Source: Arthrobacter sp. Marseille-P9274 (GTDB lineage Bacteria > Actinomycetota > Actinomycetes > Actinomycetales > Micrococcaceae). Taken from it: a DNA stretch of 64,000 nucleotides. How positions within the stretch are numbered: the first letter of the stretch is position 1; each line of letters begins with the position of its first letter. The DNA lies in the NCBI RefSeq assembly GCF_946892675.1, contig NZ_CAMPOV010000003.1, positions 496,001-560,000 on the forward strand, read 5' to 3'. A program made the translations under genes and the position numbers. Under the pieces are notes generated by a model that worked only from the letters and a program-made list of their open reading frames with translations, was not told where the DNA came from and did not search any database. This document shows positions 1 through 64,000 of the stretch, in pieces.

Positions 1-270
1 CGTATACGCCGCCCGCATAAAGACCCGGCGCATGGCGCAAATGCAGAGCTGCTGCTGCTCCTGGCGGGAGAGGGGTATCGCGGAGGTCAGCAGGGGCATC
101 TCCCAGGCCGGCAGGCCGCCGCAGATCACCATGCCGGAGCGTTCGACGAAGCCGCGTGCTTTCATCCGGTCCTCTTCCGCCGGCAGCGCCAGCAGGTCCG
201 ACATGGTGTGGGAATTCATGATCTGCCGAACACTCACGGACCGGTTCAGCCGGGCCTGGGCCTTTGTCAT
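1..270 (-). CDS. Hypothetical protein, N-terminal 90 residues (runs off left edge)
   Basis: An open reading frame starts with ATG at 270..268 and is still open at base 1, so the C-terminus is missing. The visible part begins MTKAQARLNRSVSVRQIMNS and continues with GFVERSGMVICGGLPAWEMP. Codon third positions are strongly G/C, as in neighbouring genes, which supports real coding. No domain, signal peptide or membrane segment is recognisable in the visible part, and I do not know the family. ATGs at 219 and 204 are alternative starts, because there is no strong Shine-Dalgarno at any of the three. It is transcribed divergently from the permease at 424; the 153 bases between them (271-423) show no gene and no clear operator. 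Confidence 0.55.
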   Translation of the reverse strand, partial: MTKAQARLNRSVSVRQIMNSHTMSDLLALPAEEDRMKARGFVERSGMVICGGLPAWEMPLLTSAIPLSRQEQQQLCICAMRRVFMRAAYT

Positions 271-423
271 CCCCGAAGGTCGATGGTGGCGGTGCGGTGG
301 ATTCCGCGGCTAGCAGGTGTGGCGCCGGGCACGGAAATCGGCGTGGCATGCAGGCCGGGCGTAGAATTGATTGGCCGCATTTGAAGGCCACTCCCCTTTT
401 CTGCCGAAACTAGGTTTGTTGCC

Positions 424-1860
424 ATGCCTCAATTCGCCCAGGCTCTCGCCCGCGGCTTGAATGTCCGCCACATCCGCTTCATGGCCCTCGGCTCTGCGAT
501 CGGGACGGGCCTGTTCTACGGCTCCGCCGCGGCGATCCAGGCGGCCGGGCCGGCGGTGCTGCTGGCCTACATGATCGGCGGCGCGGCCGTCTTCCTGGTC
601 ATGCGGGCGCTCGGCGAGATGGCGGTGCGGCATCCGGTGTCAGGCTCGTTCGGGCAGTACGCCAGCCGCTACCTCGGACCGTTCGCGGGGTTCATCACGG
701 GCTGGACGTTCGCGTTCGAGATGGCCATCGTGGCGATCGCGGACGTGACGGCCTTCGGGATCTACATGGGCTTCTGGTTCCCGGAGGTGCCGCGCTGGAT
801 CTGGATCCTGGCCGTGGTCTTCCTAATCGCGGCGCTGAACCTGATGCGGGTGAAGGTCTTCGGCGAGGCGGAGTTCTGGCTCTCCATCATCAAGGTCTCC
901 GCCATCATCGCGATGATCGCCGGCGGGATCGCCATTGTGGTCTTCGGCTTTGGACTGCCCGACGCCGCGAATCCGGGCTTGGGCACGATGCTCGGCGAGG
1001 GCGGGTTCTTCGCGAACGGTTTCTGGGGCCTGCTGGCGTCCTTCTCGATCGTGATGTTCGCGTTCGGGGGGATCGAGACGATCGGCATCACGGCGGGCGA
1101 GGCGGAGAACCCGAAGAAGGCCATCCCGGCGGCGGTCAATACCGTGCCGGTGCGCATCCTGCTCTTCTACGTGCTGACGCTGGGCGTGCTGATGATGATC
1201 TTCCCGTGGAACCAGATCGACGGCGAGACCAGCCCGTTCGTGCAGATTTTCGATGCGCTCGGCATTCCGGCCGCGGCGCACATCCTCAACGCCGTGGTCA
1301 TCACCGCCGCGCTCTCGGCCATCAACTCCGATACCTTCGGTGCCGGCCGGATGATGTACGGGCTGGCGCAGCAGGGACAGGCACCGGCGTCGTTCGCCAA
1401 GATCTCCCGTCACGGAGTGCCGTGGATGACCGTGGCGACGATGACCGCGGTGCTGCTGGCCGGCGTCGTACTTAATGCCCTGCTGCCCGAATCCCTGTTC
1501 CTGATCATCGCTTCGATCGCCACCTTCGCGACTGTCTGGGTGTGGTTGATGATCCTGCTCTCGCACATCGCGATGAAGCGCGAGATTGCCCGGAAGAACC
1601 TGCCGGCGTCCGAGTTCGGCGTGCCGTTGTGGCCGGTGGCGTCCTACGCGGCGCTGGCGTTCATGGTGTTCATTGTGGTGCTCCTGGGCGTGATGCCGGA
1701 TACCCGCGTGGCCATGGTGGTCGGCGCGGTGTGGATCGGCCTGCTGTTCGTGGCCTACCGGTTCGGGGTCAAGGGCAAGGGGCACGCCCGCGCGGAGCTG
1801 GCGGACGAGACCGCCGCTCCGGCGCATGGGGCCGGGGCGCAGGTGGACTCCGCACGGTAG
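424..1860 (+). CDS. Amino acid permease (APC superfamily)
   Basis: A 478-residue polytopic membrane protein of the amino acid transporter (AAT) branch of the APC superfamily, expected to import an amino acid with protons across the cytoplasmic membrane. The family signature is plain at the N-terminus: [20 protein letters not shown] (around residues 16-35) is the TM1 substrate-binding Gly-rich motif, and about twelve hydrophobic segments follow. Length matches the 450-490 residues usual for ProY/AnsP/GabP-like permeases. The substrate cannot be fixed from sequence; proline, GABA, asparagine or aromatic amino acids are all possible. There is no adjacent catabolic gene to help. The Ser/Ala/Gly-rich last 25 residues are a soluble tail. 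The start ATG lacks a good Shine-Dalgarno, but the next in-frame starts would cut into TM1. Confidence 0.9.
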
Positions 1861-1941
1861 CGGCCCGCTGTCGGCCGGCCTGCCAGCCGGCGACGGCCGC
1901 GGCTGTCTGTCCGACGGGACGGTTGCGGACCGGGGCGAGGC

Positions 1942-2076
1942 TTAGCGCTTTTTCGTGGCGGCGGTGATCTCCGATGCGGCGCTGTCGGCGGCCTTGGCCT
2001 TCTTCTCGCTTCGCTTTTCCTTGATGGACTTGCCGGATTTCTTCGATGCGGTCTGGCGCGGGGATTTATCAGCCAT
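1942..2076 (-). CDS. Tiny lysine-rich protein (44 aa)
   Basis: A 44-residue frame that begins ATG at 2076..2074 and stops TAA at 1944..1942. It is preceded by a near-perfect Shine-Dalgarno (AAGGAGG just upstream of the start), the strongest argument that it is translated. The product begins MADKSPRQTASKKSGKSIKE and ends TAATKKR, with about one third Lys/Arg and no hydrophobic segment. Such small basic proteins are common near-orphans in Actinobacteria; I know of no established function. It could bind nucleic acid or polyphosphate by charge, but that is speculation. It is convergent with the permease gene, with 81 bases between the stops. Confidence 0.7.
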   Translation of the reverse strand: MADKSPRQTASKKSGKSIKEKRSEKKAKAADSAASEITAATKKR

Positions 2077-2187
2077 GTCGGCCTCCTTGGCGGCAGCACT
2101 CACGTGCGCCTTCACGGGAGCAACAGTTGCTCCGTACAGCCGACCCTACGCCACGCCACCTAATCCGGCCGCGGGGTACCCTGAGAC

Positions 2188-2634
2188 ATGGCGACAAACT
2201 ACGTCCGCGGTGCCTCGATCACTTGCGCGGCGTCACGGGCCGAAATCCAGGAGATGCTCAGCCGGTACGGAGCAACGGGCTTCCGGACCGTATCCGAGAA
2301 CGGCAGGACGATCATCGCGTTCACCGCGAATCGCCGAAGGTTCCGGTTTTTGTACGAGCCACCCGGCTCCCCCGAGCCCGCCGACGGCATGCGCAGCCCC
2401 CAGAAGCCGCGGTCGCTCCCGCCCCCGAAGAGCCACGAGGAATTATCCCGCCGGTACTGGCACAAGCTGTCCATGCTGATCCGGGCCAAGCTGGAGGCCG
2501 TGGACGCGGGGATCGTCACCTTCGAGGAGGAGTTCCTCGCCTACATGGTTCTCCCCGGCGGCGAGACCGTTGCGCAGAATGTCCGGCCGGGATCGCCAGT
2601 CCGTACGCTACCTGCGTCTGGCCCGCGTCGCTGA
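2188..2634 (+). CDS. Conserved hypothetical protein (148 aa)
   Basis: The product begins MATNYVRGASITCAASRAEI and has an N-terminal alpha/beta segment (AEIQEMLSRYGATGFRTVSE, then TIIAFTANRRRFRFLYEPP). A Pro-rich spacer follows, then a helix with LIRAKLEAVDAGIVTFEEEF and the strand-like LAYMVLPGGETVAQ. I recall similar proteins in actinobacterial genomes and phages without an assigned activity. No signal peptide or membrane segment is visible. It stands alone between two minus-strand genes. The last 15 residues look degenerate. Confidence 0.65.
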   Translation: MATNYVRGASITCAASRAEIQEMLSRYGATGFRTVSENGRTIIAFTANRRRFRFLYEPPGSPEPADGMRSPQKPRSLPPPKSHEELSRRYWHKLSMLIRAKLEAVDAGIVTFEEEFLAYMVLPGGETVAQNVRPGSPVRTLPASGPRR

Positions 2635-2668
2635 GCGACGGCGGTCGGTAGGGTCTGCCTGCCTGAGG

Positions 2669-3622
2669 CTAGTACGTCCGCTCGACGCCGAACTCGAGCG
2701 GCGGCAGTGCGGCCCGGCGGCGGACCAGGTCCAGGGCGTGTGCGTCCAGCCGCCTGTCCTCGTCGGTGCGCAGCACGAGCTGCGGAACCTCGGCGGCGTG
2801 GCCGTCCGGGTTCCGCGTGACGAACACGGTCATGCATTGGGTGGTGTCCCGCCACTCGCCCCCGCGCGGGTCGCGGGCCCGCACTCGGACGGCGATGTGC
2901 ATGGAGTGCGGGCCGGTATGGATCATCCGCGCGGAAAGATCCACCAGGTCTCCAATGTGGATGGGGCTCAGGAAGTGGATGCCGCCCGAGTACACGGCCA
3001 CCGCATCGGCGCCGCACCAGCCCATGGCGCAGGCCCGGGCCACCTCGTCGATCCACCGCATGACGATTCCGCCGTGCGCGTTGCCGCCCCAGTTCACGTC
3101 GCCCGGGGCGGCCAGGAAGCGGAAGCGTTCTGACGGCGTCGTCCCGGCATCCGTGTACTCCTGGGCGCGCATGACATCCCGGATGTCGCGCCGTGCCTCG
3201 ACCCGGCCGGCGATTCCGCGGGCCAGGCGCCCGGAGGCTTCGTCGGCCGGTGCCCACGCGGGAATCTGGCGCGGCCGGCCGTCCTCGTCAACGGCGACGA
3301 AAACGAGGATGCAATCCATGGCGGGCTTGAACTCGCGGGAGCGAACGTCGGCGGCGTCGACGGTGACCACCACCTGCATGCTGGAACGGCCGGTGTGCGC
3401 GACGCGGGCCGTGACCTCGATCAGGTCGCCGTTGACGATGGGCCGGGTGAAATGCACGTTGCCCACATAGGCGGTGACACAGTAGCCGCCCGAGTAGCCG
3501 ACGGCGCAGGCGTAGCCTGCCTTGTCGATCCACTCCAGCACCCTGCCCGCCTGCACCGTGGTCCCGTCCGACGCCACGTCGGCTGGTGCGGCAAGGAAAC
3601 GGAGCATGATCGAATCTTCCAT
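2669..3622 (-). CDS. Double-hotdog acyl-CoA thioesterase
   Basis: A 317-residue cytoplasmic protein made of two tandem hotdog folds of the acyl-CoA thioester hydrolase (ACOT/YciA) type. Both halves repeat the same pattern: RFLAAPADV with AGRVLEWIDKAGYACA in the first, RFLAAPGDVNWGGNAHGGIV with MRWIDEVARACAMGW in the second. Each is followed by a strand pair of the form VHFTRPIVNGDLIEV or IHFLSPIHIGDLVDL and by a Thr-Gly-(Arg/Pro)-(Ser/His)-Ser-Met segment. The second half carries the Asn/His/Gly helix-start residues typical of the active site (GGNAHGG). Such enzymes release free CoA and fatty acid from acyl-CoA. The ATG at 3607 (MLRFLAAP) is an alternative start. It lies divergent to the MFS gene downstream. 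Confidence 0.85.
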   Translation of the reverse strand: MEDSIMLRFLAAPADVASDGTTVQAGRVLEWIDKAGYACAVGYSGGYCVTAYVGNVHFTRPIVNGDLIEVTARVAHTGRSSMQVVVTVDAADVRSREFKPAMDCILVFVAVDEDGRPRQIPAWAPADEASGRLARGIAGRVEARRDIRDVMRAQEYTDAGTTPSERFRFLAAPGDVNWGGNAHGGIVMRWIDEVARACAMGWCGADAVAVYSGGIHFLSPIHIGDLVDLSARMIHTGPHSMHIAVRVRARDPRGGEWRDTTQCMTVFVTRNPDGHAAEVPQLVLRTDEDRRLDAHALDLVRRRAALPPLEFGVERTY

Positions 3623-3739
3623 GCCGACATGCTAGCCCCACAGGAGTGGAAGTAAGGCTCCTGCGCAAAGGAGGGATAATGGAATGTTGCTTAGGGCAAA
3701 TACCAGATAGTAGGTCGAGGAGAGGAACCAGCGGCAAAC

Positions 3740-4984
3740 GTGGGCATTGAACAGACAAGCAGGCTGTGGACCAAGGACTTCATCCTCGCTATCGTCACCA
3801 ACCTGTTCATCTCGATGGTCTACTACCTCCTGATGGTTTCGATGGCGCTCTACGCCGTGGAGCGGTTCCAGGCCTCGGACAGCGCGGCGGGCTTCGCGTC
3901 CAGCTCCTTCATCATCGGGGCGGTCGTGGCCCGGCTGTTCAGCGGCAGGCTGATGGAGGTGGTGGGCCGGAAGCGGCTGCTCATTGTGAGCCTTGCCGCC
4001 TACACCATCCTGTCCTACCTCTACATTCCCAGCGGCTCGCTCGGGCTGCTGCTGGCGCTGCGGCTGCTGCACGGCATGGCGTTCGGCGCGGGCAGCACGG
4101 CGCTGGCGGCCGGCGTGCAGGGGCTGATTCCGGCGGCGCGGCGCAGCGAGGGCACCGGCTACTTCGGGGTCTCGACGACGTTGTCCACTGCGGTGGGGCC
4201 GTTCCTGGCGGTGCTGCTCTCGGCCGGCGGCAACTATGACGGCATCTTCTGGTTCTGCACCGTCTCCTCCATCGCGGCGCTGGCGGTAGGCCTGCTGGTC
4301 CGGCTGCCCGAGCGCCGCACCACCGCCGTCGAAATTCCGACCCCGGAAGACCCGGCTGCGCCGGCCCCGGTTCCGTCCGCGAAGAGGCGGCGCCGGCTGG
4401 GCCTGACGTCCGTCGTCGACCCGGATGCCCTGCCGATCTCGCTGGTCACGCTGCTGGGCGGCTTCGCCTACTCGGGCATCGTGGCGTTCCTGACCTCCTA
4501 CACGCGGGAGGAGGGGCTGGATTCGGCGGCCGCCCTGTTCTTCCTCGTCTACGCGATCGCCGTCCTGGTCTCCCGGCTTTTCGCCGGACGGATCCAGGAC
4601 CGGCGCGGCGACAACATGGTCATTTATCCGATGCTGCTGGTCTTCGCTGCGGGCCTCGCTCTGCTCGCGTTCGAGCCGAGCTTCGCCACGATCGTGCTCG
4701 CGGCGGCTTTCAGCGGGCTGGGCTTCGGCGGCCTGATGCCCGCCGTCCAGGCCATCGCGGTCAATACCGTGCCCGAGGCCCGGATGGGCATGGCGACATC
4801 CACGTTCTTCGTGATGCTGGATATCGGCGTGGGCTTCGGTCCGGTGCTGCTGGGCGTCTTCCTGCCGATGACGGGCTTCGGCGGGATGTACGCGGGGCTG
4901 TGCGCGCTGGTGGTCCTCAGCATCGGCGTCTACGTTCTGGTGCATGGGCGGACGCCGGCGGCCCGTCGCCCCGTCGCGGCCTGA
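3740..4984 (+). CDS. MFS transporter, drug-exporter-like
   Basis: A 414-residue major facilitator with about twelve hydrophobic segments. The A-motif equivalent between TM2 and TM3 reads RLFSGRLMEVVGRKRLLI (G-x-L-x-D/E-x-x-G-R-K/R), and a weaker repeat lies between TM8 and TM9 (RLFAGRIQDRRGD). A long cytoplasmic loop around residues 195-235, rich in Pro/Ala/Arg, joins the two six-helix halves. The architecture suits the DHA-type exporters (YwoG/arabinose-efflux-like), but the substrate cannot be read from sequence. Translation starts at GTG 3740, with a purine-rich Shine-Dalgarno (GAGGAGAGG) near 3717-3725. Upstream and divergent is the thioesterase gene, with a 117-base spacer. Confidence 0.85.
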   Translation: MGIEQTSRLWTKDFILAIVTNLFISMVYYLLMVSMALYAVERFQASDSAAGFASSSFIIGAVVARLFSGRLMEVVGRKRLLIVSLAAYTILSYLYIPSGSLGLLLALRLLHGMAFGAGSTALAAGVQGLIPAARRSEGTGYFGVSTTLSTAVGPFLAVLLSAGGNYDGIFWFCTVSSIAALAVGLLVRLPERRTTAVEIPTPEDPAAPAPVPSAKRRRRLGLTSVVDPDALPISLVTLLGGFAYSGIVAFLTSYTREEGLDSAAALFFLVYAIAVLVSRLFAGRIQDRRGDNMVIYPMLLVFAAGLALLAFEPSFATIVLAAAFSGLGFGGLMPAVQAIAVNTVPEARMGMATSTFFVMLDIGVGFGPVLLGVFLPMTGFGGMYAGLCALVVLSIGVYVLVHGRTPAARRPVAA

Positions 4985-5147
4985 CGTCGCTCCGGGGACC
5001 GGCGAGGGCTGAACCGGTCTCGCAGCGGCAAGCACTCCCTTGGAGCCCCGCCGACGCGGGGTGGGCGCGTTCGCATGGGCGCCCCGCTCCCCGGGCCGGC
5101 ATGGCACAGGGCGGAATACGGGCGCCCGACCGAATGTTGACGTGTCC

Positions 5148-5849
5148 ATGAAGATTGAGATCTGGTCTGACGTTGCCTGCCCCTGGTGCTTCATCGGCAA
5201 GCGCCGCTTCGAGAGCGCCCTGGAGAACTTCGAGCACAAGGATGAGGTCGAGGTGCAGTGGCGCAGCTACCAGCTGGACCCCACGCTGCCGGAGCACTAT
5301 GACGGCACTGAGACCGAGTACCTGAGCGAGATCAAGGGCATGCCGCAGCAGCAGGTCCGGCAGATGTTCGAGCACGTCACGGCCCAGGCTGCCGGCGAGG
5401 GCCTGGCCTACGACTTCGACAAGATCGTGGTGGCCAACAGCTTCATGGCCCACCGGTTCATGCATCTGGCCAATGAGCACGGCAGGATAGACGCGGCCAA
5501 GGAGGCGCTGCTCTCCGGCCATTTCGAACATGGTGAAGACATCGGCGACATCGATTACCTGGCGCGCACCGGCGTCGTACTTGGCCTGGATGAGGCCGAG
5601 GTCCGCGAGGCACTGACCAGCGACAAATACTCCGCGGAGGTCCGTGCCGACATCGCCGAGGCGCGGGCGCTGGGTGTGAACGGCGTGCCGTTCTTCGTGC
5701 TGGACCGCAAGTACGGGATTTCCGGGGCGCAGCCGGCCGAGGTGTTCGGGCGCGCGCTGCAGCAGGCGTGGGCGGAGCGTTCTCCGCTGACCGTCCTGTC
5801 TGGCAACACGAACGACGGCGCGACCTGCGGCCCGGAGGGCTGCAACTGA
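5148..5849 (+). CDS. DsbA-family oxidoreductase (FrnE/2-hydroxychromene isomerase-like)
   Basis: A 233-residue cytoplasmic thioredoxin-fold protein. The first strand and active site are unmistakable: MKIEIWSDVACPWCFIGKRR, with the CPWC redox motif at residues 11-14. The cis-Pro loop is GVNGVPFFVLDRKYGISGAQ near residue 180, the FrnE/DsbA-like signature, with an inserted all-helical domain between. The C-terminus adds an unusual cysteine pair (CGPEGCN) seen in some FrnE proteins such as the Deinococcus one. FrnE-like proteins act as disulfide isomerases or reductases linked to oxidative stress. An in-frame GTG lies two codons upstream. The open frame extends further upstream to 5040, but that extension is Arg/Pro-rich and outside the fold, so I excluded it. 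Confidence 0.88.
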   Translation: MKIEIWSDVACPWCFIGKRRFESALENFEHKDEVEVQWRSYQLDPTLPEHYDGTETEYLSEIKGMPQQQVRQMFEHVTAQAAGEGLAYDFDKIVVANSFMAHRFMHLANEHGRIDAAKEALLSGHFEHGEDIGDIDYLARTGVVLGLDEAEVREALTSDKYSAEVRADIAEARALGVNGVPFFVLDRKYGISGAQPAEVFGRALQQAWAERSPLTVLSGNTNDGATCGPEGCN

Positions 5850-6090
5850 ACCATCGGGGTGCTTCGGGCGGCTCTCTCCATTCCGGGCGAGTCGCTCTCA
5901 TCCTCGCCGGATGATTTGAGGTACATCGCTCCGGACCACAATGGCGGTTACGGAGCCGGTGGTGCTCCGGGGCCCGCCGAGAGGATCCTGGGATGACGGG
6001 AGGCGCCTCCATACCGCAGGGAGTCGTTTTGGGCGCTTCTGCTGCCGCCACTTCCTTTGTCAGGGTGAGCGACTAGGCAGGAGGACGTCG

Positions 6091-6810
6091 ATGCTGGAGG
6101 CACTTGGCTGGGGATTGCTGGCAGGCTCGTCCTTTCTCCTGGGCGGCCTGATCGCACTGCGCTGGAACGTGGGCAACAGTGTCTTCCTCGGCGCGCTGAC
6201 GGGGCTTGGCGCAGGGGCCCTGCTGTCGGCTGTGTCCTACAAGCTCATTGCAGAAGCTGGACGGATGGCCGGCGGGAGCGGCTACGTCGGCGCGGGATTG
6301 CTTGGCGGGGCCGTGGCGGCTGCGCTGGTGACCTCCGGCAAGCTGCGGGGCGGTAGCTTGTCAGGGCCTCCCCGCCACTATCCCAGTTTCTGGATAGTAG
6401 GGTTGTCCGTGATCGCGGAAGCCATCATCATCACCGGAGGCCTGCTCGGAAGCACCGGCCTCAGCGCCGCTGTCCTTGCCGCGGTCTTCCTGTGCGGGTT
6501 CCCCGAGTCCATGGCCGACACCGGGCCGTTGCGCTCCGCGGGCTATACCAAGAGCCAAGTTATCGGCGGCTGGCTTTCGATGATGCTCCTGTGCGGAGTG
6601 GCTACTGCCGCATTCACGGGGCTGCTAACCCCGGCACCGGCGGTACTTGTGGCGTTTGTACTGGCGTTCGCCGGCGGCGGCATCCTCACGTATGTGACCG
6701 TCCACATGATTCCGGAGGGGATCAAAGACGCCGGCGCCATCACCGGAATCACAATCGCAGTCGGCTTCGGCCTCTCCTTCTCGCTGATCGAGATTCTCGG
6801 CGGACACTGA
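6091..6810 (+). CDS. ZIP-family metal transporter
   Basis: A 239-residue integral membrane protein with about eight hydrophobic stretches, small for a permease and right for ZIP transporters of the GufA/ZupT type. The C-terminal helix carries HMIPEGIKDAGAITG, matching the TM5 metal-binding H-x-x-P-E-G motif of ZIP proteins. The partner TM4 segment here is SVIAEAIIITGGLLG, with Glu but without the usual H-N-x-P-E-G, so the binuclear metal site is incomplete. I therefore call it ZIP-like and do not assign a metal. The start at 6091 follows a clear Shine-Dalgarno (CAGGAGG, 6079-6085); the open frame extends upstream to 5941 but without hydrophobic or conserved sequence. It heads the run of stress-type genes to 16.9 kb. 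Confidence 0.78.
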   Translation: MLEALGWGLLAGSSFLLGGLIALRWNVGNSVFLGALTGLGAGALLSAVSYKLIAEAGRMAGGSGYVGAGLLGGAVAAALVTSGKLRGGSLSGPPRHYPSFWIVGLSVIAEAIIITGGLLGSTGLSAAVLAAVFLCGFPESMADTGPLRSAGYTKSQVIGGWLSMMLLCGVATAAFTGLLTPAPAVLVAFVLAFAGGGILTYVTVHMIPEGIKDAGAITGITIAVGFGLSFSLIEILGGH

Positions 6811-6873
6811 CTTAGTGCAGCGTGGTTTAGGGATCCTTGGGCAATTGGGTCGACGGGCCATTGAGGCGACGCA

Positions 6874-8028
6874 TCAGGGCTTCGACGAACCATCGGGCTC
6901 CGGGCTTTGATTGCCGCGCCGCGTCCGACGTGCGCGGATCTCGTGGTCTTCCTGCTCGAGGAGCGCTTTGAGCTCCGTCCTATCTCCGGTAAACGGCCGC
7001 CACCAGGCCATGGACGGGTCCATGTCGAGAAGGATGGTACGGGCCAAGAGGGTCAGCGGGACGGCAAGGATGGCACCGACAGGCCCGAGGACCAACGCCC
7101 AGAACAGTACGGAGACGAAGGTCAGCGTCTCGCTCAGGGCCACCGCGTTACCGACGAATTTCGGCTGGATGATGGACTGGACGACGCTGTTGACCACCCC
7201 ATAAAGCACGATGACTGCGGCGGCGGTCGGCCAGCCTCCCGTGAGGAACCCGAAGAACAAGGGTGGGACGATGGCGATGAAGTAGCCGATATTGGGGATG
7301 AAACTGCAGATGAACGACAACAGGCCCCACAGCAGGGCACCGGGGACCTGCAGGACGAGCAGGACGAGCCAGTTGATCAGGCCCTGTGCTGCTCCGAGGA
7401 TCGTTGTGGCCACCATGTAGCGGCGGACCCCCGTTGCGAAGTCATTGAATGCCGAGACGATGGATGGCCTGCGGTACTCCAGGTGGGTCAGCAGGGCCGG
7501 CACGCGTGAACCGTCGATCGCCATAAGGATCAGCGTCGTCAGAATGACGACGAGGACGCCCACGACTGCCGTGATGTTGCCCAGCAAGCCGGCGACGAAG
7601 CCGATAATACGGCTCGGGCTGAATCCTTGGAGGACGGCCTGCACCTGTTCGGTGCCGAATCCGATCTTTTCCAGCAGCCCGGCGATAGAGGCGCCGAGCT
7701 GGCCGAGCTCGGCGGCGTACTGCGGCAGCAGCGCGGAGAACTGCGCGAGCGCGGTAATGAGGATCGCCGTGAGGCCGGCCAGCAGGGCGAAAACGGCGAC
7801 GATCGTGGTTCCGGTGGCCACCCCCCGGCGGATTCCGTGTGCTTGCATCCAGTGCCGCAAGGGGTGCACGCAGAGCGTCAGCACAAACGCCAGGAAAACC
7901 GGAGTGAAGACCCCTCTGGCTGCGGAAATGCCAAACGCTGCGATGGTCGCGCCGCTGAGGGTTAGCAGGATAGTAGTGCTGCGGGGAAGGACGGGACGCG
8001 GCTCAGGTTTAGTTGGTTCCGAGCTCAT
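6874..8028 (-). CDS. AI-2E family transporter (UPF0118/PerM)
   Basis: A 384-residue membrane protein of the AI-2E/PerM family: paired N-terminal hydrophobic segments (STTILLTLSGATIAAFGISA, then VFLAFVLTLCVHPLRHWM), a long central amphipathic segment, and a C-terminal block of four to five helices. The C-terminal signature GLLSFICSFIPNIGYFIAIV followed by the hydrophobic PPLFFGFLTGGWPTA is typical of the family. Members include TqsA, which affects autoinducer-2 export, and Na+(Li+)/H+ antiporters, so the substrate is open. I chose the ATG at 8028 because AAGGAGGGACC lies directly upstream; an in-frame ATG at 8058 has none. The gene converges with the ZIP gene. Confidence 0.85.
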   Translation of the reverse strand: MSSEPTKPEPRPVLPRSTTILLTLSGATIAAFGISAARGVFTPVFLAFVLTLCVHPLRHWMQAHGIRRGVATGTTIVAVFALLAGLTAILITALAQFSALLPQYAAELGQLGASIAGLLEKIGFGTEQVQAVLQGFSPSRIIGFVAGLLGNITAVVGVLVVILTTLILMAIDGSRVPALLTHLEYRRPSIVSAFNDFATGVRRYMVATTILGAAQGLINWLVLLVLQVPGALLWGLLSFICSFIPNIGYFIAIVPPLFFGFLTGGWPTAAAVIVLYGVVNSVVQSIIQPKFVGNAVALSETLTFVSVLFWALVLGPVGAILAVPLTLLARTILLDMDPSMAWWRPFTGDRTELKALLEQEDHEIRARRTRRGNQSPEPDGSSKP

Positions 8029-8089
8029 TGGTCCCTCCTTTATTCCGTTCGCCGGCACCCGATGGAGCAGGCACCGGGCCCTGGCTGCT

Positions 8090-8392
8090 TCACGTCAGCA
8101 GTCTGGCTTTCGCGGCGGCGAATTCCTCATCGGTCAGCACGCCGGAAATGCGCAGCTCGGCGAGTCGGGAAAGCTGATCGGCGAGCTGGTCACCGCCAGC
8201 CGGTGCGGCCGCCGGAATTTCAGCCGCTGATATTTCAGGGGGTGTGGTTTCAGCCGTCGGCGACCCCTGCTCCCAACGCGAACGGGCCCGGCGATTGACG
8301 ATCTTCGACGTCGCCTGCGCCGTACCGGATATGACAGCTGTCCGCGCGATGGTTCCAAGCAGACCGGGTCTTCTGCTCCTGGCTGACGGCAT
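8090..8392 (-). CDS. SHOCT-domain small protein
   Basis: A 100-residue protein. The last 33 residues form a SHOCT (short C-terminal) domain: QLADQLSRLAELRISGVLTD followed by EEFAAAKARLLT, with the family's conserved Leu-x-x-Leu, Gly-x-(I/L)-(T/S)-x-E-E-F and Lys-x-x-(L/I)-Leu positions. The N-terminal part is basic (MPSARSRRPG) with a weakly hydrophobic stretch (LLGTIARTAVISGTA), which may be membrane-associated. The middle is Pro/Ala-rich linker. SHOCT domains are thought to mediate oligomerisation. The ATG at 8392 follows a strong Shine-Dalgarno, AGGAGG. It lies 26 bases downstream of the DUF6325 gene on the same strand, so the two are probably co-transcribed. Confidence 0.85.
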   Translation of the reverse strand: MPSARSRRPGLLGTIARTAVISGTAQATSKIVNRRARSRWEQGSPTAETTPPEISAAEIPAAAPAGGDQLADQLSRLAELRISGVLTDEEFAAAKARLLT

Positions 8393-8418
8393 GGGAATTC
8401 CTCCTGTTGGTTTCGGAG

Positions 8419-8847
8419 TCAGGTCGCCTCGACCCCGTCCGCCTCAAAGGCCCTCACGACTGTTTCATGGGGAATCCGGGCGTGCAGGGCAACAACACCT
8501 CCGGCGTTGCGTACGTCTTCCGCAAGGCGCTGTGCCCAGCGGTGTTCGAGAGCTGCCACCAGGGCGGTCTCGTTGTTGCCTATCGATTCCGCCGCGATCC
8601 CGATGTCCGTATCGCTGAGCAGCGTCAACGGGCGGGAACCAACGACCATGGCGGACCATGCCGGAGGCAAGTCATCTTCCAAATCGCGCACGTGCAGAAC
8701 GCCCTGCCCGTCCCGCATGACGAGGACCAGATCAATCAGGGCGATGGCTCCGGACAGCACCGCCCTGCTGAGCGATACGATGACCGGCTCATCAACTTCC
8801 GGCTCCGGGAAGGCGCAGACGATGACTTCAACTGGACCGACTTTCAT
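8419..8847 (-). CDS. DUF6325 family protein
   Basis: A 142-residue soluble protein beginning MKVGPVEVIVCAFPEPEVDE, the recognisable opening of DUF6325. It continues with AVLSGAIALIDLVLVMRDGQ, then LHVRDLEDDLPPAWSAMVVG, and ends with an alpha/beta half that includes the conserved ALEHRWAQRLAEDVRNAGGV. In actinobacterial stress loci I know, this family sits next to SHOCT proteins, exactly as here. Its biochemical role is unknown. The start ATG at 8847 is preceded by GGAGCTG. The gene is divergent from the amidotransferase at 9083. The 235-base spacer (8848-9082) probably holds the promoters of both, but I see no clear operator. Confidence 0.85.
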   Translation of the reverse strand: MKVGPVEVIVCAFPEPEVDEPVIVSLSRAVLSGAIALIDLVLVMRDGQGVLHVRDLEDDLPPAWSAMVVGSRPLTLLSDTDIGIAAESIGNNETALVAALEHRWAQRLAEDVRNAGGVVALHARIPHETVVRAFEADGVEAT

Positions 8848-9082
8848 GTGCAGCTCCTGATCCCGTCGTACGGCAGTCGAGCTCTTGCCCTATCGCCGAT
8901 TATCCGCAGAGAGTCCTGGTGCAGCCTCACCCGCACCGGATGGTCTATGGGCGGACCAGGTTTTCCCGGCTTCTCCGCAGTCCGTCATACGCGGGCCCGG
9001 TACCGGCGGGGCAAAATCATTCACGGGAGATGAGCCGCGAGCGCTTCAGCAGTGTTGGAATGGCCTCGGAAAGGACCATGTT

Positions 9083-9913
9083 ATGTGTCGATGGCTCGCG
9101 TATTCAGGTTCACCTGTGAGCTTGGAGGATCTCCTCTTCAAACCCACCAACTCGCTCGTCGTGCAAAGCAAACACTCCCGCTTAGGCGCGGAAACCACCA
9201 ATGGGGACGGTTTCGGTGTCGGGTGGTACTCGTCCCAACCGAATCCGGGTGTATTCCGCAGCACCGAACCTGCATGGAACGACCGCAACCTACGGGAGCT
9301 TTCGGCCCACGCCAGATCCGGCCGCGTTTTCGCGCACATTCGTGCCTCCACCGGTTCTGCGGTCCAGCAATCGAACTGCCACCCCTTCCGTCACGACCGA
9401 TGGCTGTGGATGCACAACGGGCTCATCAGGGACTTCCCGGTGGTTAAGCGCGAACTCGCCCTGGCTGTGGAACCCGGGCTGTACCCGGATATCGAAGGGT
9501 CAACGGACTCAGAAACCTTTTTCTTCCTTGCGCTGACGTTCGGCCTTGAGCGGGACCAGCCGGCAGCTGTCGCCTCCGCGGTCGGCTTCATCGAGGACGT
9601 CGGACGGCGCCACGGCATCGAGAACCCGATCCAGATGACAGTGGCGACCACCGACGGCGACACGACGTGGGCCTTCAGGTACTCCAGCGAGGGCGTCTCC
9701 CGCTCGCTCTTCCGCAGCACCGACATTTCGACCTTGCAGGCCCATTTCCCGGACAACGTCCTGCTGCAGGGGCTCTCCGAGGACGCACGCCTGGTGGTAT
9801 CCGAGCCCTTGGGGGACCTCCAAGGAGCATGGGAGGAGGTGCCGGAGTCCACGTGCCTCGTCGTCCACGGCGGCGAAGCGGAGTTCCTCCCGTTCTCACC
9901 GTCAGCTTCCTGA
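9083..9913 (+). CDS. Class II glutamine amidotransferase
   Basis: A 276-residue Ntn-hydrolase-fold glutaminase. It begins MCRWLAYSGSPVSLEDLLFK; removal of Met exposes Cys2, the catalytic nucleophile of class II amidotransferases, which fixes the start at 9083. Further family residues are NGDGFGVGWY (around 46-55), the HIRASTGSAVQQSNCHPFRH segment with the glutamine-binding Arg, and LWMHNGLI (N/G oxyanion region). It resembles EgtC and the YafJ-like family. No egt genes are nearby, so ergothioneine synthesis is not supported, and the role is probably amide hydrolysis in stress metabolism. A Shine-Dalgarno, GAAAGGA, lies at 9069-9075. The LuxR regulator follows 46 bases downstream on the same strand. 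Confidence 0.88.
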   Translation: MCRWLAYSGSPVSLEDLLFKPTNSLVVQSKHSRLGAETTNGDGFGVGWYSSQPNPGVFRSTEPAWNDRNLRELSAHARSGRVFAHIRASTGSAVQQSNCHPFRHDRWLWMHNGLIRDFPVVKRELALAVEPGLYPDIEGSTDSETFFFLALTFGLERDQPAAVASAVGFIEDVGRRHGIENPIQMTVATTDGDTTWAFRYSSEGVSRSLFRSTDISTLQAHFPDNVLLQGLSEDARLVVSEPLGDLQGAWEEVPESTCLVVHGGEAEFLPFSPSAS

Positions 9914-9959
9914 TACCCCCCAAGAACGAGCATTGTCGGGTCTCTTGGGTGCGCCTACT

Positions 9960-12656
9960 ATGACGCACGTGAGAGAGATCCCGTCCTCTGCGGACGTGTC
10001 TTGCCCGCAGGCCAAAATCCGACCACCTAAACGGAACGCTGACGCGCTGGAGCGTCCGCGTTTAGAGGCTGCATTGTCCAAGTCCACGGCGGCCCACCGG
10101 TTGACTCTCGTCGTCGCCCCCGCGGGATACGGCAAATCCACGCTGCTGGCCGACTGGGTCCATGCCACCGGCTTGCCCTCCGCATGGTTGTCGCTTGATC
10201 AGTTCGATGTGCGGCCCGGGCGGCTGTTCCATGGGGTGGTCACTGCCCTCCAGTCAGCCGCAAGGCCCCTTTCCCGCTCCGAAAGTAGTGCGCTGCTGGC
10301 ACTGGACCGCACCCTCGCACAAGATCCGGCTGAATCCTACGACCTTGTGCTTAAGGCCCTCGAGCAGTTGGCGGAGCCAATCGTCCTGGTGATTGACGAT
10401 CTCCAGATGGCCGATCCGGAGCTGGCGCACGGGATCGTCGCTGTCCTTGCGGAGTCGGCGCCTCCTACCTTGCGGCTTGTCCTCTCCGGCCGCTGCTATC
10501 CGTCGATCCGGCTGGAAAGGTTGCGTCATGGGGAAGGCATAGGTGAACTCCAGACTGCCGACCTCGCCTTCACGCCTGACGAGATCGCCCGCGTCGCTTC
10601 GTTGCTGGCTCAGGACCCCGGGTCCGATCCGGAATCCCTTTGGAAGGCGACGGCCGGATGGCCGGTCGCCGTACATGAAATGCTCACCGTTCCGGCTCGT
10701 GCCGATTGCCCGCCGGCCGGGCGGAGAAGCGCAGTGCCGGCCGGGGTGCCTCTCGCGGACTACGTCGCCGAGGAAGTCCTGGGCCAGTTGACCCCGCAAC
10801 TGGCGGACTTTGTCCTTCGGGCCACGACGTGCGACAGGCTTGACAGCCGGCTCGCCGCGGAGCTTTACGGCCGGCCGGGTGGTGGGGCGCTGCTCCAGGA
10901 ATGCCGCCGCTGCGTACTGTTCATAGAAGAGCAGGGCTGCGGAGGGGAGTCCCAGTACCGCTGGCCTTCACTCTTCGCGGTCCAGTGCCGGGCAATACTC
11001 GAACGGCGGGATCCCCTTCTGGCGGAACGGCTGCACCGAGTGGCCGCCAGGCACTACCAGGACAGCAACGTAAGGCTGTGTGTGTCCGAGGCACTGCGCG
11101 GAAACGATCCCCTGCAGGCGGTCACCTCCCTCGGGGAACATTGGCTGGAGTTCGTGCTTCGCAATGACACCCGGACTCTGGAGCACCTGTGTCTTGAACT
11201 TCCCGCTCGTTGGAGCGACGACTCCGAAATACTCATGATCAGGTCCGCGTGCCGCAATCGTGCCGGAGAGAGCCTATCTGCGTCGGAGTTTAAGCAGCGC
11301 GCACTTGCGGGACTCCCGTCCCTGGCCGCCTTCCGCCAGCGTCGCGTCGAAATCAATATGGGAATCTTCGAACTGTTCCTGATGGAAGGCCACCCGGATC
11401 TGGCCGCCGCGGCCGAAGAAGGCCGCGTGCTGATGGACGCGGCTGACGGCCATTCCGCCGCGCATGCGACAGGCCTCTTCCTCCTGGGGCAGGCTGAAAT
11501 GCGGCTGTTCAAGGGTGAACCGAAGGCGGTCTCCCTGCTGGAGGAGGCGATGGCTGCCGGGCGGGCAAACCACCTTGAGATCATCGAGGTCTGCTCCGCT
11601 GCAGGATTGGCATTGGCGTTGGTTGAATCCGGTGATTTGCGGGGCGCTGACGATCAGGGTGTACACGCGCTGGAACGCGCCGGAGCGCTGGAGTGGAGAT
11701 CTCCGGAACAGCTGGCCTCCGTCTGGCTTGCCCGCGGAATCAGCTGTTACTGGAAGAATGAACTGCCAAAAGCGCGCGCGTACCTTGCCGCGGCGCTGCG
11801 GTCGCGCCTGTTCCCCTTTGGCCCGCTGGCGCTCATCTACCAAGTCCTCGTCGATTGTGCCACCGGCAATCCGGCCCATCTTGCCGAGTCCAGCGCGATA
11901 CTGGATGCAGTCGACGGCCGGGGCCTGTTCCAGGGGCCGTTGAGCGCTTTCCGGAACCTCGCGCTGGCGAAAGTTTCCGAAGCCAAGGGGGATCTGGACA
12001 CAGCCATGAGGATCGCCCGATCGCTTGGACCGGGCGGGAACCCGCCGCTCGTGGACACTTTCTTGGCAGAACTCCTTCGCCGTGGAGACGAGACCACCGC
12101 TGCACAACACTGTGTCGAATCGTTGGCGAACCGCCGGCGTGCCTCATTCGTCGACACCAGCGTTTCACTCACCGAAGCGCTCCTGGCCCACGCCCGCGGC
12201 GAAACAGCGGCCGCGCACGAACGGATAGAGCGTGCGCTGAATCGTGCCGAACCGCAGTCCATCCTTCGCCCCTTCGCTGAGCGGCGCGACAACCTCGCAG
12301 AACTGCTCGTCCAGCACACCGCCTGGGGCACCGCCCACCAGGCATTCATCGCGGCACGGACGGCACCGCAGGTACAGGACCAGCCTCATCACACGCGCTC
12401 GTACTGGGACCTCACGGTACGGGAACTTGAGGTCCTTGCGTACATGCGTTCCATGATGACGGCTGCCGAAATGGCCGAGGCACTCTATGTTTCGGTCAAC
12501 ACGGTCAAGACCCACCAACGGTCCATCTACCGCAAGCTCGGCGCATCGGGCCGGCGTGAAGCCCTGACCATTGCCGTGGAACGTGGCATGTTCGAAGGCA
12601 CGGCCTCCAGCGCCCGGCCTGAGGATGGCCAGTACGATTTCACCGTCAACGGATGA
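9960..12656 (+). CDS. Large ATP-binding LuxR regulator (MalT/LAL family)
   Basis: An 898-residue STAND-type transcription factor. Near residue 50 is a Walker A motif (VVAPAGYGKST) and around residue 145 a Walker B motif (IVLVIDDLQMAD). A long helical, TPR-like sensor region spans roughly residues 350-800, where MalT binds its inducer. The last ~65 residues are a LuxR-type helix-turn-helix: LTVRELEVLAYMRSMM, then AEMAEALYVSVNTVKTHQRS and IYRKLGASGRREAL. It probably oligomerises on ATP and ligand binding and activates RNA polymerase at local promoters. Targets are plausibly the flanking amidotransferase, PPK2 and ATPase genes (inference from position). The ATG at 9960 is preferred; a TTG at 9933 would add nine residues. 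Confidence 0.9.
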   Translation: MTHVREIPSSADVSCPQAKIRPPKRNADALERPRLEAALSKSTAAHRLTLVVAPAGYGKSTLLADWVHATGLPSAWLSLDQFDVRPGRLFHGVVTALQSAARPLSRSESSALLALDRTLAQDPAESYDLVLKALEQLAEPIVLVIDDLQMADPELAHGIVAVLAESAPPTLRLVLSGRCYPSIRLERLRHGEGIGELQTADLAFTPDEIARVASLLAQDPGSDPESLWKATAGWPVAVHEMLTVPARADCPPAGRRSAVPAGVPLADYVAEEVLGQLTPQLADFVLRATTCDRLDSRLAAELYGRPGGGALLQECRRCVLFIEEQGCGGESQYRWPSLFAVQCRAILERRDPLLAERLHRVAARHYQDSNVRLCVSEALRGNDPLQAVTSLGEHWLEFVLRNDTRTLEHLCLELPARWSDDSEILMIRSACRNRAGESLSASEFKQRALAGLPSLAAFRQRRVEINMGIFELFLMEGHPDLAAAAEEGRVLMDAADGHSAAHATGLFLLGQAEMRLFKGEPKAVSLLEEAMAAGRANHLEIIEVCSAAGLALALVESGDLRGADDQGVHALERAGALEWRSPEQLASVWLARGISCYWKNELPKARAYLAAALRSRLFPFGPLALIYQVLVDCATGNPAHLAESSAILDAVDGRGLFQGPLSAFRNLALAKVSEAKGDLDTAMRIARSLGPGGNPPLVDTFLAELLRRGDETTAAQHCVESLANRRRASFVDTSVSLTEALLAHARGETAAAHERIERALNRAEPQSILRPFAERRDNLAELLVQHTAWGTAHQAFIAARTAPQVQDQPHHTRSYWDLTVRELEVLAYMRSMMTAAEMAEALYVSVNTVKTHQRSIYRKLGASGRREALTIAVERGMFEGTASSARPEDGQYDFTVNG

Positions 12657-12752
12657 GGCACGTGTAGCCGGGCGGGTCCACAATGACAATGCCTGCCAAT
12701 GTCAGGCGACCGCCGGCATCAGCCAACGGTCCGTCCGTGAGAGGAGTTTCCC

Positions 12753-13172
12753 ATGTCGAGGACAACGCCGATTCTTGCCGGAGCAGCCACCCTCGGAACA
12801 GCCGTCATGCTGCTCACGGGCTGCACCAGCAGCCCACAGGAGGACGTTTCGACGGCTTGCACAGCCGCAGCGGCCCATGGCGCAGCTCTGAAAAGCTTCC
12901 AGGAAAGCCTGTCCCCGGACGCGACGGTAGAACAGGTCAAGGCGGCGCGCGATGAAGTCCAGAAGACTTATGACGACATGGTCGACGCGGCCGAGGAGGT
13001 CTCCCAAGACCGGGTCAATGCGTTGGAAAAAGCCTGGGATGAGCTGGACAAGGCCGTCGAGGACATTCCCGATGACGCCACGCTGCAGCAGGCCGCGGAC
13101 AGCCTGAAAAATGAAGCGGCGGATGTCGAGAGCGCGCGCAGTGATGTGGCGAGCGAGCTCAACTGCACGTGA
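12753..13172 (+). CDS. Small secreted lipoprotein, helical
   Basis: A 139-residue protein with a type II signal peptide: MSRTTPILAGAATLGTAVML and lipobox LLTG-C at residue 24, so it should be lipid-anchored on the outer face of the membrane. The mature part is acidic and predicted all-helical with Ala/Glu/Asp/Lys heptads (QVKAARDEVQKTYDDMVDAA). It has two cysteines, one near the N-terminus (TACTAAAAHG) and one at the penultimate position, which could form a disulfide closing a helical hairpin. I do not recognise a named family. The start follows GAGAGGAG. It sits between the LAL regulator and PPK2, on the same strand. Confidence 0.8.
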   Translation: MSRTTPILAGAATLGTAVMLLTGCTSSPQEDVSTACTAAAAHGAALKSFQESLSPDATVEQVKAARDEVQKTYDDMVDAAEEVSQDRVNALEKAWDELDKAVEDIPDDATLQQAADSLKNEAADVESARSDVASELNCT

Positions 13173-13243
13173 CGGGGCCGGCTGGATCGCATGGGCGGTC
13201 CTTCCAGAGGCAGGGCTCAAGCGCAAGCGGAGGACTCTCTGTT

Positions 13244-14074
13244 ATGGGTAGAAACAAGAGCAAGGCCGGGAGCAGCAAGTCCAACAGCGACCAGGCAACC
13301 GCCGCCATGAAGCGGCGGGAATTCGAGAAACTCGTCAAACCACTGCAGGGCGAGCTGGTGGCCCTTCAGGAGTGGACCAAGAGGACCGGCGCCAAGATCA
13401 TCATTGTCTTCGAAGGCCGGGACACCGCCGGCAAGGGCGGGGTGATCAAAACGATCACTGACCGCGTCAGCCCCCGCGTGTTCCGCGTGGTGGCCCTGCC
13501 GACCCCGACCGAGCGGGAAAAATCGCAGATGTACGTCCAGCGGTATGTGTCGCACTTCCCGGCAGCGGGAGAGATCATCATCTTCGACCGGAGCTGGTAC
13601 AACCGCGCCGGGGTGGAGCGGGTCATGGGCTTCTGCACCGATGAACAGGCGAAGAAGTTCCTTGAGATCGTTCCGGCCTTCGAGCGGGCCATGGTGGAAT
13701 CGGGAATCCTCCTGCTGAAGTACTGGCTGGAGGTCACGGCCGAGCAGCAGACCCTGCGGTTGCAGAGCCGGATCGACGACCCGCGCAAATACTGGAAGCT
13801 TTCGGACATGGACCTGAAGTCCTACAGCCGCTGGTATGAATACTCGCGCGCCCGGGACGACATGTTCCGGGCTACCGATACCGCGTGGGCACCGTGGCAC
13901 ATCGCCGACACCAACGACAAAAAGCGTGGGCAGCTCAACATCATCAGCCATATCCTGAGCCAGATTCCGTATGAGCCGCTCAAGAGTCCGGATGTCAAGC
14001 TGCCTAAGCGGCAGGCACCGAACGGCTACCAGGAGCCGACGTACCTTCCCCGTGAGGTTCCAGCAGCCTACTGA
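13244..14074 (+). CDS. ppk2: Polyphosphate kinase 2
   Basis: A 276-residue P-loop kinase of the PPK2 family, which transfers phosphate between polyphosphate and nucleoside diphosphates or monophosphates. The Walker A motif is FEGRDTAGKGG (residues ~56-66). Other family motifs are clear: the lid-region TPTEREKSQMYVQRYVSHFP, the Walker B-like FDRSWYNRAGVERVMGF, and the conserved RIDDPRKYWKLSDMDLKSYS and APWHIADTNDKKRGQLNIIS blocks. The whole single-domain fold is present, and the length is that of class I PPK2 (GDP/ADP-preferring); the substrate is not certain. I chose ATG 13244 because GGAGG lies at 13229-13233. The frame extends upstream to 13169 without family sequence. The cation ATPase starts 85 bases downstream. 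Confidence 0.93.
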   Translation: MGRNKSKAGSSKSNSDQATAAMKRREFEKLVKPLQGELVALQEWTKRTGAKIIIVFEGRDTAGKGGVIKTITDRVSPRVFRVVALPTPTEREKSQMYVQRYVSHFPAAGEIIIFDRSWYNRAGVERVMGFCTDEQAKKFLEIVPAFERAMVESGILLLKYWLEVTAEQQTLRLQSRIDDPRKYWKLSDMDLKSYSRWYEYSRARDDMFRATDTAWAPWHIADTNDKKRGQLNIISHILSQIPYEPLKSPDVKLPKRQAPNGYQEPTYLPREVPAAY

Positions 14075-14159
14075 CCGCCGCCCCGTGCTGGTTACGAATC
14101 CGGCGGACTCCTTGAACCCATGCGACCGCAGGCCGCGCCCAAGAGTAAGGGCTACCGTC

Positions 14160-16943
14160 ATGGCAACCCAGGAAACATCCTCCGGACCGGCTGTCTCCGA
14201 GTCCTGGCACACGAAAGACTCCAGTGCCGCGGTCTCCATGCTGGAAACGGACGAGCAGTTGGGGCTCGCGGCTGCGGAGGCTGAACAACGGCTGGCGCGG
14301 TACGGGCCCAACGCGATCGCGGCCGAGCGGCCTGCTTCGCCTTGGAAGGTCGCGCTGCGGATGCTGCGGGACCCAATGAACCTGATGCTCGTGGGCGTCG
14401 TGGTGGTCAGCCTGCTCATCAACCAGATCCCGGTCGGCATCGTCGTTGCGGTGCTCGTAGTGCTAAACCTCGTCCTGGGGACCCAGCAGGAACTGAAGGC
14501 CCGCGCCAGCGTCGATGCCTTGGCCAAGATGCAGATTCCGCAGGCGCGCGTTACCCGAGGCGGATCGCTCCTCCAAGTAGACGCGACCGAGCTCGTCCCG
14601 GGCGACATCGTCAACCTCGAAGCTGGCGACCTGGTGCCCGCGGACGGCCGGCTGCTGAGGTCGGCCACCCTGGAGACCCAGGAAGCCGCGCTGACCGGCG
14701 AAAGCGCGCCGATCGCCAAGGATCCCGGGACGCTGGGGGTGGCCGACGCCGGCCTCGGTGACCGGACCAACATGGTCTTCCAGAACACCGCCGTCACGCG
14801 CGGGACGGCGACGATGGTCGTCACCGCAACCGGCATGCAAACCGAAATGGGAAAGATCGCGTCGATGCTCTCGGCTGTGGATCCCGGGAAGTCCCCGCTG
14901 CAGCGGGAGCTTGACGGACTCACCAAAGTGATCGGCATCATCGCCTGGTCCGCGGTGGCGATCATCATCATCATCGGAGTGATCCGGGGGCAGACGCTCG
15001 GGACGGTCCTGCTGGTGGGCATGTCGATGGCGATCGCGGCCATCCCGACAGGCATGCCGACGTTCGTCCAGGCGATGCTGGCCTACGGGGCCAAGCAACT
15101 GGCCGAGCATAAGGCCGTTGTCAAGAACCTCAGCGACGTCGAGACACTCGGTGCCACGAGTGCGATCAACTCGGACAAAACCGGCACCTTGACCATGAAC
15201 CAGATGATGGTGCGCCAGCTGTACTTCCGCGGCAACTGGTACAGCGTGCAGGGCGAGGGCTATGCCAAGACAGGCGCCATCCGGCAAAAGGCCGGTTCAC
15301 CCGTGCCCGACTTCACCCAGCTGGCGTACGGCCTGTGCCTGGACAGCGACGCAACGGTGTCGGATACCGGCGAGGTCATCGGCGACCCGACGGAAGCCGC
15401 GCTGGTGGTGCTCGCCGCCAAGATGGGCGCCGATGCCGAGACGACGCGCCGTTCCTATCCGCGCGTTGCGGAGGTTCCGTTTGATTCCGCCTACAAGTTC
15501 ATGGCGACCTTCCACCATCTTGAATTTCCGGACGGACCGCACTTCGTCGGACTGGTCAAGGGCGGCCCGGATGTGGTCCTGGCCCGGTGCAGTCAGGCGA
15601 TGCTGCCGGATGGGCCTGTCGACATCGACACTGTCCGCAGCGACATCATTGAAGCCAACGAGTCGCTGTCCCGGCAGGGATTGCGCGTTCTGGCCTTCGC
15701 CGCCAGAATCCTGGATGGCCAGGAGTCCCAGGTGACTGCCGAGCCGATGCGGTTCGTGGAGGAGCTGATCTTCGTGGGCATGGTCGGTATCATCGACCCG
15801 CTGCGGACGGAGGCGGCGGAGGCCGTGCGCGTGGCCCATGCAGCGGGCATTGACGTGCGGATGATCACCGGTGACCATGCAATTACCGCGGCCGCCATCG
15901 GGGCCGAGCTCCAACTGGGCCCCGGCGCCGTTAGCGGCGCGGAAATCCAGGCGATGTCCGATGAGGATCTCGCCAGCGCGCTGCCCCGGCTCCACGTCTT
16001 CGGCCGGGTGACGCCCCAGGACAAGCTGCGGCTCGCCCGGCTCATGCAGCAGGGCGGCGACGTCGTCGCCATGACCGGCGACGCCGTGAACGACGCCGCC
16101 GCGCTGAAGCAGGCCGACGTGGGCGTGGCCATGGGTTCCGGGAGCGAGGTGACCAAGCAGGCCGGCAACATGATCCTCACGGACGACAACTTCGGCACCC
16201 TGGTCTCCGCCATCCGGCTTGGACGCAGCATCTACGACAAGATCGTTTCCTTCGTCCGCTACCAGATGTCGGCGCTGTTCGCGCTGGTGCTCCTGTTCCT
16301 GACCGCAAGCATATTCAACATCAACCAGGGCGTCGCGCTAACGCCGACGATGGTGCTGTTCATCAACTTTTTCATCACCATCTTCCCGGTGATGGTCATC
16401 ATGACCGATCCCCCGGCCCCGGACCTGATGTCCAGGCCGCCGCGGAACACCAAGGAACCAATCACGAACGCGGGCGCTGTCACCCAGTGGCTGGTCTATG
16501 GCGTGGTTGGATTCGCGGTGACCCTGGCAGCCCTGTTGCTGGCCCCGGGACCGATGAGCGCCACCGAACCCAATATCCCGCTGACAATGGCGTTCGTTGT
16601 GCTTTCGCTCAGCTCGATCCTGGGCAGCTTGGCCAAGCGGCGGGACCCGGAGTCCGGCCTGCGGGCTCCGATCATCAGCGCACTGAAGATCCTCTCGGTC
16701 CCGGTGCTCTTCACGGTGGCAGCCGTGGAGATCGGCTTCCTGCAGAACCTGCTGCTGACCACGTCGCTGAGCGGGGGCCAGTGGCTGGCCTGCCTCGGCC
16801 TGGCGCTGATCGTGCCCATCGTCGTCGAACTGGACAAGGCCATCCGCCGCAACCAGGCCCGCCGCCGAAACCCCGCCGAACAGCCCGTCACCGAGGTGGT
16901 TGGCGGCGGCACCGTCCGCCCGGTGCCCCGGCCGCTCACCTGA
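14160..16943 (+). CDS. P-type cation-transporting ATPase, P2-like, with altered M4 motif
   Basis: A 927-residue P-type ATPase with all core parts: N-terminal cation-ATPase domain, actuator loop ALTGESAPIAKD, phosphorylation site NSDKTGTLT with Asp339, hinge ITGDHAITAAAIGAEL, and six C-terminal membrane segments. Size and domain order match P2 (SERCA/PMCA-like) pumps. Two features are odd. The M4 ion-site motif, normally P-E-G-L-P in Ca2+ pumps, is P-T-G-M-P at residues 296-300, so the acidic ion ligand is missing. The usual G-D-G-V-N-D-A-P-A-L hinge reads MTGDAVNDAAAL. The transported ion is therefore unclear and a Ca2+ assignment would be unsafe. It could form one unit with PPK2 85 bases upstream. 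The ATG at 14160 starts the family sequence; the frame extends back into ppk2. Confidence 0.88.
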   Translation: MATQETSSGPAVSESWHTKDSSAAVSMLETDEQLGLAAAEAEQRLARYGPNAIAAERPASPWKVALRMLRDPMNLMLVGVVVVSLLINQIPVGIVVAVLVVLNLVLGTQQELKARASVDALAKMQIPQARVTRGGSLLQVDATELVPGDIVNLEAGDLVPADGRLLRSATLETQEAALTGESAPIAKDPGTLGVADAGLGDRTNMVFQNTAVTRGTATMVVTATGMQTEMGKIASMLSAVDPGKSPLQRELDGLTKVIGIIAWSAVAIIIIIGVIRGQTLGTVLLVGMSMAIAAIPTGMPTFVQAMLAYGAKQLAEHKAVVKNLSDVETLGATSAINSDKTGTLTMNQMMVRQLYFRGNWYSVQGEGYAKTGAIRQKAGSPVPDFTQLAYGLCLDSDATVSDTGEVIGDPTEAALVVLAAKMGADAETTRRSYPRVAEVPFDSAYKFMATFHHLEFPDGPHFVGLVKGGPDVVLARCSQAMLPDGPVDIDTVRSDIIEANESLSRQGLRVLAFAARILDGQESQVTAEPMRFVEELIFVGMVGIIDPLRTEAAEAVRVAHAAGIDVRMITGDHAITAAAIGAELQLGPGAVSGAEIQAMSDEDLASALPRLHVFGRVTPQDKLRLARLMQQGGDVVAMTGDAVNDAAALKQADVGVAMGSGSEVTKQAGNMILTDDNFGTLVSAIRLGRSIYDKIVSFVRYQMSALFALVLLFLTASIFNINQGVALTPTMVLFINFFITIFPVMVIMTDPPAPDLMSRPPRNTKEPITNAGAVTQWLVYGVVGFAVTLAALLLAPGPMSATEPNIPLTMAFVVLSLSSILGSLAKRRDPESGLRAPIISALKILSVPVLFTVAAVEIGFLQNLLLTTSLSGGQWLACLGLALIVPIVVELDKAIRRNQARRRNPAEQPVTEVVGGGTVRPVPRPLT

Positions 16944-17037
16944 ACGGCCGGATTCGAGGCACCCGGAGCGAAGCGCGGCCCCGGGCTCAAGTGACGCGCC
17001 CAGCCCGGAGACGCGATCAGCCCGGCGTGGCGCCGGG

Positions 17038-17715
17038 CTACCCGCCTGCAGCGGGCTGCGGGGTGAGCAGCGGGCAGCTGATCGAGCCAGGGGTCTGGTC
17101 CACCAGCTCCTCCGGCACCAGTTCCCTGAAGCCCGTGCCGACCAGCAGGTCAACGCTGTTGTCCCCGCGCGCGTCGGGCTTGTAGCTGGTGCCCTTGAGG
17201 TTCCGCTGCAGGTTGAAGGCGCCGGCCTCTCCTGCCGGTCCGGCCACGATGACGGCGACGACGCCGGGGCGGATGAGGTCCACGGACTCGACCTTGCCGA
17301 TCTTGTAGCCCCGTTCCTTGAACACCTCGGCGGCCTGGCCCGCGAGCCCCTCCAGCCGGGTGCCGTTGTAGATGTTGAGCGTGAAGGAGCCGTTGTCCGG
17401 GTAGTCGTAGGTTCCCGTCGGGCAGCCTTTGGGCCCGCCAGCGGTCTGGCGCGCCTCCCAGCCCGGAATGACCAGGTCCCCGCGCATCACGGCGAGCGCG
17501 GCCAGCACGGCGGCGACCAGCAGGGCGACCAGGAATACCAGGACGGTCCCGTGGAAGATGTGCCGGCGGCGGTCCCCGTACTCCGTCTCCACGCCGTCCT
17601 CCTCCGGGAAGGTCCGGTCCAGGTCATCCTCGGTGATGATCCGCTCGCCGCGGAGCCGCAGGATGTCCTTCGGCTTGCGCCTGGGGCGGGGCGGCTGCCC
17701 GCCGGTCTCAGTCAT
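17038..17715 (-). CDS. Membrane-anchored LytR_C domain protein
   Basis: A 225-residue protein. The N-terminal cytoplasmic part is basic and then acidic (PPRPRRKPKDILRLRGERII). One transmembrane helix follows (around residues 55-76, VLVFLVALLVAAVLAALAVM). The extracytoplasmic domain is a LytR_C fold: FTLNIYNGTRLEGLAGQAAE, VFKERGYKIGKVESVDLIRP and NSVDLLVGTGFRELVPEELV. LytR_C domains are found with and without the LCP ligase domain that attaches wall polymers; this one lacks LCP, so a catalytic role is not implied. The start ATG overlaps the end of the upstream gene by eight bases, consistent with translational coupling. Confidence 0.8.
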   Translation of the reverse strand: MTETGGQPPRPRRKPKDILRLRGERIITEDDLDRTFPEEDGVETEYGDRRRHIFHGTVLVFLVALLVAAVLAALAVMRGDLVIPGWEARQTAGGPKGCPTGTYDYPDNGSFTLNIYNGTRLEGLAGQAAEVFKERGYKIGKVESVDLIRPGVVAVIVAGPAGEAGAFNLQRNLKGTSYKPDARGDNSVDLLVGTGFRELVPEELVDQTPGSISCPLLTPQPAAGG

Positions 17716-18007
17716 TGAGCACAAGCACGCGGGCGTGGAGCAGCGCGCGCTGGTGGAGGGCGGTTCGGACGGCGCGGTGCAGGCCGTCCTCGAGGTAGAG
17801 CTCGCCGTGCCACTGGACCACGTGCGGGAAGAGGTCCCCGAAGAAGGTGGAGTCCTCGGCCAGCAGCGCGGCCAGATCCAGCGTGCTCTTGGTGGTGATG
17901 AGCTCATCCAGCCGTACCTGGCGCGGCGGAACATTGGCCCAGTCCCGCGGGCTGTCGTATCCATGGTCAGGGTAGGGGCGGCTGTCGCCCACGGCTTTGA
18001 AGATCAC
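17708..18007 (-). CDS. Small conserved protein coupled to the LytR_C gene
   Basis: A 99-residue soluble protein read from GTG 18007: VIFKAVGDSRPYPDHGYDSP, then PPRQVRLDELITTKSTLDLA, then FPHVVQWHGELYLEDGLHRA and a C-terminal helix-strand (ALHQRALLHARVLVLND). I recognise the sequence type as conserved in Micrococcaceae but not its function. The segment L-x-L-x-D-G-x-H-R loosely recalls the ParB/sulfiredoxin-type loop D-G-x-H-R; that is a visual resemblance only. An ATG at 18091 would add an unconserved basic leader. It ends inside the start of the LytR_C gene (8-base overlap), so the two form a bicistron. Confidence 0.65.
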   Translation of the reverse strand: MIFKAVGDSRPYPDHGYDSPRDWANVPPRQVRLDELITTKSTLDLAALLAEDSTFFGDLFPHVVQWHGELYLEDGLHRAVRTALHQRALLHARVLVLND

Positions 18008-18080
18008 CAGACCAGCGTAGGGAAAGCACGCGCCGAACGGAACTCGCCGCTCGGCGCGTGCCGCCGTCGTACTCAAAGAG

Positions 18081-19829
18081 TTACGAGGCAACCAGCTTGA
18101 CCGTCCGGGTCTCGATCACCTCGTCGGTGATCCAGTTCCGGAATTCGACGACCACCTGGTACTCCCCCGCGGCCGGCGGGAAGAGCATCAGGTCCCAGCG
18201 CTCGGCCGACCCGGAGCGCAGCATGCTGGTCATCATCTCCTGCCCGACGTCGCGGCAGGGCTTCGAGGGCCCGGTCGGGTTGGAGGTGTCGCGGAACGGC
18301 CGACCGTCATGGGCGATGACTTCCGCCATCGGCACCGGGTTGCCCGAGGAGTCCAGGAACCGCAGCACCGTGGGCAGATAGTTGGCGTTCAGCAGCCGCA
18401 GCAGGGTCGGCTTCTTGCTGCCGCCCGTGACGTTGGCCCGCAGCTGCTTCAGGCTCCACACAGACTCCCGCCGGTTGGGCCTCCGGGCCAGCTCGCCGCC
18501 CAGGAGGTAGAAGTGGTTCGGCTCGAAGTGGTTGAGCCCCGCGTCCTCGCCGGAGAGGCCGGCCGCGTGGTTCATCCCGTGCCAGCGGGTCGCCATCGAG
18601 TACGGGACCAGAAGGGCCTCGGTGTCGATGTCGTACTCCGGCCCGTCCACGAACGCCCGCCGCGCGCCCGGGCTGACCGGGTAGGCCGGGTCCTCGATCG
18701 GGTCGATGATCAGCGGCCCGAACATGCCCATCTGCACGTGCAGCGTGGTGTTGACGTGGCAGTGGTAGAAGTACGTGCCGGCGGTGCCCCAGTTGGGTTC
18801 TCCCGGACGGCCCTTCTCCGGCTGCCACTGGTAGGTGTACTCGCCGGCGATTTCGAACGAGGTGTGCCCGACGCCGTCGTTGCGCGGGTCCGGCTCCATC
18901 CCGTGCCAGTGGATGGTGTGGTTGCCCTTGCTCGGCTTGAAGTGTGCCTGGAAGATCTGGCCTTCCTTCGGCCGGATCAGCGGGCCGGGAAACTGCTCGC
19001 GCTGGTTGGCGGTTTCGAAGCTCCACATCTCCACTTCGGCGCCGTCGTCGAACCGCAGGTCCGTGCCGTAGAACGAGAGGTCCACGAACAGGTTCGGCGT
19101 CTGCTTGAACTCGGTGATCGGGTTCTCCAGCTCGTTCTGGTTGGAGCTGAAGTCGACCTGGCTGTCGAAGTGGTGTCGGGCCTCTTCCTCGGGTTCCACA
19201 GGGTCCACGGGGTCCGGGGACGACGGCGGATCGGTCGGCTCGGGCGCAGCCGTTTCCGTGGGCGTCGGGGCCGGAGCCGTGGTCTCGACCGGTTCCGGAG
19301 ACGTGGTCTCCACCGGGTCAGGGGACGACGGCGGATCGGTGGGATCCGGAGCGGCCGTCTCGGTGGGCGTCGGTGCCGGAGCCGTGGTGTCCTGCGGATC
19401 CGGCACCACCGGCGGCGGCGTGACCACGGGCGACGGCGACGGCGAGGGCGACGGCGGCTTGGGCCGGTTGGCTTCGGCCTCCTCGCGGCGCTTACGGGCT
19501 TCCTCTTCCCGCTTCCGCCGCTCCTCCTCTTCGCGCCGGCGCTTGGCCTCCGCCGCGGCCTTGCGGCGTGCCTCCTCCTCCCGCCTGCGCTTGGCTTCGG
19601 CCTCCCGCCGCTTCTTCGCCGCGGCCTCGCGCTTGCGCCGGTCCTCCGCCGCGCGGCGCATCGCCTCGTCGTGGCGGCGGCGGGATTCTGCCCGCTTCTT
19701 GGCCTCCGCCTCGCGCTTGCGCTTGGCCTCGGCCTCCCGCTTCTTCCGGGCGAGGGCTTCCTTCTTCTTGCGCTCGGCTTCCTTTTTCTGCCGGGCGGTC
19801 AGCCTGGTCGGAAGCAACGATTCGATCAT
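18081..19829 (-). CDS. Multicopper oxidase subunit A with long basic coil, no signal peptide
   Basis: A 582-residue protein in three parts. Residues ~12-120 are almost only Lys, Arg, Glu and Ala (for example RQKKEAERKKKEALARKK), a highly charged, net-basic helix or coiled coil. Residues ~121-215 are Pro/Thr/Ser linker in which APAPTPTETAAP plus PTDPPSSPDPV occurs twice. Residues ~225-582 are two cupredoxin domains. The first carries an HTIHWHG copper motif (His304, His307, His309) and YFYHCHVNTTLHVQMGM (His356, Cys357, His358, His364, Met367/369). The second resembles a copper-free middle domain (LRLLNANYLPTVLRFLD, VIAHDGRPF). A normal C-terminal HxxHxH...HCH domain is absent. There is no signal peptide. 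The ATG overlaps the stop of subunit B by four bases (ATGA). Confidence 0.82.
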   Translation of the reverse strand: MIESLLPTRLTARQKKEAERKKKEALARKKREAEAKRKREAEAKKRAESRRRHDEAMRRAAEDRRKREAAAKKRREAEAKRRREEEARRKAAAEAKRRREEEERRKREEEARKRREEAEANRPKPPSPSPSPSPVVTPPPVVPDPQDTTAPAPTPTETAAPDPTDPPSSPDPVETTSPEPVETTAPAPTPTETAAPEPTDPPSSPDPVDPVEPEEEARHHFDSQVDFSSNQNELENPITEFKQTPNLFVDLSFYGTDLRFDDGAEVEMWSFETANQREQFPGPLIRPKEGQIFQAHFKPSKGNHTIHWHGMEPDPRNDGVGHTSFEIAGEYTYQWQPEKGRPGEPNWGTAGTYFYHCHVNTTLHVQMGMFGPLIIDPIEDPAYPVSPGARRAFVDGPEYDIDTEALLVPYSMATRWHGMNHAAGLSGEDAGLNHFEPNHFYLLGGELARRPNRRESVWSLKQLRANVTGGSKKPTLLRLLNANYLPTVLRFLDSSGNPVPMAEVIAHDGRPFRDTSNPTGPSKPCRDVGQEMMTSMLRSGSAERWDLMLFPPAAGEYQVVVEFRNWITDEVIETRTVKLVAS

Positions 19830-21490
19830 GATGCTGCCCCTTTGAATGGTCCCTTGATAATCCAGTGGGCGGTCAGGCCGCCCGGGTACATGCCGCCCGC
19901 GGCCGTCTGCGACGACTCGGAGTGGCAGTGCATGGGATAGCCCCAGTCGGAGTTGCGCTCATTCCACACCGGGTCGATCGCGTCCGGCGGCCGCTTGATC
20001 GGGATGATGGATTCCTTCACTTCCATGCCCTTGAGCCGGATGACGTCCTCCCAGTGCTGGAAGCACAGGTACCCGTTCTCGTCGACATGTCCCCTGCTGC
20101 GCTCCCAGTTCTCGTTGTCGCAGCGGACCGTCCAGAGGTGGTTGCCGTGGAAGTGCATCTGGTGGAAAACGATCCCGCAGTTGACCATGCGGACCAACTG
20201 GCCGCCGCGCAGGGAGCCGGGCTCCGAGCCTTCGCCGAACTGGCGGACGTCGAACTGGCGCGGATAGCCGGAGATCGTGGTCTCCTCGTCGGATGCCTTG
20301 TTCAGCTCCTCGTCCCGGGTCATGCCCATGGACTCGTAGCCGCTGCGGCCGTTGAGCGTGAAGTAGCGCGGCACGGCCCGCCGGGTGGCGGGGTCGACGG
20401 TGCCGCCCTTGGCTTCGATGTCGGCCCAGACCGGGTCTACCGCGTGCGCCAGCCAGACCCACTGGCGCTCGAACTCCGCCAGGCCCGGCCCAATGGACCA
20501 GCGTTCCTTCGAGTCCATCACGACCAGCGCGCCGTACAGCCCCAGCGTCCGTTCGACCGGCTGGTTCCCGGGATCGCTGTAGATGTAGATGCCCGGCTCC
20601 GGCGCGTCCAGCTCCAGGAGGGCGTGCTCCCCCGGCGCGATCTTCCCGGTGGTGACGTCCTCGCCGTCGTCCCCTGCCTTGTGGATGGCCAGTTCGTGTT
20701 CCTTGGCCAGCCGGTTGTGCACGCGCAGCCGGATGGTGGAACCGGTCTCCGCCACGATCACTCGCTCGGGCATGAAGCTGCCCCAGTACGCGCGGCGGAT
20801 CAGGTACTGGCCCGGGTTGGACGTGTCCGCGCGCAGCGGCTCCGGGGTGCCGCGCGGCGGTTGCGGCGCCCCCACCGGGTAGACCCGGCTTGCCACCAGG
20901 TCCCCGTCCTTGAGGAAAACGCGAGGCTTGATGGCCAGGCTTGGATCGGCGTCGTTCTTGTCCGTGGGACGGTCGCCGAAGCCGCGGTGGTAGACGAGCG
21001 AATCGTCCACCATCTTGAGGTAGCCCTCGTTGATGTAGACGTCGAGCACGGGCTTGGAGCTGTGCTGCCCGGTGTCCGACTCGCTCTCGGCTTCGACCGC
21101 TTCTTCCGCGGCTTCCTCGGCCTCCTCGACCGCTTCTTCCGCGGCTTCCTCGGCCTCCTCGGCCGCTTCCTCCGCGTCGGCCGAGGTCTGGGCCTCGGCC
21201 TCGGTGTCCGTCCCGGCCTCCGCCTCCGCCTCCGGCGACGGGGTTGTCCCGGCTTTGTTGCCCGCCTCGGCCTCGGTCCCCGGCGCGGCCTCGTCCGCCT
21301 CCGCCTCCGTCTCCGGCGTCGGCGTTGGCGTCGCCGTCCCCGCATGGGCAGGCTGCTGGCCGCCGGCGAGCGCAAGCGCACCGAGGCCGGCTATCGTGCC
21401 GTACTTGACGAAGCTCCACCTGCTGACCGGCGCCTCCGGCGCTTCATTCTCCACGGTTCCCTCATCCAGGTCGTCGTAATGCTCAGCCAT
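19826..21490 (-). CDS. Multicopper oxidase subunit B with signal peptide and acidic tail
   Basis: A 554-residue protein. Residues ~22-50 form a signal peptide: SRWSFVKYGTIAGLGALALA ending QQPAHA|G. The leading R-W-S-F-V-K resembles a Tat motif with one Arg replaced. Residues ~59-140 are acidic low complexity with nearly no Lys/Arg (EEAAEEAEEAAEEAVEEAEE), likely a helix. Residues ~145-330 are a cupredoxin domain that has lost its copper motifs (HELAIHKAG, then IYIYSDPGNQPVERTLGLYG). The C-terminal domain has VFHQMHFHGNH (His443, His446, His448) and YPMHCHSESSQTAAGGMYPG (His521, Cys522, His523, Met534). The type 1 copper His expected after HCH is missing. The HCHSE..QTAAGG tail recalls large bacterial Mn-oxidase-type proteins (tentative). 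The start overlaps the upstream gene by eight bases. Confidence 0.85.
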   Translation of the reverse strand: MAEHYDDLDEGTVENEAPEAPVSRWSFVKYGTIAGLGALALAGGQQPAHAGTATPTPTPETEAEADEAAPGTEAEAGNKAGTTPSPEAEAEAGTDTEAEAQTSADAEEAAEEAEEAAEEAVEEAEEAAEEAVEAESESDTGQHSSKPVLDVYINEGYLKMVDDSLVYHRGFGDRPTDKNDADPSLAIKPRVFLKDGDLVASRVYPVGAPQPPRGTPEPLRADTSNPGQYLIRRAYWGSFMPERVIVAETGSTIRLRVHNRLAKEHELAIHKAGDDGEDVTTGKIAPGEHALLELDAPEPGIYIYSDPGNQPVERTLGLYGALVVMDSKERWSIGPGLAEFERQWVWLAHAVDPVWADIEAKGGTVDPATRRAVPRYFTLNGRSGYESMGMTRDEELNKASDEETTISGYPRQFDVRQFGEGSEPGSLRGGQLVRMVNCGIVFHQMHFHGNHLWTVRCDNENWERSRGHVDENGYLCFQHWEDVIRLKGMEVKESIIPIKRPPDAIDPVWNERNSDWGYPMHCHSESSQTAAGGMYPGGLTAHWIIKGPFKGAAS

Positions 21491-22142
21491 GGTCGGCCTC
21501 CAGCCAGCCCGGCCGCTGCAGCACTTCCGGCAGTTCCAGGGCCAGCGGGCCGCCGTCCGACCACGGGTCGGTGAACTCGGCAGAGATGTCCTGGACGTCG
21601 GACGGGACCAGGAAGCTGATCCAGAAGTGCGAGGTGGAGCCCGGCTCCAGCGCGCCCTTGCCGGTGCCCGGCCCCCGGTTGGTCACCGTGGGACCAACCG
21701 CGCCGACCTTCAGCCGCAGCTGCCCCGGCGAGAAGAGCACCTTGCGGTCCAGGCCGTTGTGGACCTCGAGCTCGACCATCATGTGGTCGCCCCAGGTCAG
21801 GTTGAACGGCTGTGCCGTTTTGCTGGCGACCGCATGGCCGCCGTGTCCGCCCTGCGCATTCGCTGCTGCATGGTCCGCTCCTGGTACCTGCGGGTTGCGG
21901 GCCTGCCGTTCGGCTGCGTTGATCCGGACGCTGCCGAAGGAAGTCCAGACTCCCTCGCCGCGGGAGATCCCGCCGTCGTTATCGGCGTGCTGTCCGGCCG
22001 CGATCAGGCTCCCGCCGCCCACAATGCCGGCAATGCCGGCGCCCATCAGTACCCCAAAAACCCGTCGCGTCAGTCCGGTTGGAACCTCTTCCGATTCAAC
22101 CGCACCCGGCGCGACAGCTTGTTCCCCAACTACTGTCATCAT
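21483..22142 (-). CDS. First gene of the oxidase operon: exported His-rich protein
   Basis: A 219-residue protein starting MMTVVGEQAV (ATG 22142, or the next codon). Near residue 28 is LTRRVFGVLMGAGIAGIVGG, a twin-arginine plus hydrophobic segment, so Tat-dependent export or membrane anchoring is likely. After it comes a His/Gly-rich stretch, GADHAAANAQGGHGGHAVAS, suited to metal binding. A beta-rich domain follows (FNLTWGDHMMVELEVHNGLD, RKVLFSPGQLRLKVGAVGPT and STSHFWISFLVPSDVQDISA), possibly a small immunoglobulin-like or cupredoxin-like fold. I cannot name the family. Its stop overlaps the start of subunit B by eight bases, which ties it to oxidase biogenesis; a copper chaperone is my inference. 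The frame continues upstream to 22496, but that part overlaps the divergent HAD gene and is excluded. Confidence 0.75.
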   Translation of the reverse strand: MMTVVGEQAVAPGAVESEEVPTGLTRRVFGVLMGAGIAGIVGGGSLIAAGQHADNDGGISRGEGVWTSFGSVRINAAERQARNPQVPGADHAAANAQGGHGGHAVASKTAQPFNLTWGDHMMVELEVHNGLDRKVLFSPGQLRLKVGAVGPTVTNRGPGTGKGALEPGSTSHFWISFLVPSDVQDISAEFTDPWSDGGPLALELPEVLQRPGWLEADHG

Positions 22143-22257
22143 CGTCGTATCCCCAATACGTGTGGATGGTGGTGCATGACAGCTTTGTCCGGGAACCTTG
22201 TAAAAACTCAGGGACTCCCTGATCTGCGGTGCACCGGCTGGTGGTGATAATGGAGCT

Positions 22258-23169
22258 ATGACTCTCACCGCGGGGACCGAGCGCCGGCGTGTCCAACCTC
22301 CCATCGGCCTGCTGCTGGACGTCGACGGTCCGATCGCCAGCCCGGTGACCCGGACCGTACCGTCGGGCATCATCCACTCGCTGCTCACCATGGCTGCAAA
22401 CGGCTGGCCGGTGGTCTTCAACACCGGCCGCTCCGACACCTTCATCCGCGAGGAGATCATGGAGCCGCTCCTGGCTGCCGGGATCCCGGGCGGCATCCGG
22501 TTCCATGCCGTCTGCGAGAAGGGCGCCGTGTGGTTCAGCTTCGGCGCGGACGGGCCGGGAACCCTGCACGTCGACCGTTCGCTCGCGGTCCCGCAGGACT
22601 ACGCGGCCGAAGTCCGCAACCTGGTCCAGTCGCGCTACTCCAGCCACATGTTCTTCGACGAGACCAAACGGTCCATGGTCTCCGTAGAGCAGCTCATCGA
22701 GGTAGAGAACACGGACTACCTGCAGGAGCGGGAGGCCTTCGACGCGGACGCGCTAAAGCTGATGGCCCGCTTCGACCTGGGCGTCAGCCGGCTGGACCAC
22801 CACGTGCCCAACAGCGACGACCGGGTGGACTACCGGCTGGACCCGACCATCATCGCCACGGACATCGAGTCCGTCCGGCTGGGCAAGGACCTCGGTGCCC
22901 AGCGCGCGCTGGAGATGCTCGCCGCCGAGGGCGTCATCCCGCACGCCTGGCGGACCATGGGAGACTCGCGCACCGATTACGCCATGGCGGACCAGCTTCA
23001 CCACAGCGGGCACGCCGTCGTGCACGTGGATGTAAGGCCCGACGACGGGGTGCCGCTCAAGCCCTACCCGGTCCTGACTGCCGCGCACCTGGGGCTGCCC
23101 AAGGCCATCCACGAGGAGGCCGGAAACGCCTTCCTGCGGACCTGGGCGGCCATCGCCAGGGCCCTTTGA
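22258..23169 (+). CDS. HAD-superfamily phosphatase (Cof/type IIB-like)
   Basis: A 303-residue cytoplasmic hydrolase. HAD motif I is PIGLLLDVDGPIASPVT (nucleophile Asp and general acid Asp in D-V-D-G, ~residues 21-24). Motif II is VVFNTGRSD. The late acidic motif is TMGDSRTDYAMADQLHHSGH, with G-D-S-x-x-D. The cap is inserted between II and III, as in Cof/sugar-phosphatase type IIB enzymes. The substrate is unknown. Shine-Dalgarno GGAG lies directly before ATG 22258. The gene diverges from the oxidase operon with a 115-base spacer. Nothing in the sequence links the two functionally. Confidence 0.82.
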   Translation: MTLTAGTERRRVQPPIGLLLDVDGPIASPVTRTVPSGIIHSLLTMAANGWPVVFNTGRSDTFIREEIMEPLLAAGIPGGIRFHAVCEKGAVWFSFGADGPGTLHVDRSLAVPQDYAAEVRNLVQSRYSSHMFFDETKRSMVSVEQLIEVENTDYLQEREAFDADALKLMARFDLGVSRLDHHVPNSDDRVDYRLDPTIIATDIESVRLGKDLGAQRALEMLAAEGVIPHAWRTMGDSRTDYAMADQLHHSGHAVVHVDVRPDDGVPLKPYPVLTAAHLGLPKAIHEEAGNAFLRTWAAIARAL

Positions 23170-23281
23170 CCGCCTGCGGACTGCGCTCCCCGGACCGCTC
23201 GCGCAAACCACTAACACGGGCGAAGACACAGGGCGTAATCGACGCGCGCATGTGACGCAGCCCCGGTGCTACTGTGCCTGC

Positions 23282-24310
23282 ATGTCAAACAATCAGGGGA
23301 CCATACCTGTTCTAGACCTCAGCACCGCGCGGCTTGAAGACGGCACTTTCAACCCCGTCTTCATCGACCAGCTGCGCGACGCCGCACACCGCGTCGGCTT
23401 CTTCCAGATCACCGGTTACGGCGCCGGCGAGCACCAGGTTGCCGAGCTCTTCGATGCCATCAAGCGGTTCTTCGACTTGCCCTTGGAGGAGCGGCTCAAG
23501 CTGGACAACCGCAACTCCCCGCACTTCCGCGGCTACACCCGGATGGGCACCGAGCGGACCCAGGGCCGCGCCGACGCGCGGGAGCAGCTGGACTACTCGC
23601 CGGAGAGCGAGCCGGTCGACGACTACCCCGCGGACCAGCCGTACTGGCTGCTGCGCGGGCCCAACCAGTGGCCCGACGAGGTCCAGCCTGACCTCCGCGA
23701 GAAGGCGATGGCCTGGGCGGACCTGATGTCCAAGGTCGGCCAGGAACTGCTCTCCGGCATCGGCGTCGGCCTCGGCCTGCCCGAGAACTACTTCGACGAG
23801 CCGTTCCAGGGCACCCCGCACTGGATGGGCAAGCTGGTGCACTACGTCGGCGGCGTCGTCGAGGCGGCCGGCGACCAGGGCGTCGGCATCCACGCCGACT
23901 ACGGCTTCGTTACCCTGCTGCTGCAGGACATGGTCGGCGGCCTCGAGGTCCAGCCTCCCGGCACCACCGAGTGGCTCCCGGTCGAACCGATCGAGGGCGC
24001 CCTCGTGGTCAACCTCGGCGAGATGCTCGAGGTCGCGACCGAAGGCTACGTCACCGCGACCATCCACCGCGTCCAGGCCCCGCCGCCCGGCGTGGACCGC
24101 TACTCCGTGCCGTTCTTCTGGTCGCCCCGCCTCGACGCCGTGATCGACCCGGTCCCGCTCTCCCCTGAGCTGAAGGCCGAGTCCCGCGGCCTGTCCGACG
24201 ATCCGGACAACCCCATGCTGGCCAGCTTCGGCGCCAACATGCTCAAGGGCCGCCTCCGCGCGCACCCGGACGTCACCGAGAAGTACTACCCGGAGCTCCT
24301 CGCGAAGTAG
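23282..24310 (+). CDS. Isopenicillin N synthase-family 2OG-Fe(II) oxygenase
   Basis: A 342-residue cytoplasmic oxygenase with the two Pfam parts of the family. The N-terminal part begins IPVLDLSTARLEDGTFNPVF and contains HRVGFFQITGYG. The C-terminal jelly-roll has the iron ligands GIHADYGFVTLLLQD (H-x-D) and the distal His in ATIHRVQAPP. The co-substrate Arg-x-Ser sits in VDRYSVPFFWSPR. It should couple 2-oxoglutarate (or plain O2) reduction to oxidation of an unknown substrate. A penicillin pathway is not implied, since no NRPS genes are near. Start ATG 23282 gives the family-standard N-terminus MSNNQGTIPVLD. A terminator follows at 24338. Confidence 0.9.
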   Translation: MSNNQGTIPVLDLSTARLEDGTFNPVFIDQLRDAAHRVGFFQITGYGAGEHQVAELFDAIKRFFDLPLEERLKLDNRNSPHFRGYTRMGTERTQGRADAREQLDYSPESEPVDDYPADQPYWLLRGPNQWPDEVQPDLREKAMAWADLMSKVGQELLSGIGVGLGLPENYFDEPFQGTPHWMGKLVHYVGGVVEAAGDQGVGIHADYGFVTLLLQDMVGGLEVQPPGTTEWLPVEPIEGALVVNLGEMLEVATEGYVTATIHRVQAPPPGVDRYSVPFFWSPRLDAVIDPVPLSPELKAESRGLSDDPDNPMLASFGANMLKGRLRAHPDVTEKYYPELLAK

Positions 24311-24337
24311 GAACTCTGCTGAGCAGGAACTCCGCTG

Positions 24338-24380
24338 GAGGGGAGGCCGCCCGGCCATGGGCGGCCTCCCCTCGCCCCTT
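24338..24380 (+). terminator. Rho-independent terminator after the 2OG oxygenase
   Basis: Perfect 15-base arms (24338-24352 and 24359-24373, sequence GAGGGGAGGCCGCCC and its complement) enclose a six-base loop and are followed by GCCCCTTTAA. It lies 28 bases after the oxygenase stop. Confidence 0.7.
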
Positions 24381-24449
24381 TAAGCCCACATTCTGCGACC
24401 CCGCACGGGAGCCGATGACAGCGCGGGGCCGCCGACCGATAATGAACCC

Positions 24450-25349
24450 ATGGGCCTCCTTGAAGCTCGCCGGCAGGACCTCCGGAAGACCGTCTCCGGC
24501 TCTCCCGGCGTGCCGCAGTGGGCGCGGGAACTCGCCGAGGGAACGGATCCCGGCTTCTTCGCGCCGGACTCGGCGGTGTGGGCAGTGCACGGCAACATCG
24601 CTACCCTCGCCGGCGGCGTCGGGGCCCTGCTGATCCAGTCGCTGCATCCCGGCGCCCTGGCCGGCGTCGACGATTACTCGATGTTCAAGACGCAGCCGTT
24701 CGTCAGGCTGGCGGCCACCGGCCGCTGGATCATGACCGTGACCTACGGCGACACGGAGACCGCGCGGACCGCCTGCGAGCGGGTCCTCAGGCTGCACGAG
24801 CGGGTCCGCGGCACCTACACCGACGCCCGCGGCGCCACGCAGCACTACTCGGCGAACGACCCGCAGCTGCTCAAGTGGGTGCATCTCGCCTTCATGGAGG
24901 CGTTCCTGGCCGCCCACGCGGCCTACAGCGGCCCGATTCCCGGCGGCGAGGACCGGTACATCGCCGAGTGGGCCATCGCCGGCGAGCTGATGCGGGTCCC
25001 GGATCCGCCGCGCACCCGCGCGGAGCTGGACGAGCAACTGGCGGCCTTCGCGCCGGACCTCCTGAACGACGCCAAGCTGGAGGCCTCCGTCGAGTTCATC
25101 CGGCACCCGCCGTTCCGCGGATTGCAGCGGCTCGGCTACCGGATCCTGTTCGCCGGCACGGTGGACACGCTTCCCGCGCGCTACCGCGAACTGCTCGGGC
25201 TGCGGAAGGCCTCGCTGGGTCCCGTCCCGCTGCCCGTCCGGTTCGCCACCCGGCTGGTCCTGCGCCTCGCCGCGCACGGGCTCGGCGGCCGGCCGACGAG
25301 CGAAGCCTTCGCCCGTCAGCGGCTCGACCGCCTCGCGTCTTCCGGCTAG
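24450..25349 (+). CDS. MpaB-family oxygenase (DUF2236)
   Basis: A 299-residue helical protein of the MpaB/DUF2236 family, named after an ER-bound oxygenase of mycophenolic acid synthesis and including the latex-clearing protein group. Visible signatures are SAVWAVHGNIATLAGGVGAL, LIQSLHPGALAGVDDYSMFK, the conserved WIMTVTYGDTETA, and the His-containing LLKWVHLAFMEAFLAAHAAY. The conserved His residues are candidates for heme or metal ligands. The substrate is unknown. The gene converges with the CitE-like lyase gene, and the two stop codons share bases 25346-25349, so they cannot be transcribed at high level at the same time without interference. Confidence 0.85.
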   Translation: MGLLEARRQDLRKTVSGSPGVPQWARELAEGTDPGFFAPDSAVWAVHGNIATLAGGVGALLIQSLHPGALAGVDDYSMFKTQPFVRLAATGRWIMTVTYGDTETARTACERVLRLHERVRGTYTDARGATQHYSANDPQLLKWVHLAFMEAFLAAHAAYSGPIPGGEDRYIAEWAIAGELMRVPDPPRTRAELDEQLAAFAPDLLNDAKLEASVEFIRHPPFRGLQRLGYRILFAGTVDTLPARYRELLGLRKASLGPVPLPVRFATRLVLRLAAHGLGGRPTSEAFARQRLDRLASSG

Positions 25350-26164
25350 GCCCGGGCCGCCCGCGCGAGCGTGGCGCGTGCGTGCCGGAGCAGCGGCTCG
25401 TCCACCATCTGCCCCTCGAACGTGAAGACCCCGCCGGCGGTTTCGGCCGCCTCCAGCACGCGCCGGGCCCGCTCCACCTGCTCCGCCGTCGGCGTGAAGG
25501 CCTGCCGGATGACGCCCATCTGGCCCGGGTGGATCGACGCCTTCGCGCCGAAGCCCGAGGCCTGCGCATCGATGGCCTCCGCCAGCAGGCCCTCGTGGTC
25601 GGCAATGTCGAGGTACACCGAATCGATGGCTACCTTCCCGAAGGCCCCGGCCGCCAGCAGGACCTGCGACCGGGCATGGAGCGCGACGTCCCGGTAGCCG
25701 CCGGAACCGCCGCGGGACGAGGAACCGCCCAGCGACGCGACCAGGTCCTCGGCGCCCCACATGAGGGCAACCACGTTCTGTGCCGCCGCGATCTGCGGCG
25801 CATTCAGGACGCCAAGCGCCGTTTCGCAGAGGGCGACGACGGCGTGGTCGGCCACCGCGGCCAGGTCGCCGGGCGTTTCGGTCTTCGCGAGCATGACGGT
25901 GCGATAGTCGGTGTCCCGGAGCGCGGCCAGGTCCGCAGCGAAGTCCGCGCTGCCGGCCGGATTCACCCGTACGATCGTGCGCGCCGGATCCACCGGGTGT
26001 TCAATCAGTATCCGCCGTGCGGCCGCGCGGTTGTCCGCCGCGACGGCGTCCTCCAGGTCAATAACGACGGCGTCCGCCCGTTCCAGCGCCTTGGCGTAGC
26101 GGTCCGATCGGTCGGCCGGGCAGAACAGGATGGCCGGGCCCATCGTGAAGTCCCCGGGGCTCAT
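25346..26164 (-). CDS. CitE-like HpcH/HpaI lyase (CoA-ester lyase)
   Basis: A 272-residue TIM-barrel enzyme of the CitE/malyl-CoA lyase type. The key motifs are GPAILFCPADRSDRYAKALE, ADAVVIDLEDAVAADNRAAA (metal-binding Glu/Asp), RTIVRVNPAGSADFAADLAA, and the late GAKASIHPGQMGVIRQAFTP. It is a stand-alone beta subunit with no citrate lyase alpha/gamma partners. In Mycobacterium the equivalent gene (Rv2498c), in the same operon position, was shown to cleave (R)-3-hydroxy-3-methylglutaryl-CoA in leucine breakdown; I infer a related role. The start overlaps the stop of the biotin carboxylase gene by four bases (ATGA), supporting coupled translation. Confidence 0.87.
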   Translation of the reverse strand: MSPGDFTMGPAILFCPADRSDRYAKALERADAVVIDLEDAVAADNRAAARRILIEHPVDPARTIVRVNPAGSADFAADLAALRDTDYRTVMLAKTETPGDLAAVADHAVVALCETALGVLNAPQIAAAQNVVALMWGAEDLVASLGGSSSRGGSGGYRDVALHARSQVLLAAGAFGKVAIDSVYLDIADHEGLLAEAIDAQASGFGAKASIHPGQMGVIRQAFTPTAEQVERARRVLEAAETAGGVFTFEGQMVDEPLLRHARATLARAARA

Positions 26165-28266
26165 GCGCTGGGCTCAAACTCGGTCGGGACGGCTCCCTGC
26201 TGCCCGCCGTCGGTTTCGCCGTGATCGAGCTGGACCGTGGCGACCAGCTGGTTGGCCTTAACCAGGTCGCCGACCTTCAGGCTTCCCATTCGGACGACGC
26301 CGTCCCCCGGGGACAGCAGCGGGTGCTCCATCTTCATGGCTTCGACGGAGGCCAGCACCTGGCCCGCCGCGACCTGTTCCCCGTCGCTGACCTGCACCGC
26401 GATCACGGTCCCCGGCATGGGGGAACGAACTTCGGGGGAAAGGGCGCCGCTGCCTCGGTCAATGGCGGCCAGTTCGCGGGCCAGCATCTCGGCCCGGTGG
26501 AGCCGCCTGATTCCTGCAGTCCAGCCCTCGCGGCTCAGCCACACCGTGCCGTCGGCCGCCACGGCGGTGTAAAGGCGCTGCCACAGCCCGTCGACCGCCA
26601 GGCCGGCACCCGTCCGGGTCACCACCAGCTCCTGCCCGTCGATGACCACGACCGAGCCGCCGGGGACGCGGCGATAGGCCACGTCGTGGACCTGCTGCCC
26701 CGCCTCGAAGTGCTGCGGCGCGCTGGCCGCCTCCCCGAGGCGCCAACCGTCGAGGCGCCAGGCACCGCCGTCGTTCCCGCTCCCCCGCCCCCGGGCACCG
26801 CCGTCGTTCCCGCCTGCCGCATTGGCAACGTGCACCGCCACCGCCAGCTCGGCGCAGGACGGCGTGTGGAACTCCATCACCGGCATCTTCCGGCCGATGA
26901 GGTCCGTGTCCAGCCGGCCGGCCGCCACCTCGGGGTCGTTGATCAGCAGCCGCAGGTATTCGATGTTGGTCAGCACGCCCAGGATGACGGTGTCCGCGAG
27001 CGCCCGGTCCAGGAGGGCCAGGGACTGCGCGCGGTTCCGGCCCCAGGCGACGACCTTGGCCAGCATGGGATCGTAGAAGGCCGGCACCTCGAGGCCGTCC
27101 CGCAGCGAACTGTCGACGCGGACGTGCTCGCCGGACGGCTCGGCCACCCCCAGGACGGTGCCCGTGGACGGCACGAAGCCGCGGGCCGCGTCCTCGGCGT
27201 ACACGCGGGCCTCGACGGCGTGCCCCTCCAGCCCCACGTCCTCCTGCGTGAAGTCGAGGGCCTGTCCGGCAGCGATGCGGACTTGCCATTCCACTAGGTC
27301 AACGCGCTGGCCCCGGATGCGCACGACTTCCTCGGTGACCGGATGCTCCACCTGCAGGCGGGTGTTCATCTCCATAAAGAAGAACTCCCCGGGGCTTTCG
27401 TCGCTGACCAGGAACTCCACGGTGCCGGCGCCCACGTAGTCCACGGAGCGTGCCGCCGCCACGGCAGCCGCGCCGATCGCGGAACGGATCCGGCCGCCGT
27501 CGTTATTGCCCTCCAGCAAAGGCGACGGCGCCTCTTCGATCACCTTCTGGTGCCGCCGCTGCAGCGAGCACTCGCGTTCGCCGAGGTGCACCGTGTTGCC
27601 GTGGCGGTCGGCCAGGACCTGCACCTCGATGTGGCGCGGCCGGCGGACCAGCCGCTCGAGGAAGAGGGTGTCGTCGCCGAAGGCGCTGCGGGCTGTGCGG
27701 CGGGCGCTGGCCAGGGCGCCGGGCAGCTCGGCGGCGGATTCGACGACGAACATCCCCTTGCCGCCGCCGCCCGCCGACGGTTTGATCAGGAGCGGGAAGC
27801 CCACGTTCGCCGCCGCGGCCGCCAGGTCCTCGTCGGTCATCCCGGGCCTGGCGATCCCCGGAACCACGGGAACCCCGTAGCCGGCCACGTGGTTCTTGGC
27901 CCGGATCTTGTCCCCCATCGCGTTGAGCGAAGCGACGTCCGGCCCGATGAACGTGATCCCGGCGTCGGCGAGCGCGCGGCCGAAGCCGGCATTCTCGGAG
28001 AGGAAGCCGTAGCCCGGGTGCACGGCCCGGGCGCCGCTGCGGCGGCAGGCCTCGAGGATCGCGTCGATGCTGAGGTAGCTCTCGGCGGCCGGGCCCGGCC
28101 CGATCCGCACCGCGGCATCGGCCTCGGCCACGTGGCGCGCGCCCGCGTCGGCGTCCGAGTACACGGCAATGGAGCGGATGCCGAGGGGCCTCAGGGTGCG
28201 GATGACGCGGACGGCGATTTCCCCGCGGTTGGCCACGAGCACCGTGTCGAAGAGTGGATTGTCCAC
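26161..28266 (-). CDS. Acyl-CoA carboxylase alpha subunit (biotin carboxylase + biotin carrier)
   Basis: A 701-residue biotin-dependent carboxylase subunit. Residues 1-450 are the biotin carboxylase ATP-grasp domains: FDTVLVANRGEIAVRVIRTL, the Gly-rich ATP loop PSAGGGGKGMFVV, and the catalytic MNTRLQVEHPVTEE. The last 75 residues are the biotinyl domain with VEAMKMEHPLLSPG; the Lys between the two Met residues carries biotin. Around residues 483-500 is a peculiar linker in which the peptide GNDGGA occurs twice, both encoded by the same 10-mer AACGACGGCG. The partner beta subunit lies 19 bases upstream. Given the CitE-like gene, 3-methylcrotonyl-CoA is the likely substrate (mycobacterial AccA1/AccD1 analogue); propionyl- or acetyl-CoA is possible. 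Confidence 0.92.
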   Translation of the reverse strand: MDNPLFDTVLVANRGEIAVRVIRTLRPLGIRSIAVYSDADAGARHVAEADAAVRIGPGPAAESYLSIDAILEACRRSGARAVHPGYGFLSENAGFGRALADAGITFIGPDVASLNAMGDKIRAKNHVAGYGVPVVPGIARPGMTDEDLAAAAANVGFPLLIKPSAGGGGKGMFVVESAAELPGALASARRTARSAFGDDTLFLERLVRRPRHIEVQVLADRHGNTVHLGERECSLQRRHQKVIEEAPSPLLEGNNDGGRIRSAIGAAAVAAARSVDYVGAGTVEFLVSDESPGEFFFMEMNTRLQVEHPVTEEVVRIRGQRVDLVEWQVRIAAGQALDFTQEDVGLEGHAVEARVYAEDAARGFVPSTGTVLGVAEPSGEHVRVDSSLRDGLEVPAFYDPMLAKVVAWGRNRAQSLALLDRALADTVILGVLTNIEYLRLLINDPEVAAGRLDTDLIGRKMPVMEFHTPSCAELAVAVHVANAAGGNDGGARGRGSGNDGGAWRLDGWRLGEAASAPQHFEAGQQVHDVAYRRVPGGSVVVIDGQELVVTRTGAGLAVDGLWQRLYTAVAADGTVWLSREGWTAGIRRLHRAEMLARELAAIDRGSGALSPEVRSPMPGTVIAVQVSDGEQVAAGQVLASVEAMKMEHPLLSPGDGVVRMGSLKVGDLVKANQLVATVQLDHGETDGGQQGAVPTEFEPSA

Positions 28267-28285
28267 GATTGGTCCGTTCTCTCGG

Positions 28286-29896
28286 CTACATGCGGAAGAC
28301 GCCGAAGGACGTCTCCGGCAGGGGTTGGCGGGCGCAGACGTCCAGGGCCATGCCCAGCACGCGGCGGGTGTCGGCCGGGTCGATGACGCCGTCGTCCCAG
28401 AGCCGCGCCGTCGAGTAGTAGGGGTTGCCCTGCGCCTCGTACTGCTGCCTGATGGGGTCCTTGAAGGCCTCCTCGTCCTCCGCGCTCCAGTCCTGGCCGG
28501 CCCCCTCGAGCTGGTCCCGCTTCACGGTGGCCAGGACCGACGACGCCTGGTTGCCGCCCATCACGGAGATCCGGGCGGCGGGCCACATCCACAGGAAGCG
28601 CGGCGAATACGCGCGGCCGCACATGGAGTAGTTGCCGGCACCGAAGGACCCGCCGATCACCACCGTCAGCTTGGGCACGCGGGTCGTGGCGACGGCGGTG
28701 ACCATCTTGGCGCCGTGCTTGGCGATGCCGTCGGCCTCGTAATCGCGGCCCACCATGAAGCCGGCGATGTTCTGCAGGAACAGCAGCGGAATGCCGCGCT
28801 GGTCGCAGAGCTCGATGAAGTGCGCCCCCTTGAGCGCCGACTCGGAGAAGAGCACGCCGTTGTTGGCGACGATGCCGACCTTGTGGCCGTGGATCCGCGC
28901 GAACCCGGTGACCAGGGTGCTGCCGTAGCCGGCCTTGAACTCGTGGAAGCGGCTGCCGTCGGTGATCCGGGCGATGACCTCGTGGACGTCGTAGGACGCG
29001 TTGACGTCGGTCGGCACGGCACCGTAGAGCTCGGCGGGATCCGCCACGGGTTCGGCAGGCTGGGCCTCGATGTTCCACGCCGGCGCCGGGGTAGGCGGCA
29101 GCGTCTCGATGATGTTGCGGACGATCGACAGCGCGTGCGCGTCATTCTCCGCCAGATGGTCGACGACGCCGGAGGTCTTGGCGTGCAGCTCGCCGCCGCC
29201 CAGCTCCTCCGCCGTGACGATCTCCCCGATCGCCGCCTTCACCAGCGGCGGTCCGCCCAGGAAGATCGTGCCCTGGTCGCGGACAATCACCGTCTCGTCG
29301 CTCATCGCCGGAACGTAGGCGCCGCCCGCCGTGCAGGATCCCAGGACGGCGGCGATCTGCGGAATCTTCCGCGCCGACAGGTTGGCCTGGTTGTAGAAGA
29401 TCCGGCCGAAGTGGTCCCGGTCCGGAAAGACCTCGTCCTGCATCGGCAGGAACGCGCCGCCGGAGTCCACCAGGTAGACGCAGGGCAGGCCGTTCTCCAG
29501 CGCGATTTCCTGGGCCCGCAGGTGCTTCTTCACCGTCATCGGGAAGTACGTGCCGCCCTTGACCGTCGCGTCGTTGGAGATGACCAGCACGTGGCGCCCG
29601 TGGACCAGGCCGATCCCGGCGATGATCCCGGCGCCGGGGCTTTCGCCGCCGTACATGTCCTCGGCGGCGAGCGGCGCGATCTCGAGGAACGGAGAGCCCT
29701 CATCCAGCAGCATGTCGACCCGCTGGCGCGGCAGCAGCTTGCCGCGGTCCACGTGGCGTTGGCGCGATTTCTCCGGGCCGCCCAGGGCAGCCCGCGCCAG
29801 GCGCTCCCGCAGCTCATCGACGAGCGCCGACTGCCGCTTGGCATTCTGCAGGAAATCGGGGTCCGTCGTATCGACCCTGCTGGTCAGAGTGTCCAT
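28286..29896 (-). CDS. Acyl-CoA carboxylase beta subunit (carboxyltransferase, MCC/AccD1-like)
   Basis: A 536-residue carboxyltransferase with both crotonase-like halves. N-terminal landmarks are [20 protein letters not shown] and [21 protein letters not shown]-terminal landmarks are [20 protein letters not shown] and [20 protein letters not shown], where the Gly-Ala-Gly-Asn-Tyr loop is characteristic of methylcrotonyl-type rather than propionyl-type subunits. The ATG at 29896 yields the family-standard start [20 protein letters not shown]. The frame extends to 30007 but overlaps the TetR gene. It transfers carboxyl from biotin to the acyl-CoA, working with the next gene. Order on the minus strand is TetR - beta - alpha - CitE, a compact operon. 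Confidence 0.92.
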
Positions 29897-29945
29897 GCTG
29901 TCCTTTTCGTCGCGGGCGTGCGGGTCCAGTGGGGCCGGTGGCGGG

Positions 29946-30608
29946 TCAGGAAACGTTGGCACGCGGCTGCGGAGGATCCGGCTCACTGGCCAGCCGGCGG
30001 GGTGCAACCACGAAGTCGACGCCGTCGAGCAGGGCGCCGTCGACCGCCAGGATGCGGCAGGCCATGCTCACGAAATACTGCTGCACCTCCTCGAGCCGCA
30101 GCCGCCCGTCCGCGCGGAACCAGTGGGCGACACCCGTCCCCATCTCCATCAGCGCCAGGCGGGTCATCGTCAGGTCCTCGGTGTTGAAGGCGCCGACGCG
30201 CGCGCCGCGTTCAAGCACCTGCGCGAAGAGCGACTCGTACTCGTCGCGGAGCGCCTGCATGGCGGGGCGGTTGGTCTCGGACAGCGCCCGCATCTCGTAC
30301 TCGGCAACCCGCGCGGTGAGCTGGTTGGTCGCCGTCAGCCCCACGTGCGAGGAGATCAGCCCGGCCAGCTGAATGGCCGGCTCTGCGCTGCCGCGCAGGG
30401 CCTCGGAGCCGGAACGGATCATCTCGTCGAGGCAGTCGCGCATGATGCTGACCAGCAGGTCTTCCTTGCTGCCCACATAGTGGTAGAGCGTCGCCGAGTT
30501 GATGCCGGCCGCCGCCCCCAGGTCGCGGATCCCGGTGGCCGCGAAACCGCGGGTGGCGAAGAGCGAAACCGCCGCCTGCTGGACCTTGCCAAGGTTCACG
30601 GTCACCAC
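29946..30608 (-). CDS. TetR-family regulator of the carboxylase operon
   Basis: A 220-residue repressor. The N-terminal DNA-binding domain is [20 protein letters not shown], then the helix-turn-helix [20 protein letters not shown] and [10 protein letters not shown]. The C-terminal ~150 residues form the ligand domain, rich in Met/Leu, suited to acyl-CoA. It probably starts at GTG 30608 or the adjacent GTG. It is the first gene of the carboxylase operon, with 49 bases between its stop and the beta-subunit start. A perfect 16-base palindrome 27 bases upstream of its start (30636-30651) is the likely operator, so I infer autorepression with relief by an acyl-CoA. Confidence 0.87.
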
Positions 30609-30635
30609 GCTTTCCCGCTGCCGCAGTCATGGGTG

Positions 30636-30651
30636 CCAATCGATCGATTGG
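30636..30651. promoter_or_regulatory. Perfect palindrome, probable TetR operator
   Basis: CCAATCGATCGATTGG is self-complementary over all 16 bases and lies directly upstream of the TetR gene that heads the carboxylase operon. Its half-site CCAATC/GATTGG partly recurs at 30691. Confidence 0.7.
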
Positions 30652-30690
30652 GTCACACGCACCATTGCAGCCCAGAGTGGGCGGAGCTGT

Positions 30691-30705
30691 CAATCAGTTG
30701 ATTGG
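30691..30705. promoter_or_regulatory. Second, imperfect TetR half-site pair
   Basis: CAATCA-GT-TGATTG(G) is an inverted repeat with two central bases, sharing the ATTGG/CCAAT arms of the 30636 palindrome 40 bases away (about four helical turns). The spacing would allow two dimers on one face of the DNA. Confidence 0.5.
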
Positions 30706-30808
30706 GAATTTCCACCAACGACGGCGGATGCCCGCCGCAGTGCCCGGGAGGACTCAGCGGGCAGCTGCTCACTCCCCTTCCTGAGCAGCCGCTCCTCCCA
30801 CCAGGGAC

Positions 30809-31354
30809 TCAGCGCGGAGTTACGCCTCCCTCGACGGACGTCCGGCTGCTGCCCCGACCCGGCTGCGCCCCGAGCCGCTGCCGGGCCGTGTTGCTGCCGC
30901 GGCCGATCGGCACGCGCCGGGTCGCCGCCGCCAACCCGAAGGCTGGCATGTCGCTGTAGACCGACTCCTGGTCGGCCGCGGCTACCTGGTAGGTCTCGTG
31001 CCAGACGCCGACGTCGCCCGAACCCGCCGACTCCTTCATGAACCGGCGCCACGGCTCGAGGTGCGGGGCATCGCGATCCGCCGCAAACCGCTGGAGGTGC
31101 TCCGGGCTCTTCCAATAACTCAGCATCACGGTGGTCCGCCCGAACCACGAATGGAACCCGAGCATCCCCGCTTCGGGATTCTCCGCCAGATACCGCAGCA
31201 TCCTCGGCATCGCCGACGCCGTCCTCATGACCGCCGGAACCTTCCACCATCGATTGGCCCGCATCCCGATCAGGAAAACCGTCACCGCTTCTTCCGGAGC
31301 CGCAGTGAACCTCCCCGGCTCCACCTTCCGGCCCACTTCCCTTGCCTCGCTCAT
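30809..31354 (-). CDS. DUF4188 protein, monooxygenase-like
   Basis: A 181-residue protein with the DUF4188 signature: PEEAVTVFLIGMRANRWWKV, then MLRYLAENPEAGMLGFHSWF and RTTVMLSYWKSPEHLQRFAA. The last is a ferredoxin-like dimeric alpha/beta-barrel element similar to antibiotic-biosynthesis-monooxygenase folds. It is often annotated as a monooxygenase without biochemical proof. The C-terminal 25 residues (RQRLGAQPGRGSSRTSVEGG) are low complexity. It is divergent from the TetR gene at 31488, with the perfect inverted repeat at 31443-31476 between them, so it is the probable target of that TetR. Confidence 0.82.
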   Translation of the reverse strand: MSEAREVGRKVEPGRFTAAPEEAVTVFLIGMRANRWWKVPAVMRTASAMPRMLRYLAENPEAGMLGFHSWFGRTTVMLSYWKSPEHLQRFAADRDAPHLEPWRRFMKESAGSGDVGVWHETYQVAAADQESVYSDMPAFGLAAATRRVPIGRGSNTARQRLGAQPGRGSSRTSVEGGVTPR

Positions 31355-31442
31355 CGCCGTTCCCCTCCCGCTGCCTTGCCCCGCGCACCTGCTTGCCCCA
31401 ATGCACCTGCCTGACCATCGCCGCGCTTCCGTTCTTCAGCCG

Positions 31443-31476
31443 TTCCATAACAGCGTTACAAAACAATGTTATGGAA
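31443..31476. promoter_or_regulatory. TetR operator between DUF4188 and TetR genes
   Basis: Perfect 10-base arms TTCCATAACA (31443-31452) and TGTTATGGAA (31467-31476) with a 14-base spacer. Inside, TAAC-AGC-GTTA and AACA-A-TGTT form two shorter palindromes, as expected for a TetR site bound by two dimers. The second arm is 11 bases from the TetR start codon. Confidence 0.8.
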
Positions 31477-31487
31477 TAATGGGACCC

Positions 31488-32222
31488 ATGGCAAGACCCC
31501 CTGTTTACGATGCAGACCTCCGCCAGCGGCTGCTCGAGGCCACCGCCGAACTCGTCGCGGCCGACGGCCCGGCGAGGGTGGCGCTGCGCGACGTCGCCGC
31601 CGCGGCCGGGACCTCGACCACGGCCGTGTATTCGCTCTTCGGCGGCAAGCCCCAGCTGCTGACCGCCGTGCTCGACGATGCCTTCCGCTCCTTCGGCGAA
31701 TCCCAGCGCGCGGCGGCACCCCGCGGCCTGCGCGGACTCGGGCTCGCCTACCGGCAGTGGGCCCTGGAGCACCGCTCGTTCTACGCCCTGATGTTCAGCA
31801 GCCCGCTCGGCTCCCCGGTGCCCTGCGAAGCGACCCCGGAGGTCGCAGCATCCTCCATCGAGCCGCTCTACGAAGCGGTCGAAGCCACCCTCGCCGCCGC
31901 AGGCTCTAACGAACCCGTCCCCCTCGTGGCCGCCGCCATCTGGGGCCAGGTCCACGGACTCGTCAGCCTCGAACTCGCCGGCGCCGGCCTCCCCGGCATG
32001 GACTGGGAAGCCGCCTATGAAACCGCCCTCAACGCCATCCAGCGCAGCTACGCCCCTGACCTCGTCCGGCAGGAGCCCTGTCCGGCCTCCCGCTCGCCAG
32101 CATGTGCCCGCATGCCCCTCTCCCTCATCCCCAGCCCACGTCCCAAATCCGCAACCCGCGTCCCTCTCCCCGCCCCCTTATCCGCAGCCCGCGCCCTCTC
32201 CCGCCCAATCTCCCAGCTTTGA
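31488..32222 (+). CDS. TetR-family regulator with repeat-encoded C-terminal tail
   Basis: A 244-residue protein. Residues ~1-195 are a normal TetR regulator: helix-turn-helix VALRDVAAAAGTSTTAVYSL plus FGGKPQLLTAV, then a TetR_C-type ligand domain with ALEHRSFYALMFSSPLG and VAAAIWGQVHGLVSLELAG. From about residue 200 the sequence turns into Pro/Ser/Arg-rich filler (RMPLSLIPSPRPKSATRVPL) encoded by the degenerate repeat array that starts near 32100. The tail ends at TGA inside the first clear repeat copy. The ancestral stop was probably earlier. ATG 31488 is adjacent to an in-frame ATG at 31479. It probably represses itself and the divergent DUF4188 gene through 31443-31476. Confidence 0.82.
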   Translation: MARPPVYDADLRQRLLEATAELVAADGPARVALRDVAAAAGTSTTAVYSLFGGKPQLLTAVLDDAFRSFGESQRAAAPRGLRGLGLAYRQWALEHRSFYALMFSSPLGSPVPCEATPEVAASSIEPLYEAVEATLAAAGSNEPVPLVAAAIWGQVHGLVSLELAGAGLPGMDWEAAYETALNAIQRSYAPDLVRQEPCPASRSPACARMPLSLIPSPRPKSATRVPLPAPLSAARALSRPISQL

Positions 32223-32335
32223 ATCTCCCGCCGCCCGCATCCCTCTCGCGCCCCGATTTCCCAGCTTTGAAATCTCCCGCCGCCCGCATCCTCTCTCGCG
32301 CCCCGATTTCCCAGCTTTGAATCTCCCGCCAGCAT
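32130..32335. repeat. Degenerate tandem array, unit ~48-50 bp
   Basis: Three clear copies begin TCCCAGCTTTGA at 32211, 32259 and 32309 (spacings 48 and 50), each followed by ATCTCCCGCC and, in the first two, GCCCGCATCC plus a CTCTCGCGCCCCGATT segment. Weaker copies can be guessed upstream to about 32130. Just downstream (32352) the related word CTAAAGCTGGG appears in the opposite sense. Confidence 0.7.
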
Positions 32336-32529
32336 CCTGCAGGTCAGCGCGTTGCTTGAAGCCTAAAGCTGGGAAGAAGCGTCCAATGCCGGGAGGTTCG
32401 GCCGGCGCAGGCAAGAGATCCGCTCATACAAGGAGAGCCGGACCCGGGGCAAAGAAACCGGGCCGAAATGCGGCTGCCGAGAAGGCATTGGCGCCTGGGC
32501 CGAGAACGGGCGGCACGGAAACAGGCGCG
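32336..32529. other. Non-coding spacer before the tRNA terminator
   Basis: It holds one copy of the dispersed 20-bp element (32352-32371) followed by GGGAAGAAGCG. The rest, 32390-32529, is Gly/Arg-biased in translation with no start, Shine-Dalgarno or conserved peptide that I recognise. I call no gene here. Confidence 0.6.
32352..32371 (+). repeat. Dispersed 20-bp element, copy 1
   Basis: TTGCTTGAAGCCTAAAGCTG. It matches copies at 40804-40823 (inverted), 40846-40865 and 41057-41076 with one to three differences each. Confidence 0.7.
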
Positions 32530-32568
32530 GAAAAACGAAAGGAGCCCCGCCGGGTCGGCGGGGCTCCT
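32530..32568 (-). terminator. Terminator downstream of tRNA-Ser
   Basis: On the minus strand AGGAGCCCCGCC and GGCGGGGCTCCT pair around a five-base loop and are followed by TTCGTTTTTCC. It starts a few bases past the tRNA 3' end. Confidence 0.8.
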
Positions 32569-32572
32569 TCAC

Positions 32573-32660
32573 TGGCGGAGGATGGGGGATTTGAACCCCC
32601 GAGGGCGTTAACCCAACACGCGTTCCAGGCGTGCGCCATAGGCCGCTAGGCGAATCCTCC
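32573..32660 (-). tRNA. tRNA-Ser (anticodon GGA)
   Basis: On the minus strand the molecule begins GGAGGATTCGCCTAGCGG and ends in ATCCTCC-G-CCA, so the 7-bp acceptor stem pairs and CCA is encoded (32575..32573). The anticodon loop is CTGGAAC with anticodon GGA, inside the stem GCACG...CGTG(C). A long variable arm and the T-loop GGTTCAAATCC complete a class II serine tRNA of 88 nt. The terminator at 32530-32568 follows directly. Confidence 0.95.
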
Positions 32661-32851
32661 AGGTGATTGCTCATGAAGAGCAGATACTAGGATACCCGAC
32701 CGGGCCGAAAGTAACGAATCGGGCCTCGCGGACGGCGGCGGCGCGGCCTTCCGGCAACTCACCAGGACTTCACGGCATCGCGGTCCAGCATTTACTGAAC
32801 CGTGGGGGCAGTCCCTCGAAACTGTCGGCGCCGCGTGGCAGACTGGCCGCC

Positions 32852-33229
32852 ATGGAGCCCATGGACTGCCTGGTCATCTACGTCCCGACCGACGCCGCAC
32901 CCGCGGTCCGCCTGGCCATCGGGGATGCCGGCGCCGGCCGGCTCGGCAACTACTCGCACTGCTCATTCAGCATGGAGGGAACCGGCCGCTTCACCCCGCT
33001 GGCCGGAGCCAACCCGGCCATCGGCGCCGTCGGCACCGCGGAGGAGGTAGCCGAGACCCGGATCGAGGCGATCTACCCGCGCTCCCTGCGCGCCGCCGTC
33101 GTTAGTGCCGCGGTGGAGGCCCACCCCTACGAGACCCCCGCATTCATGACCTTCCCGATCGACGTCAGCCTGCCGCCCCGGCCGCGTGAAGAGACGCCGC
33201 AAGTTCCGCGGGAGGAGGCCGCGGACTGA
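32852..33229 (+). CDS. Stand-alone CutA/PII-like domain of the NIF3 (YqfO) type
   Basis: A 125-residue protein that consists only of the domain inserted in many NIF3/YqfO proteins: RLGNYSHCSFSMEGTGRFTP, then LAGANPAIGAVGTAEEVAET, RIEAIYPRSLRAAVVSAAVE and the closing AHPYETPAFMTFPIDV. These are the G-N-Y, F-S-x-E-G-x-G-x-F-x-P and H-P-Y-E-x-P-A landmarks. The metal-binding NIF3 hydrolase halves are absent, so it is not a GTP cyclohydrolase-like enzyme. A trimeric sensor or binding role is possible but unproven. ATG 32852 is chosen because upstream sequence lacks conservation. It precedes ffs and dnaX. Confidence 0.8.
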   Translation: MEPMDCLVIYVPTDAAPAVRLAIGDAGAGRLGNYSHCSFSMEGTGRFTPLAGANPAIGAVGTAEEVAETRIEAIYPRSLRAAVVSAAVEAHPYETPAFMTFPIDVSLPPRPREETPQVPREEAAD

Positions 33230-33271
33230 CCCGATTTCGGCCGCCCGTTTATCTCGGGTAAACTGTTTGTC

Positions 33272-33357
33272 GGCCCCTCATGTGGTGTCATCCTGTGAAC
33301 TCCCCCAGGACCGGAAGGTAGCAAGGGTAAGCGGGCTCTGGCAGGTGCATGAGGGGT
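33272..33357 (+). ncRNA. ffs: Small (4.5S) signal recognition particle RNA
   Basis: The terminal stem pairs CCCCTCATG (33274-33282) with CATGAGGGG (33348-33356). The Ffh-binding domain is present: the GGAA tetraloop region CAGGACCGGAAGGTAGC and the asymmetric AGCA/GGGTAAGCGGG side. The RNA has no Alu domain, the small bacterial form. It sits immediately upstream of dnaX as in many Actinobacteria, and a T-rich GGGGTCTTTTCCG follows the stem as a terminator-like end. Confidence 0.93.
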
Positions 33358-33427
33358 CTTTTCCGTCTGTCCACATGCCGCCGGCCGGAAGTGAAATGCC
33401 CCTACTGCAACCGATAGGGTTCTTACT

Positions 33428-36400
33428 GTGAGTACAGCCCTCTACCGCCGCTACCGCCCCGATTCCTTCGCGGACGTCATTGGGCAGGAACACGTCACCA
33501 ATCCGCTCATGGCGGCGCTGCAGAAAAACCGGGTCAACCACGCCTACCTCTTCTCCGGCCCGCGCGGCTGCGGAAAGACCACCTCGGCGAGGATCCTGGC
33601 CCGCTGCCTGAACTGCGCCAAAGGCCCGACGCCGGAGCCTTGCGGTGCGTGCGACTCGTGCCGGGAACTGGGGCGCGGCGGCCCGGGCAGCCTGGACGTC
33701 ATCGAGATCGACGCGGCCTCCCACGGCGGCGTGGACGACGCGCGCGACCTGCGCGAGCGCGCCACCTTCGCCCCGGTGCGCGACCGCTACAAGATCTTCA
33801 TCATCGACGAGGCCCACATGGTCACGTCGGCCGGCTTCAACGCGCTGCTGAAGATCGTCGAAGAGCCGCCGGAGCACATCAAGTTCATCTTCGCGACCAC
33901 CGAGCCGGACAAGGTCATCGGGACCATCCGCTCGCGCACCCACCATTACCCGTTCCGGCTGGTGCCGCCGGAACCGCTGATGAAGTACCTGGAGCTGCTC
34001 TGCAACCAGGAAAACGTGCCCGTGGCTCCCGGCGTGCTCTCGCTCGTGATCCGCGCCGGCGGCGGTTCCGTCCGCGACTCGCTCTCCGTGCTGGACCAGC
34101 TGATGGCCGGCGCCGGACCGGCCGGGCTGGACTACGAGCTGGCCGTCTCCCTGCTCGGCTACACCCACGCCTCGCTGCTGGATGACGTGGTGGACGCCTT
34201 CGCCGCCTCGGACGCCTCCACGGTGTTCAGCGCGGTGGACCGGGTTGTCCAGACCGGGCATGACCCGCGCCGCTTCGTCGAGGACCTGCTGGAACGCTTC
34301 CGCGACCTGATCATCGTCAAGGCCATGCCGGAGAGCGCGCACACGATCCTGCGCGGCGTCCCAGAGGACCAGATCGCCCGGATGCAGACGCAGGCCCACC
34401 AGCTCGGCGCCTCCGAACTCTCCCGCGCGGCGGACATCGCCAACGAGGCGCTGACCGAAATGACCGGCGCGACGTCCCCGCGGCTGCACCTCGAGCTGCT
34501 CTGCGCCCGGATCCTGCTGCCCGCGGCGGACCAGGCCCAGCGCGGCGTGGCAGCCCGCGTCGACCGGATCGAACGCCGGCTCTCCTACGCCGGGGACGTG
34601 CCGGAAGCTCCCGTTTCGGCGGACGCCGGTGCCACCAACGACGGCGGAGCCTCGCCTTCCGCGTCCGGCGCGGCAGGATGGGGCGGCGCTGCGTCCGGGG
34701 GCTCCGGTGCCGCGCAGGTCCGTGAGATGCTGCGCGCCGCCCGTTCCGGCGGACAGGCCGCCGAACCCCAGCAGTCCCCCCGGCCAGCGGTGCCCGCCGC
34801 GGCGCAGCCCGCCGCCCAGTCGGCTCCGGCGGCCGTTCAACCGGCACCGGCTCATGCCGCCTCCGCCCCGGAGCAGCCAGCTGCCGCTTCTGCCTCGCGC
34901 CAAGCCGCACCGGCCGCTGCTGCCCCGCAATCAGCCGCATCAGCTGCTGCATCGGAGCGGACGGCACCCGCCGCCTCCGCCGTTATGGAACCGGCCGCCC
35001 GGCAGGCTCCCGCAGCGCCCCCTTCCGAGCAACCCGCGGCCCAGACCGCCCCGGCCGAGCAGGGATGGAATGCGGCACCCGCGCGGCAGGACCGGTCCGT
35101 CGCGGAACCTCAGCGCCAGCAAGCCTCCCCTCAGCAACCCGCCGCGCCCGAAGCCTCCGCCGATTCGTCCCGCGACTGGGGCGGAGCCTGGGGCGTTGTC
35201 CCGGAGCCCGAACCCGAGCCCGCACGGACCGCCCCCGCTTCCGCCCAGCGGCCGGGAGATAGGCCTGACAACGCGGGGTCTGCCAGCCCCGCCGCGGGCC
35301 AGCAGCAGCCGCCTGCCGCCCAGCCCGGCCCTGCGGGCCAGGCACCGCAGAACCACCAGCGGCCGATCGCGCCGCAGGACACTGGCCAGCCTGCAGGTCC
35401 TGCCGCCGGTCAGCAGCAGCCGCGTCCCGGTAACGGCGACCGCCCCGCCGGACCAGCACAGCAGCGGCCTGCATCACCTCAGAACGCTGTGGCGCAAGCC
35501 GGCCCGAACCAGCAGCCGACGCCGCCGCAGCACCCAGCCCAGCCGACCGGCCCCGCCGCGGGCCAGCAGCCGCCCCAGGACACCGGCCAGCAGGCCGGTC
35601 CCGCCGCGGGCCAGCAGCCGTCCCAGGACACCGGCCAGCAGGCCGGTCCCCCGCGCTTCGGTGCCGCCGGGTCGGTCGAGATGTTCCGCCGTGCCTGGCC
35701 GGAAATCATGGACGTCCTGAAGTCGGAGAAGAAGTTCCTCTGGATGACGGTCGAGCCCAATGCGTCGCTGGCCGGCTTCGACGGCCGGACCCTGACGGTC
35801 GCCTTCTCGAATACCGGCGCCATGACGGCATTCTCGAGCAAACAAGAGAACGCGGGCATGCTGAGGCAGTGCATCTTCAAAGTGCTCGGGACCGACGTCC
35901 AGCTTGATATCACAGCCGGTGGATCCGGGGCGGCGGGTGAATCCGGCCCAAAAGGCGCTAGCCGGCCCCAGCCGGCAGCCGGTCCGCAACACCAGCCTGC
36001 CACTGCACCATTCGCCGCCTCCAACCCGGTAAACACGGCTTCCGACGAGTCTCGGGCAAGCGCCCCGGCTCCGGTCGACAACGCACCAGCCGCGGCCACC
36101 CGGGCCCCGGCTCCGGTCCATGAGCAGACTCCGGCCGACGGCCCGGCGTCCGGTCCCGCCGCGGCTGTCGGCAATGGTCCCTCCGGCTCGGGTTCATCCA
36201 GCGGCTCGACTGCGCCGAGCGGCATGTCTGCCGCCAGCGCCCAGTCGCCTGCCTACTCGGCGGCAAGCGCGCCCTCTGCGGCGAGCGCCAACTCCCCCGG
36301 CATGCCAGGGCCCGCAGCGCAGTCGTCGGCCCCCTCCGCGGCGTCGCCGGTCTCGAGCCAGTCGGCACACACGGCGCCCTCGGCCCATTCCGCTGCGACG

Positions 36401-37381
36401 GCCGCATCGGGCCAGTCCGCCCACACGGCACCCTCGGCGCAGAGCGCAGCGTCGGCCGCATCGGGCCAGTCCGCCCACACGGCACCCTCGGCGCAGAGCG
36501 CAGCGTCGGCGAACTGGTCACCGAGCTCGGCTCCGTCTGCGGCGAGTGCGGACTCCGCAGTCAGCATGCAGCACGCCGGGGCGGCTGCATCCGCCCCGCC
36601 CCAGGCGCAGGCTCGTCCCGTGAACCTGCCGCCGCCCGTGCCGGGTGAACAGCCCGTCTTCGCGCACCTCGCCAACCGGCCGCCCCAGGCCGCCCAGCAG
36701 CCGGTCCGGCCGGCCCAGCCGATGCAAACGGCGCAGCCGGCGCAGCCGAGCCGCCCGGCCGCGGGTGAGCAGGAAGGCCGCGCCTGGGAACCGTCCCGGT
36801 CGGCCGCGCCACCGGAGAACGAAGGCCAGGTGTGGGAGCCGCCGAAGGCATCCCCGGAGGCTGCGTCGGTTCCATCGTCGCCCTACGACGACATCCCCTT
36901 CTCCGACGACGAGCCGCCGTCGGATGAGTGGGACGGGCCGCCCCCGGAGGATCCGGGCTTCGGCCGGCGGATGCCTCAGGCAGCCCCGGCCCGGAAAGCA
37001 TCGTCAGCGGCCCCGGCCCAGCCGACCGTAAGCGGACCGGCCCCGGCCGCGGCCCCGCCGTCGTCGACCAACCGCCCCGCTGCTGCGCCCGCTTCCCCTG
37101 TGACCCCCGCACCCGTTGCTGCCCCGATGCAGCCCGAGCCGGGCAAGCCGATGAGCCGCTACCAGATGCTGCTGCAGCAGGCCCGGGCGACCGAGGCGCG
37201 GAACCGTCCGACCGAACCGGCCCAAAACGGTCAGCCCGGTGGCATAAGCTTGAGCTACGTCGAGGACATTCCCAGCGAGGACGATGTAGCCATCGAAGAC
37301 TCCGGGCTGGTGGGCCGCGCCGCGATTGAGCGGATTCTGGGCGGCCGGCTGGTGGAAGAACGGAGCCTCGACGGTTCCTAA
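33428..37381 (+). CDS. dnaX: DNA polymerase III subunits gamma and tau, very long
   Basis: The clamp-loader ATPase of the replisome. Residues 1-370 are the conserved AAA+ part: Walker A GPRGCGKTTSARILARCLNC, the zinc-binding cysteines CLNC/CGAC/CREL, Walker B/DEAH FIIDEAHMV, the sensor FIFATTEPDKV and the collar domain. From ~residue 400 to the end (of 1317) the protein is mainly Ala/Pro/Gln/Ser-rich and contains exact internal repeats: a 48-bp unit near 35546-35650 (QDTGQQAGPAAGQQP) and a 54-bp unit near 36401-36510 (ASGQSAHTAPSAQSA). A folded island (~residues 745-830, MFRRAWPEIMDVLKSEKKFL) corresponds to a tau-like C-terminal domain. It starts at GTG 33428. Most DnaX proteins are 550-900 residues. 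recR follows 24 bases downstream. Confidence 0.95.
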   Translation: MSTALYRRYRPDSFADVIGQEHVTNPLMAALQKNRVNHAYLFSGPRGCGKTTSARILARCLNCAKGPTPEPCGACDSCRELGRGGPGSLDVIEIDAASHGGVDDARDLRERATFAPVRDRYKIFIIDEAHMVTSAGFNALLKIVEEPPEHIKFIFATTEPDKVIGTIRSRTHHYPFRLVPPEPLMKYLELLCNQENVPVAPGVLSLVIRAGGGSVRDSLSVLDQLMAGAGPAGLDYELAVSLLGYTHASLLDDVVDAFAASDASTVFSAVDRVVQTGHDPRRFVEDLLERFRDLIIVKAMPESAHTILRGVPEDQIARMQTQAHQLGASELSRAADIANEALTEMTGATSPRLHLELLCARILLPAADQAQRGVAARVDRIERRLSYAGDVPEAPVSADAGATNDGGASPSASGAAGWGGAASGGSGAAQVREMLRAARSGGQAAEPQQSPRPAVPAAAQPAAQSAPAAVQPAPAHAASAPEQPAAASASRQAAPAAAAPQSAASAAASERTAPAASAVMEPAARQAPAAPPSEQPAAQTAPAEQGWNAAPARQDRSVAEPQRQQASPQQPAAPEASADSSRDWGGAWGVVPEPEPEPARTAPASAQRPGDRPDNAGSASPAAGQQQPPAAQPGPAGQAPQNHQRPIAPQDTGQPAGPAAGQQQPRPGNGDRPAGPAQQRPASPQNAVAQAGPNQQPTPPQHPAQPTGPAAGQQPPQDTGQQAGPAAGQQPSQDTGQQAGPPRFGAAGSVEMFRRAWPEIMDVLKSEKKFLWMTVEPNASLAGFDGRTLTVAFSNTGAMTAFSSKQENAGMLRQCIFKVLGTDVQLDITAGGSGAAGESGPKGASRPQPAAGPQHQPATAPFAASNPVNTASDESRASAPAPVDNAPAAATRAPAPVHEQTPADGPASGPAAAVGNGPSGSGSSSGSTAPSGMSAASAQSPAYSAASAPSAASANSPGMPGPAAQSSAPSAASPVSSQSAHTAPSAHSAATAASGQSAHTAPSAQSAASAASGQSAHTAPSAQSAASANWSPSSAPSAASADSAVSMQHAGAAASAPPQAQARPVNLPPPVPGEQPVFAHLANRPPQAAQQPVRPAQPMQTAQPAQPSRPAAGEQEGRAWEPSRSAAPPENEGQVWEPPKASPEAASVPSSPYDDIPFSDDEPPSDEWDGPPPEDPGFGRRMPQAAPARKASSAAPAQPTVSGPAPAAAPPSSTNRPAAAPASPVTPAPVAAPMQPEPGKPMSRYQMLLQQARATEARNRPTEPAQNGQPGGISLSYVEDIPSEDDVAIEDSGLVGRAAIERILGGRLVEERSLDGS

Positions 37382-37405
37382 AGCAGGTCAGGAGATTGAG
37401 GATCA

Positions 37406-38002
37406 GTGTACGAAGGCGCCGTCCAAGAGCTAATTGACGAGCTCGGCCGGCTCCCCGGCATCGGGCCGAAGTCGGCGCAGCGGATCGCATTCCACATCCT
37501 GGAGGCCGATCCGGAAGACATGAAGCGGCTCTCGGAGTCGATCACGAACGTCAAGGAGCGGGTCAAGTTCTGCTCGATCTGCGGCAACGTGTCCGAGCAG
37601 GAAACCTGCAACATCTGCCGCGATCCGCGACGCGATCCGACCGCGATCTGCGTAGTGGAGGAGTCGAAGGACGTCATCGCGATCGAACGCACGCGGTCCT
37701 TCAAGGGCCGCTACCACGTGCTCGGCGGCGCGATTAATCCGATCGGCGGCGTTGGCCCCGAGCAGCTGCGCATCCGCGAACTGCTCAACCGCCTCTCCGA
37801 CGGCCAGATCCAGGAAATCATCATCGCCACCGACCCCAACCTCGAGGGCGAGGCCACGGCGACCTATCTGGCCCGGATGCTCAAGACCATCGGCGTCACG
37901 GTGAGCCGGCTCGCTTCCGGGCTCCCGGTCGGCGGCGACCTGGAGTACGCGGACGAAGTGACGCTGGGCCGCGCCTTCGAAGGCCGCCGCAACCTGACCT
38001 AA
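37406..38002 (+). CDS. recR: Recombination mediator RecR
   Basis: A 198-residue protein with the full RecR plan: N-terminal helix-hairpin-helix [20 protein letters not shown], the four-cysteine zinc finger [16 protein letters not shown], a Toprim domain with [17 protein letters not shown] and [20 protein letters not shown], and a C-terminal Walker B-like tail. RecR works with RecO and RecF to load RecA at gaps. It starts at GTG 37406, 24 bases after dnaX, so the two are probably co-transcribed. The EbfC/YbaB gene that often lies between dnaX and recR is absent here. Confidence 0.97.
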
Positions 38003-38204
38003 GGCCGCCCGCCACACCCGCCACCCGCCGTCGTACGCTCCCCGGGGAAAGGTCATACTGCCCGGCGCATTCTCCCGCGCTCGGGCCGCGGCGTTAGACT
38101 TGCCATGCCGCCGCTGTCTGCAGCCGACGTATCCGGCGGCCGATTTCCATTGCCTACCGACCGGGCTGCCGGCAGGCCACAACCAGGAGTTGTTTAGAGA
38201 ACGC

Positions 38205-39491
38205 ATGAGTCTGATAGTTCAGAAGTTCGGAGGTTCCTCCGTTTCCGATGCCGACGGCATTAAGCGCGTCGCCAAGCGCGTGGTCGACACGCAGGCGGCA
38301 GGAAACGATGTAGTTGTGGTGGTTTCCGCCATGGGCGACACCACTGACGAGCTGCTGGACTTGGCCGGACAGATTACGTCCGATCCCAGCGCGCGCGAGA
38401 TGGACATGCTGCTCAGCGCCGGCGAACGCATCTCCATGTCGCTGCTGGCCATGGCCATCCAGGAACTCGGGGCCACCGCGCAGTCCTTCACCGGCAGCCA
38501 GGCCGGCATGATCACCGACGCCATCCACGGCAAGGCCCGCATTATCGACGTCTCGCCGCACCGGGTGAAGACCACCCTGGAGAAGGGCGACGTCGCCATC
38601 GTGGCCGGCTTCCAGGGCATGAGCCAGGAAAGCCAGGACATCACGACGCTCGGCCGCGGCGGCTCGGACACCACTGCGGTGGCCCTGGCAGCGGCGCTGG
38701 ACGCCGACGTCTGCGAGATCTACACGGACGTCGACGGCATCTACACCGCCGACCCGCGCGTGGTCGGCAGCGCCCGGAAGATCGACAAGATCTCCAGCGA
38801 GGAAATGCTGGAAATGGCCGCCTCCGGCTCCAAGATCCTGCACCTGCGCTGCGTCGAGTACGCCCGCCGCTTCGGTGTGCCGCTCCACGTCCGCTCCTCG
38901 TTCAGCACCCACGAAGGCACCTGGGTCCTGCCCAGCCCCGACGACAAAATCAAGATCCAAGAGGGAGAACCCATGGAACAGCCCATCATCTCCGGCGTGG
39001 CCCATGATCGTTCCGAGGCGAAAGTCACGATCATCGGCGTCCCGGACATCCCGGGCAAGGCGGCCGAGCTCTTCGGCATCGTCGCCGGCGCGCACGCCAA
39101 CATCGACATGATCGTGCAGAACGTCTCCACCCAGGGCTCGGGCAAGACGGACATCTCCTTCACCCTGCCGATCGTGGAAGGCAAGGACGCCCTCGAGGCG
39201 CTGCACGCGGCCCAGTCCACCGTCGGCTTCGAGAGCATCGACTACAACGACCAGATCGGCAAGCTGTCGCTGATCGGGGCGGGGATGCGCTCCAACCCGG
39301 GCGTCTCCTACAAGTTCTTCGAGGCGCTGCATAAGGCCGGCGTCAACGTGGACATGATCTCCACCTCGGAAATCCGCATCTCCATCGTCACCCATGCGGA
39401 CCTGCTGGACACGGCCGTGCGCGCAGTCCACTCGGCGTTCGACCTGGACAGCGAGGACGAGGCAACGGTCTACGGCGGCACCGGGCGCTAG
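38205..39491 (+). CDS. ask: Aspartate kinase
   Basis: A 428-residue aspartokinase catalysing the first step from aspartate to lysine, methionine and threonine. The kinase domain begins [20 protein letters not shown] and includes [20 protein letters not shown] and the nucleotide-binding [18 protein letters not shown]. Two C-terminal ACT domains follow ([20 protein letters not shown] and [20 protein letters not shown]), the sites for concerted lysine/threonine feedback. ATG 38205 gives the exact family N-terminus. An internal start at 38973 probably also yields the separate beta subunit. A terminator follows at 39518. The usual downstream asd gene is not adjacent. Confidence 0.96.
38973..39491 (+). 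CDS. Aspartate kinase beta subunit from an internal start
   Basis: In the ask frame, ATG 38973 is preceded at the right distance by a strong Shine-Dalgarno, GAGGGAGA (38961-38968), and opens a 172-residue ACT-ACT protein beginning [20 protein letters not shown]. This matches the known in-frame alpha/beta arrangement of Corynebacterium and Bacillus aspartokinases, whose beta subunit starts at the same linker. It would assemble with the full-length alpha subunit as an alpha2beta2 enzyme. Confidence 0.75.
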
Positions 39492-39517
39492 GACCTGGTC
39501 CGGCCCAGCAGGCCACA

Positions 39518-39570
39518 AAATAACGACGGCGATGCCCGACTCACGCGGGGATCGCCGTCGTTGTTTTCCT
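39518..39570 (+). terminator. Terminator after ask, built from the AACGACGGCG motif
   Basis: AACGACGGCGATGCCC (39522-39537) pairs with GGGGATCGCCGTCGTT (39547-39562) with one offset base, and GTTTTCC follows. Both arms contain the recurrent 10-mer, and the first arm shares CGACGGCGATGC with the terminator at 61479. Confidence 0.85.
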
Positions 39571-39590
39571 GATAGTTAAGGGCAGACCGG

Positions 39591-39809
39591 TCAGGTCGGC
39601 TCGTGGCGTTTGCGGAACGCGTAGGCATGGCCTTCAGCATCACGTTCCACTTCGATTTCCGCCAACTGCTCCTCGGAGGACAACTCGGCATCATCGTGCC
39701 GGTGCACTACGGGAGTGTCACTGTCAATCCTGTCCGCAGGTCCCCAGACCTTGGCCGCTCGGGCCGTAATCCTCATGAAACCGCGGATGAAACTCGAATT
39801 CCCAGCCAT
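39591..39809 (-). CDS. Small conserved protein, paralogue 1
   Basis: A 72-residue protein read from ATG 39809 with Shine-Dalgarno AAGAAGGTG. It begins MAGNSSFIRGFMRITARAAK and continues VWGPADRIDSDTPVV, then an acidic region with SSEEQLAEIEVERDAEGHAY. Its first 30 residues align with the next gene: F-M-x-I-T-x(4)-(V/I)-(W/F)-G-P-A is shared. No membrane segment or known domain is present. The function is unknown. Confidence 0.7.
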   Translation of the reverse strand: MAGNSSFIRGFMRITARAAKVWGPADRIDSDTPVVHRHDDAELSSEEQLAEIEVERDAEGHAYAFRKRHEPT

Positions 39810-39861
39810 CTGAATCACCTTCTTAACGGGGTAAGAATCCGGTGATCCCCAGTGTAGTCCG

Positions 39862-40071
39862 CTACTGCTGCTTGGGCACGATGTAGGTGCTGCCGTCCGC
39901 CCGGCGGATCGTCTGCCACTGCTCGGCCTCGGCCTCGCGCACCTTGAGCAGCTCCTTGTTCTCCTCCGTCATCGGATGGTCCACGCCGCTCTTCTGCGCG
40001 GGGCCGAAGATCACGCGCAGCTTGCCCGTGATGTTCATGAACCGCTGCGCCCCCGACTTTTTCTGGCCCAT
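39862..40071 (-). CDS. Small conserved protein, paralogue 2
   Basis: A 69-residue protein from ATG 40071: MGQKKSGAQRFMNITGKLRV, then IFGPAQKSGVDHP, MTEENKELLKVREAEAEQWQ and a tail TIRRADGSTYIVPKQQ. Its first half is recognisably related to the neighbour at 39591 (F-M-x-I-T, G-P-A, an acidic x-D/H-P region), but the second halves differ. It is transcribed divergently from the MarR gene, with the palindrome at 40137 between them. The function is unknown; it may be a MarR target. Confidence 0.72.
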   Translation of the reverse strand: MGQKKSGAQRFMNITGKLRVIFGPAQKSGVDHPMTEENKELLKVREAEAEQWQTIRRADGSTYIVPKQQ

Positions 40072-40136
40072 AGAGGGACCCCTTCCTGCGCGTGCCGACG
40101 ATTGGACTGGATGCATGAACCACTCTACGCTAACAA

Positions 40137-40148
40137 TTAGTGCACTAA
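40137..40148. promoter_or_regulatory. Perfect palindrome, probable MarR operator
   Basis: TTAGTGCACTAA is self-complementary, with an AT-rich flank on each side (ACAA and CTATT). Twelve-base palindromes of this composition are typical MarR-family boxes. It lies 24 bases before the MarR start and 65 bases before the divergent small gene. Confidence 0.72.
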
Positions 40149-40172
40149 CTATTCGGAAGGGCGTGATGCGCT

Positions 40173-40853
40173 GTGACGGTTGACTCGGACCGCACGGAGG
40201 ACCTGCTGCTGGAGCACCAGCTCTGCTTTGCGCTCTCCGTGGCCTCGCGCAGCGTCGTCGCAGCGTACAAGCCCGTGCTGGAGGGGCTGGGGCTGACCCA
40301 CCCGCAGTACCTGGTCATGCTGGCGCTCTGGGAGCAGAGTCCGCGCACCGTGAAGGAGCTCGGCGAGGCGCTCGCCCAGGAGCCGGCGACGCTCTCCCCC
40401 ATGCTCAAGCGGCTGGAAAGCGCCGGGCTGGTCACCCGCGAGCGCGTCGCCGGCAACGAGCGCGCACTGGCTATCGAGCTGACCGACGCCGGGGCGGGGC
40501 TGCGCGAGCGGGCGCTGGCCGTTCCGGGAACCATGCTGGAGCGGCTGGAGCTGGACCGCGAAATGCTGCGGGGCTCAACGCCTCCATGCGGCGGCTCATC
40601 GACGCCGCCCAGCGCGCCGCCTGACGGTCTGGCCACCTGCGCTCAGCAGCCCGCCCGCCCTCGTTTCGGCCGCGACCTCTCCCCGCCCGATCCGCCCATC
40701 CGACGCCCACACCCACCGCCCGGCCCGCCTGTCCGACGCCACCTCCCGCCGCCGTCTGGCCCCTCCATCCGACGCCGCCTCCCGCCGCCCGGGCCAAGCC
40801 GTACAGCTTTAGCCTTCAAGCAAGACAAACGCCCAAGTCAGCCGGCTGCTTGA
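40173..40853 (+). CDS. MarR-family regulator, probably frameshifted near its 3' end
   Basis: The first ~133 residues are a MarR winged-helix protein: LCFALSVASRSVVAAYKPVL, GLGLTHPQYLVMLALWEQSP, the recognition region TLSPMLKRLESAGLVTRERV and the wing NERALAIELTDAGAGLRERA. After ELDREMLRG the frame turns into Pro/Arg/Ser filler and runs to 40853. If one base is restored near 40570-40573, the text continues as LNASMRRLIDAAQRAA and stops at 40622-40624, exactly how MarR proteins end (~150 residues). So either a real 1-base deletion or a sequence error is likely. Start GTG 40173. The DNA-binding part should be intact, while the dimerisation helix is altered. Confidence 0.8.
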   Translation: MTVDSDRTEDLLLEHQLCFALSVASRSVVAAYKPVLEGLGLTHPQYLVMLALWEQSPRTVKELGEALAQEPATLSPMLKRLESAGLVTRERVAGNERALAIELTDAGAGLRERALAVPGTMLERLELDREMLRGSTPPCGGSSTPPSAPPDGLATCAQQPARPRFGRDLSPPDPPIRRPHPPPGPPVRRHLPPPSGPSIRRRLPPPGPSRTALAFKQDKRPSQPAA

Positions 40854-40865
40854 AGGCTAAAGCTG
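40804..40865. repeat. Inverted pair of the dispersed 20-bp element (copies 2 and 3)
   Basis: CAGCTTTAGCCTTCAAGCAA (40804-40823) faces CTGCTTGAAGGCTAAAGCTG (40846-40865); 19 of 20 bases pair across a 22-base loop, giving a strong hairpin or cruciform. The arms are copies of the element at 32352 and 41057. Confidence 0.75.
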
Positions 40866-41056
40866 TTCAGCAGGTCTAATCGTGTCCATTGCCGGTGCGC
40901 TCGATCAGGAAGCGGCCTGTGGCGGGAGCAGGGGCTCGCTGCGGTTGGAGCAGGAGGTCGGGTCGCAGCGGCTGGCACGTCGGCGAGAAGCACCAGGCCA
41001 ACCGGCGAACTCCCCAGCCATTAACTCCACCTCGGGCATCGCCACAGGTCAGGGCC

Positions 41057-41076
41057 TTGCTTGAAGGTTAAAGCAG
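41057..41076 (+). repeat. Dispersed 20-bp element, copy 4
   Basis: TTGCTTGAAGGTTAAAGCAG, followed by GGAATAAGCG, which parallels GGGAAGAAGCG after copy 1; both are preceded by AGGTCAG. The conserved unit is therefore nearer 45 bases. Confidence 0.65.
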
Positions 41077-41104
41077 GGAATAAGCGCTGAACCGAGGGTA
41101 ATTC

Positions 41105-41300
41105 GGGAAGCCGCGGTGGTCACCCGGGCTCGAGGCGGCGGCAACCTCAGGAAGCCGCGGCGGCTAGGCGCACGGGGTAGGCGGCTGCACGCCCTGGAAG
41201 CCGCGGCGGCTAGCGCCCGGGGCTCGAGGTGACGGCCGGCTCAGGAAGCCGTGATGGCTAGGCGCCCTGGGCTCGAGGCGGCGGAAACCTTGGCGGCCAG
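41105..41300 (+). repeat. Tandem array with ~46-bp period
   Basis: GGAAGCCG begins copies at 41106, 41150, 41196 and 41244 (spacings 44, 46, 48). Most copies contain CGGCTAGGCG and GGGCTCGAGG words. The copies are diverged and have lost frame, so this does not look like coding sequence. Confidence 0.65.
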
Positions 41301-41415
41301 GCCCCCGGGGCACGAGCTGCGGAGCTCGGGAGAACGGGTCAGGAAGCGAAGCCGCGAGGGGCCGCGGTCGGCCACCGGAGGTCGGAGGGCGCGTCCGTCC
41401 GACCTCCGGGCATGA

Positions 41416-41447
41416 AAGGAGCCCCGCCGCGGGGACGGGGCTCCTTC
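41416..41447 (-). terminator. Terminator downstream of the subtilase gene
   Basis: On the minus strand AAGGAGCCCCG and CGGGGCTCCTTT pair around a ten-base GC-rich loop, 28 bases past the subtilase stop. The arms are nearly the same as those of the tRNA-Ser terminator at 32530. Confidence 0.75.
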
Positions 41448-41474
41448 CGGGCCGGACGAACCGGCGGGTGGCCG

Positions 41475-44400
41475 CTACGGGACGTTGATGGTCAGGGCGG
41501 TGGAGGCGCTGTCACCGAACTTGACCAGGCCGACCCAGCTGCCGGAGCCGAGCCCGCTCCACTTGGCCGTGACCTTGCCGGACTGGCCGTTGGGCAGCTC
41601 CAGCGGGTCGGGCGTGACGGTCAGGTTTCCGGCGTCACCGGTGAGGGCTGCGGTGTTGAGCGTGCCGGTGGCGGTGGCCGCGCCGTCCGAGGTGCCCCAC
41701 AGATGTCCGATGACCTCGTAGTCGCCGGCCGCGGGCGCCGTGAGGGTCAGGCTCTCACTCGTGTTGGCGGTGGCGACGGCGATCTGCTGGCCGTCGGGCG
41801 TCTTCACGTACAGGTCCCAGTCCGCCGTCTCAGCCGCAGCGTTGATCGCGAACTGTGCCGTGGTGGCGCCCTCCGGAACCGTGAGCTTGCTGATGACGGA
41901 GCTGGCCGCGGTGATCTGGTTGGGATCCGGGGTCTTCTCCTCAGTCAGCACGTTGGCCTTGGCGAGACCTTCCACGGTGATGTCGATCGGGTTGTCCGTC
42001 CCCGAGGTCACGTCGAGGGTCTGCTCGCCGGAAGCGGCGGCGGAATCCACGGTGACGGCGGGCGGGGCGAGGGCGGCCACCGGGGTGAGGGCCACGGGCG
42101 CGGTGACGGTGTGGTCCTCGCTGGACCAGGTCAGCTCGCCCATCGCCGCCTTGCCGTAGGCGGCGCTGTCATTGGTGAAGGTGACGGTGAAGTCCAGCGA
42201 CTGGCCCGCCTCGGTGAAGTCGAGCTGCGAGGGCTCGACGACGGCGTCCACACCCGGGACGTCGATCGCCGCGGAGTAGCTGCCAGGTTCGAGCGCGGTC
42301 AGCGTGCGGGTTACCGTGACCGGGCCGGTCAGGGTGCCCAGCGCGATGGACGGAACGTTGACGTCCTTGGCGGCGATGGGATCCACGTCCGGCCAGACGT
42401 CTCCGCCGGAGGCCGTCTCCAGGAAGCCCGCCCAGTCCAGCACGCCGGCGTCATAGACCAGGCCCGGGTCGGCCATCGCCGCGGCGTCGACCTCGCCGGC
42501 GCCGGTGGCGAACTTGTCATCGTTGGCCTCGCCGTCTGCGGTCTGCACGTCGGCGGCCGTGGTCATCATGGCGGACTTCACCGCGGCCGGCGACCACTTG
42601 GGGTTCTCTCCCAGCACCAGCGCGGCCAGGCCGGCGACCTGCGGCGCGGCCATCGACGTGCCGGACATGAAGCCGAAGTTTTCGCCGCCTACAAGCGGGG
42701 AGACGCCGGCCAGCACGCCGACGCCGGGCGCCGCGATGTCCGGCTTCAGCAGGTCGCCGCCGACCGCCGTGGACGGGCCCCGCGAGGAGAAGTCCGCAAT
42801 CTGGGGCAGCGGGGGCTCGGGCTGGCCGGTGGTGTCGTGGTCGACCAGCGCCGCGGTCAGGCCGGAGCCCGCCGCAACCTTGGCGAGGAAACCGTCGTCG
42901 TTGATGTGGACGGTGGGCACCGCATGCAGGTCCAGGTCCAGGGAACCGATGGGCACGTTCACCAGGACCATGCCGACGCCGCCGGCGTCCTTCACCGTCA
43001 CGGACTTCTCCGCGCGGGGGTTGACGCCGCGTTCGCAGACCACGATCTTGCCCGTGGCTTTGGCCGCGTCGAGCGAGCCCGGCAGGCAGAGCCGTGCGTT
43101 CTCGGTCTCGTCTGTCTCCTTCTTCCCGTCATCCTTGACCGCGGCGTTGCGCGAGAGGATCAGGGCCGTCTGCGGGACCTCGGAGCTCATGATGGAGGCG
43201 CCGCGGTACTTGGAGCCATCGGAGAGTTCGACCGTGCCCTGCAGCTCGTTCGAGAACGTGCTCGCCGCGACGGTGGTCAGCCAGGGCGCGCTGTGGTTGA
43301 CGGTGGTGTCCGCCGGGCCGGAGTTACCGGCCGAGGCCGACACGAAGATGCCGGTTGCGGCCGCGTTGAAGAACGCCAGGGCCACCGGGTCCAGCACCGA
43401 GTTGTTGTTGCCGGAGATCGAGTAGTTCAGCACATCGACGCCGTCCTTGACCGCCTGTTCGATGGCCGCGACCGAGGCCGAGGCAAAGCAGCCGCCGGTG
43501 GAGGGGTTGGTGTCCTCCCAGCAGATCTTGTAGACCGAGACCTTCGCTTCGGGTGCGACGCCGGAGCCCTCGCCGAAGTCGCGGCCGTCCACGGTCGTCT
43601 TCACGCCGTCGTTGCCGGCCGCGGTGGTCGCGGTATGGGTGCCGTGGCTGGCGATGTCCAGCGGCGAGATCGATTCCTTCGGGTCACGCTCGGCCGGCGG
43701 TACGAGCCTCAGGAAGTCCTCGGCGTAGTACCGGGCGCTCAGGACCTTGCTGTTGCATTCGCTGCCCTTCCAGTCCCGGCTATTGTCCTGGGCCTTCTGG
43801 CATTCGCCGATGAACGTCTCGCCGTCCGCCTTGAGCATCGCGATCTTGCCGTCGGTGGTCAGGTAGGGCTGGCCCACTTGCGGGCTCTCGCCCTGCTTCA
43901 GCTTCCTGGCCTTGTCCCCGGCCAGGAACGCGTTGGCCGGGTAGTAGCCGGTGTCGATCACGCCGACCACCACACCCTTGCCGGCATTGGCCGCGCCGCC
44001 GTACCGCTGCTCCCAGGCGCCGTCCTCGCCGGGCAGGCCGAGGAACTCGGTGCTGGAATAGTCCGGGCTGAGCTGCTCGTTCTCGGAAACGGAAAGCACC
44101 TGCGGGTTCTTGGCCAGCATCGCTGCCTGCTCGGCGGTGAGGTCGGCCGTGAAGCCGTTGACCGCCGTCGTGAAGCTCTCGCCGACGGCGGTGCCGGCCG
44201 CGGCCGCGACCTCCTGCTGCTTCCGGTTCAGGTGGGCGGCGTATTTGCGGGCCTGCGGGCTGTCCGCGTCCACCTTCTTGCCCTTGGCCGGCTTGGTCGC
44301 CGCGATGCCGGCCACCCCGCCGTCGTAGGTCGCCAAAGGTTGGCCCTTGAGCATCACGATGTACTGGCCGTCTTTGTAGGCTTGGGCGCTCGGCTGCCCC

Positions 44401-44534
44401 GAAGGACCGGCGGCGGGCCCGACGGCGGCCGCGGGGCCGGCCAGGCTGGACAATACGAGGGGTAATCCCAGTGCGAGTGCCGTGGCGGCGCGGACGGAGC
44501 GTCGCCGCACAAAGCCTCTGCTTTGCTTGGTCAT
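41475..44534 (-). CDS. Secreted S8 subtilisin-like protease
   Basis: A 1019-residue secreted serine protease. A signal peptide (VRAATALALGLPLVLSSLAG, AAA cleavage) leads into an inhibitor I9 propeptide (YIVMLKGQPLATYDG to NPQVLSVSENEQLSPD). The S8 domain follows with Asp194 (VVVGVIDTGYYP), His297 (DIASHGTHTATTAA) and Ser627 (FMSGTSMAAPQVAG), the oxyanion Asn in SASAGNSGPADTT, and a PA domain inserted between His and Ser (NPRAEKSVTVKDAGGVGMVL). After it come an Fn3-like/Ig repeat and a C-terminal PPC-like domain (DWDLYVKTPDGQQIAVATAN). The order resembles lactocepin/cucumisin-type enzymes. It is probably active outside the cell on proteins. A possible inhibitor gene lies 1.2 kb away (45774). 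Confidence 0.94.
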   Translation of the reverse strand: MTKQSRGFVRRRSVRAATALALGLPLVLSSLAGPAAAVGPAAGPSGQPSAQAYKDGQYIVMLKGQPLATYDGGVAGIAATKPAKGKKVDADSPQARKYAAHLNRKQQEVAAAAGTAVGESFTTAVNGFTADLTAEQAAMLAKNPQVLSVSENEQLSPDYSSTEFLGLPGEDGAWEQRYGGAANAGKGVVVGVIDTGYYPANAFLAGDKARKLKQGESPQVGQPYLTTDGKIAMLKADGETFIGECQKAQDNSRDWKGSECNSKVLSARYYAEDFLRLVPPAERDPKESISPLDIASHGTHTATTAAGNDGVKTTVDGRDFGEGSGVAPEAKVSVYKICWEDTNPSTGGCFASASVAAIEQAVKDGVDVLNYSISGNNNSVLDPVALAFFNAAATGIFVSASAGNSGPADTTVNHSAPWLTTVAASTFSNELQGTVELSDGSKYRGASIMSSEVPQTALILSRNAAVKDDGKKETDETENARLCLPGSLDAAKATGKIVVCERGVNPRAEKSVTVKDAGGVGMVLVNVPIGSLDLDLHAVPTVHINDDGFLAKVAAGSGLTAALVDHDTTGQPEPPLPQIADFSSRGPSTAVGGDLLKPDIAAPGVGVLAGVSPLVGGENFGFMSGTSMAAPQVAGLAALVLGENPKWSPAAVKSAMMTTAADVQTADGEANDDKFATGAGEVDAAAMADPGLVYDAGVLDWAGFLETASGGDVWPDVDPIAAKDVNVPSIALGTLTGPVTVTRTLTALEPGSYSAAIDVPGVDAVVEPSQLDFTEAGQSLDFTVTFTNDSAAYGKAAMGELTWSSEDHTVTAPVALTPVAALAPPAVTVDSAAASGEQTLDVTSGTDNPIDITVEGLAKANVLTEEKTPDPNQITAASSVISKLTVPEGATTAQFAINAAAETADWDLYVKTPDGQQIAVATANTSESLTLTAPAAGDYEVIGHLWGTSDGAATATGTLNTAALTGDAGNLTVTPDPLELPNGQSGKVTAKWSGLGSGSWVGLVKFGDSASTALTINVP

Positions 44535-44848
44535 GAGATTGGAACGCCTTTCATCCCTGTGGGACGGACCAACTTGGTCCGGCCCCCAGACCCGCCGGCT
44601 GCTCGCTGCCCGACGCGGAAACGTATCAACTCCGGGCGGCTGGCGTTCCGGCCACTGGGCCGGCCCCTCCCCCCAACTGCGTAGCCGAAGCCACTACCGG
44701 CGGGATCTGTGAGCTCAAAATAGCGGACGAAATAGTCTCAAAGAACCCTTTCAGGAATTCTCATAAAAGTCCCACCCAATAACCAGTCAAAGTCTATCCC
44801 CGAGCCTGAGGAAGTGATATAGCCGCCCGTCCCTGCGACAATGGAATC
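44535..44848. other. Intergenic region with probable subtilase promoter
   Basis: No gene in 314 bases. On the minus strand TTGACT (44790-44785) and TTTATG (44767-44762) are separated by exactly 17 bases, a possible -35/-10 pair for the subtilase; 44740-44820 is clearly more AT-rich than its surroundings. GGACCAACTTGGTCC (44570-44584) is a short inverted repeat in the leader. Confidence 0.4.
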
Positions 44849-45769
44849 ATGCAGTCGCAGTTGACCCGGCTGGAAGTGCTGGGCCCCGAGCACTGGCAGG
44901 CTCGCGAGGCAGCGCATCAGCTCCGCGCCTCCCGGTTCACCGGGCCGTACCTGGAGCGCCGCTCGGCGGGGCGCAAGCACCCGGTCGAGGACTTCCTCTT
45001 CACCTACTACACCCAGAAACCGGGCCAGCTGCTGCGCTGGCACCCGGGCGCCGGCGTCGTACTCACCGGCGACGCCGCGGCCGAACGCGCCGCCTGGAAG
45101 TACTACCGCACACTGACGGACGCGGAGCGCGCGGAACAGGACATTAACGACGGCGGTGCGGTCACCTTCGACGCCGAGCGGTTCCTTCGCGAGCGCGCCG
45201 AGACGGTGTCCTTCACCCGGACCATCCTGGCCGCGACCGCGGGGCGCCCGGCCCGGTTCGCCTGCTTCGGCCTGCACGAATGGGCCATGGTCTACAAGTC
45301 ACGGCTCAACGGCGTCCGGCACGAGTACCTGGAACTGCGGCTCGGCGCGGAGGGCACGGACGGAGTGGTCGAGGCGAGCCGGATCAACTGCTCGCACTTC
45401 GACGCCTTCCGCTTCTACACTCCGCAGGCGGCACCGCTGAATACCCTGCGGCTGAGCCGGGAGAACCAGCGGGACATGGAACAGCCCGGCTGCCTGCACG
45501 CCAACATGGACCTCTACAAATGGGCCTACAAGCTTACTCCTGCACTGCCCGGCGAACTCGTCATGGACTGTTTCGAACTGTCCTGGCGGATCCGCGAGAT
45601 GGACATGCAGGCCTCGCCGTATGATCTCGCCGCCTGGGGGTATGAGCCGATCCGCATCGAAACCGCCGAGGGCCGCGCGCAGTACGCGGCGGCCCAGCGC
45701 GGCTTCGCGGATGAATCGCAACGCCTGCGCGACCGCTTGCTGGCCGCGCTGGAGACGATCGAAGGGTGA
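44849..45769 (+). CDS. Conserved actinobacterial protein (306 aa)
   Basis: A soluble 306-residue protein beginning MQSQLTRLEVLGPEHWQARE, with HPVEDFLFTYYTQKPGQLLR, ARFACFGLHEWAMVYKSRLN, INCSHFDAFRFYTPQAAPLN and the His/Cys-bearing DMEQPGCLHANMDLYKWAYK. I recall members annotated as 3-methyladenine DNA glycosylase in actinobacterial genomes, but I see neither a helix-hairpin-helix nor the AAG fold and would not rely on that name. Conserved His, Cys, Asp and Trp residues suggest an enzyme. Its stop is four bases before the lipoprotein gene, so the two are co-transcribed. Confidence 0.75.
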   Translation: MQSQLTRLEVLGPEHWQAREAAHQLRASRFTGPYLERRSAGRKHPVEDFLFTYYTQKPGQLLRWHPGAGVVLTGDAAAERAAWKYYRTLTDAERAEQDINDGGAVTFDAERFLRERAETVSFTRTILAATAGRPARFACFGLHEWAMVYKSRLNGVRHEYLELRLGAEGTDGVVEASRINCSHFDAFRFYTPQAAPLNTLRLSRENQRDMEQPGCLHANMDLYKWAYKLTPALPGELVMDCFELSWRIREMDMQASPYDLAAWGYEPIRIETAEGRAQYAAAQRGFADESQRLRDRLLAALETIEG

Positions 45770-45773
45770 GAAC

Positions 45774-46316
45774 ATGGACCGCAAACGAGTTGGTTCGAGA
45801 ACAGCACTGGCCCTGCTGAGCATGCCCGCGGCGCTCGCGCTGCTCCTGAGCGGCTGCGCGCCCGGCGGCGAGGAGCCAGGGGAAACCAGCCCGCCGGCCT
45901 CCGCCACCAGCCCCGGTGCCAGCCCTACCGAACCCGGCAGCGCGCCGCCGTCGAGCCCTGCGGAAGGAGCCCCCGTGGACGCCAAGCTGAAGATCTCGGT
46001 CTCGACCTCCGGCGCGGACTACAAGGAGGAAAAGACGCTCGTGTGCGTCGACTCCAAACCGATGGAAAGCTCCACGGTCCAGGACCCGGACGCGGCCTGC
46101 GCGGCGCTGGTGCGGCATGCCGAGAACGTCTTCTTCACCCAGCCCGACCCCAACCGCGCCTGCACGCAGGAGTACGGCGGCCCGCAGCAGGCCCACGTCA
46201 CCGGCACCATCGACGGGCGCGAGGTCAACAAGACGTTCACGCTGACCGACGGCTGCCAGATCTCCGAATGGAACGCCATGAAGGACCTGCTCGGCGGGGC
46301 TGGCGGGAAGGTTTAG
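45774..46316 (+). CDS. SSI-like (subtilisin inhibitor-like) lipoprotein
   Basis: A 180-residue lipoprotein: signal TALALLSMPAALALLLSGC with the lipidated Cys near residue 27, then a ~40-residue Pro/Ser/Gly linker, then a ~110-residue domain resembling Streptomyces subtilisin inhibitor. The SSI pattern is visible: TLVCVDSKPMESSTVQDPDA, then ACAAL, then CTQEYGGPQQAHVTGTIDGR and TFTLTDGCQISEWNAM, with four cysteines placed as in SSI for two disulfides. It would be anchored outside the membrane and could hold or regulate extracellular proteases, perhaps the nearby subtilase (inference from proximity). It starts four bases after the preceding gene. Confidence 0.78.
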   Translation: MDRKRVGSRTALALLSMPAALALLLSGCAPGGEEPGETSPPASATSPGASPTEPGSAPPSSPAEGAPVDAKLKISVSTSGADYKEEKTLVCVDSKPMESSTVQDPDAACAALVRHAENVFFTQPDPNRACTQEYGGPQQAHVTGTIDGREVNKTFTLTDGCQISEWNAMKDLLGGAGGKV

Positions 46317-46365
46317 GGCTGGCGTCGGGCGCGGCGGGCCCGCCGCTGTCAGGGCGAGGGGCCGC

Positions 46366-46536
46366 TTAGGGGCGGGGGTTGCGCACGGCCTCGCTGACCC
46401 GGCGGGCCAGGTCTTCCTGCGCGGCGCGCGCCGCCTGGCGGTCGCCGCGGTACTTGCGGATGACGAGCCGGCCAAGGCCGAAGAACACGGCGGCGGCCAT
46501 GATCGGCAGGAGCATGGATTGTGGTTTCTCTGCCAT
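46366..46536 (-). CDS. Small membrane protein (56 aa)
   Basis: A frame from ATG 46536 to TAA 46366 encodes MAEKPQSMLLPIMAAAVFFG, then LGRLVIRKYRGD and a basic/acidic tail ending VRNPRP. One transmembrane helix (~residues 8-25) is followed by positive charges and a short amphipathic helix (RQAARAAQEDLARRVSEAV), an inside-C-terminal single-span layout. Codon bias is typical of real genes here. There is no known family. It is convergent with the SSI-like gene and divergent from purS. Confidence 0.7.
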   Translation of the reverse strand: MAEKPQSMLLPIMAAAVFFGLGRLVIRKYRGDRQAARAAQEDLARRVSEAVRNPRP

Positions 46537-46725
46537 AGACCGATGCTACTGACAGTTGGCGCCGTTGGCGTAGAATTCGCGGTTTGCTTCAGCCGGTAGA
46601 ATGGAGGGTGCAAGCTCGCGGAGCGCTGGATCAGCGTGAGACGGCACTTTTCCTGCACAGATCGTGCAGCGGTTTCCGCGCGCCTCGCTTCGTTGAAGAG
46701 CCCGTTCCCAACACAGGAGTGACCG

Positions 46726-46998
46726 TTGCCACGGATCGTTGTTGATGTCATGCCCAAACCCGAAATCCTTGATCCGCAGGGCAAGGCCATTGCCGGCGCG
46801 CTGCGGCGGCTGGGCCAGACCGGTTTCGGCGAGGTCCGCCAGGGCAAGCGGTTTGAACTGACCGTGGAGGGCGAGGTCACCGAGGAGATCCTCGAGCAGG
46901 CCCGTCACGCCGCCGCCACCCTGCTGTCCAACCCGGTGATCGAGGACGTCACCCGGGTGGAGGTCATTGTCGACGCGACCATCGGAGCCGGCGAATAA
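46726..46998 (+). CDS. purS: Phosphoribosylformylglycinamidine synthase subunit PurS
   Basis: A 90-residue structural subunit of the three-part FGAM synthase (PurS/PurQ/PurL). Its sequence, [20 protein letters not shown] followed by [20 protein letters not shown], is textbook PurS, and the C-terminal [13 protein letters not shown] closes the fold. It starts at TTG 46726 with AGGAGTG upstream; the nearby GTG at 46719 is out of frame. Its stop shares one base with the start of purQ (TAATG). The 189-base leader shows no riboswitch I recognise. Confidence 0.95.
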
Positions 46999-47780
46999 TG
47001 TCTGAAACTCCCCTGATCGGCGACTTCTCGCCGGCCCCCGACCGCGGCCTCTCCGGCGCGCGCGTGGGCGTCATCACCTTCCCCGGCACGCTGGATGACC
47101 GGGACGCCTCCCGCGCCGTCCGGCTGGCCGGCGGCACAGCCGTGAGCCTGTGGCACGGCGACCACGACCTGCAGGGCGTGGACGCCGTCATCATCCCGGG
47201 CGGCTTCTCCTACGGCGACTACCTGCGCGCCGGCGCCATCTCCCGCTTCGCCCCGCTGATGGACCAGGTGGTGGACGCCGCCGAGGCGAAGCACTATCCG
47301 ATGCCGGTGCTGGGCATCTGCAACGGCTTCCAGGTCCTCACCGAGGCGCACCTGCTGCCGGGCTCGATGATCAAGAACAACCACCTGCACTTCATCTGCC
47401 GGGACCAGCGGCTGCGGGTCGAGAACGCCGACACGGCCTGGACCAGCGAGTACGCCGCGGGCGACGAGATCGTGGTGCCGCTGAAGAACCAGGACGGCCA
47501 GTACGTGGCGGACGAGAAGACGCTGGACGAGCTCGAGGGCGAAGGCCGCGTGGCCTTCCGCTACGTCGGCGCCAATCCCAACGGGTCCCGCCGCGACATT
47601 GCCGGCATCACGAACGCGGCGGGCAACGTCGTCGGACTTATGCCCCACCCGGAACATGCGACCGAGGCCGGATTCGGCCCCGATTTCTCCGCGGCCGGCC
47701 CGGTTGACCTGCGCGGCGGCACGGACGGGCTTGGCGTGTTCATCTCCGTACTGAAGAAGATTGTGGCAGGTGCCAAGTAA
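46998..47780 (+). CDS. purQ: FGAM synthase glutaminase subunit PurQ
   Basis: A 260-residue class I (triad) glutaminase that feeds ammonia to PurL. The catalytic Cys is in [14 protein letters not shown] and the His-x-Glu pair in [12 protein letters not shown]; the N-terminal [20 protein letters not shown] is family-specific. About 20 extra N-terminal residues ([17 protein letters not shown]) precede the usual start, as in other Actinobacteria. It overlaps purS by one base and abuts purL. Confidence 0.96.
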
Positions 47781-50210
47781 ATGACTGAGACCAACCGCAC
47801 CTCCGGCGCTCGCGTCGAGACCCATCTGGCCACGCCCGAGGAGCTGCGCAACGAGCATGTGCAGAGCTTCGGCGGTGCCGCGGATGCCGTGGAGCATGCC
47901 GAGGGACGCAGGTTCAACATCGACACCGTGGAGCACGCCGCGCAGACGCCGGACACGGACCTGCCCTGGGCCGAGCTGGGCCTGAAGGAAGACGAGTACC
48001 GGCGCGTGGTCGAGATCCTCGGCCGCCGCCCGACCGCGGCCGAGCTGGCCATGTACTCGGTGATGTGGAGCGAGCACTGCTCCTACAAGTCCTCCAAGGT
48101 GCACCTGCGCCAGTTCGGCGACAAGGTCACCGAGAGGATGAAGGAACACCTGCTCGTCGGGATCGGCGAGAACGCCGGCGTCGTCGACATCGGCGACGGC
48201 TGGGCCGTGACCTTCAAGGTGGAGTCCCACAACCACCCGTCCTTCGTCGAGCCGTACCAGGGCGCCGCGACCGGCGTCGGCGGCATCGTCCGCGACATCA
48301 TCTCCATGGGCGCCCGCCCGGTCGCAGTGATGGACCCGCTGCGCTTCGGCGCGATCGACCACCCGGACACCGCCCGACTGGTGCACGGGATCGTGTCCGG
48401 CATCGGCGGCTACGGCAACTCCCTCGGCCTGCCGAACATCGGCGGCGAGGTCGTCTTCGACTCCGTCTACCAGGGCAACCCGCTGGTCAACGCGCTGGCC
48501 GTGGGCGTCATGCGGCACGAGGACATCCGCCTGGCCAACGCATCCGGCGTCGGCAACAAGGTGGTGCTCTTCGGCGCGCGCACCGGCGGCGACGGCATCG
48601 GCGGCGCCTCCGTGCTGGCCTCGGAGTCGTTCGACGACGCTGGATCGTCCGGCAAGCCGGCTAAGCGGCCCGCCGTCCAGGTCGGCGACCCGTTCGCGGA
48701 GAAGGTGCTCATCGAGTGCTGCCTCGAGCTGTTCAAGGCCTCCGTGGTGGAGGGCATCCAGGACCTCGGCGCTGCCGGCATCTCCTGCGCCACCTCCGAG
48801 CTGGCCTCCAACGGCGACGGCGGCATGCACATCGAGCTCACCAGCGTGCTGCTGCGCGACCCGTCCCTGACCCCGGGCGAGATCCTGATGTCGGAGTCGC
48901 AGGAGCGCATGATGGCCGTCGTGACCCCTGAGAACGTCGAGGCGTTCGAGGCGATCATGGCCAAGTGGGACGTCGAGTACTCCTGGCTGGGCGAGGTCAC
49001 CGACACCGGCCGGCTCATCATCGAATGGGATGGCGAAAAGATTGTCGACGTCGATCCCCGCACTGTGGCGCACGAGGGCCCGGTCTACGAGCGGCCGTTC
49101 CACCAGCCGGAATGGCTGGACAAGGTGCAGGGCGACGCGTTCACCGGCTCCGCCGCGGACGCCGGCCGGCCGTCCTCTCCGGAGGAGCTCAAGGCCGCCG
49201 TACTGGAACTGATGTCCTCGCCGAACATGTGCTCCAAGGACTGGGTAACCAACCAGTACGACCGCTACGTGCAGGGCAACACCGCCATGGCCATGCCCGA
49301 CGACGCCGGCGTGGTCCGCGTGGACGAGGAAACCGGCCTGGGCATCGCCATCTCCACGGACGCCAACGGCCGCTACGCCTACCTGGACCCGTACGAGGGT
49401 GCCCGGCTGGCGCTGGCCGAGTCCTACCGCAACGTTGCGACCACCGGCGCCGTGCCGATGGCCGTCACGGACTGCCTGAACTTCGGCTCGCCCGAGGACC
49501 CCGAGGTCATGTGGCAGTTCGCCGAGGCCGTGCGCGGCCTGTCCGACGCCTGCATGGAGCTCGGCGTGCCCGTCACCGGCGGCAACGTCTCGCTCTACAA
49601 CCAGACCGGCGGCGTGGCCATCCACCCGACCCCGGTGGTCGGCGTGCTGGGCCGGTTCGACGACGTTTCCCGCCGCACCCCGTCGGGCTGGCGCGAAGAC
49701 GGCCAGGCCATCTACCTGATGGGCGTGACCAAGGACGAACTGGACGGCTCCGAGTGGGCCAACCTGCGCGGCCACCTCGGCGGGCAGCCGCCGCAGCTGG
49801 ACCTGGCGGCCGAAAAGCTGCTGGGCGAACTGCTGGTCAACGCCTCCCGCGACGGCATGATCGACGCCGCGCACGACCTCTCCGAGGGCGGCCTCGCCGC
49901 GGCCCTGGCCGACATGGCGCTGCGCTTCGGCGTGGGCGCCCGGATCGGCCTCGGCGAGCTCTGCGAGCGCGACGGCGTGGACCTGTTCACCGCACTCTTC
50001 AGCGAAAGCCAGGCACGCGCCGTCGTGAGCGTGGCCCGCAGCGAAGAGGTCCGGTTCAAGGACATGTGCTCCGCCCGCGGCTTCGCGCACATGCGGATCG
50101 GCGTGGTGGACACGGAGATCGGCGCCCTGGATTTCCAGAGCCAGTTCTCCCTCCCGCTCGCCGAGCTGAAGGAAGCCCACGAGGCGACGCTGCCGAAGCA
50201 CTTCGCGTAG
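47781..50210 (+). CDS. purL: FGAM synthase large subunit PurL (small type)
   Basis: An 809-residue ATP-dependent FGAM synthase, the short PurL used with PurS and PurQ. Key parts: [20 protein letters not shown], the ATP/Mg site [35 protein letters not shown], and the second half [20 protein letters not shown] and [20 protein letters not shown]. The start codon follows the purQ stop with no gap, so all three genes form one translationally coupled unit. A terminator follows at 50272. This step converts FGAR and glutamine to FGAM in purine synthesis. Confidence 0.97.
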
Positions 50211-50271
50211 CCTGCCCGGGCGGCCCGGCCTACGCCGGGCCGCCCGCCCCTCCCGCTCCGTCCGCTGAGCA

Positions 50272-50312
50272 GCTGAGGCCCTTTTCCCGCGAGGAAAGGG
50301 CCTCAGCCGTTT
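50272..50312 (+). terminator. Terminator after purL
   Basis: GCTGAGGCCCTTTTCC (50272-50287) pairs with GGAAAGGGCCTCAGC (50293-50307) across a five-base loop, followed by CGTTTCC. Confidence 0.85.
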
Positions 50313-50417
50313 CCTCGCTGGGTTGTTCGGCTCGATGAGGTTGCCTCCGGCCCTTCCCGGCGCGGGACCGCAGGCAGATAATCGAGTATCTTCACGATTG
50401 TGACGGGAGGCTCTGCA

Positions 50418-50714
50418 ATGGCGGTGTACTCGATGGGAATCTGGCTCGTGAAACCGGGCCGCGAGGACGACTTCATGCGCGCATGGGAGGACCTGGCCAG
50501 GCGGACCAAGGAGGCGTTCCCCGGCGCCCGCGGCCTGCTGATGCGCGACAAGGACGTCCCCAACCGCTTCATCAGCACGGGACCGTGGGAGTCCCTCGAG
50601 CAGATGAAGGAGTGGCGGGAATCGCGGGCCTTCAGCGAGGGGCTGGCGGGGATCCGTAACACGATCGAGCACTTCGAGCCCCACACGCTGGAGCAGGTGG
50701 CCGGCCAGGACTGA
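50418..50714 (+). CDS. ABM-domain monooxygenase-like protein
   Basis: A 98-residue protein, MAVYSMGIWLVKPGREDDFM, then RAWEDLARRTKEAFPGARGL and FISTGPWESLEQMKEWRESR. This is the dimeric ferredoxin-like fold of the antibiotic biosynthesis monooxygenase superfamily. Members include cofactor-free quinol oxygenases and heme-degrading enzymes, but many act on unknown small molecules. ATG 50418 is chosen over GTG 50400 because GGGAGG sits correctly before it. The gene is alone between purL and the convergent GH13 gene. Confidence 0.82.
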   Translation: MAVYSMGIWLVKPGREDDFMRAWEDLARRTKEAFPGARGLLMRDKDVPNRFISTGPWESLEQMKEWRESRAFSEGLAGIRNTIEHFEPHTLEQVAGQD

Positions 50715-50784
50715 AGCCGGCCCGCCCGCCGTAGGCTCGCCGAAGCCAGCCGCGCCTCGCCGTCCGCCCGCCGCGGGGAAGGGC

Positions 50785-53568
50785 CTACCCGGCGGTGATG
50801 ACGTGGGTCCGGTGGTCGTAGCTGAAGGTGACCTGACCGCCGTCGTGCTCCAGCGCGATGTTGGAGCCTTCCCGCGCACCGCCGGCACCGTAGTTCAGGT
50901 CCCAGCCGCCGTTCAGCGCGGCCTTGAACTCGTAGCTGCCGGCCGGCAGGTCCGCCGTCAGGCGCCAGATCCCGTCCTGCTCCAGGGTGAGCATCGCCTG
51001 CTCGCAGGCCGGCTGCCAGTCCTCGCTGCAGCCAAGCTCGGAGTTGAAGCTCCCGGCGGCGGTCACCGACTCCGGCTGCTCGATCCGGTCGCCGGTGGCC
51101 ACGGTGCGTACCTCGCTGACCGAACCGTCCAGCCGCGCCCGGTACTGGAGCTGCGTTCCGTTCGGCAGGCCCAGCCCCGCCACGTCATCGAACGCGGTGT
51201 AGGCCGGTGACGAATCGTCCGTCCCGATCACGGTCCATTCTCCCTCGGCGATCCGTCGTTCCAGCGTGACCTCATGACCCGGCTTTTCCGGCGCCGCCAC
51301 CGCGCTGACTTCCACCTGGCCGGAGACCTGGCTGCCCTCAGCCGGCAGCACCATAGAAAGCTTCGGCTGCGGCACCTCCGCCGAGACCACGTTGCCCGGC
51401 CGGGTGTGCCCGCCGTTGTCCAGCACCACGGCGCGGTACTCCACTGGCGTCCCGGGCTCGAGCGCGGCCACATCATGGAACACGCGGTACGGCGCGTTGT
51501 CATCGGTACCTGCCGGCTGCCAGTCGCCGCCGTCGATCCGCGCCTCGAAGCTGACCTGGTAGAAGGACTGCCCGGCCACCTCGGCGGTGACTTCCATCCG
51601 CCCGTTGTCCTCCGCGGCGGGCTGCGGGGCGGAGAGCACGACGGCGGGGGCCTCCTTCGAGCGCGGAATCCGGCCCGCGGACTGGTACACCACGGTCGAA
51701 AGCGGCGGGACGGTCACGGTCAGTGTCCCGTCCTTGTCCGTCTTGAGCGCGCCCTCGCCGCCGTAGAGCTGGGCGAACCGGCGCTTGGGGATGTAGGTGG
51801 GAACCTGCGCCGTCTGTTCCGTCTCGGCGCTGTTCACCACAACCACGTATTCGCGCTGGTCCTCCGGGTCGATCCGAGAGAAGGCATAGATACCGACGCC
51901 CTCGGCGGCATAGCGGTGCTGCTGCGCCCCGTCGCGCAGGGCGGGGTGCTCCCGGGTGAGCGCCGCAAGGCCGCCGATCGCGCGGTAGAGCGGATGGCCG
52001 GCGTCGTAATTGTCCGCCGCATGCGTGGACGCGGTACCGATCAGGTCGTCGTCCAGGTACTCCGGCACCCGGCTGGCGAACAGGCTCTGCCGCGCGTCCT
52101 GGTCCCCGCCCGGACCGGTGAAGCCCTGCTCGTCGCCGTAGTACACCACCGGGTTCCCGCGCGAGAAATACATCAGCTCGTGCGCCAGCCGGTCGCGGCT
52201 GAGCAGTTCCGCGTCGCTGGCGCCCGGGTTGTCCGCCGCGATGAAGCTGCCGATCCGGCCCATGTCGTGGTTCCCCAGGAACGTGGGCAGCTGGTAGGCG
52301 TTGGAATCCGCGTCCGTGTACCAGTCGTCGCCGGCGAAGAACTCCCCCAGCCCGGCCGCGCCCGCGCCGCGCGAGGCGAAGTCCCGGGCCGCCTGCTGGA
52401 ACGGAAAGTCCAGCACCGCCTGCATGCTGTCGCGGGTGGTGAACTGGGAGGTGAAGCTCTTCGTGGTGTCGAAGACCTCGCCGAACATAAAGAACTCGTC
52501 CTTGCCCTGCGCCCGCGCGTACTCGAGCACGTCCGGCCCGAATTCCTGCCAGAATGCGTCGTCCACGTGCTTCATCGTGTCGATGCGGAACCCGTCCACG
52601 CCGAAGTCCCGGATCCAGGCCTGGTAGATCTCCTTCATCCCGTCCGCCACGCGCGGATGCTCGGTAAACAGGTCGTCCAGACCGAAGAAGTCGCCGTAGT
52701 AAGAGTCCTCGCCCGTGAAGGTGGTGTTGCCCCGGTTGTGGTACAGCGTCGGGTCGTTCAGCCACCCGGGAACCTTGAGGTCCTCCTCCCCCGGCTCCAG
52801 CACCGGGGTGTAGGGGAAGGACGTGGCCGGATCCAGCGCCGGGAAGTCCGCGCCGCCGGCATAGTCCCGGTCGTCGAACATCTCGCCGCCGGCCGTCCGG
52901 TAGGGCTCGCGGTCCTTGGAGACGTAGCCCGTCCGCGCGCCCTCCTCGTACCCGATCACGTCCGCGGTGTGGTTGGTGATGATGTCGAAATAGACCTTCA
53001 TCCCGCGCTCATGTGCCGCGTCGATCAGCTGCTTCAGCTCCGCGTTGGTGCCCAGGTGCGGGTCGATCTGCGTGAAATCCGTGATCCAGTAGCCGTGGTA
53101 CCCGGCCGAGGGCCCGTCCTCCAGCTGCACGGCCTTGTTCTTGAAGCTCGGCGTCAGCCAGATGGAGGTGGTGCCCAGCCCCTGGATGTAGTCGAGCCGG
53201 TCCAGCAGTCCGGCCAGGTCGCCGCCGTTGTAGAAGCCCTTCCGCGCCGGATCGAAGCCGGAGACCAGCGGATCGGAACCCAGCCCGCCGTCGTCGTTCC
53301 CGGAATTGCCGTTGGCAAAGCGGTCCGCCATCACAAAGTAGAAGTTCTCGTCGCTGACCGGGGCCCGCAGCGACTGCCGGGCCTGCGCCTGCTCCGGACC
53401 CGGGCGGGCCGCCTGCCCCGTCTCCCTCGGCTCCGCTGCGGCCGGGAGGGCGGGCACGGCCAGCAGCAGGGAAAGTACGACGGCGGCGGCGCGACGCAGT
53501 GCGGTGCGCCGGTTCCCGCTGGGCGCGGCCGAGGTGCGGGACGGAGCTATGGGGCGGGCGGCGGACAT
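50785..53568 (-). CDS. Secreted GH13 alpha-amylase-type glycoside hydrolase
   Basis: A 927-residue exported enzyme: signal peptide RRAAAVVLSLLLAVPALPAAA, then a GH13 (beta/alpha)8 barrel with nucleophile Asp330 (GVDGFRIDTMKHV), acid/base Glu364 (FMFGEVFD) and Asp435 (LGNHDMGR). FYNGGDLAGLLDRLDYIQGL and YHGYWITDFTQIDPHLGTNA are the usual region I landmarks. A C-terminal all-beta domain and two Ig/Fn-like repeats (MVLPAEGSQVSGQVEVSAVA) follow. The last ~90 residues resemble the X25/pullulanase-type starch-binding module (SFNSELGCSEDWQPACEQAM ... LPAGSYEFKAALNGGWDLNY). It probably degrades starch or maltodextrin outside the cell; amylase versus pullulanase is not decided. Confidence 0.92.
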   Translation of the reverse strand: MSAARPIAPSRTSAAPSGNRRTALRRAAAVVLSLLLAVPALPAAAEPRETGQAARPGPEQAQARQSLRAPVSDENFYFVMADRFANGNSGNDDGGLGSDPLVSGFDPARKGFYNGGDLAGLLDRLDYIQGLGTTSIWLTPSFKNKAVQLEDGPSAGYHGYWITDFTQIDPHLGTNAELKQLIDAAHERGMKVYFDIITNHTADVIGYEEGARTGYVSKDREPYRTAGGEMFDDRDYAGGADFPALDPATSFPYTPVLEPGEEDLKVPGWLNDPTLYHNRGNTTFTGEDSYYGDFFGLDDLFTEHPRVADGMKEIYQAWIRDFGVDGFRIDTMKHVDDAFWQEFGPDVLEYARAQGKDEFFMFGEVFDTTKSFTSQFTTRDSMQAVLDFPFQQAARDFASRGAGAAGLGEFFAGDDWYTDADSNAYQLPTFLGNHDMGRIGSFIAADNPGASDAELLSRDRLAHELMYFSRGNPVVYYGDEQGFTGPGGDQDARQSLFASRVPEYLDDDLIGTASTHAADNYDAGHPLYRAIGGLAALTREHPALRDGAQQHRYAAEGVGIYAFSRIDPEDQREYVVVVNSAETEQTAQVPTYIPKRRFAQLYGGEGALKTDKDGTLTVTVPPLSTVVYQSAGRIPRSKEAPAVVLSAPQPAAEDNGRMEVTAEVAGQSFYQVSFEARIDGGDWQPAGTDDNAPYRVFHDVAALEPGTPVEYRAVVLDNGGHTRPGNVVSAEVPQPKLSMVLPAEGSQVSGQVEVSAVAAPEKPGHEVTLERRIAEGEWTVIGTDDSSPAYTAFDDVAGLGLPNGTQLQYRARLDGSVSEVRTVATGDRIEQPESVTAAGSFNSELGCSEDWQPACEQAMLTLEQDGIWRLTADLPAGSYEFKAALNGGWDLNYGAGGAREGSNIALEHDGGQVTFSYDHRTHVITAG

Positions 53569-53809
53569 GGCGGCTCCTAGTCGGCTAATCCTTCAACCGC
53601 CCCAGCGTGTCCCGCGTCACACTGAGAGTCAAGGCTTGGCGCCCGGATCCGGCCGCCGGACACCCAACTGCCGCTCCACCACCCGTGGACCCTCAGCGCC
53701 CCCACCCGTTCGGGGGATTTTCCCGGGCCTGCAGACGGAGTAGATTGTGCGCTATCTGCCGGCGCGAGCGTGCCGGCCATCCCGGGGGTGGCACGAACCG
53801 GAGCTCATC

Positions 53810-55078
53810 ATGAAGGCAACACGCAATCCCGCCCGGCACTCGTCGAGAAAGTCAGTCGCCGCCGTCGGCCTGGCGACCGTGCTGCTGCTCGGCGCGGTCG
53901 GCTGCACCGCCTCGGGCCCGGCGCAGCCGCCGCGGCCGACCGAGGAGGCCGCGGCAGTGGCCGGCGGCGCTCCTGCCCGGATCACGGTCGATGAGGGACG
54001 GCTCCGGCAGACATTCGAGAGCCTCGCGGAGGACCTGCTGACTCCCGGTGCCGTGATGCTGCTGCGCACCCCGGAGCAGCAGCTTGAGTTCACCTACGGC
54101 AACCGCAGCCTGGACGACTCCGATCCGGTCGACGTGCAGGACCACATCAGGATCGGTTCCATCACCAAGACCTGGACGGGAACGGTCATCCTGCAGCTGG
54201 TCGAAGAAGGGCGGCTGAAGCTGGAGGACCCGGTCTCTAAGTTCCGGGACGACGTCCCCAACGGCGGGAAGATCACCGTCGAGCAGCTGCTCAACATGCG
54301 CAGCGGCCTCTACAACTACTCGGAATCCTATGAGCTCAACCTCGCGCTCGACGAGACGCCCGAGCGGGTCTGGACGCCCGAGGAGCTGGTCGCCATCGCG
54401 CTGCCCCTGCCCGCGTATTTCCCGCCGGGCGAGGGCTACCACTACTCGAACACCAACACCGCGCTGCTCGGGCTGATCGCCGAAGACCTGGAGGACAAGC
54501 CCCTCGAGGAGATCGTCCAGGAGCGCATCCTCGGTCCGCTGGGCATGGACGACTCCGCGTTCCCGCCCTCGGAAACCACCACACTGGCGGCGCCGCATCC
54601 GCAGGGCTACATGTTCATGGACAACGTCCTCACCATCGCGTCCACCAAGCTTCCGGCGGACTTGATCGCGGCGGCCGAGGCCGGCGAGCTGGAGCCGAAC
54701 GACGTCACCGACGCGAGCAGCTCGTGGTGCTGGGCCGCCGGGCAGGGCACCTCGAGCGCCGGCGACCTTGCCGTGTGGGGCGAGGCCTTGGCGGAGGGCG
54801 GCGTGCTGGGCACGGAGATGCAGAAGATCCGGATGGACAGCCTGCGGCCGGTCGATCCGGACAATCCCGATTCGCCGCAGTACGGCCTCGCCATTGCGAA
54901 GTTCGGCGAGCTGTACGGCCACACCGGCGAGCTGCCGGGCTTCAACAGCTTCATGGGCTATGACCCGGGCAACGACCTGACGCTGGTGGTGTGGACCAAC
55001 CTGGCCCCCGCCGCGGACGGCCGCGATCCGGCGACGTCCATCGCCCGGGCCCTGATCGGCGAGCTGTACGGCGGCTGA
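53810..55078 (+). CDS. Serine hydrolase lipoprotein of the beta-lactamase/DD-peptidase fold
   Basis: A 422-residue lipoprotein: signal SVAAVGLATVLLLGAVGC, then a class C-type serine hydrolase domain. The catalytic set is complete: Ser117-x-x-Lys120 (RIGSITKTWTGT), Tyr212-Ser-Asn214 (YHYSNTNTALLG) and HTG (LYGHTGELPGFNSF). Substrates may be D-peptides, esters or peptidoglycan; resemblance to Streptomyces R61 DD-peptidase is greater than to true beta-lactamases. ATG 53810 is preferred, with GGAG upstream and an N-terminus that gives a proper signal. The 241-base spacer to the divergent GH13 gene holds no gene. Confidence 0.9.
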   Translation: MKATRNPARHSSRKSVAAVGLATVLLLGAVGCTASGPAQPPRPTEEAAAVAGGAPARITVDEGRLRQTFESLAEDLLTPGAVMLLRTPEQQLEFTYGNRSLDDSDPVDVQDHIRIGSITKTWTGTVILQLVEEGRLKLEDPVSKFRDDVPNGGKITVEQLLNMRSGLYNYSESYELNLALDETPERVWTPEELVAIALPLPAYFPPGEGYHYSNTNTALLGLIAEDLEDKPLEEIVQERILGPLGMDDSAFPPSETTTLAAPHPQGYMFMDNVLTIASTKLPADLIAAAEAGELEPNDVTDASSSWCWAAGQGTSSAGDLAVWGEALAEGGVLGTEMQKIRMDSLRPVDPDNPDSPQYGLAIAKFGELYGHTGELPGFNSFMGYDPGNDLTLVVWTNLAPAADGRDPATSIARALIGELYGG

Positions 55079-55120
55079 CGCGCGTGCCCGCCTCCAACCC
55101 GCCTCGTCAGGCGCGGAGGG

Positions 55121-55441
55121 TCAGGCGACGGTCATTTCGCCCATCTGGTCCCATCCCTCGCCGTCGATCTGGCGGCTGATGATGCGCGGGGTTTCCTGCA
55201 GGTACTGCGGCTGCTCGGCCATGGCCTTCGCGAAGTGGCCGCTCCTGACGTGGGCCTCGGCCGCGTCGTCCTTGAAGGCCTCGACGAGGACGTATTCGTT
55301 CGGATCGTCGACGCTGCGGGACCAGTCGAACCAGAGGTTGCCGGGCTCGGCGCGCGTTGCTTCGGTGAATTCACGGCTCAGCTCGGGCCACTGGTCCGCG
55401 TGCTCGGGCTTGACCTTGAACTTGACGACGATGAAAATCAC
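55121..55441 (-). CDS. Putative quinol monooxygenase (YgiN-like ABM)
   Basis: A 106-residue protein from GTG 55441 (Shine-Dalgarno AGGAAGG): VIFIVVKFKVKPEHADQWPE, ATRAEPGNLWFDWSRSVDDP, NEYVLVEAFKDDAAEAHVRS and GHFAKAMAEQPQYLQETPRI. These are the strand-helix pattern and H-x-x-S-x-H-F signature of YgiN-type ABM proteins, which oxidise quinols without cofactors. It is convergent with the serine hydrolase gene. Confidence 0.87.
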   Translation of the reverse strand: MIFIVVKFKVKPEHADQWPELSREFTEATRAEPGNLWFDWSRSVDDPNEYVLVEAFKDDAAEAHVRSGHFAKAMAEQPQYLQETPRIISRQIDGEGWDQMGEMTVA

Positions 55442-55519
55442 TTCGGCTGCCTTCCTGTTGCTGGTGACCGGCCGGACCACATGGCCCGGCCGAGTGGTGG
55501 GTGCTCCCGGTTCATCCTT

Positions 55520-56053
55520 TCATGTGCCCGCGGCCAGCTTTCGTGCCGCGGCGAGATAGCGCCGCGTCACGAATTTCTGGACGGCGACCGTGACGGGGGC
55601 GCCGGCCCGGTAGAACCAGTTGGAGGGCCGGCTGTACGCGAACAGCTCAAGATGGACCCGGCCGTCGGGTGTGAGCACGGCCAGGAAGCTTTCCTCTCCG
55701 GAGGCCGGATGGCCGGGCAGCGTGCCGTAGCCGAAGCCCGCGCGGTCCGGTTCCTCCACGGCCCAAACCACCCGGCAGGGTGCGGCGAGCCGGAGCGGTC
55801 CGACGCCGAAGCGCGAGACCACGTCCACTCCCTCGGCCGCCCGCGGCGTCGACCGGTCCACGCGGAGCCCCGCGACCCTGTGGAGGTCCCAGGCCAGGAT
55901 CCCGTCCGCCAGCCTGGCGAAGGCCTCCCTGCCCGAGCCGACGGCCACCCGATGCCGGGCAACGCGGTAGCCTTCCGGCGCCCGGCCCAGCCGGGTCAGC
56001 CCTTGGTCGGGGTAAGTCAGCCCCGCGGCGCTGTAGGATTTCCGCCCGTTCAT
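55520..56053 (-). CDS. DUF1990 family protein
   Basis: A 177-residue soluble protein with the DUF1990 pattern: MNGRKSYSAAGLTYPDQGLT, RLGRAPEGYRVARHRVAVGS, AGFGYGTLPGHPASGEESFL and LFAYSRPSNWFYRAGAPVTV. The G-Y-G-T-L-x-G-H-x-x-x-G-E-E-x-F segment is diagnostic. The fold is thought to be lipocalin/START-like, and its function is unknown. Its start overlaps the stop of the next upstream gene by four bases (ATGA), forming an operon of three minus-strand genes with 56050 and 56703. Confidence 0.87.
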   Translation of the reverse strand: MNGRKSYSAAGLTYPDQGLTRLGRAPEGYRVARHRVAVGSGREAFARLADGILAWDLHRVAGLRVDRSTPRAAEGVDVVSRFGVGPLRLAAPCRVVWAVEEPDRAGFGYGTLPGHPASGEESFLAVLTPDGRVHLELFAYSRPSNWFYRAGAPVTVAVQKFVTRRYLAAARKLAAGT

Positions 56054-56703
56054 CGGGTCCTTCCGCCGTCCGGCGCGTTCCGGCCCTCCGCCGTCGTCGC
56101 GGTGCCCGTCTGGTCCCGGCTAACTGCAGTCTTCCCGCCGCCTGCCGTGCCCGCGGTGCCCGACTCACCCGCCAGCCGGAACTGCTCCGCGGCGGCCTCG
56201 TCCTCCCCCTGGTCCTCCATGGCCCGGGCCAGCAGCAGGTGGAACCCGGGCGCCCAGCGCCGCACCAGCGGATCCCTGCTCCGATCCACCACGGCCAGCC
56301 CGGTTTCGGCCCACTCCGCCGCGGCGTAGGGATCCGTGGCCGCGGCCATCTGCATCGCATCCGCTGCCAGGTAGTCGAGGCCGGACTCGGCCGCCAGATG
56401 CGCGGCGTCCTCGAAGAGCGGCATCGCGTCCGCGGCCTGACCGGCCGCGAGCAGGACCCGGCCCCGTTCCAGGAGGATACGGACCAGCACCACCGGCTCC
56501 CCGCCGTCGTCGATCAGCTCCAGCAGGTGCAGGGCTTCTTCATGCCGGCCCTGCATACCGAGCGCCCGCGCCACCTGGGTGGACAGCTCGTTCCGGTCCG
56601 CGCGCAAAGCAAAGCGGTTGGTGTCCGCCGCCCGGATCCGCTGCTCGGATCCCACCGGGTCCGTAAAGTCCCACAGCTCGTCCAGCGTCTCCTGCGCGAT
56701 CAT
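56050..56703 (-). CDS. TPR-like protein
   Basis: A 217-residue, mostly helical protein with degenerate tetratricopeptide repeats: ELSTQVARALGMQGRHEEAL, LVRILLERGRVLLAAGQAAD, LAAESGLDYLAADAMQMAAA and WAPGFHLLLARAMEDQGEDE (the repeated helix pair A-x(3)-G-(R/D)-x-x-(E/D)-A). It has no signal peptide. The last 40 residues are low complexity. It overlaps both neighbours (four bases with DUF1990, one base with YjbR), so it belongs to the same operon. It may be a scaffold; no partner is evident. Confidence 0.78.
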   Translation of the reverse strand: MIAQETLDELWDFTDPVGSEQRIRAADTNRFALRADRNELSTQVARALGMQGRHEEALHLLELIDDGGEPVVLVRILLERGRVLLAAGQAADAMPLFEDAAHLAAESGLDYLAADAMQMAAATDPYAAAEWAETGLAVVDRSRDPLVRRWAPGFHLLLARAMEDQGEDEAAAEQFRLAGESGTAGTAGGGKTAVSRDQTGTATTAEGRNAPDGGRTR

Positions 56704-57092
56704 CAGCCCTCCCTGCTGAGCCCTGCCCAGCCCAGGGCCTCCTGGTCCCGCCGCGGCAGCCCGGCGACCACCAGGTCATACGAGTCCTCGATCATGTCCC
56801 GGATCATCCCGTCCTCCAGGCCGCCGGTGCAGAGCACGCCGTTCCAGTGCGTCTTGTTCATGTGGTAGGCGCCCGTGATCTCCGGATGGGCGGCGCGCAG
56901 CTGCAGCGCCAGCTCCGGCTCGCACTTGAGGCTAATGCTCAGCGGCTCGGCCCCGAGGTCCGCCAGCGCGAACATCTTCGCGGGCCCCGGCCGCCCGCGC
57001 ACCTTGAAGACCGAGGCCTCCGGGCCGAAGGGGAAATCCTCGAACGCGCCCGGCAGGCCCAGGCAAATCGCTCGCAGCCCGGCTCCATCCAC
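56703..57092 (-). CDS. MmcQ/YjbR family protein
   Basis: A 129-residue protein with the YjbR fold pattern: LRAICLGLPGAFEDFPFGPE, KMFALADLGAEPLSISLKCE, PEITGAYHMNKTHWNGVLCT and MIRDMIEDSYDLVVAGLPRR. The N-K-x-H-W-N-x-V and S-Y-D-L-V signatures are clear. YjbR proteins have a CyaY-like fold and are called DNA-binding, with little evidence. It is the first gene of a three-gene unit. Confidence 0.88.
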   Translation of the reverse strand: MDGAGLRAICLGLPGAFEDFPFGPEASVFKVRGRPGPAKMFALADLGAEPLSISLKCEPELALQLRAAHPEITGAYHMNKTHWNGVLCTGGLEDGMIRDMIEDSYDLVVAGLPRRDQEALGWAGLSREG

Positions 57093-57257
57093 CCGGCCAG
57101 CCTACCGCCGCCCGCAGGCCGCGGAAAGGCGGCCCCGCAGGTTGTGGAAACGTGCCGCCCCGGCCATCCTGTCACCGACGTGGAGCATACTTAGAGGACG
57201 ACGGCGGCAGCGGGGCGGGTGCCGGCATGTCCTCGGACAGTGCTATAGGAGGTACAC

Positions 57258-58097
57258 GTGAGCGGCGGAGTGGACAGGGCGAAGCAGCAGGCCCGCAGGG
57301 CCAGGGACACGGCGGAGGAAGCCTCCGAATCGAAGACCTTGGAGACTGTGGCGCGGTTCGGCTGGGCGGCCAACGGGTTGCTGCATCTACTGATCGGCGT
57401 GCTCGCGCTGCGGCTGGCGCTCGGGGCCTCGGGCGAGGCGGACCAGGGCGGCGCAGTCAGCGAGCTTTCCTCCAAACCGGGTGGAGCGCTGCTGATCTGG
57501 GCCGGGATGATCGCCTGCGCCGCGCTGGCGCTGTGGCAGTTCTCCGACGCGGCTTTCGGCTACCGGCACCTGGAAGACAGGAAGAAGTGGGGCAAGCGGG
57601 CCAAGGCCGCTGGCTTGGGCATCGTTTTCGCGGCGATCAGCAGCGTCTTCGGCGTCTTCGCGTTCGGGGGCAGCAGCGACAGCAGCGAGTCCTCCCAAGA
57701 CGCCAGTTCCAGGCTGCTGCAGTTCCCCGGCGGCGCTATCCTGCTGTTCCTGATCGGTGCCGGCATTGCCGCCGCGGGAGTCTTCTACGTCTACAAGGGC
57801 GTCGTGCAGAAGTTCTTCGACGACCTCAAGACCCTCCCGCCCGGGGGACAGCGGATCGCAGTCAGCTGGCTGGGGAGCATCGGCTACATCGGCAAGGGTG
57901 CCGCCCTCGTCGTGCTCGGGATCCTGTTCGCCGTCGCCGCGTTCCACCAGGATCCGGAGGAGGCCAAGGGGCTGGACGGAGCGCTCAAGGCCCTGAAGGA
58001 GCAGCCCTTGGGAGACGCGGCACTGATCCTGATTGCCATCGGCCTGATGTGCTACGGCCTCTACCTGGGGGCGCGTGCCCGCTACGGCAAGATGTAG
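57258..58097 (+). CDS. DUF1206 membrane protein
   Basis: A 279-residue protein with six hydrophobic segments arranged as three repeated pairs: FGWAANGLLHLLIGVLALRL, LLIWAGMIACAALALWQFSD, LLFLIGAGIAAAGVFYVYKG and YIGKGAALVVLGILFAVAAF. The repeated R/G-x-x-(A/G)-x-G-(L/A)-(L/V) helix starts define DUF1206. A Ser/Asp-rich loop separates repeats 1 and 2. It starts at GTG 57258 after AGGAGG. The function is unknown; the family is widespread in Actinobacteria and Cyanobacteria. Confidence 0.87.
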   Translation: MSGGVDRAKQQARRARDTAEEASESKTLETVARFGWAANGLLHLLIGVLALRLALGASGEADQGGAVSELSSKPGGALLIWAGMIACAALALWQFSDAAFGYRHLEDRKKWGKRAKAAGLGIVFAAISSVFGVFAFGGSSDSSESSQDASSRLLQFPGGAILLFLIGAGIAAAGVFYVYKGVVQKFFDDLKTLPPGGQRIAVSWLGSIGYIGKGAALVVLGILFAVAAFHQDPEEAKGLDGALKALKEQPLGDAALILIAIGLMCYGLYLGARARYGKM

Positions 58098-58146
58098 ACG
58101 CCCGGTGCGGGCGTTCGGTCCCCCGCGGGTTTAGTTCCGAGCCGCC

Positions 58147-58779
58147 CTAGTCATTGAACTGGGACGTCAGCGCCCGGCGGATGGACTTCAGGTGGTCCAG
58201 CATGGCCTTCCGGGCGCCCTCAGGGTCTCCGGCGGCGACGGCGGCATAAATCGCCTCGTGCTCCCAGACCTCCTCCTCGCTGCGCAGGTGGCTCTGGGCC
58301 CCGGGAACCACGTTGTAGGCGCGGCCCATCTCGGTCATGCACCGGAGCAAGGCCTCCAGCATCCGCGAGTTGCCGGCCTCGGCGGCCAGCGACTCGTGGA
58401 ATGCCCTGCCGCTGGCGATCGAGGCCTCGGGGTCCGATTGGAGCAGCTCCCGCTGCCGGACCAGCGCCTGCTTCATGGCATCGAGCCCGTGGCCGCCGCG
58501 GGCGGCCCTGGCAGCGAGATGCGGTTCAAGCACCGTGCGCATCTCAACGAGTTCAAGCACATCCGGCAGCCCCATAGTGCGGATGAGATAGCCCTTCTTA
58601 GGCAGCACCGTGACGTAGCTCTGGGCCACGAGCCGCTGCAGCGCCTCGCGCACGGGCGTCTTGGAAACCCCGAACTCCTTGGCGAGCTCGGGCTCGACGA
58701 CCACGGAGCCGGGTTCCAGCACCCCCTGCAGGATCCGCTCCCGCAAGAGCTGCTCCAAACGATCGGCCAGCGACCCCAT
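58147..58779 (-). CDS. GntR-family regulator (FCD/FadR subfamily)
   Basis: A 210-residue repressor: N-terminal winged helix LADRLEQLLRERILQGVLEP, then VEPELAKEFGVSKTPVREAL and QRLVAQSYVTVLPKKGYLIR, with a C-terminal all-helical FCD domain that binds metal and small acids (LVEMRTVLEPHLAARAARGG, ASGRAFHESLAAEAGNSRML). It is divergent from the MHS symporter and hydroxyacid oxidase genes, with the inverted repeat at 58823 between, so it probably represses them until an inducer (a 2-hydroxy acid such as lactate or mandelate) binds. Inducer and targets are inferred from context. Confidence 0.88.
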   Translation of the reverse strand: MGSLADRLEQLLRERILQGVLEPGSVVVEPELAKEFGVSKTPVREALQRLVAQSYVTVLPKKGYLIRTMGLPDVLELVEMRTVLEPHLAARAARGGHGLDAMKQALVRQRELLQSDPEASIASGRAFHESLAAEAGNSRMLEALLRCMTEMGRAYNVVPGAQSHLRSEEEVWEHEAIYAAVAAGDPEGARKAMLDHLKSIRRALTSQFND

Positions 58780-58822
58780 TCATGCCCTCCTTCAGCGGCT
58801 GCTCCTTCATAGAAATATACTT

Positions 58823-58836
58823 CAGAAATACTTCTG
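58823..58836. promoter_or_regulatory. Probable GntR operator
   Basis: CAGAA-ATAC-TTCTG is a perfect inverted repeat between the GntR gene and the symporter gene. The AT-rich flank (GAAATATACTT) also repeats ATACTTC on both sides, which may mark a promoter overlapped by the operator. Confidence 0.65.
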
Positions 58837-58867
58837 TGGTATCACTGAGCCTGTGGAACGACCTTCA

Positions 58868-60199
58868 ATGGAGCAGCAGCAGGAAATAGCGCCGCCGTCC
58901 GCGCCCGCCGGACTCCCGCAGGGAGCAAGCAGGGCGCTGACTGCCGCCGTCGTCGGCACCATCATCGAGTGGTACGACTACGCGCTCTACGGCGCCGCGG
59001 CGGGCCTGGTGATCGGGCCGCTGTTCTTCTCCGATGCGGTTCCCGAGGCCGCCGCGATGGCAGCGTTCGCCACCTTCGCCGTCGGCTTCATCGCGCGGCC
59101 CCTCGGCGGCGTCGTCATCGGACACATCGGCGACCGGCACGGGCGCAAGCCTGCTATGGTCCTCACCATCCTGCTGATGGGCGCCGCCACCGTCGGCATC
59201 GGGCTGCTGCCCACCGCCGCCGCCATCGGGGCGGCCGCACCGCTGCTCCTGGTCCTGTTCCGCCTGCTCCAGGGCCTCGGCGCGGGCGCAGAACTGGCGG
59301 GCGCCATGACCCTGGTGGCCGAGTTCGCGCCGCCGAAGCAGCGCGGCAAATACACGTCCTTCGTCCTCGCCACGCCTCCGGCCGGCATCGCCCTCGCAAC
59401 GCTGGCCTTCTTCCTGGCATCGATGGCCGGCGACCAGGCCCTCCTTGACGGGGCCTGGCGCGTGCCGTTCCTCGTGTCGGCCGTCCTCTTCTTCGTCGCC
59501 CTGTACATCCGCTCCAGCCTCGAGGAGACCCCCGAGTACCTGCAGGCCCTCGCCAATCGGGGCAAGCAGGAGAAAAAGGTGCCCCTCGGCGAGCTGTGGC
59601 GCCATAACCGCCGCCAGGTGTTCCTCGGCTTCCTGTCCATCACCGGGCACAACGCCGTCAACTACGTCATGGCCGTCTTCGCGATCACCTTCATGACCTC
59701 GGAAGCGGTCGGCATGCCGCGGCCCACGGCGCTCCTGGTCGTGACCATCGCCTCGCTCTTCTGCATCATCGGCTCCCCGATCGCCGGCTGGGCCGCAGAC
59801 CGGTACGGGGCGGGACGGGTGCTCGCGTTCGGCGGGATCGTCGGAGCCCTGTTCGCCTGGCCGCTCTTCGAGATGATGGCCACCGGCAACCCCCTGATCG
59901 CCGGGCTGGGGCTGGCCATCGGCTACGTGTTCAGCGTCAGCGCCAGCTCCGGGGCCCAGGGCGCGTTCCTGACCAACCTCTTCCCGCCCAAGCAGCGGTT
60001 CTCCGGCGTGGCGCTGGCCAGGGAGACCAACGGCGCCATCATCGCCGGCCTCTCGCCGCTGATCGCCGCGGCGCTGATCCAGGCCGCGGACGGCGGCACC
60101 TGGCTGGCCGCGGCGTACGTGGCGGCCTGCTGCGTGTGCAGCATCGTCGCCGTCGTCCTGGCCCGCGGTACCGGTAACAATGCCTCGGCCGCCCGCTGA
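58868..60199 (+). CDS. MHS-family MFS symporter (metabolite:H+)
   Basis: A 443-residue MFS transporter of the metabolite:H+ symporter type (ShiA, KgtP, ProP). Family marks are the opening TAAVVGTIIEWYDYALYGAA, the A-motif GHIGDRHGRKPAMVLTILLM and LFRLLQGLGAGAELAGAMTL. About twelve membrane segments are present. It is followed 30 bases later by the FMN hydroxyacid oxidase gene, so the likely cargo is a 2-hydroxy acid or related monocarboxylate (inference). ATG 58868 is preferred; GTG 58853 would add five residues. Confidence 0.9.
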   Translation: MEQQQEIAPPSAPAGLPQGASRALTAAVVGTIIEWYDYALYGAAAGLVIGPLFFSDAVPEAAAMAAFATFAVGFIARPLGGVVIGHIGDRHGRKPAMVLTILLMGAATVGIGLLPTAAAIGAAAPLLLVLFRLLQGLGAGAELAGAMTLVAEFAPPKQRGKYTSFVLATPPAGIALATLAFFLASMAGDQALLDGAWRVPFLVSAVLFFVALYIRSSLEETPEYLQALANRGKQEKKVPLGELWRHNRRQVFLGFLSITGHNAVNYVMAVFAITFMTSEAVGMPRPTALLVVTIASLFCIIGSPIAGWAADRYGAGRVLAFGGIVGALFAWPLFEMMATGNPLIAGLGLAIGYVFSVSASSGAQGAFLTNLFPPKQRFSGVALARETNGAIIAGLSPLIAAALIQAADGGTWLAAAYVAACCVCSIVAVVLARGTGNNASAAR

Positions 60200-60229
60200 T
60201 CCGACACCGAACAGAAAGTAGGCGAATCC

Positions 60230-61462
60230 ATGAAGCACCGGCTTCCGCAATGGAGTGAGCTGCGCCCGCTCATGCAGTTCGAACGGCCGGCCCTCGGGCG
60301 CGGGCCCCGGCTGGCGAAGGCCGCGGACCTGTGGGACCTGCGCCGCATCGCCCAGCGGCGCACGCCGCGGCCGGCCTTCGACTACGTCGACGGCGCCGCC
60401 CAGGACGAACTGACCTACCGGCGTTCCCGCGCAGCCTTCGACTCCGTCGAGCTGCTGCCGCGCATCCTGCACGGGACGGCCGAGGCCGACCTGACGGCCA
60501 GGATCGCCGGCGGCACGTCCGCGCTGCCGTTCGGCATCGCACCCACCGGCTTCACCCGCTTCATGCATGCCGAGGGCGAGGATGCCGGCGTGAGGGCCGC
60601 CGCCAAGTACGGCGTGCCGTTCTCGCTCTCCACCATGGGCACCCGTTCGATCGAGGAGGTGGCCGCCGCCGCGCCGGAGGGCCGCCGCTGGTTCCAGCTG
60701 TACCTGTGGAAGGACCGCGCCAAGAGCCTGGACCTGCTGCAGCGCGCCCAGGCCAACGGCTTCGACACCCTGCTGGTCACCGTGGACACGCCGGTCGCCG
60801 GCCGCCGCCACCGCGACACCCGCAACGGCATGGTCATCCCGCCGAAGCTGACATTGAAGACCGTGCTGGACGCCTCCTACCGGCCCGAGTGGTGGTTCAA
60901 CTTCCTGACCACGGACTCGCTGAAGTTCGCGTCGCTGTCCGATACCAGCGCCGACCTGCCGACGCTGATCAATTCGATGTTCGACCCGACGCTCTCCTTC
61001 GAGGATCTCGAGTGGATCCGCTCCATCTGGCCCGGCCAGCTGCTGGTCAAGGGCGTCCTGACCCGCGAAGATGCCCGGAAGTCGCTGGCGGCCGGCGCCG
61101 ACGGACTGATCGTCTCGAACCACGGCGGCCGCCAGCTGGACCGGGCCCCGGTGTCCTTCGAAGCCCTGCCCGAGGTCCGCGAGGAAGCCGGCGGCGACGT
61201 AGACATCATCCTCGACAGCGGCATCATGAGCGGCACCGACGTGGTAGCTGCCCTCTGCGCGGGCGCCGACTTCGTCCTGGTCGGCCGCGCCTATCTGTAT
61301 GGACTGATGGCCGGCGGGCAGGAGGGCGTCGAGCGCGTGCTCCAGCTCCTCGCCGACGAGGTCCGCACCACCATGCTGCTCATGGGCGCCGCCACCATCA
61401 AGGACCTGACGCCGGACATGCTGCGCCTGCGCAGGTCACCGGCGGGAGCCGGCCTCAGCTAA
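60230..61462 (+). CDS. FMN-dependent alpha-hydroxy-acid oxidase
   Basis: A 410-residue (S)-2-hydroxy-acid oxidase/dehydrogenase of the LldD/glycolate oxidase/mandelate dehydrogenase family. Key positions: TPRPAFDYVDGAAQDELTYR, FGIAPTGFTRFMHAEGEDAG, the FMN-binding RWFQLYLWKDRAKSLDLLQR, and the active-site LIVSNHGGRQLDRAPVSFEA (catalytic His and Arg) with DSGIMSGTDVVAALCAGADF and LVGRAYLYGLMAGGQEGVER. Lactate is the commonest substrate, but an aromatic or longer acid is equally possible. It is co-transcribed with the MHS symporter and probably controlled by the divergent GntR regulator. A palindromic terminator follows. Confidence 0.92.
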   Translation: MKHRLPQWSELRPLMQFERPALGRGPRLAKAADLWDLRRIAQRRTPRPAFDYVDGAAQDELTYRRSRAAFDSVELLPRILHGTAEADLTARIAGGTSALPFGIAPTGFTRFMHAEGEDAGVRAAAKYGVPFSLSTMGTRSIEEVAAAAPEGRRWFQLYLWKDRAKSLDLLQRAQANGFDTLLVTVDTPVAGRRHRDTRNGMVIPPKLTLKTVLDASYRPEWWFNFLTTDSLKFASLSDTSADLPTLINSMFDPTLSFEDLEWIRSIWPGQLLVKGVLTREDARKSLAAGADGLIVSNHGGRQLDRAPVSFEALPEVREEAGGDVDIILDSGIMSGTDVVAALCAGADFVLVGRAYLYGLMAGGQEGVERVLQLLADEVRTTMLLMGAATIKDLTPDMLRLRRSPAGAGLS

Positions 61463-61478
61463 GGCGCACAGTAAAGCC

Positions 61479-61522
61479 CGACGGCGATGCACCACCTTCG
61501 CGAAGGTGGTGCATCGCCGTCG
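61479..61522. terminator. Perfect 44-base palindrome, bidirectional terminator
   Basis: Arms 61479-61500 (starts CGACGGCGATGC, ends CACCTTCG) and 61501-61522 are exactly complementary over 22 bases. On the plus strand TTGTCCTT follows; on the minus strand GGGCTTTACTG follows. It lies between the convergent oxidase and monooxygenase genes and shares CGACGGCGATGC with the terminator after ask. Confidence 0.85.
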
Positions 61523-61554
61523 TTGTCCTTACATTCCGGTCCGGAAGCGCCCCG

Positions 61555-62961
61555 CTAGACCGCGGCCACGGAGCTGCCGATGCGGTAGCGGCTGCCCCGG
61601 TGCTGCTCCGGCAGACGGTCGCCCTGGCCGAAGAGCTTGTTGCGCAGCGTGCCCGGAGCGTACTCCGTGGGATAGGCACCGAGCTTCTGCAGTTCGGGGA
61701 CCACGTATTCGACGATGTCCTCGAAGGTGCCCGGCGTGATGGCGTAGGCCAGGTTGAAGCCGTCGACGTCGGTCTCGTCGACCCAGGAGACCAGGTCCTG
61801 GGCGACCTGCGCGCCGGATCCGACCGTGATCGGCCCGAAGCCGCCGACGCCGACCCACTCGGCCAGCTGGCGGATGGTCCACGGCTTGCCGGTGTCCCCC
61901 GAGGCCTTCTGGAAGGTCTCCACGGAGGACTGGATGGCGTTGGACTTGACGTTCGCGCCGATCACGTCGTCCGGCGAATAGGTGGACAGGTCCACGCCCA
62001 TCCAGCCGGAGATCAGGGCCAGCGCGCCGTTGATGTCCGCGTAGGACTTGTACTCCTCGAACTTGGCCTGCGCAGTCTCGTTGTCCGGGCCGGTGACGAT
62101 GGTCTGCATCGCGTAGATGCGGACGTCGTAGCGGCCGCGGCCGGCGGCCTCGGCGGCGTCGCGGATCTTCTTGACGGACGCGGCGAGCATTTCCTTAGTC
62201 GGGCAGGTCACGAAGACGGCCTCGGCGTTCTCGGCGGCGAACTGGGTGCCGCGCTTGGAGGCGCCGGCCTGGAAGATCACCGGGGTGCGCTGCGGGCTCG
62301 GCTCCGTGATGGCGATGCCGGGCACCTTGAAGTACTTGCCCTCGTGGCCGATCTCGTGGACCTTGGACGGGTCCGTGAAGATGCCGCGTTCCCGGTCCTT
62401 GACGACGGCGTCGTCCTCCCAGGATCCTTCCAGCAGCTTGTAGATGACCTCGAGGTACTCGTCCGCGTGGTTGTACCGCTCGTCATGCTCCATCTGGTCT
62501 TCCTGGCCCATGTTCCGCGCGGCGGAGGGCAGGTAGCCGGTGACGACGTTCCAGCCGACGCGGCCGTTGGTCAGGTGGTCCAGCGTGGCCAGGCGGCGGG
62601 AGAACGGGTAGGGGTGCTCGTAGGCCGTGCCCGCGGTGACGCCGAAGCCCAGGTTCTCCGTGACCGCGGCCATCGCCGAGACCAGCAGGAACGGGTCGTT
62701 GACCGGGACCTGCGTGCCCGCGCGCAGCGTGGTCTCGTTGGAGCCGCCGAACACGTCGTAGGTGCCCAGGACATCGGCGATGAAGAGGCCGTCGAAGAGG
62801 CCCTTCTCCAGCACCTTGGCCAGGTGGGTCCAATAGCCGATGGTGTTGTAGTCGGCGGACTTGTCCTCCGGGTGCCGCCACAGGCCGGGCGACTGGTGGC
62901 CGACGCAGTTCATGTCGAAGGCGTTGAAGCGGATGTGGCGCTGCGGGCTGTGCAATGTCAT
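61555..62961 (-). CDS. Flavin-dependent monooxygenase, NtaA/SnaA/DszA (SoxA) family
   Basis: A 468-residue luciferase-like TIM-barrel monooxygenase that uses FMNH2 from a separate reductase. Family positions: IRFNAFDMNCVGHQSPGLWR, HPEDKSADYNTIGYWTHLAK, DVLGTYDVFGGSNETTLRAG, RRLATLDHLTNGRVGWNVVT and FQAGASKRGTQFAAENAEAV. Known members attack sulfones (DszA), nitrilotriacetate or pristinamycin. The SAM-I riboswitch just upstream indicates control by sulfur/methionine status, so organosulfur breakdown is the best guess. No flavin reductase is visible in the window. ATG 62961 follows GAAGGAG. Confidence 0.92.
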   Translation of the reverse strand: MTLHSPQRHIRFNAFDMNCVGHQSPGLWRHPEDKSADYNTIGYWTHLAKVLEKGLFDGLFIADVLGTYDVFGGSNETTLRAGTQVPVNDPFLLVSAMAAVTENLGFGVTAGTAYEHPYPFSRRLATLDHLTNGRVGWNVVTGYLPSAARNMGQEDQMEHDERYNHADEYLEVIYKLLEGSWEDDAVVKDRERGIFTDPSKVHEIGHEGKYFKVPGIAITEPSPQRTPVIFQAGASKRGTQFAAENAEAVFVTCPTKEMLAASVKKIRDAAEAAGRGRYDVRIYAMQTIVTGPDNETAQAKFEEYKSYADINGALALISGWMGVDLSTYSPDDVIGANVKSNAIQSSVETFQKASGDTGKPWTIRQLAEWVGVGGFGPITVGSGAQVAQDLVSWVDETDVDGFNLAYAITPGTFEDIVEYVVPELQKLGAYPTEYAPGTLRNKLFGQGDRLPEQHRGSRYRIGSSVAAV

Positions 62962-62991
62962 TTCAGGCTCCTTCCCGAAGAGAAGAGCCCG

Positions 62992-63031
62992 CGTTGGTCC
63001 GAGCGGGCGTCAGCGGCCCGCTGGACCAACG
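62992..63031 (-). promoter_or_regulatory. Long hairpin in the riboswitch expression platform
   Basis: On the minus strand CGTTGGTCC-A-GCGGGC pairs with GCCCGCT-C-GGACCAACG around a seven-base loop. It sits between the SAM aptamer and the gene start and is followed by GGGCTCTTCTCTT. It is long enough to act as a terminator or to compete with the aptamer. The Shine-Dalgarno GAAGGAG lies further downstream and is not in the stem. Confidence 0.65.
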
Positions 63032-63044
63032 AGAGATCAGGCTT

Positions 63045-63133
63045 CTCCATCGGTCCCGGCGGTAGCACCTTCCTCTAGCGAGGGGGTTGCTGCGGCGTCA
63101 ACAAGCCGGGTCTCTCGGCCGCTCTGGATGGTT
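63045..63133 (-). ncRNA. SAM-I (S-box) riboswitch aptamer
   Basis: Read on the minus strand, stem P1 pairs CCATC (63131..63127) with GATGG (63051..63047). Between them is the S-box core: CAGAGCGGCCGAGAGACC, then the GGC...GACGCC-GC-AGCAACC block with paired GCGGC/GCCGC, and the later GGAAGGTGCTACC. Conserved positions AGAG, G-A-G-x-G-A-C, G-C-A-A-C-C and G-G-T-G-C-T all match. It should bind S-adenosylmethionine and switch off the downstream monooxygenase when sulfur is plentiful. Confidence 0.85.
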
Positions 63134-63222
63134 ACTGGTCTATTCCAACCCAGACTGCCCCGCTTAGCCAACCGGCCTGTCACACCGGGTAACCCGCCCG
63201 ACCGCGCATGGTGGCCTTACGG

Positions 63223-64000
63223 TTACGGTGATTGACTGCCGTCGTGCGCGGGAACCCGTTCCGTGGCAGCAGCCGAGTGAGCTTCGAATGCCCCGCGGAA
63301 ACGGGCTGCCGGATGTGTGGATTCCAGGCGGGGTCCGCGGCCGAAAACCTTCTCCCGCAGCGTTCCCGGACGGTACTCGGCCTGCGCCAGCCCACGCTTG
63401 CGCAGCTCGGGCAGCACGCCATCAATGAAGTCCGCGTAGGAACCGGGCAGGATCTGGTTCATGACGTTGACGCCGTCGATGCCCGCGTCCTGCCAGCGTT
63501 CCAACTCGTCCACAATCTGCTCCGGTGTGCCGGCGATCTGCTGCGCCTTAGCGCGGTAACGGGCCAGGTCACCGACGGTCGGCTTGCCGCCCGGCACCGA
63601 TGCAATCGCGGCCTCAAGCACCCCGCGGGCACCTTCCGTGGAGAGCTCTCCGAGCGGCGTGTCCAGCGGTAGGCCGCCGAGGTCCACCCCGATTCCACCG
63701 CCGATGTGGGCGATGATCGCGTGCAGGTCCAGGTACTCGTCGTACTCGGCTTCCTTGCGCTTCACCTCGGCCTCGGTGCTGCCGACGACGAAAGACAGTC
63801 CGGCGAAGATCTTCACGTCCCCCGGCGCCCGGCCGGACTCCGCTTCGAGGGCACGGATGGAGGCGGCCTGTTTGCGCACGTACTCGGTGTGCGGGGCGAA
63901 CAAGAACGTGGCCTCTGCGTGGGCCGCGGCAAAGCTCCTGCCGCGCGCAGAGCTGCCGGCCTGGAACAGGAACGGGGTCCGCTGAGGACTGGGCGTGGCC
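63223..64000 (-). CDS. Second LLM flavin monooxygenase, N-terminus beyond the window
   Basis: The frame is open at base 64000 and ends TAA at 63225..63223, giving about 258 C-terminal residues. It includes SPQRTPFLFQAGSSARGRSF (as in the DszA/NtaA family), AGLSFVVGSTEAEVKRKEAE, AHIGGGIGVDLGGLPLDTPL and DAGIDGVNVMNQILPGSYAD, and ends with YRPGTLREKVFGRGPRLEST. It is a homologue, not a copy, of the gene at 61555; both share the R-T-P-x-x-F-Q-A-G and P-G-T-L-R-x-K-x-F-G blocks. The riboswitch lies between the two genes, so this one has its own upstream control outside the window. Confidence 0.9.
   Translation of the reverse strand, partial: ATPSPQRTPFLFQAGSSARGRSFAAAHAEATFLFAPHTEYVRKQAASIRALEAESGRAPGDVKIFAGLSFVVGSTEAEVKRKEAEYDEYLDLHAIIAHIGGGIGVDLGGLPLDTPLGELSTEGARGVLEAAIASVPGGKPTVGDLARYRAKAQQIAGTPEQIVDELERWQDAGIDGVNVMNQILPGSYADFIDGVLPELRKRGLAQAEYRPGTLREKVFGRGPRLESTHPAARFRGAFEAHSAAATERVPAHDGSQSP

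Follow-up and report, generated by a model that had tools for sequence, protein, structure and literature searches.

Multicopper oxidases (MCOs) are grouped as two-, three- or six-domain enzymes, and the two-domain enzymes are trimers in which two protomers build a trinuclear site, according to the accessible part of PMC13151041. For the MnxG-like bacterial and green-algal six-domain enzymes, the available text of PMC3600357 places the trinuclear ligands in domains 2 and 3 and, in the bacterial enzymes, the mononuclear copper in domain 2. A second, small subunit acts as a stability and activity factor in the fungal heterodimeric laccases of the POXA3 type (PMC10741624, in the portion available). 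Carriage of leaderless partners by one subunit with a Tat signal is described for the Tat hitchhikers HybOC and PaoABC in the accessible sections of PMC4273604, and the three-part hitchhiking of PaoABC is comparable to the export proposed below for the proteins C, B and A.

The locus examined here lies in a 64,000-nucleotide stretch of the genome of Arthrobacter sp. Marseille-P9274 (the window) and encodes two proteins, A and B, that resemble each of these oxidases in part. Domain order and predicted packing are like those of the six-domain MCOs ceruloplasmin, MnxG and FOX1, but the A/B system has four domains rather than six and consists of two separate proteins. As read from alignments, its type-1 set is located in a D3-type domain and not, as in the MnxG-like enzymes, in domain 2. 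Profile alignment mapped the motifs of A, with their type-1 and trinuclear ligands, to domain 1 of the two-domain oxidases 2zwn and 3g5w, the latter of which we take to be of type C; however, two-domain MCOs are trimers of one gene product, whereas the A and B halves derive from two genes and each is without the complementary ligands. The presence of a second subunit is shared with the POXA3-type laccases, in which the copper site is confined to the laccase subunit. Coagulation factors V and VIII, which ranked highly in a fold search with a fused-chain model, have ceruloplasmin-like A domains in two chains, but these are produced by proteolysis of one precursor and carry no oxidase centre. PDB entry 9cck, with two chain types, was considered as a heteromeric MCO and rejected, its title naming one Nitrosopumilus oxidase.

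An initial annotation of this DNA had stated that no oxidase with such a layout was described. This was too strong with respect to domain order, given the MnxG-like enzymes (PMC3600357, available text), but no oxidase divided between two proteins, and no two-gene MCO with a split trinuclear site, was encountered in the parts of the open-access literature searched. An MCO of this kind was also not found in the accessible portions of the Tat hitchhiker literature searched.

Gene layout and copper ligands

The genes are arranged in the order C, B, A on the minus strand (Table 1), with overlaps of 8 nt between the stop of C and the start of B (21483-21490) and of 4 nt between the stop of B and the start of A (19826-19829). 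Both open reading frames previously read as overlapping parts of an MCO were recovered at their original positions. A VapB-like antitoxin gene (PF23719, E 1.6e-49; window 17708-18091, minus strand) directly follows A and overlaps its end by 11 nt if the listed TTG is the start.

Table 1. Features of the C-B-A locus, in window coordinates
Feature	Description	Position	Strand
Gene C (P0004)	219 aa; twin-arginine leader and weakly DUF4352-like domain	21483..22142	-
C leader	Twin-arginine leader TRRVFGVLMGAGIAGIVGGGSLIAAG	21993..22070	-
Gene B	554 aa; Tat-like leader (decayed) and acidic tail, followed by D1, bare, and D2, with half of the trinuclear site	19826..21490	-
B leader-like stretch	SRWSFVKYGTIAGLGALALAGG; second Arg of twin-arginine replaced by Trp	21359..21424	-
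B acidic tail	Residues 51-145	21056..21340	-
B motif 1	HQMHFHGNH, residues 443-451 (H446, H448 trinuclear; H443 at type-1 His position)	20138..20164	-
B motif 2	MHCHSESSQTAAGGM, residues 520-534 (H521, C522, H523); without second type-1 His	19889..19933	-
Gene A	582 aa; basic coil, Pro/Thr linker, cupredoxin D3-type (copper) and D4-type (bare)	18081..19829	-
A coil	Lys/Arg/Glu/Ala coil, residues 1-118; no signal peptide seen	19476..19829	-
A linker	Pro/Thr/Ser/Asp/Glu-rich, residues 119-218	19176..19475	-
A motif 1	HTIHWHG, residues 304-310 (H304 type-1; H307, H309 trinuclear)	18900..18920	-
A motif 2	YHCHVNTTLHVQMGM, residues 355-369 (H356, C357, H358, H364, M367/M369)	18723..18767	-

Cupredoxin domains with the HxH/HCH copper motifs of the MCO superfamily are present in A and B. 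Both A (40.7 bits) and B (22.8 bits) scored above the 21-bit cut-off of Pfam Cu-oxidase_3, indicating that the resemblance to MCOs is not due to chance. No NCBIfam model came near its cut-off for A, B or C, or for two distant pairs and one fused chain; the three-domain laccase, CueO and CopA models were far from matching, with copper_res_A giving 46.6 bits on A against a required 478.95 bits.

The complementary copper motifs attributed to A and B were present at the expected residues. A had been regarded as a domain-1-type half-site, and the corresponding motifs are there, but motif 2 supplies the type-1 Cys, His and Met in addition to two trinuclear His, and A therefore carries a full type-1 set (H304, C357, H364, M367/M369). 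Conservation was examined in the best 80 of at least 537 confirmed relatives obtained by a scan of species genomes. In the aligned rows, A showed HxxHxHG and HCHxNTxxH in 81 of 81 covering each site, providing four trinuclear His and three type-1 ligands (His, Cys and His), close to a Met or Leu. B had its first HxH in 77 of 77 covering rows and the second in 78 of 78, while the second type-1 His was missing from all covering rows and the Cys of HCH was replaced by Leu, Phe or Asp in 14 of 78. Loss of this Cys to HLH or HFH, with the trinuclear His kept, was seen in the gamma/beta-type B of L146, L147, L150, L153, L155, L160, L162-L164, L168, L169 and L172. Four of the eight trinuclear His are thus kept by each half in every aligned row that covers the sites.

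Copper motifs were absent from the aligned place in the first domain of B, and no HxH past the first domain of A was detected in 48 of the 50 split A proteins checked, the exceptions being L101 and L150. Neither A nor B combines both trinuclear half-sites in one polypeptide, as a two-domain MCO does, and the ligands of an MCO are complete only when A and B are taken jointly. The presence of the full type-1 set in A and not in B places the predicted functional type-1 site in A, with B appearing to keep only its trinuclear half.

Distribution of split pairs, fused chains and solitary genes

A match was obtained in all 10 genomes of the genus that were examined and a split pair in 9 of them. At the family level, a survey with a strict threshold and three candidates scored per genome detected matches in 27 of 295 genomes, representing 7 of 32 genera. 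Co-occurrence of both genes in other Micrococcaceae, which had been proposed as a check, was observed as split pairs in five of these genera. Broader surveys yielded few matches (3 of 296 actinobacterial genomes at the phylum level, including one weak match, and 1 of 337 genomes in the class of Skermanella, namely the genome on which that survey was centred), indicating a patchy family.

Within the best 80 of the at least 537 relatives, there were 51 split loci, 26 fused loci (two of them interrupted) and 3 with A only. B preceded A on the same strand in all 51 split loci of this set, and all 27 of its distant loci (L146-L172; alpha-, beta- and gammaproteobacteria, an Acidimicrobiales and another actinobacterium) were split with both halves side by side. 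Strong A matches adjoined B matches in five whole distant genomes, except for one at a contig start, and about seven A/B pairs were found in Skermanella aerolata. In Indioceanicola profundi (L175:4745-6984), the public record has B as 'hypothetical protein' and A as 'multicopper oxidase domain-containing protein', and both identities were confirmed by profile; with B annotated in this way, the pair is easily overlooked.

A few solitary genes were detected. One A without B (L116) starts at a contig edge, while two others had intact ligands and no B in the 8 kb (L105:8007-9083) or 4.6 kb (L111:4546-5691) upstream. A. subterraneus, the source of L105, also holds a complete pair (L099). B-only loci were present in 4 of the 10 genus genomes, all four of which contained the pair. 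In the B-only loci L069-L072, B was preceded by just the first ∼30 to 40 residues of C, with no A in the stretch, and was open in L069-L071 and interrupted in L072; these genes are read as decayed copies of a C-B-A operon. A further B-only gene of the genus was located at L068:4358-5830.

A search of the host genome with Cu-oxidase_3 gave ten matches, including three open reading frames with two matches each. These three encode chains of ∼800 aa in which the first half aligns with B and the second with A from about residue 222. On these alignments, the window pair appears to be the same protein as its single-chain paralogues, divided at the D2-D3 linker and with tails added. In a midpoint-rooted tree of A (76 rows; the program gave a warning on some long branches), the fused chains fell in two well-supported clades of 18 and 6 within the split rows. 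The B tree (75 rows) likewise needed two changes, and one fusion followed by a later re-split of L114 and L115 was equally cheap. Under both trees, the split form is the more widespread and fusion occurred at least once. The joining of B and A into one chain would imply that the neighbouring genes act as one unit. Divergences of A and B were correlated (Spearman 0.83), as shared ancestry alone would produce. A fused-type gene with a break inside D3, which is annotated as two open reading frames that overlap (NZ_CP084562.1, L173:4538-6885) was observed on a plasmid of Arthrobacter FW305-BF8, near an Nramp transporter and a metal-dependent regulator.

An AlphaFold model of a natural fused chain, a relative with 62% identity to the core of window A and 53% to that of B, had a pLDDT of 93 and a pTM of 0.93. 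This 782-aa model aligned over all four of its domains with ceruloplasmin domains 1 to 4 (residues 2-697), and ceruloplasmin was the best match over its full length. The domains of the modelled chain were packed as in ceruloplasmin, but were four cupredoxin domains and not the six of ceruloplasmin and MnxG.

Export signals and charged tails

The leaders of the three proteins were compared across loci. In the distant pairs among the best 80 of at least 537 relatives, B had a twin-arginine motif in 25 of 27 (L149 has KR and L151 is cut), and with starts chosen by rule, A had no hydrophobic leader in 25 of 27, L154 and L156 being Ala-rich. In the 25 actinobacterial split loci including the window, B kept RR, as judged by rule, in only three (L122, L123 and L142). 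Most of the other actinobacterial B leaders had R-W, R-S, R-G or similar, with L103 and L108 borderline, and no leader was found on B of L114 and L115. Across L093-L134 and the window, the second Arg was mostly replaced and the remaining leader pattern and hydrophobic stretch were kept. Fused chains had no visible leader of their own.

Gene C showed a weak match to DUF4352 (E 0.0029 for the window; 15 of 33 members at up to 0.01). It was directly upstream in the window and in 22 of 24 other actinobacterial split loci, with L094 at a contig edge and L142 on a short contig. Of the 26 fused loci, 13 have C directly upstream and 2 have it close by on the other strand; it was not found near the remaining 11, some of which are cut by contig ends. 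C was not found at any of the 27 distant loci. An RR-leader subunit and a leaderless partner from adjacent genes, the pattern of Tat hitchhikers, were observed, with B as the carrier in the distant pairs and C in the window. The clean twin-arginine leader of C, the lack of one in A and the decay of that in B suggested Tat hitchhiking. The simplest reading of these leaders is that A hitchhiked on B and that the signal later moved to C, which in the close relatives may carry the export signal for the complex.

Composition counts agreed with the claim that the window proteins have oppositely charged tails. A has 51 Lys/Arg and 29 Asp/Glu in residues 1-118, followed by a 100-residue linker with 3 Lys/Arg and 19 Asp/Glu, and B has 32 Asp/Glu and 1 Lys/Arg in residues 51-145. 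Among the split loci examined, an acidic B tail (25 to 33 acidic residues) occurred only in the window and L093-L096. The other 20 actinobacterial split loci had 0 to 2 acidic residues in the mature B tail and many basic A tails; no A start was found for L100 in this survey. The A extension was at most 14 residues in L106, L114, L115, L122, L123 and L142. In the 27 distant A proteins it spanned 7 to 64 residues with no more than 5 Lys/Arg. Overall, 33 of 52 split loci (the window and those in the best 80 of at least 537 relatives) had no basic coil on A, and fused chains had short linkers only at the position of the tails.

Proposed assembly of the oxidase and alternative readings

These data indicated that B and A are probably subunits of one heteromeric MCO with a predicted trinuclear centre at their interface, and complementary halves sharing one such site, as proposed in the initial annotation, are the most likely arrangement given the pairing in 27 of 27 distant loci and the natural fusions. 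The genes, their motifs, conservation and order, the natural fusions, the leaders and a confident fused-chain model were observed; from these we infer contact of the separate subunits, copper loading, the export route and an oxidase activity of A plus B. B would contribute domains 1 and 2 and four trinuclear-site His, and A would contribute domains 3 and 4, the other four trinuclear His and the complete type-1 copper site. If packed as D1-D2-D3-D4, as domains 1 to 4 of six-domain ceruloplasmin are, the subunits would form the trinuclear centre between B.D2 and A.D3, and electrons would pass from the type-1 copper in A along a Cys-His path to this shared centre. In the ancestral form, Tat-targeted B would export leaderless A as part of a folded complex; in the window lineage, the small protein C would now bear the Tat signal. 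The charged tails would be late tethers or linkers and not the cause of assembly. In a ceruloplasmin-like ring, four domains would fill only two thirds, which counts against the heteromer, as do the loss of the HCH Cys in 14 of 78 B rows and the reported domain-2 position of the mononuclear copper in MnxG-like enzymes. Clustering of neighbouring genes (by a coarse ORF method with many shadow ORFs) detected no recurring gene for a third cupredoxin subunit to complete the ring.

Action of each protein alone, with A as a type-1 electron-transfer protein or homo-oligomer and B as a non-catalytic scaffold, is unlikely. The complete type-1 site in A, the ligand losses at the type-1 position of B (no covering row has the second His, and 14 of 78 are without the Cys) and the one-protein trimers of two-domain oxidases (PMC13151041, accessible part) would be compatible with it, and the A-only loci with intact ligands (L105 and L111) slightly lowered the probability of the heteromer and raised that of solitary function. 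However, no covering row of B has lost any of the four trinuclear His, even though type-1 ligands have gone, a pattern predicted if B is required for its half-site alone, and the general lack of a second HxH in split A proteins also argues against independent oxidases. The occurrence of active solitary homologues had been set as a ground for refutation; the 27 of 27 paired distant loci and the natural fusions were mostly against solitary function, the exceptions being L105, L111 and the B-only genes of 4 of 10 genus genomes. A single-chain gene recently broken in two, as a pseudogene or sequencing artefact, might be suspected from the paralogues in the same genome, from the interrupted fused loci L143 and L144 and from plasmid copy L173, but split pairs occur in 9 of the 10 genomes of the genus, in additional genera of the family and in another phylum, with conserved ligands and frequent 4-nt overlaps. 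These data contradict breakage, which was rejected as very improbable.

In another reading of some weight, albeit not the favoured one, A and B form the heteromer but C is a secreted protein without relation to it, and the leader of B anchors or exports the window pair: B retains a hydrophobic segment carrying a single Arg and a Lys, and no C was seen near 11 of 26 fused loci. Against this, leaderless fused chains have an RR-bearing C directly upstream in 13 of 26 cases, and the leaderless B genes of L114 and L115 both have C with RR directly upstream. Far less probable is the proposal that the half-sites are brought together by electrostatic pairing of the tails. The basic A (51 versus 29) and acidic B (32 versus 1) of the window and the same tail charges in the four sister loci L093-L096 are consistent with pairing, but the acidic B tail is confined to this clade of five, it is missing from the other 20 actinobacterial loci although many of their A tails are basic, six of those loci and the 27 distant ones have the short or weakly basic A extensions described above, and fused chains have short linkers. 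With the tails missing in many split loci, assembly cannot depend on their pairing in general; this mechanism, as put forward in the initial annotation, was not upheld, and pairing as a general mechanism was rejected, the A basic coil occurring without an acidic B tail.

Neighbouring genes of the relatives were inspected for indications of a substrate. Nine of the 27 distant loci share a common gene directly downstream of A, and the three that were scanned (L165, L161 and L152) encode SCO1/SenC. CusB- and AcrB-family pump genes are downstream in L150 and L169, two of the loci whose B has lost the HCH Cys. In alphaproteobacteria, animal haem peroxidase genes were observed by Pfam near the B-A-SCO1 cluster (L152:5995-8994 and L170:9055-11202), as was a similar open reading frame at L158:9568-10611; this association is reminiscent of the Mn(II)-oxidising peroxidases. 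The enzyme may be a metal oxidase or a copper-handling enzyme; confidence in the substrate is low, and from the neighbouring genes of the relatives a metal ion, Cu(I) or Mn(II), is a guess.

Taken as a whole, the heteromeric MCO of B and A may represent an undescribed, obligately heteromeric family that corresponds to two thirds of ceruloplasmin, splits its trinuclear site between two gene products, is exported in folded form by Tat hitchhiking with a signal that moved from B to C and was fused at least once and probably twice; this combined reading is tentative, its chances falling a little short of even. A trinuclear site shared between two gene products would be a further plan for MCOs. The family would offer a natural test of whether the larger oxidases originated when a two-domain enzyme was duplicated, each copy lost the half-site kept by the other and the two were then fused, and a genome that holds both split and fused forms lets the two be compared directly. 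Should A be carried by B or C, assembly before export would be a built-in feature of the enzyme, and the order of folding, export and copper loading would become testable.
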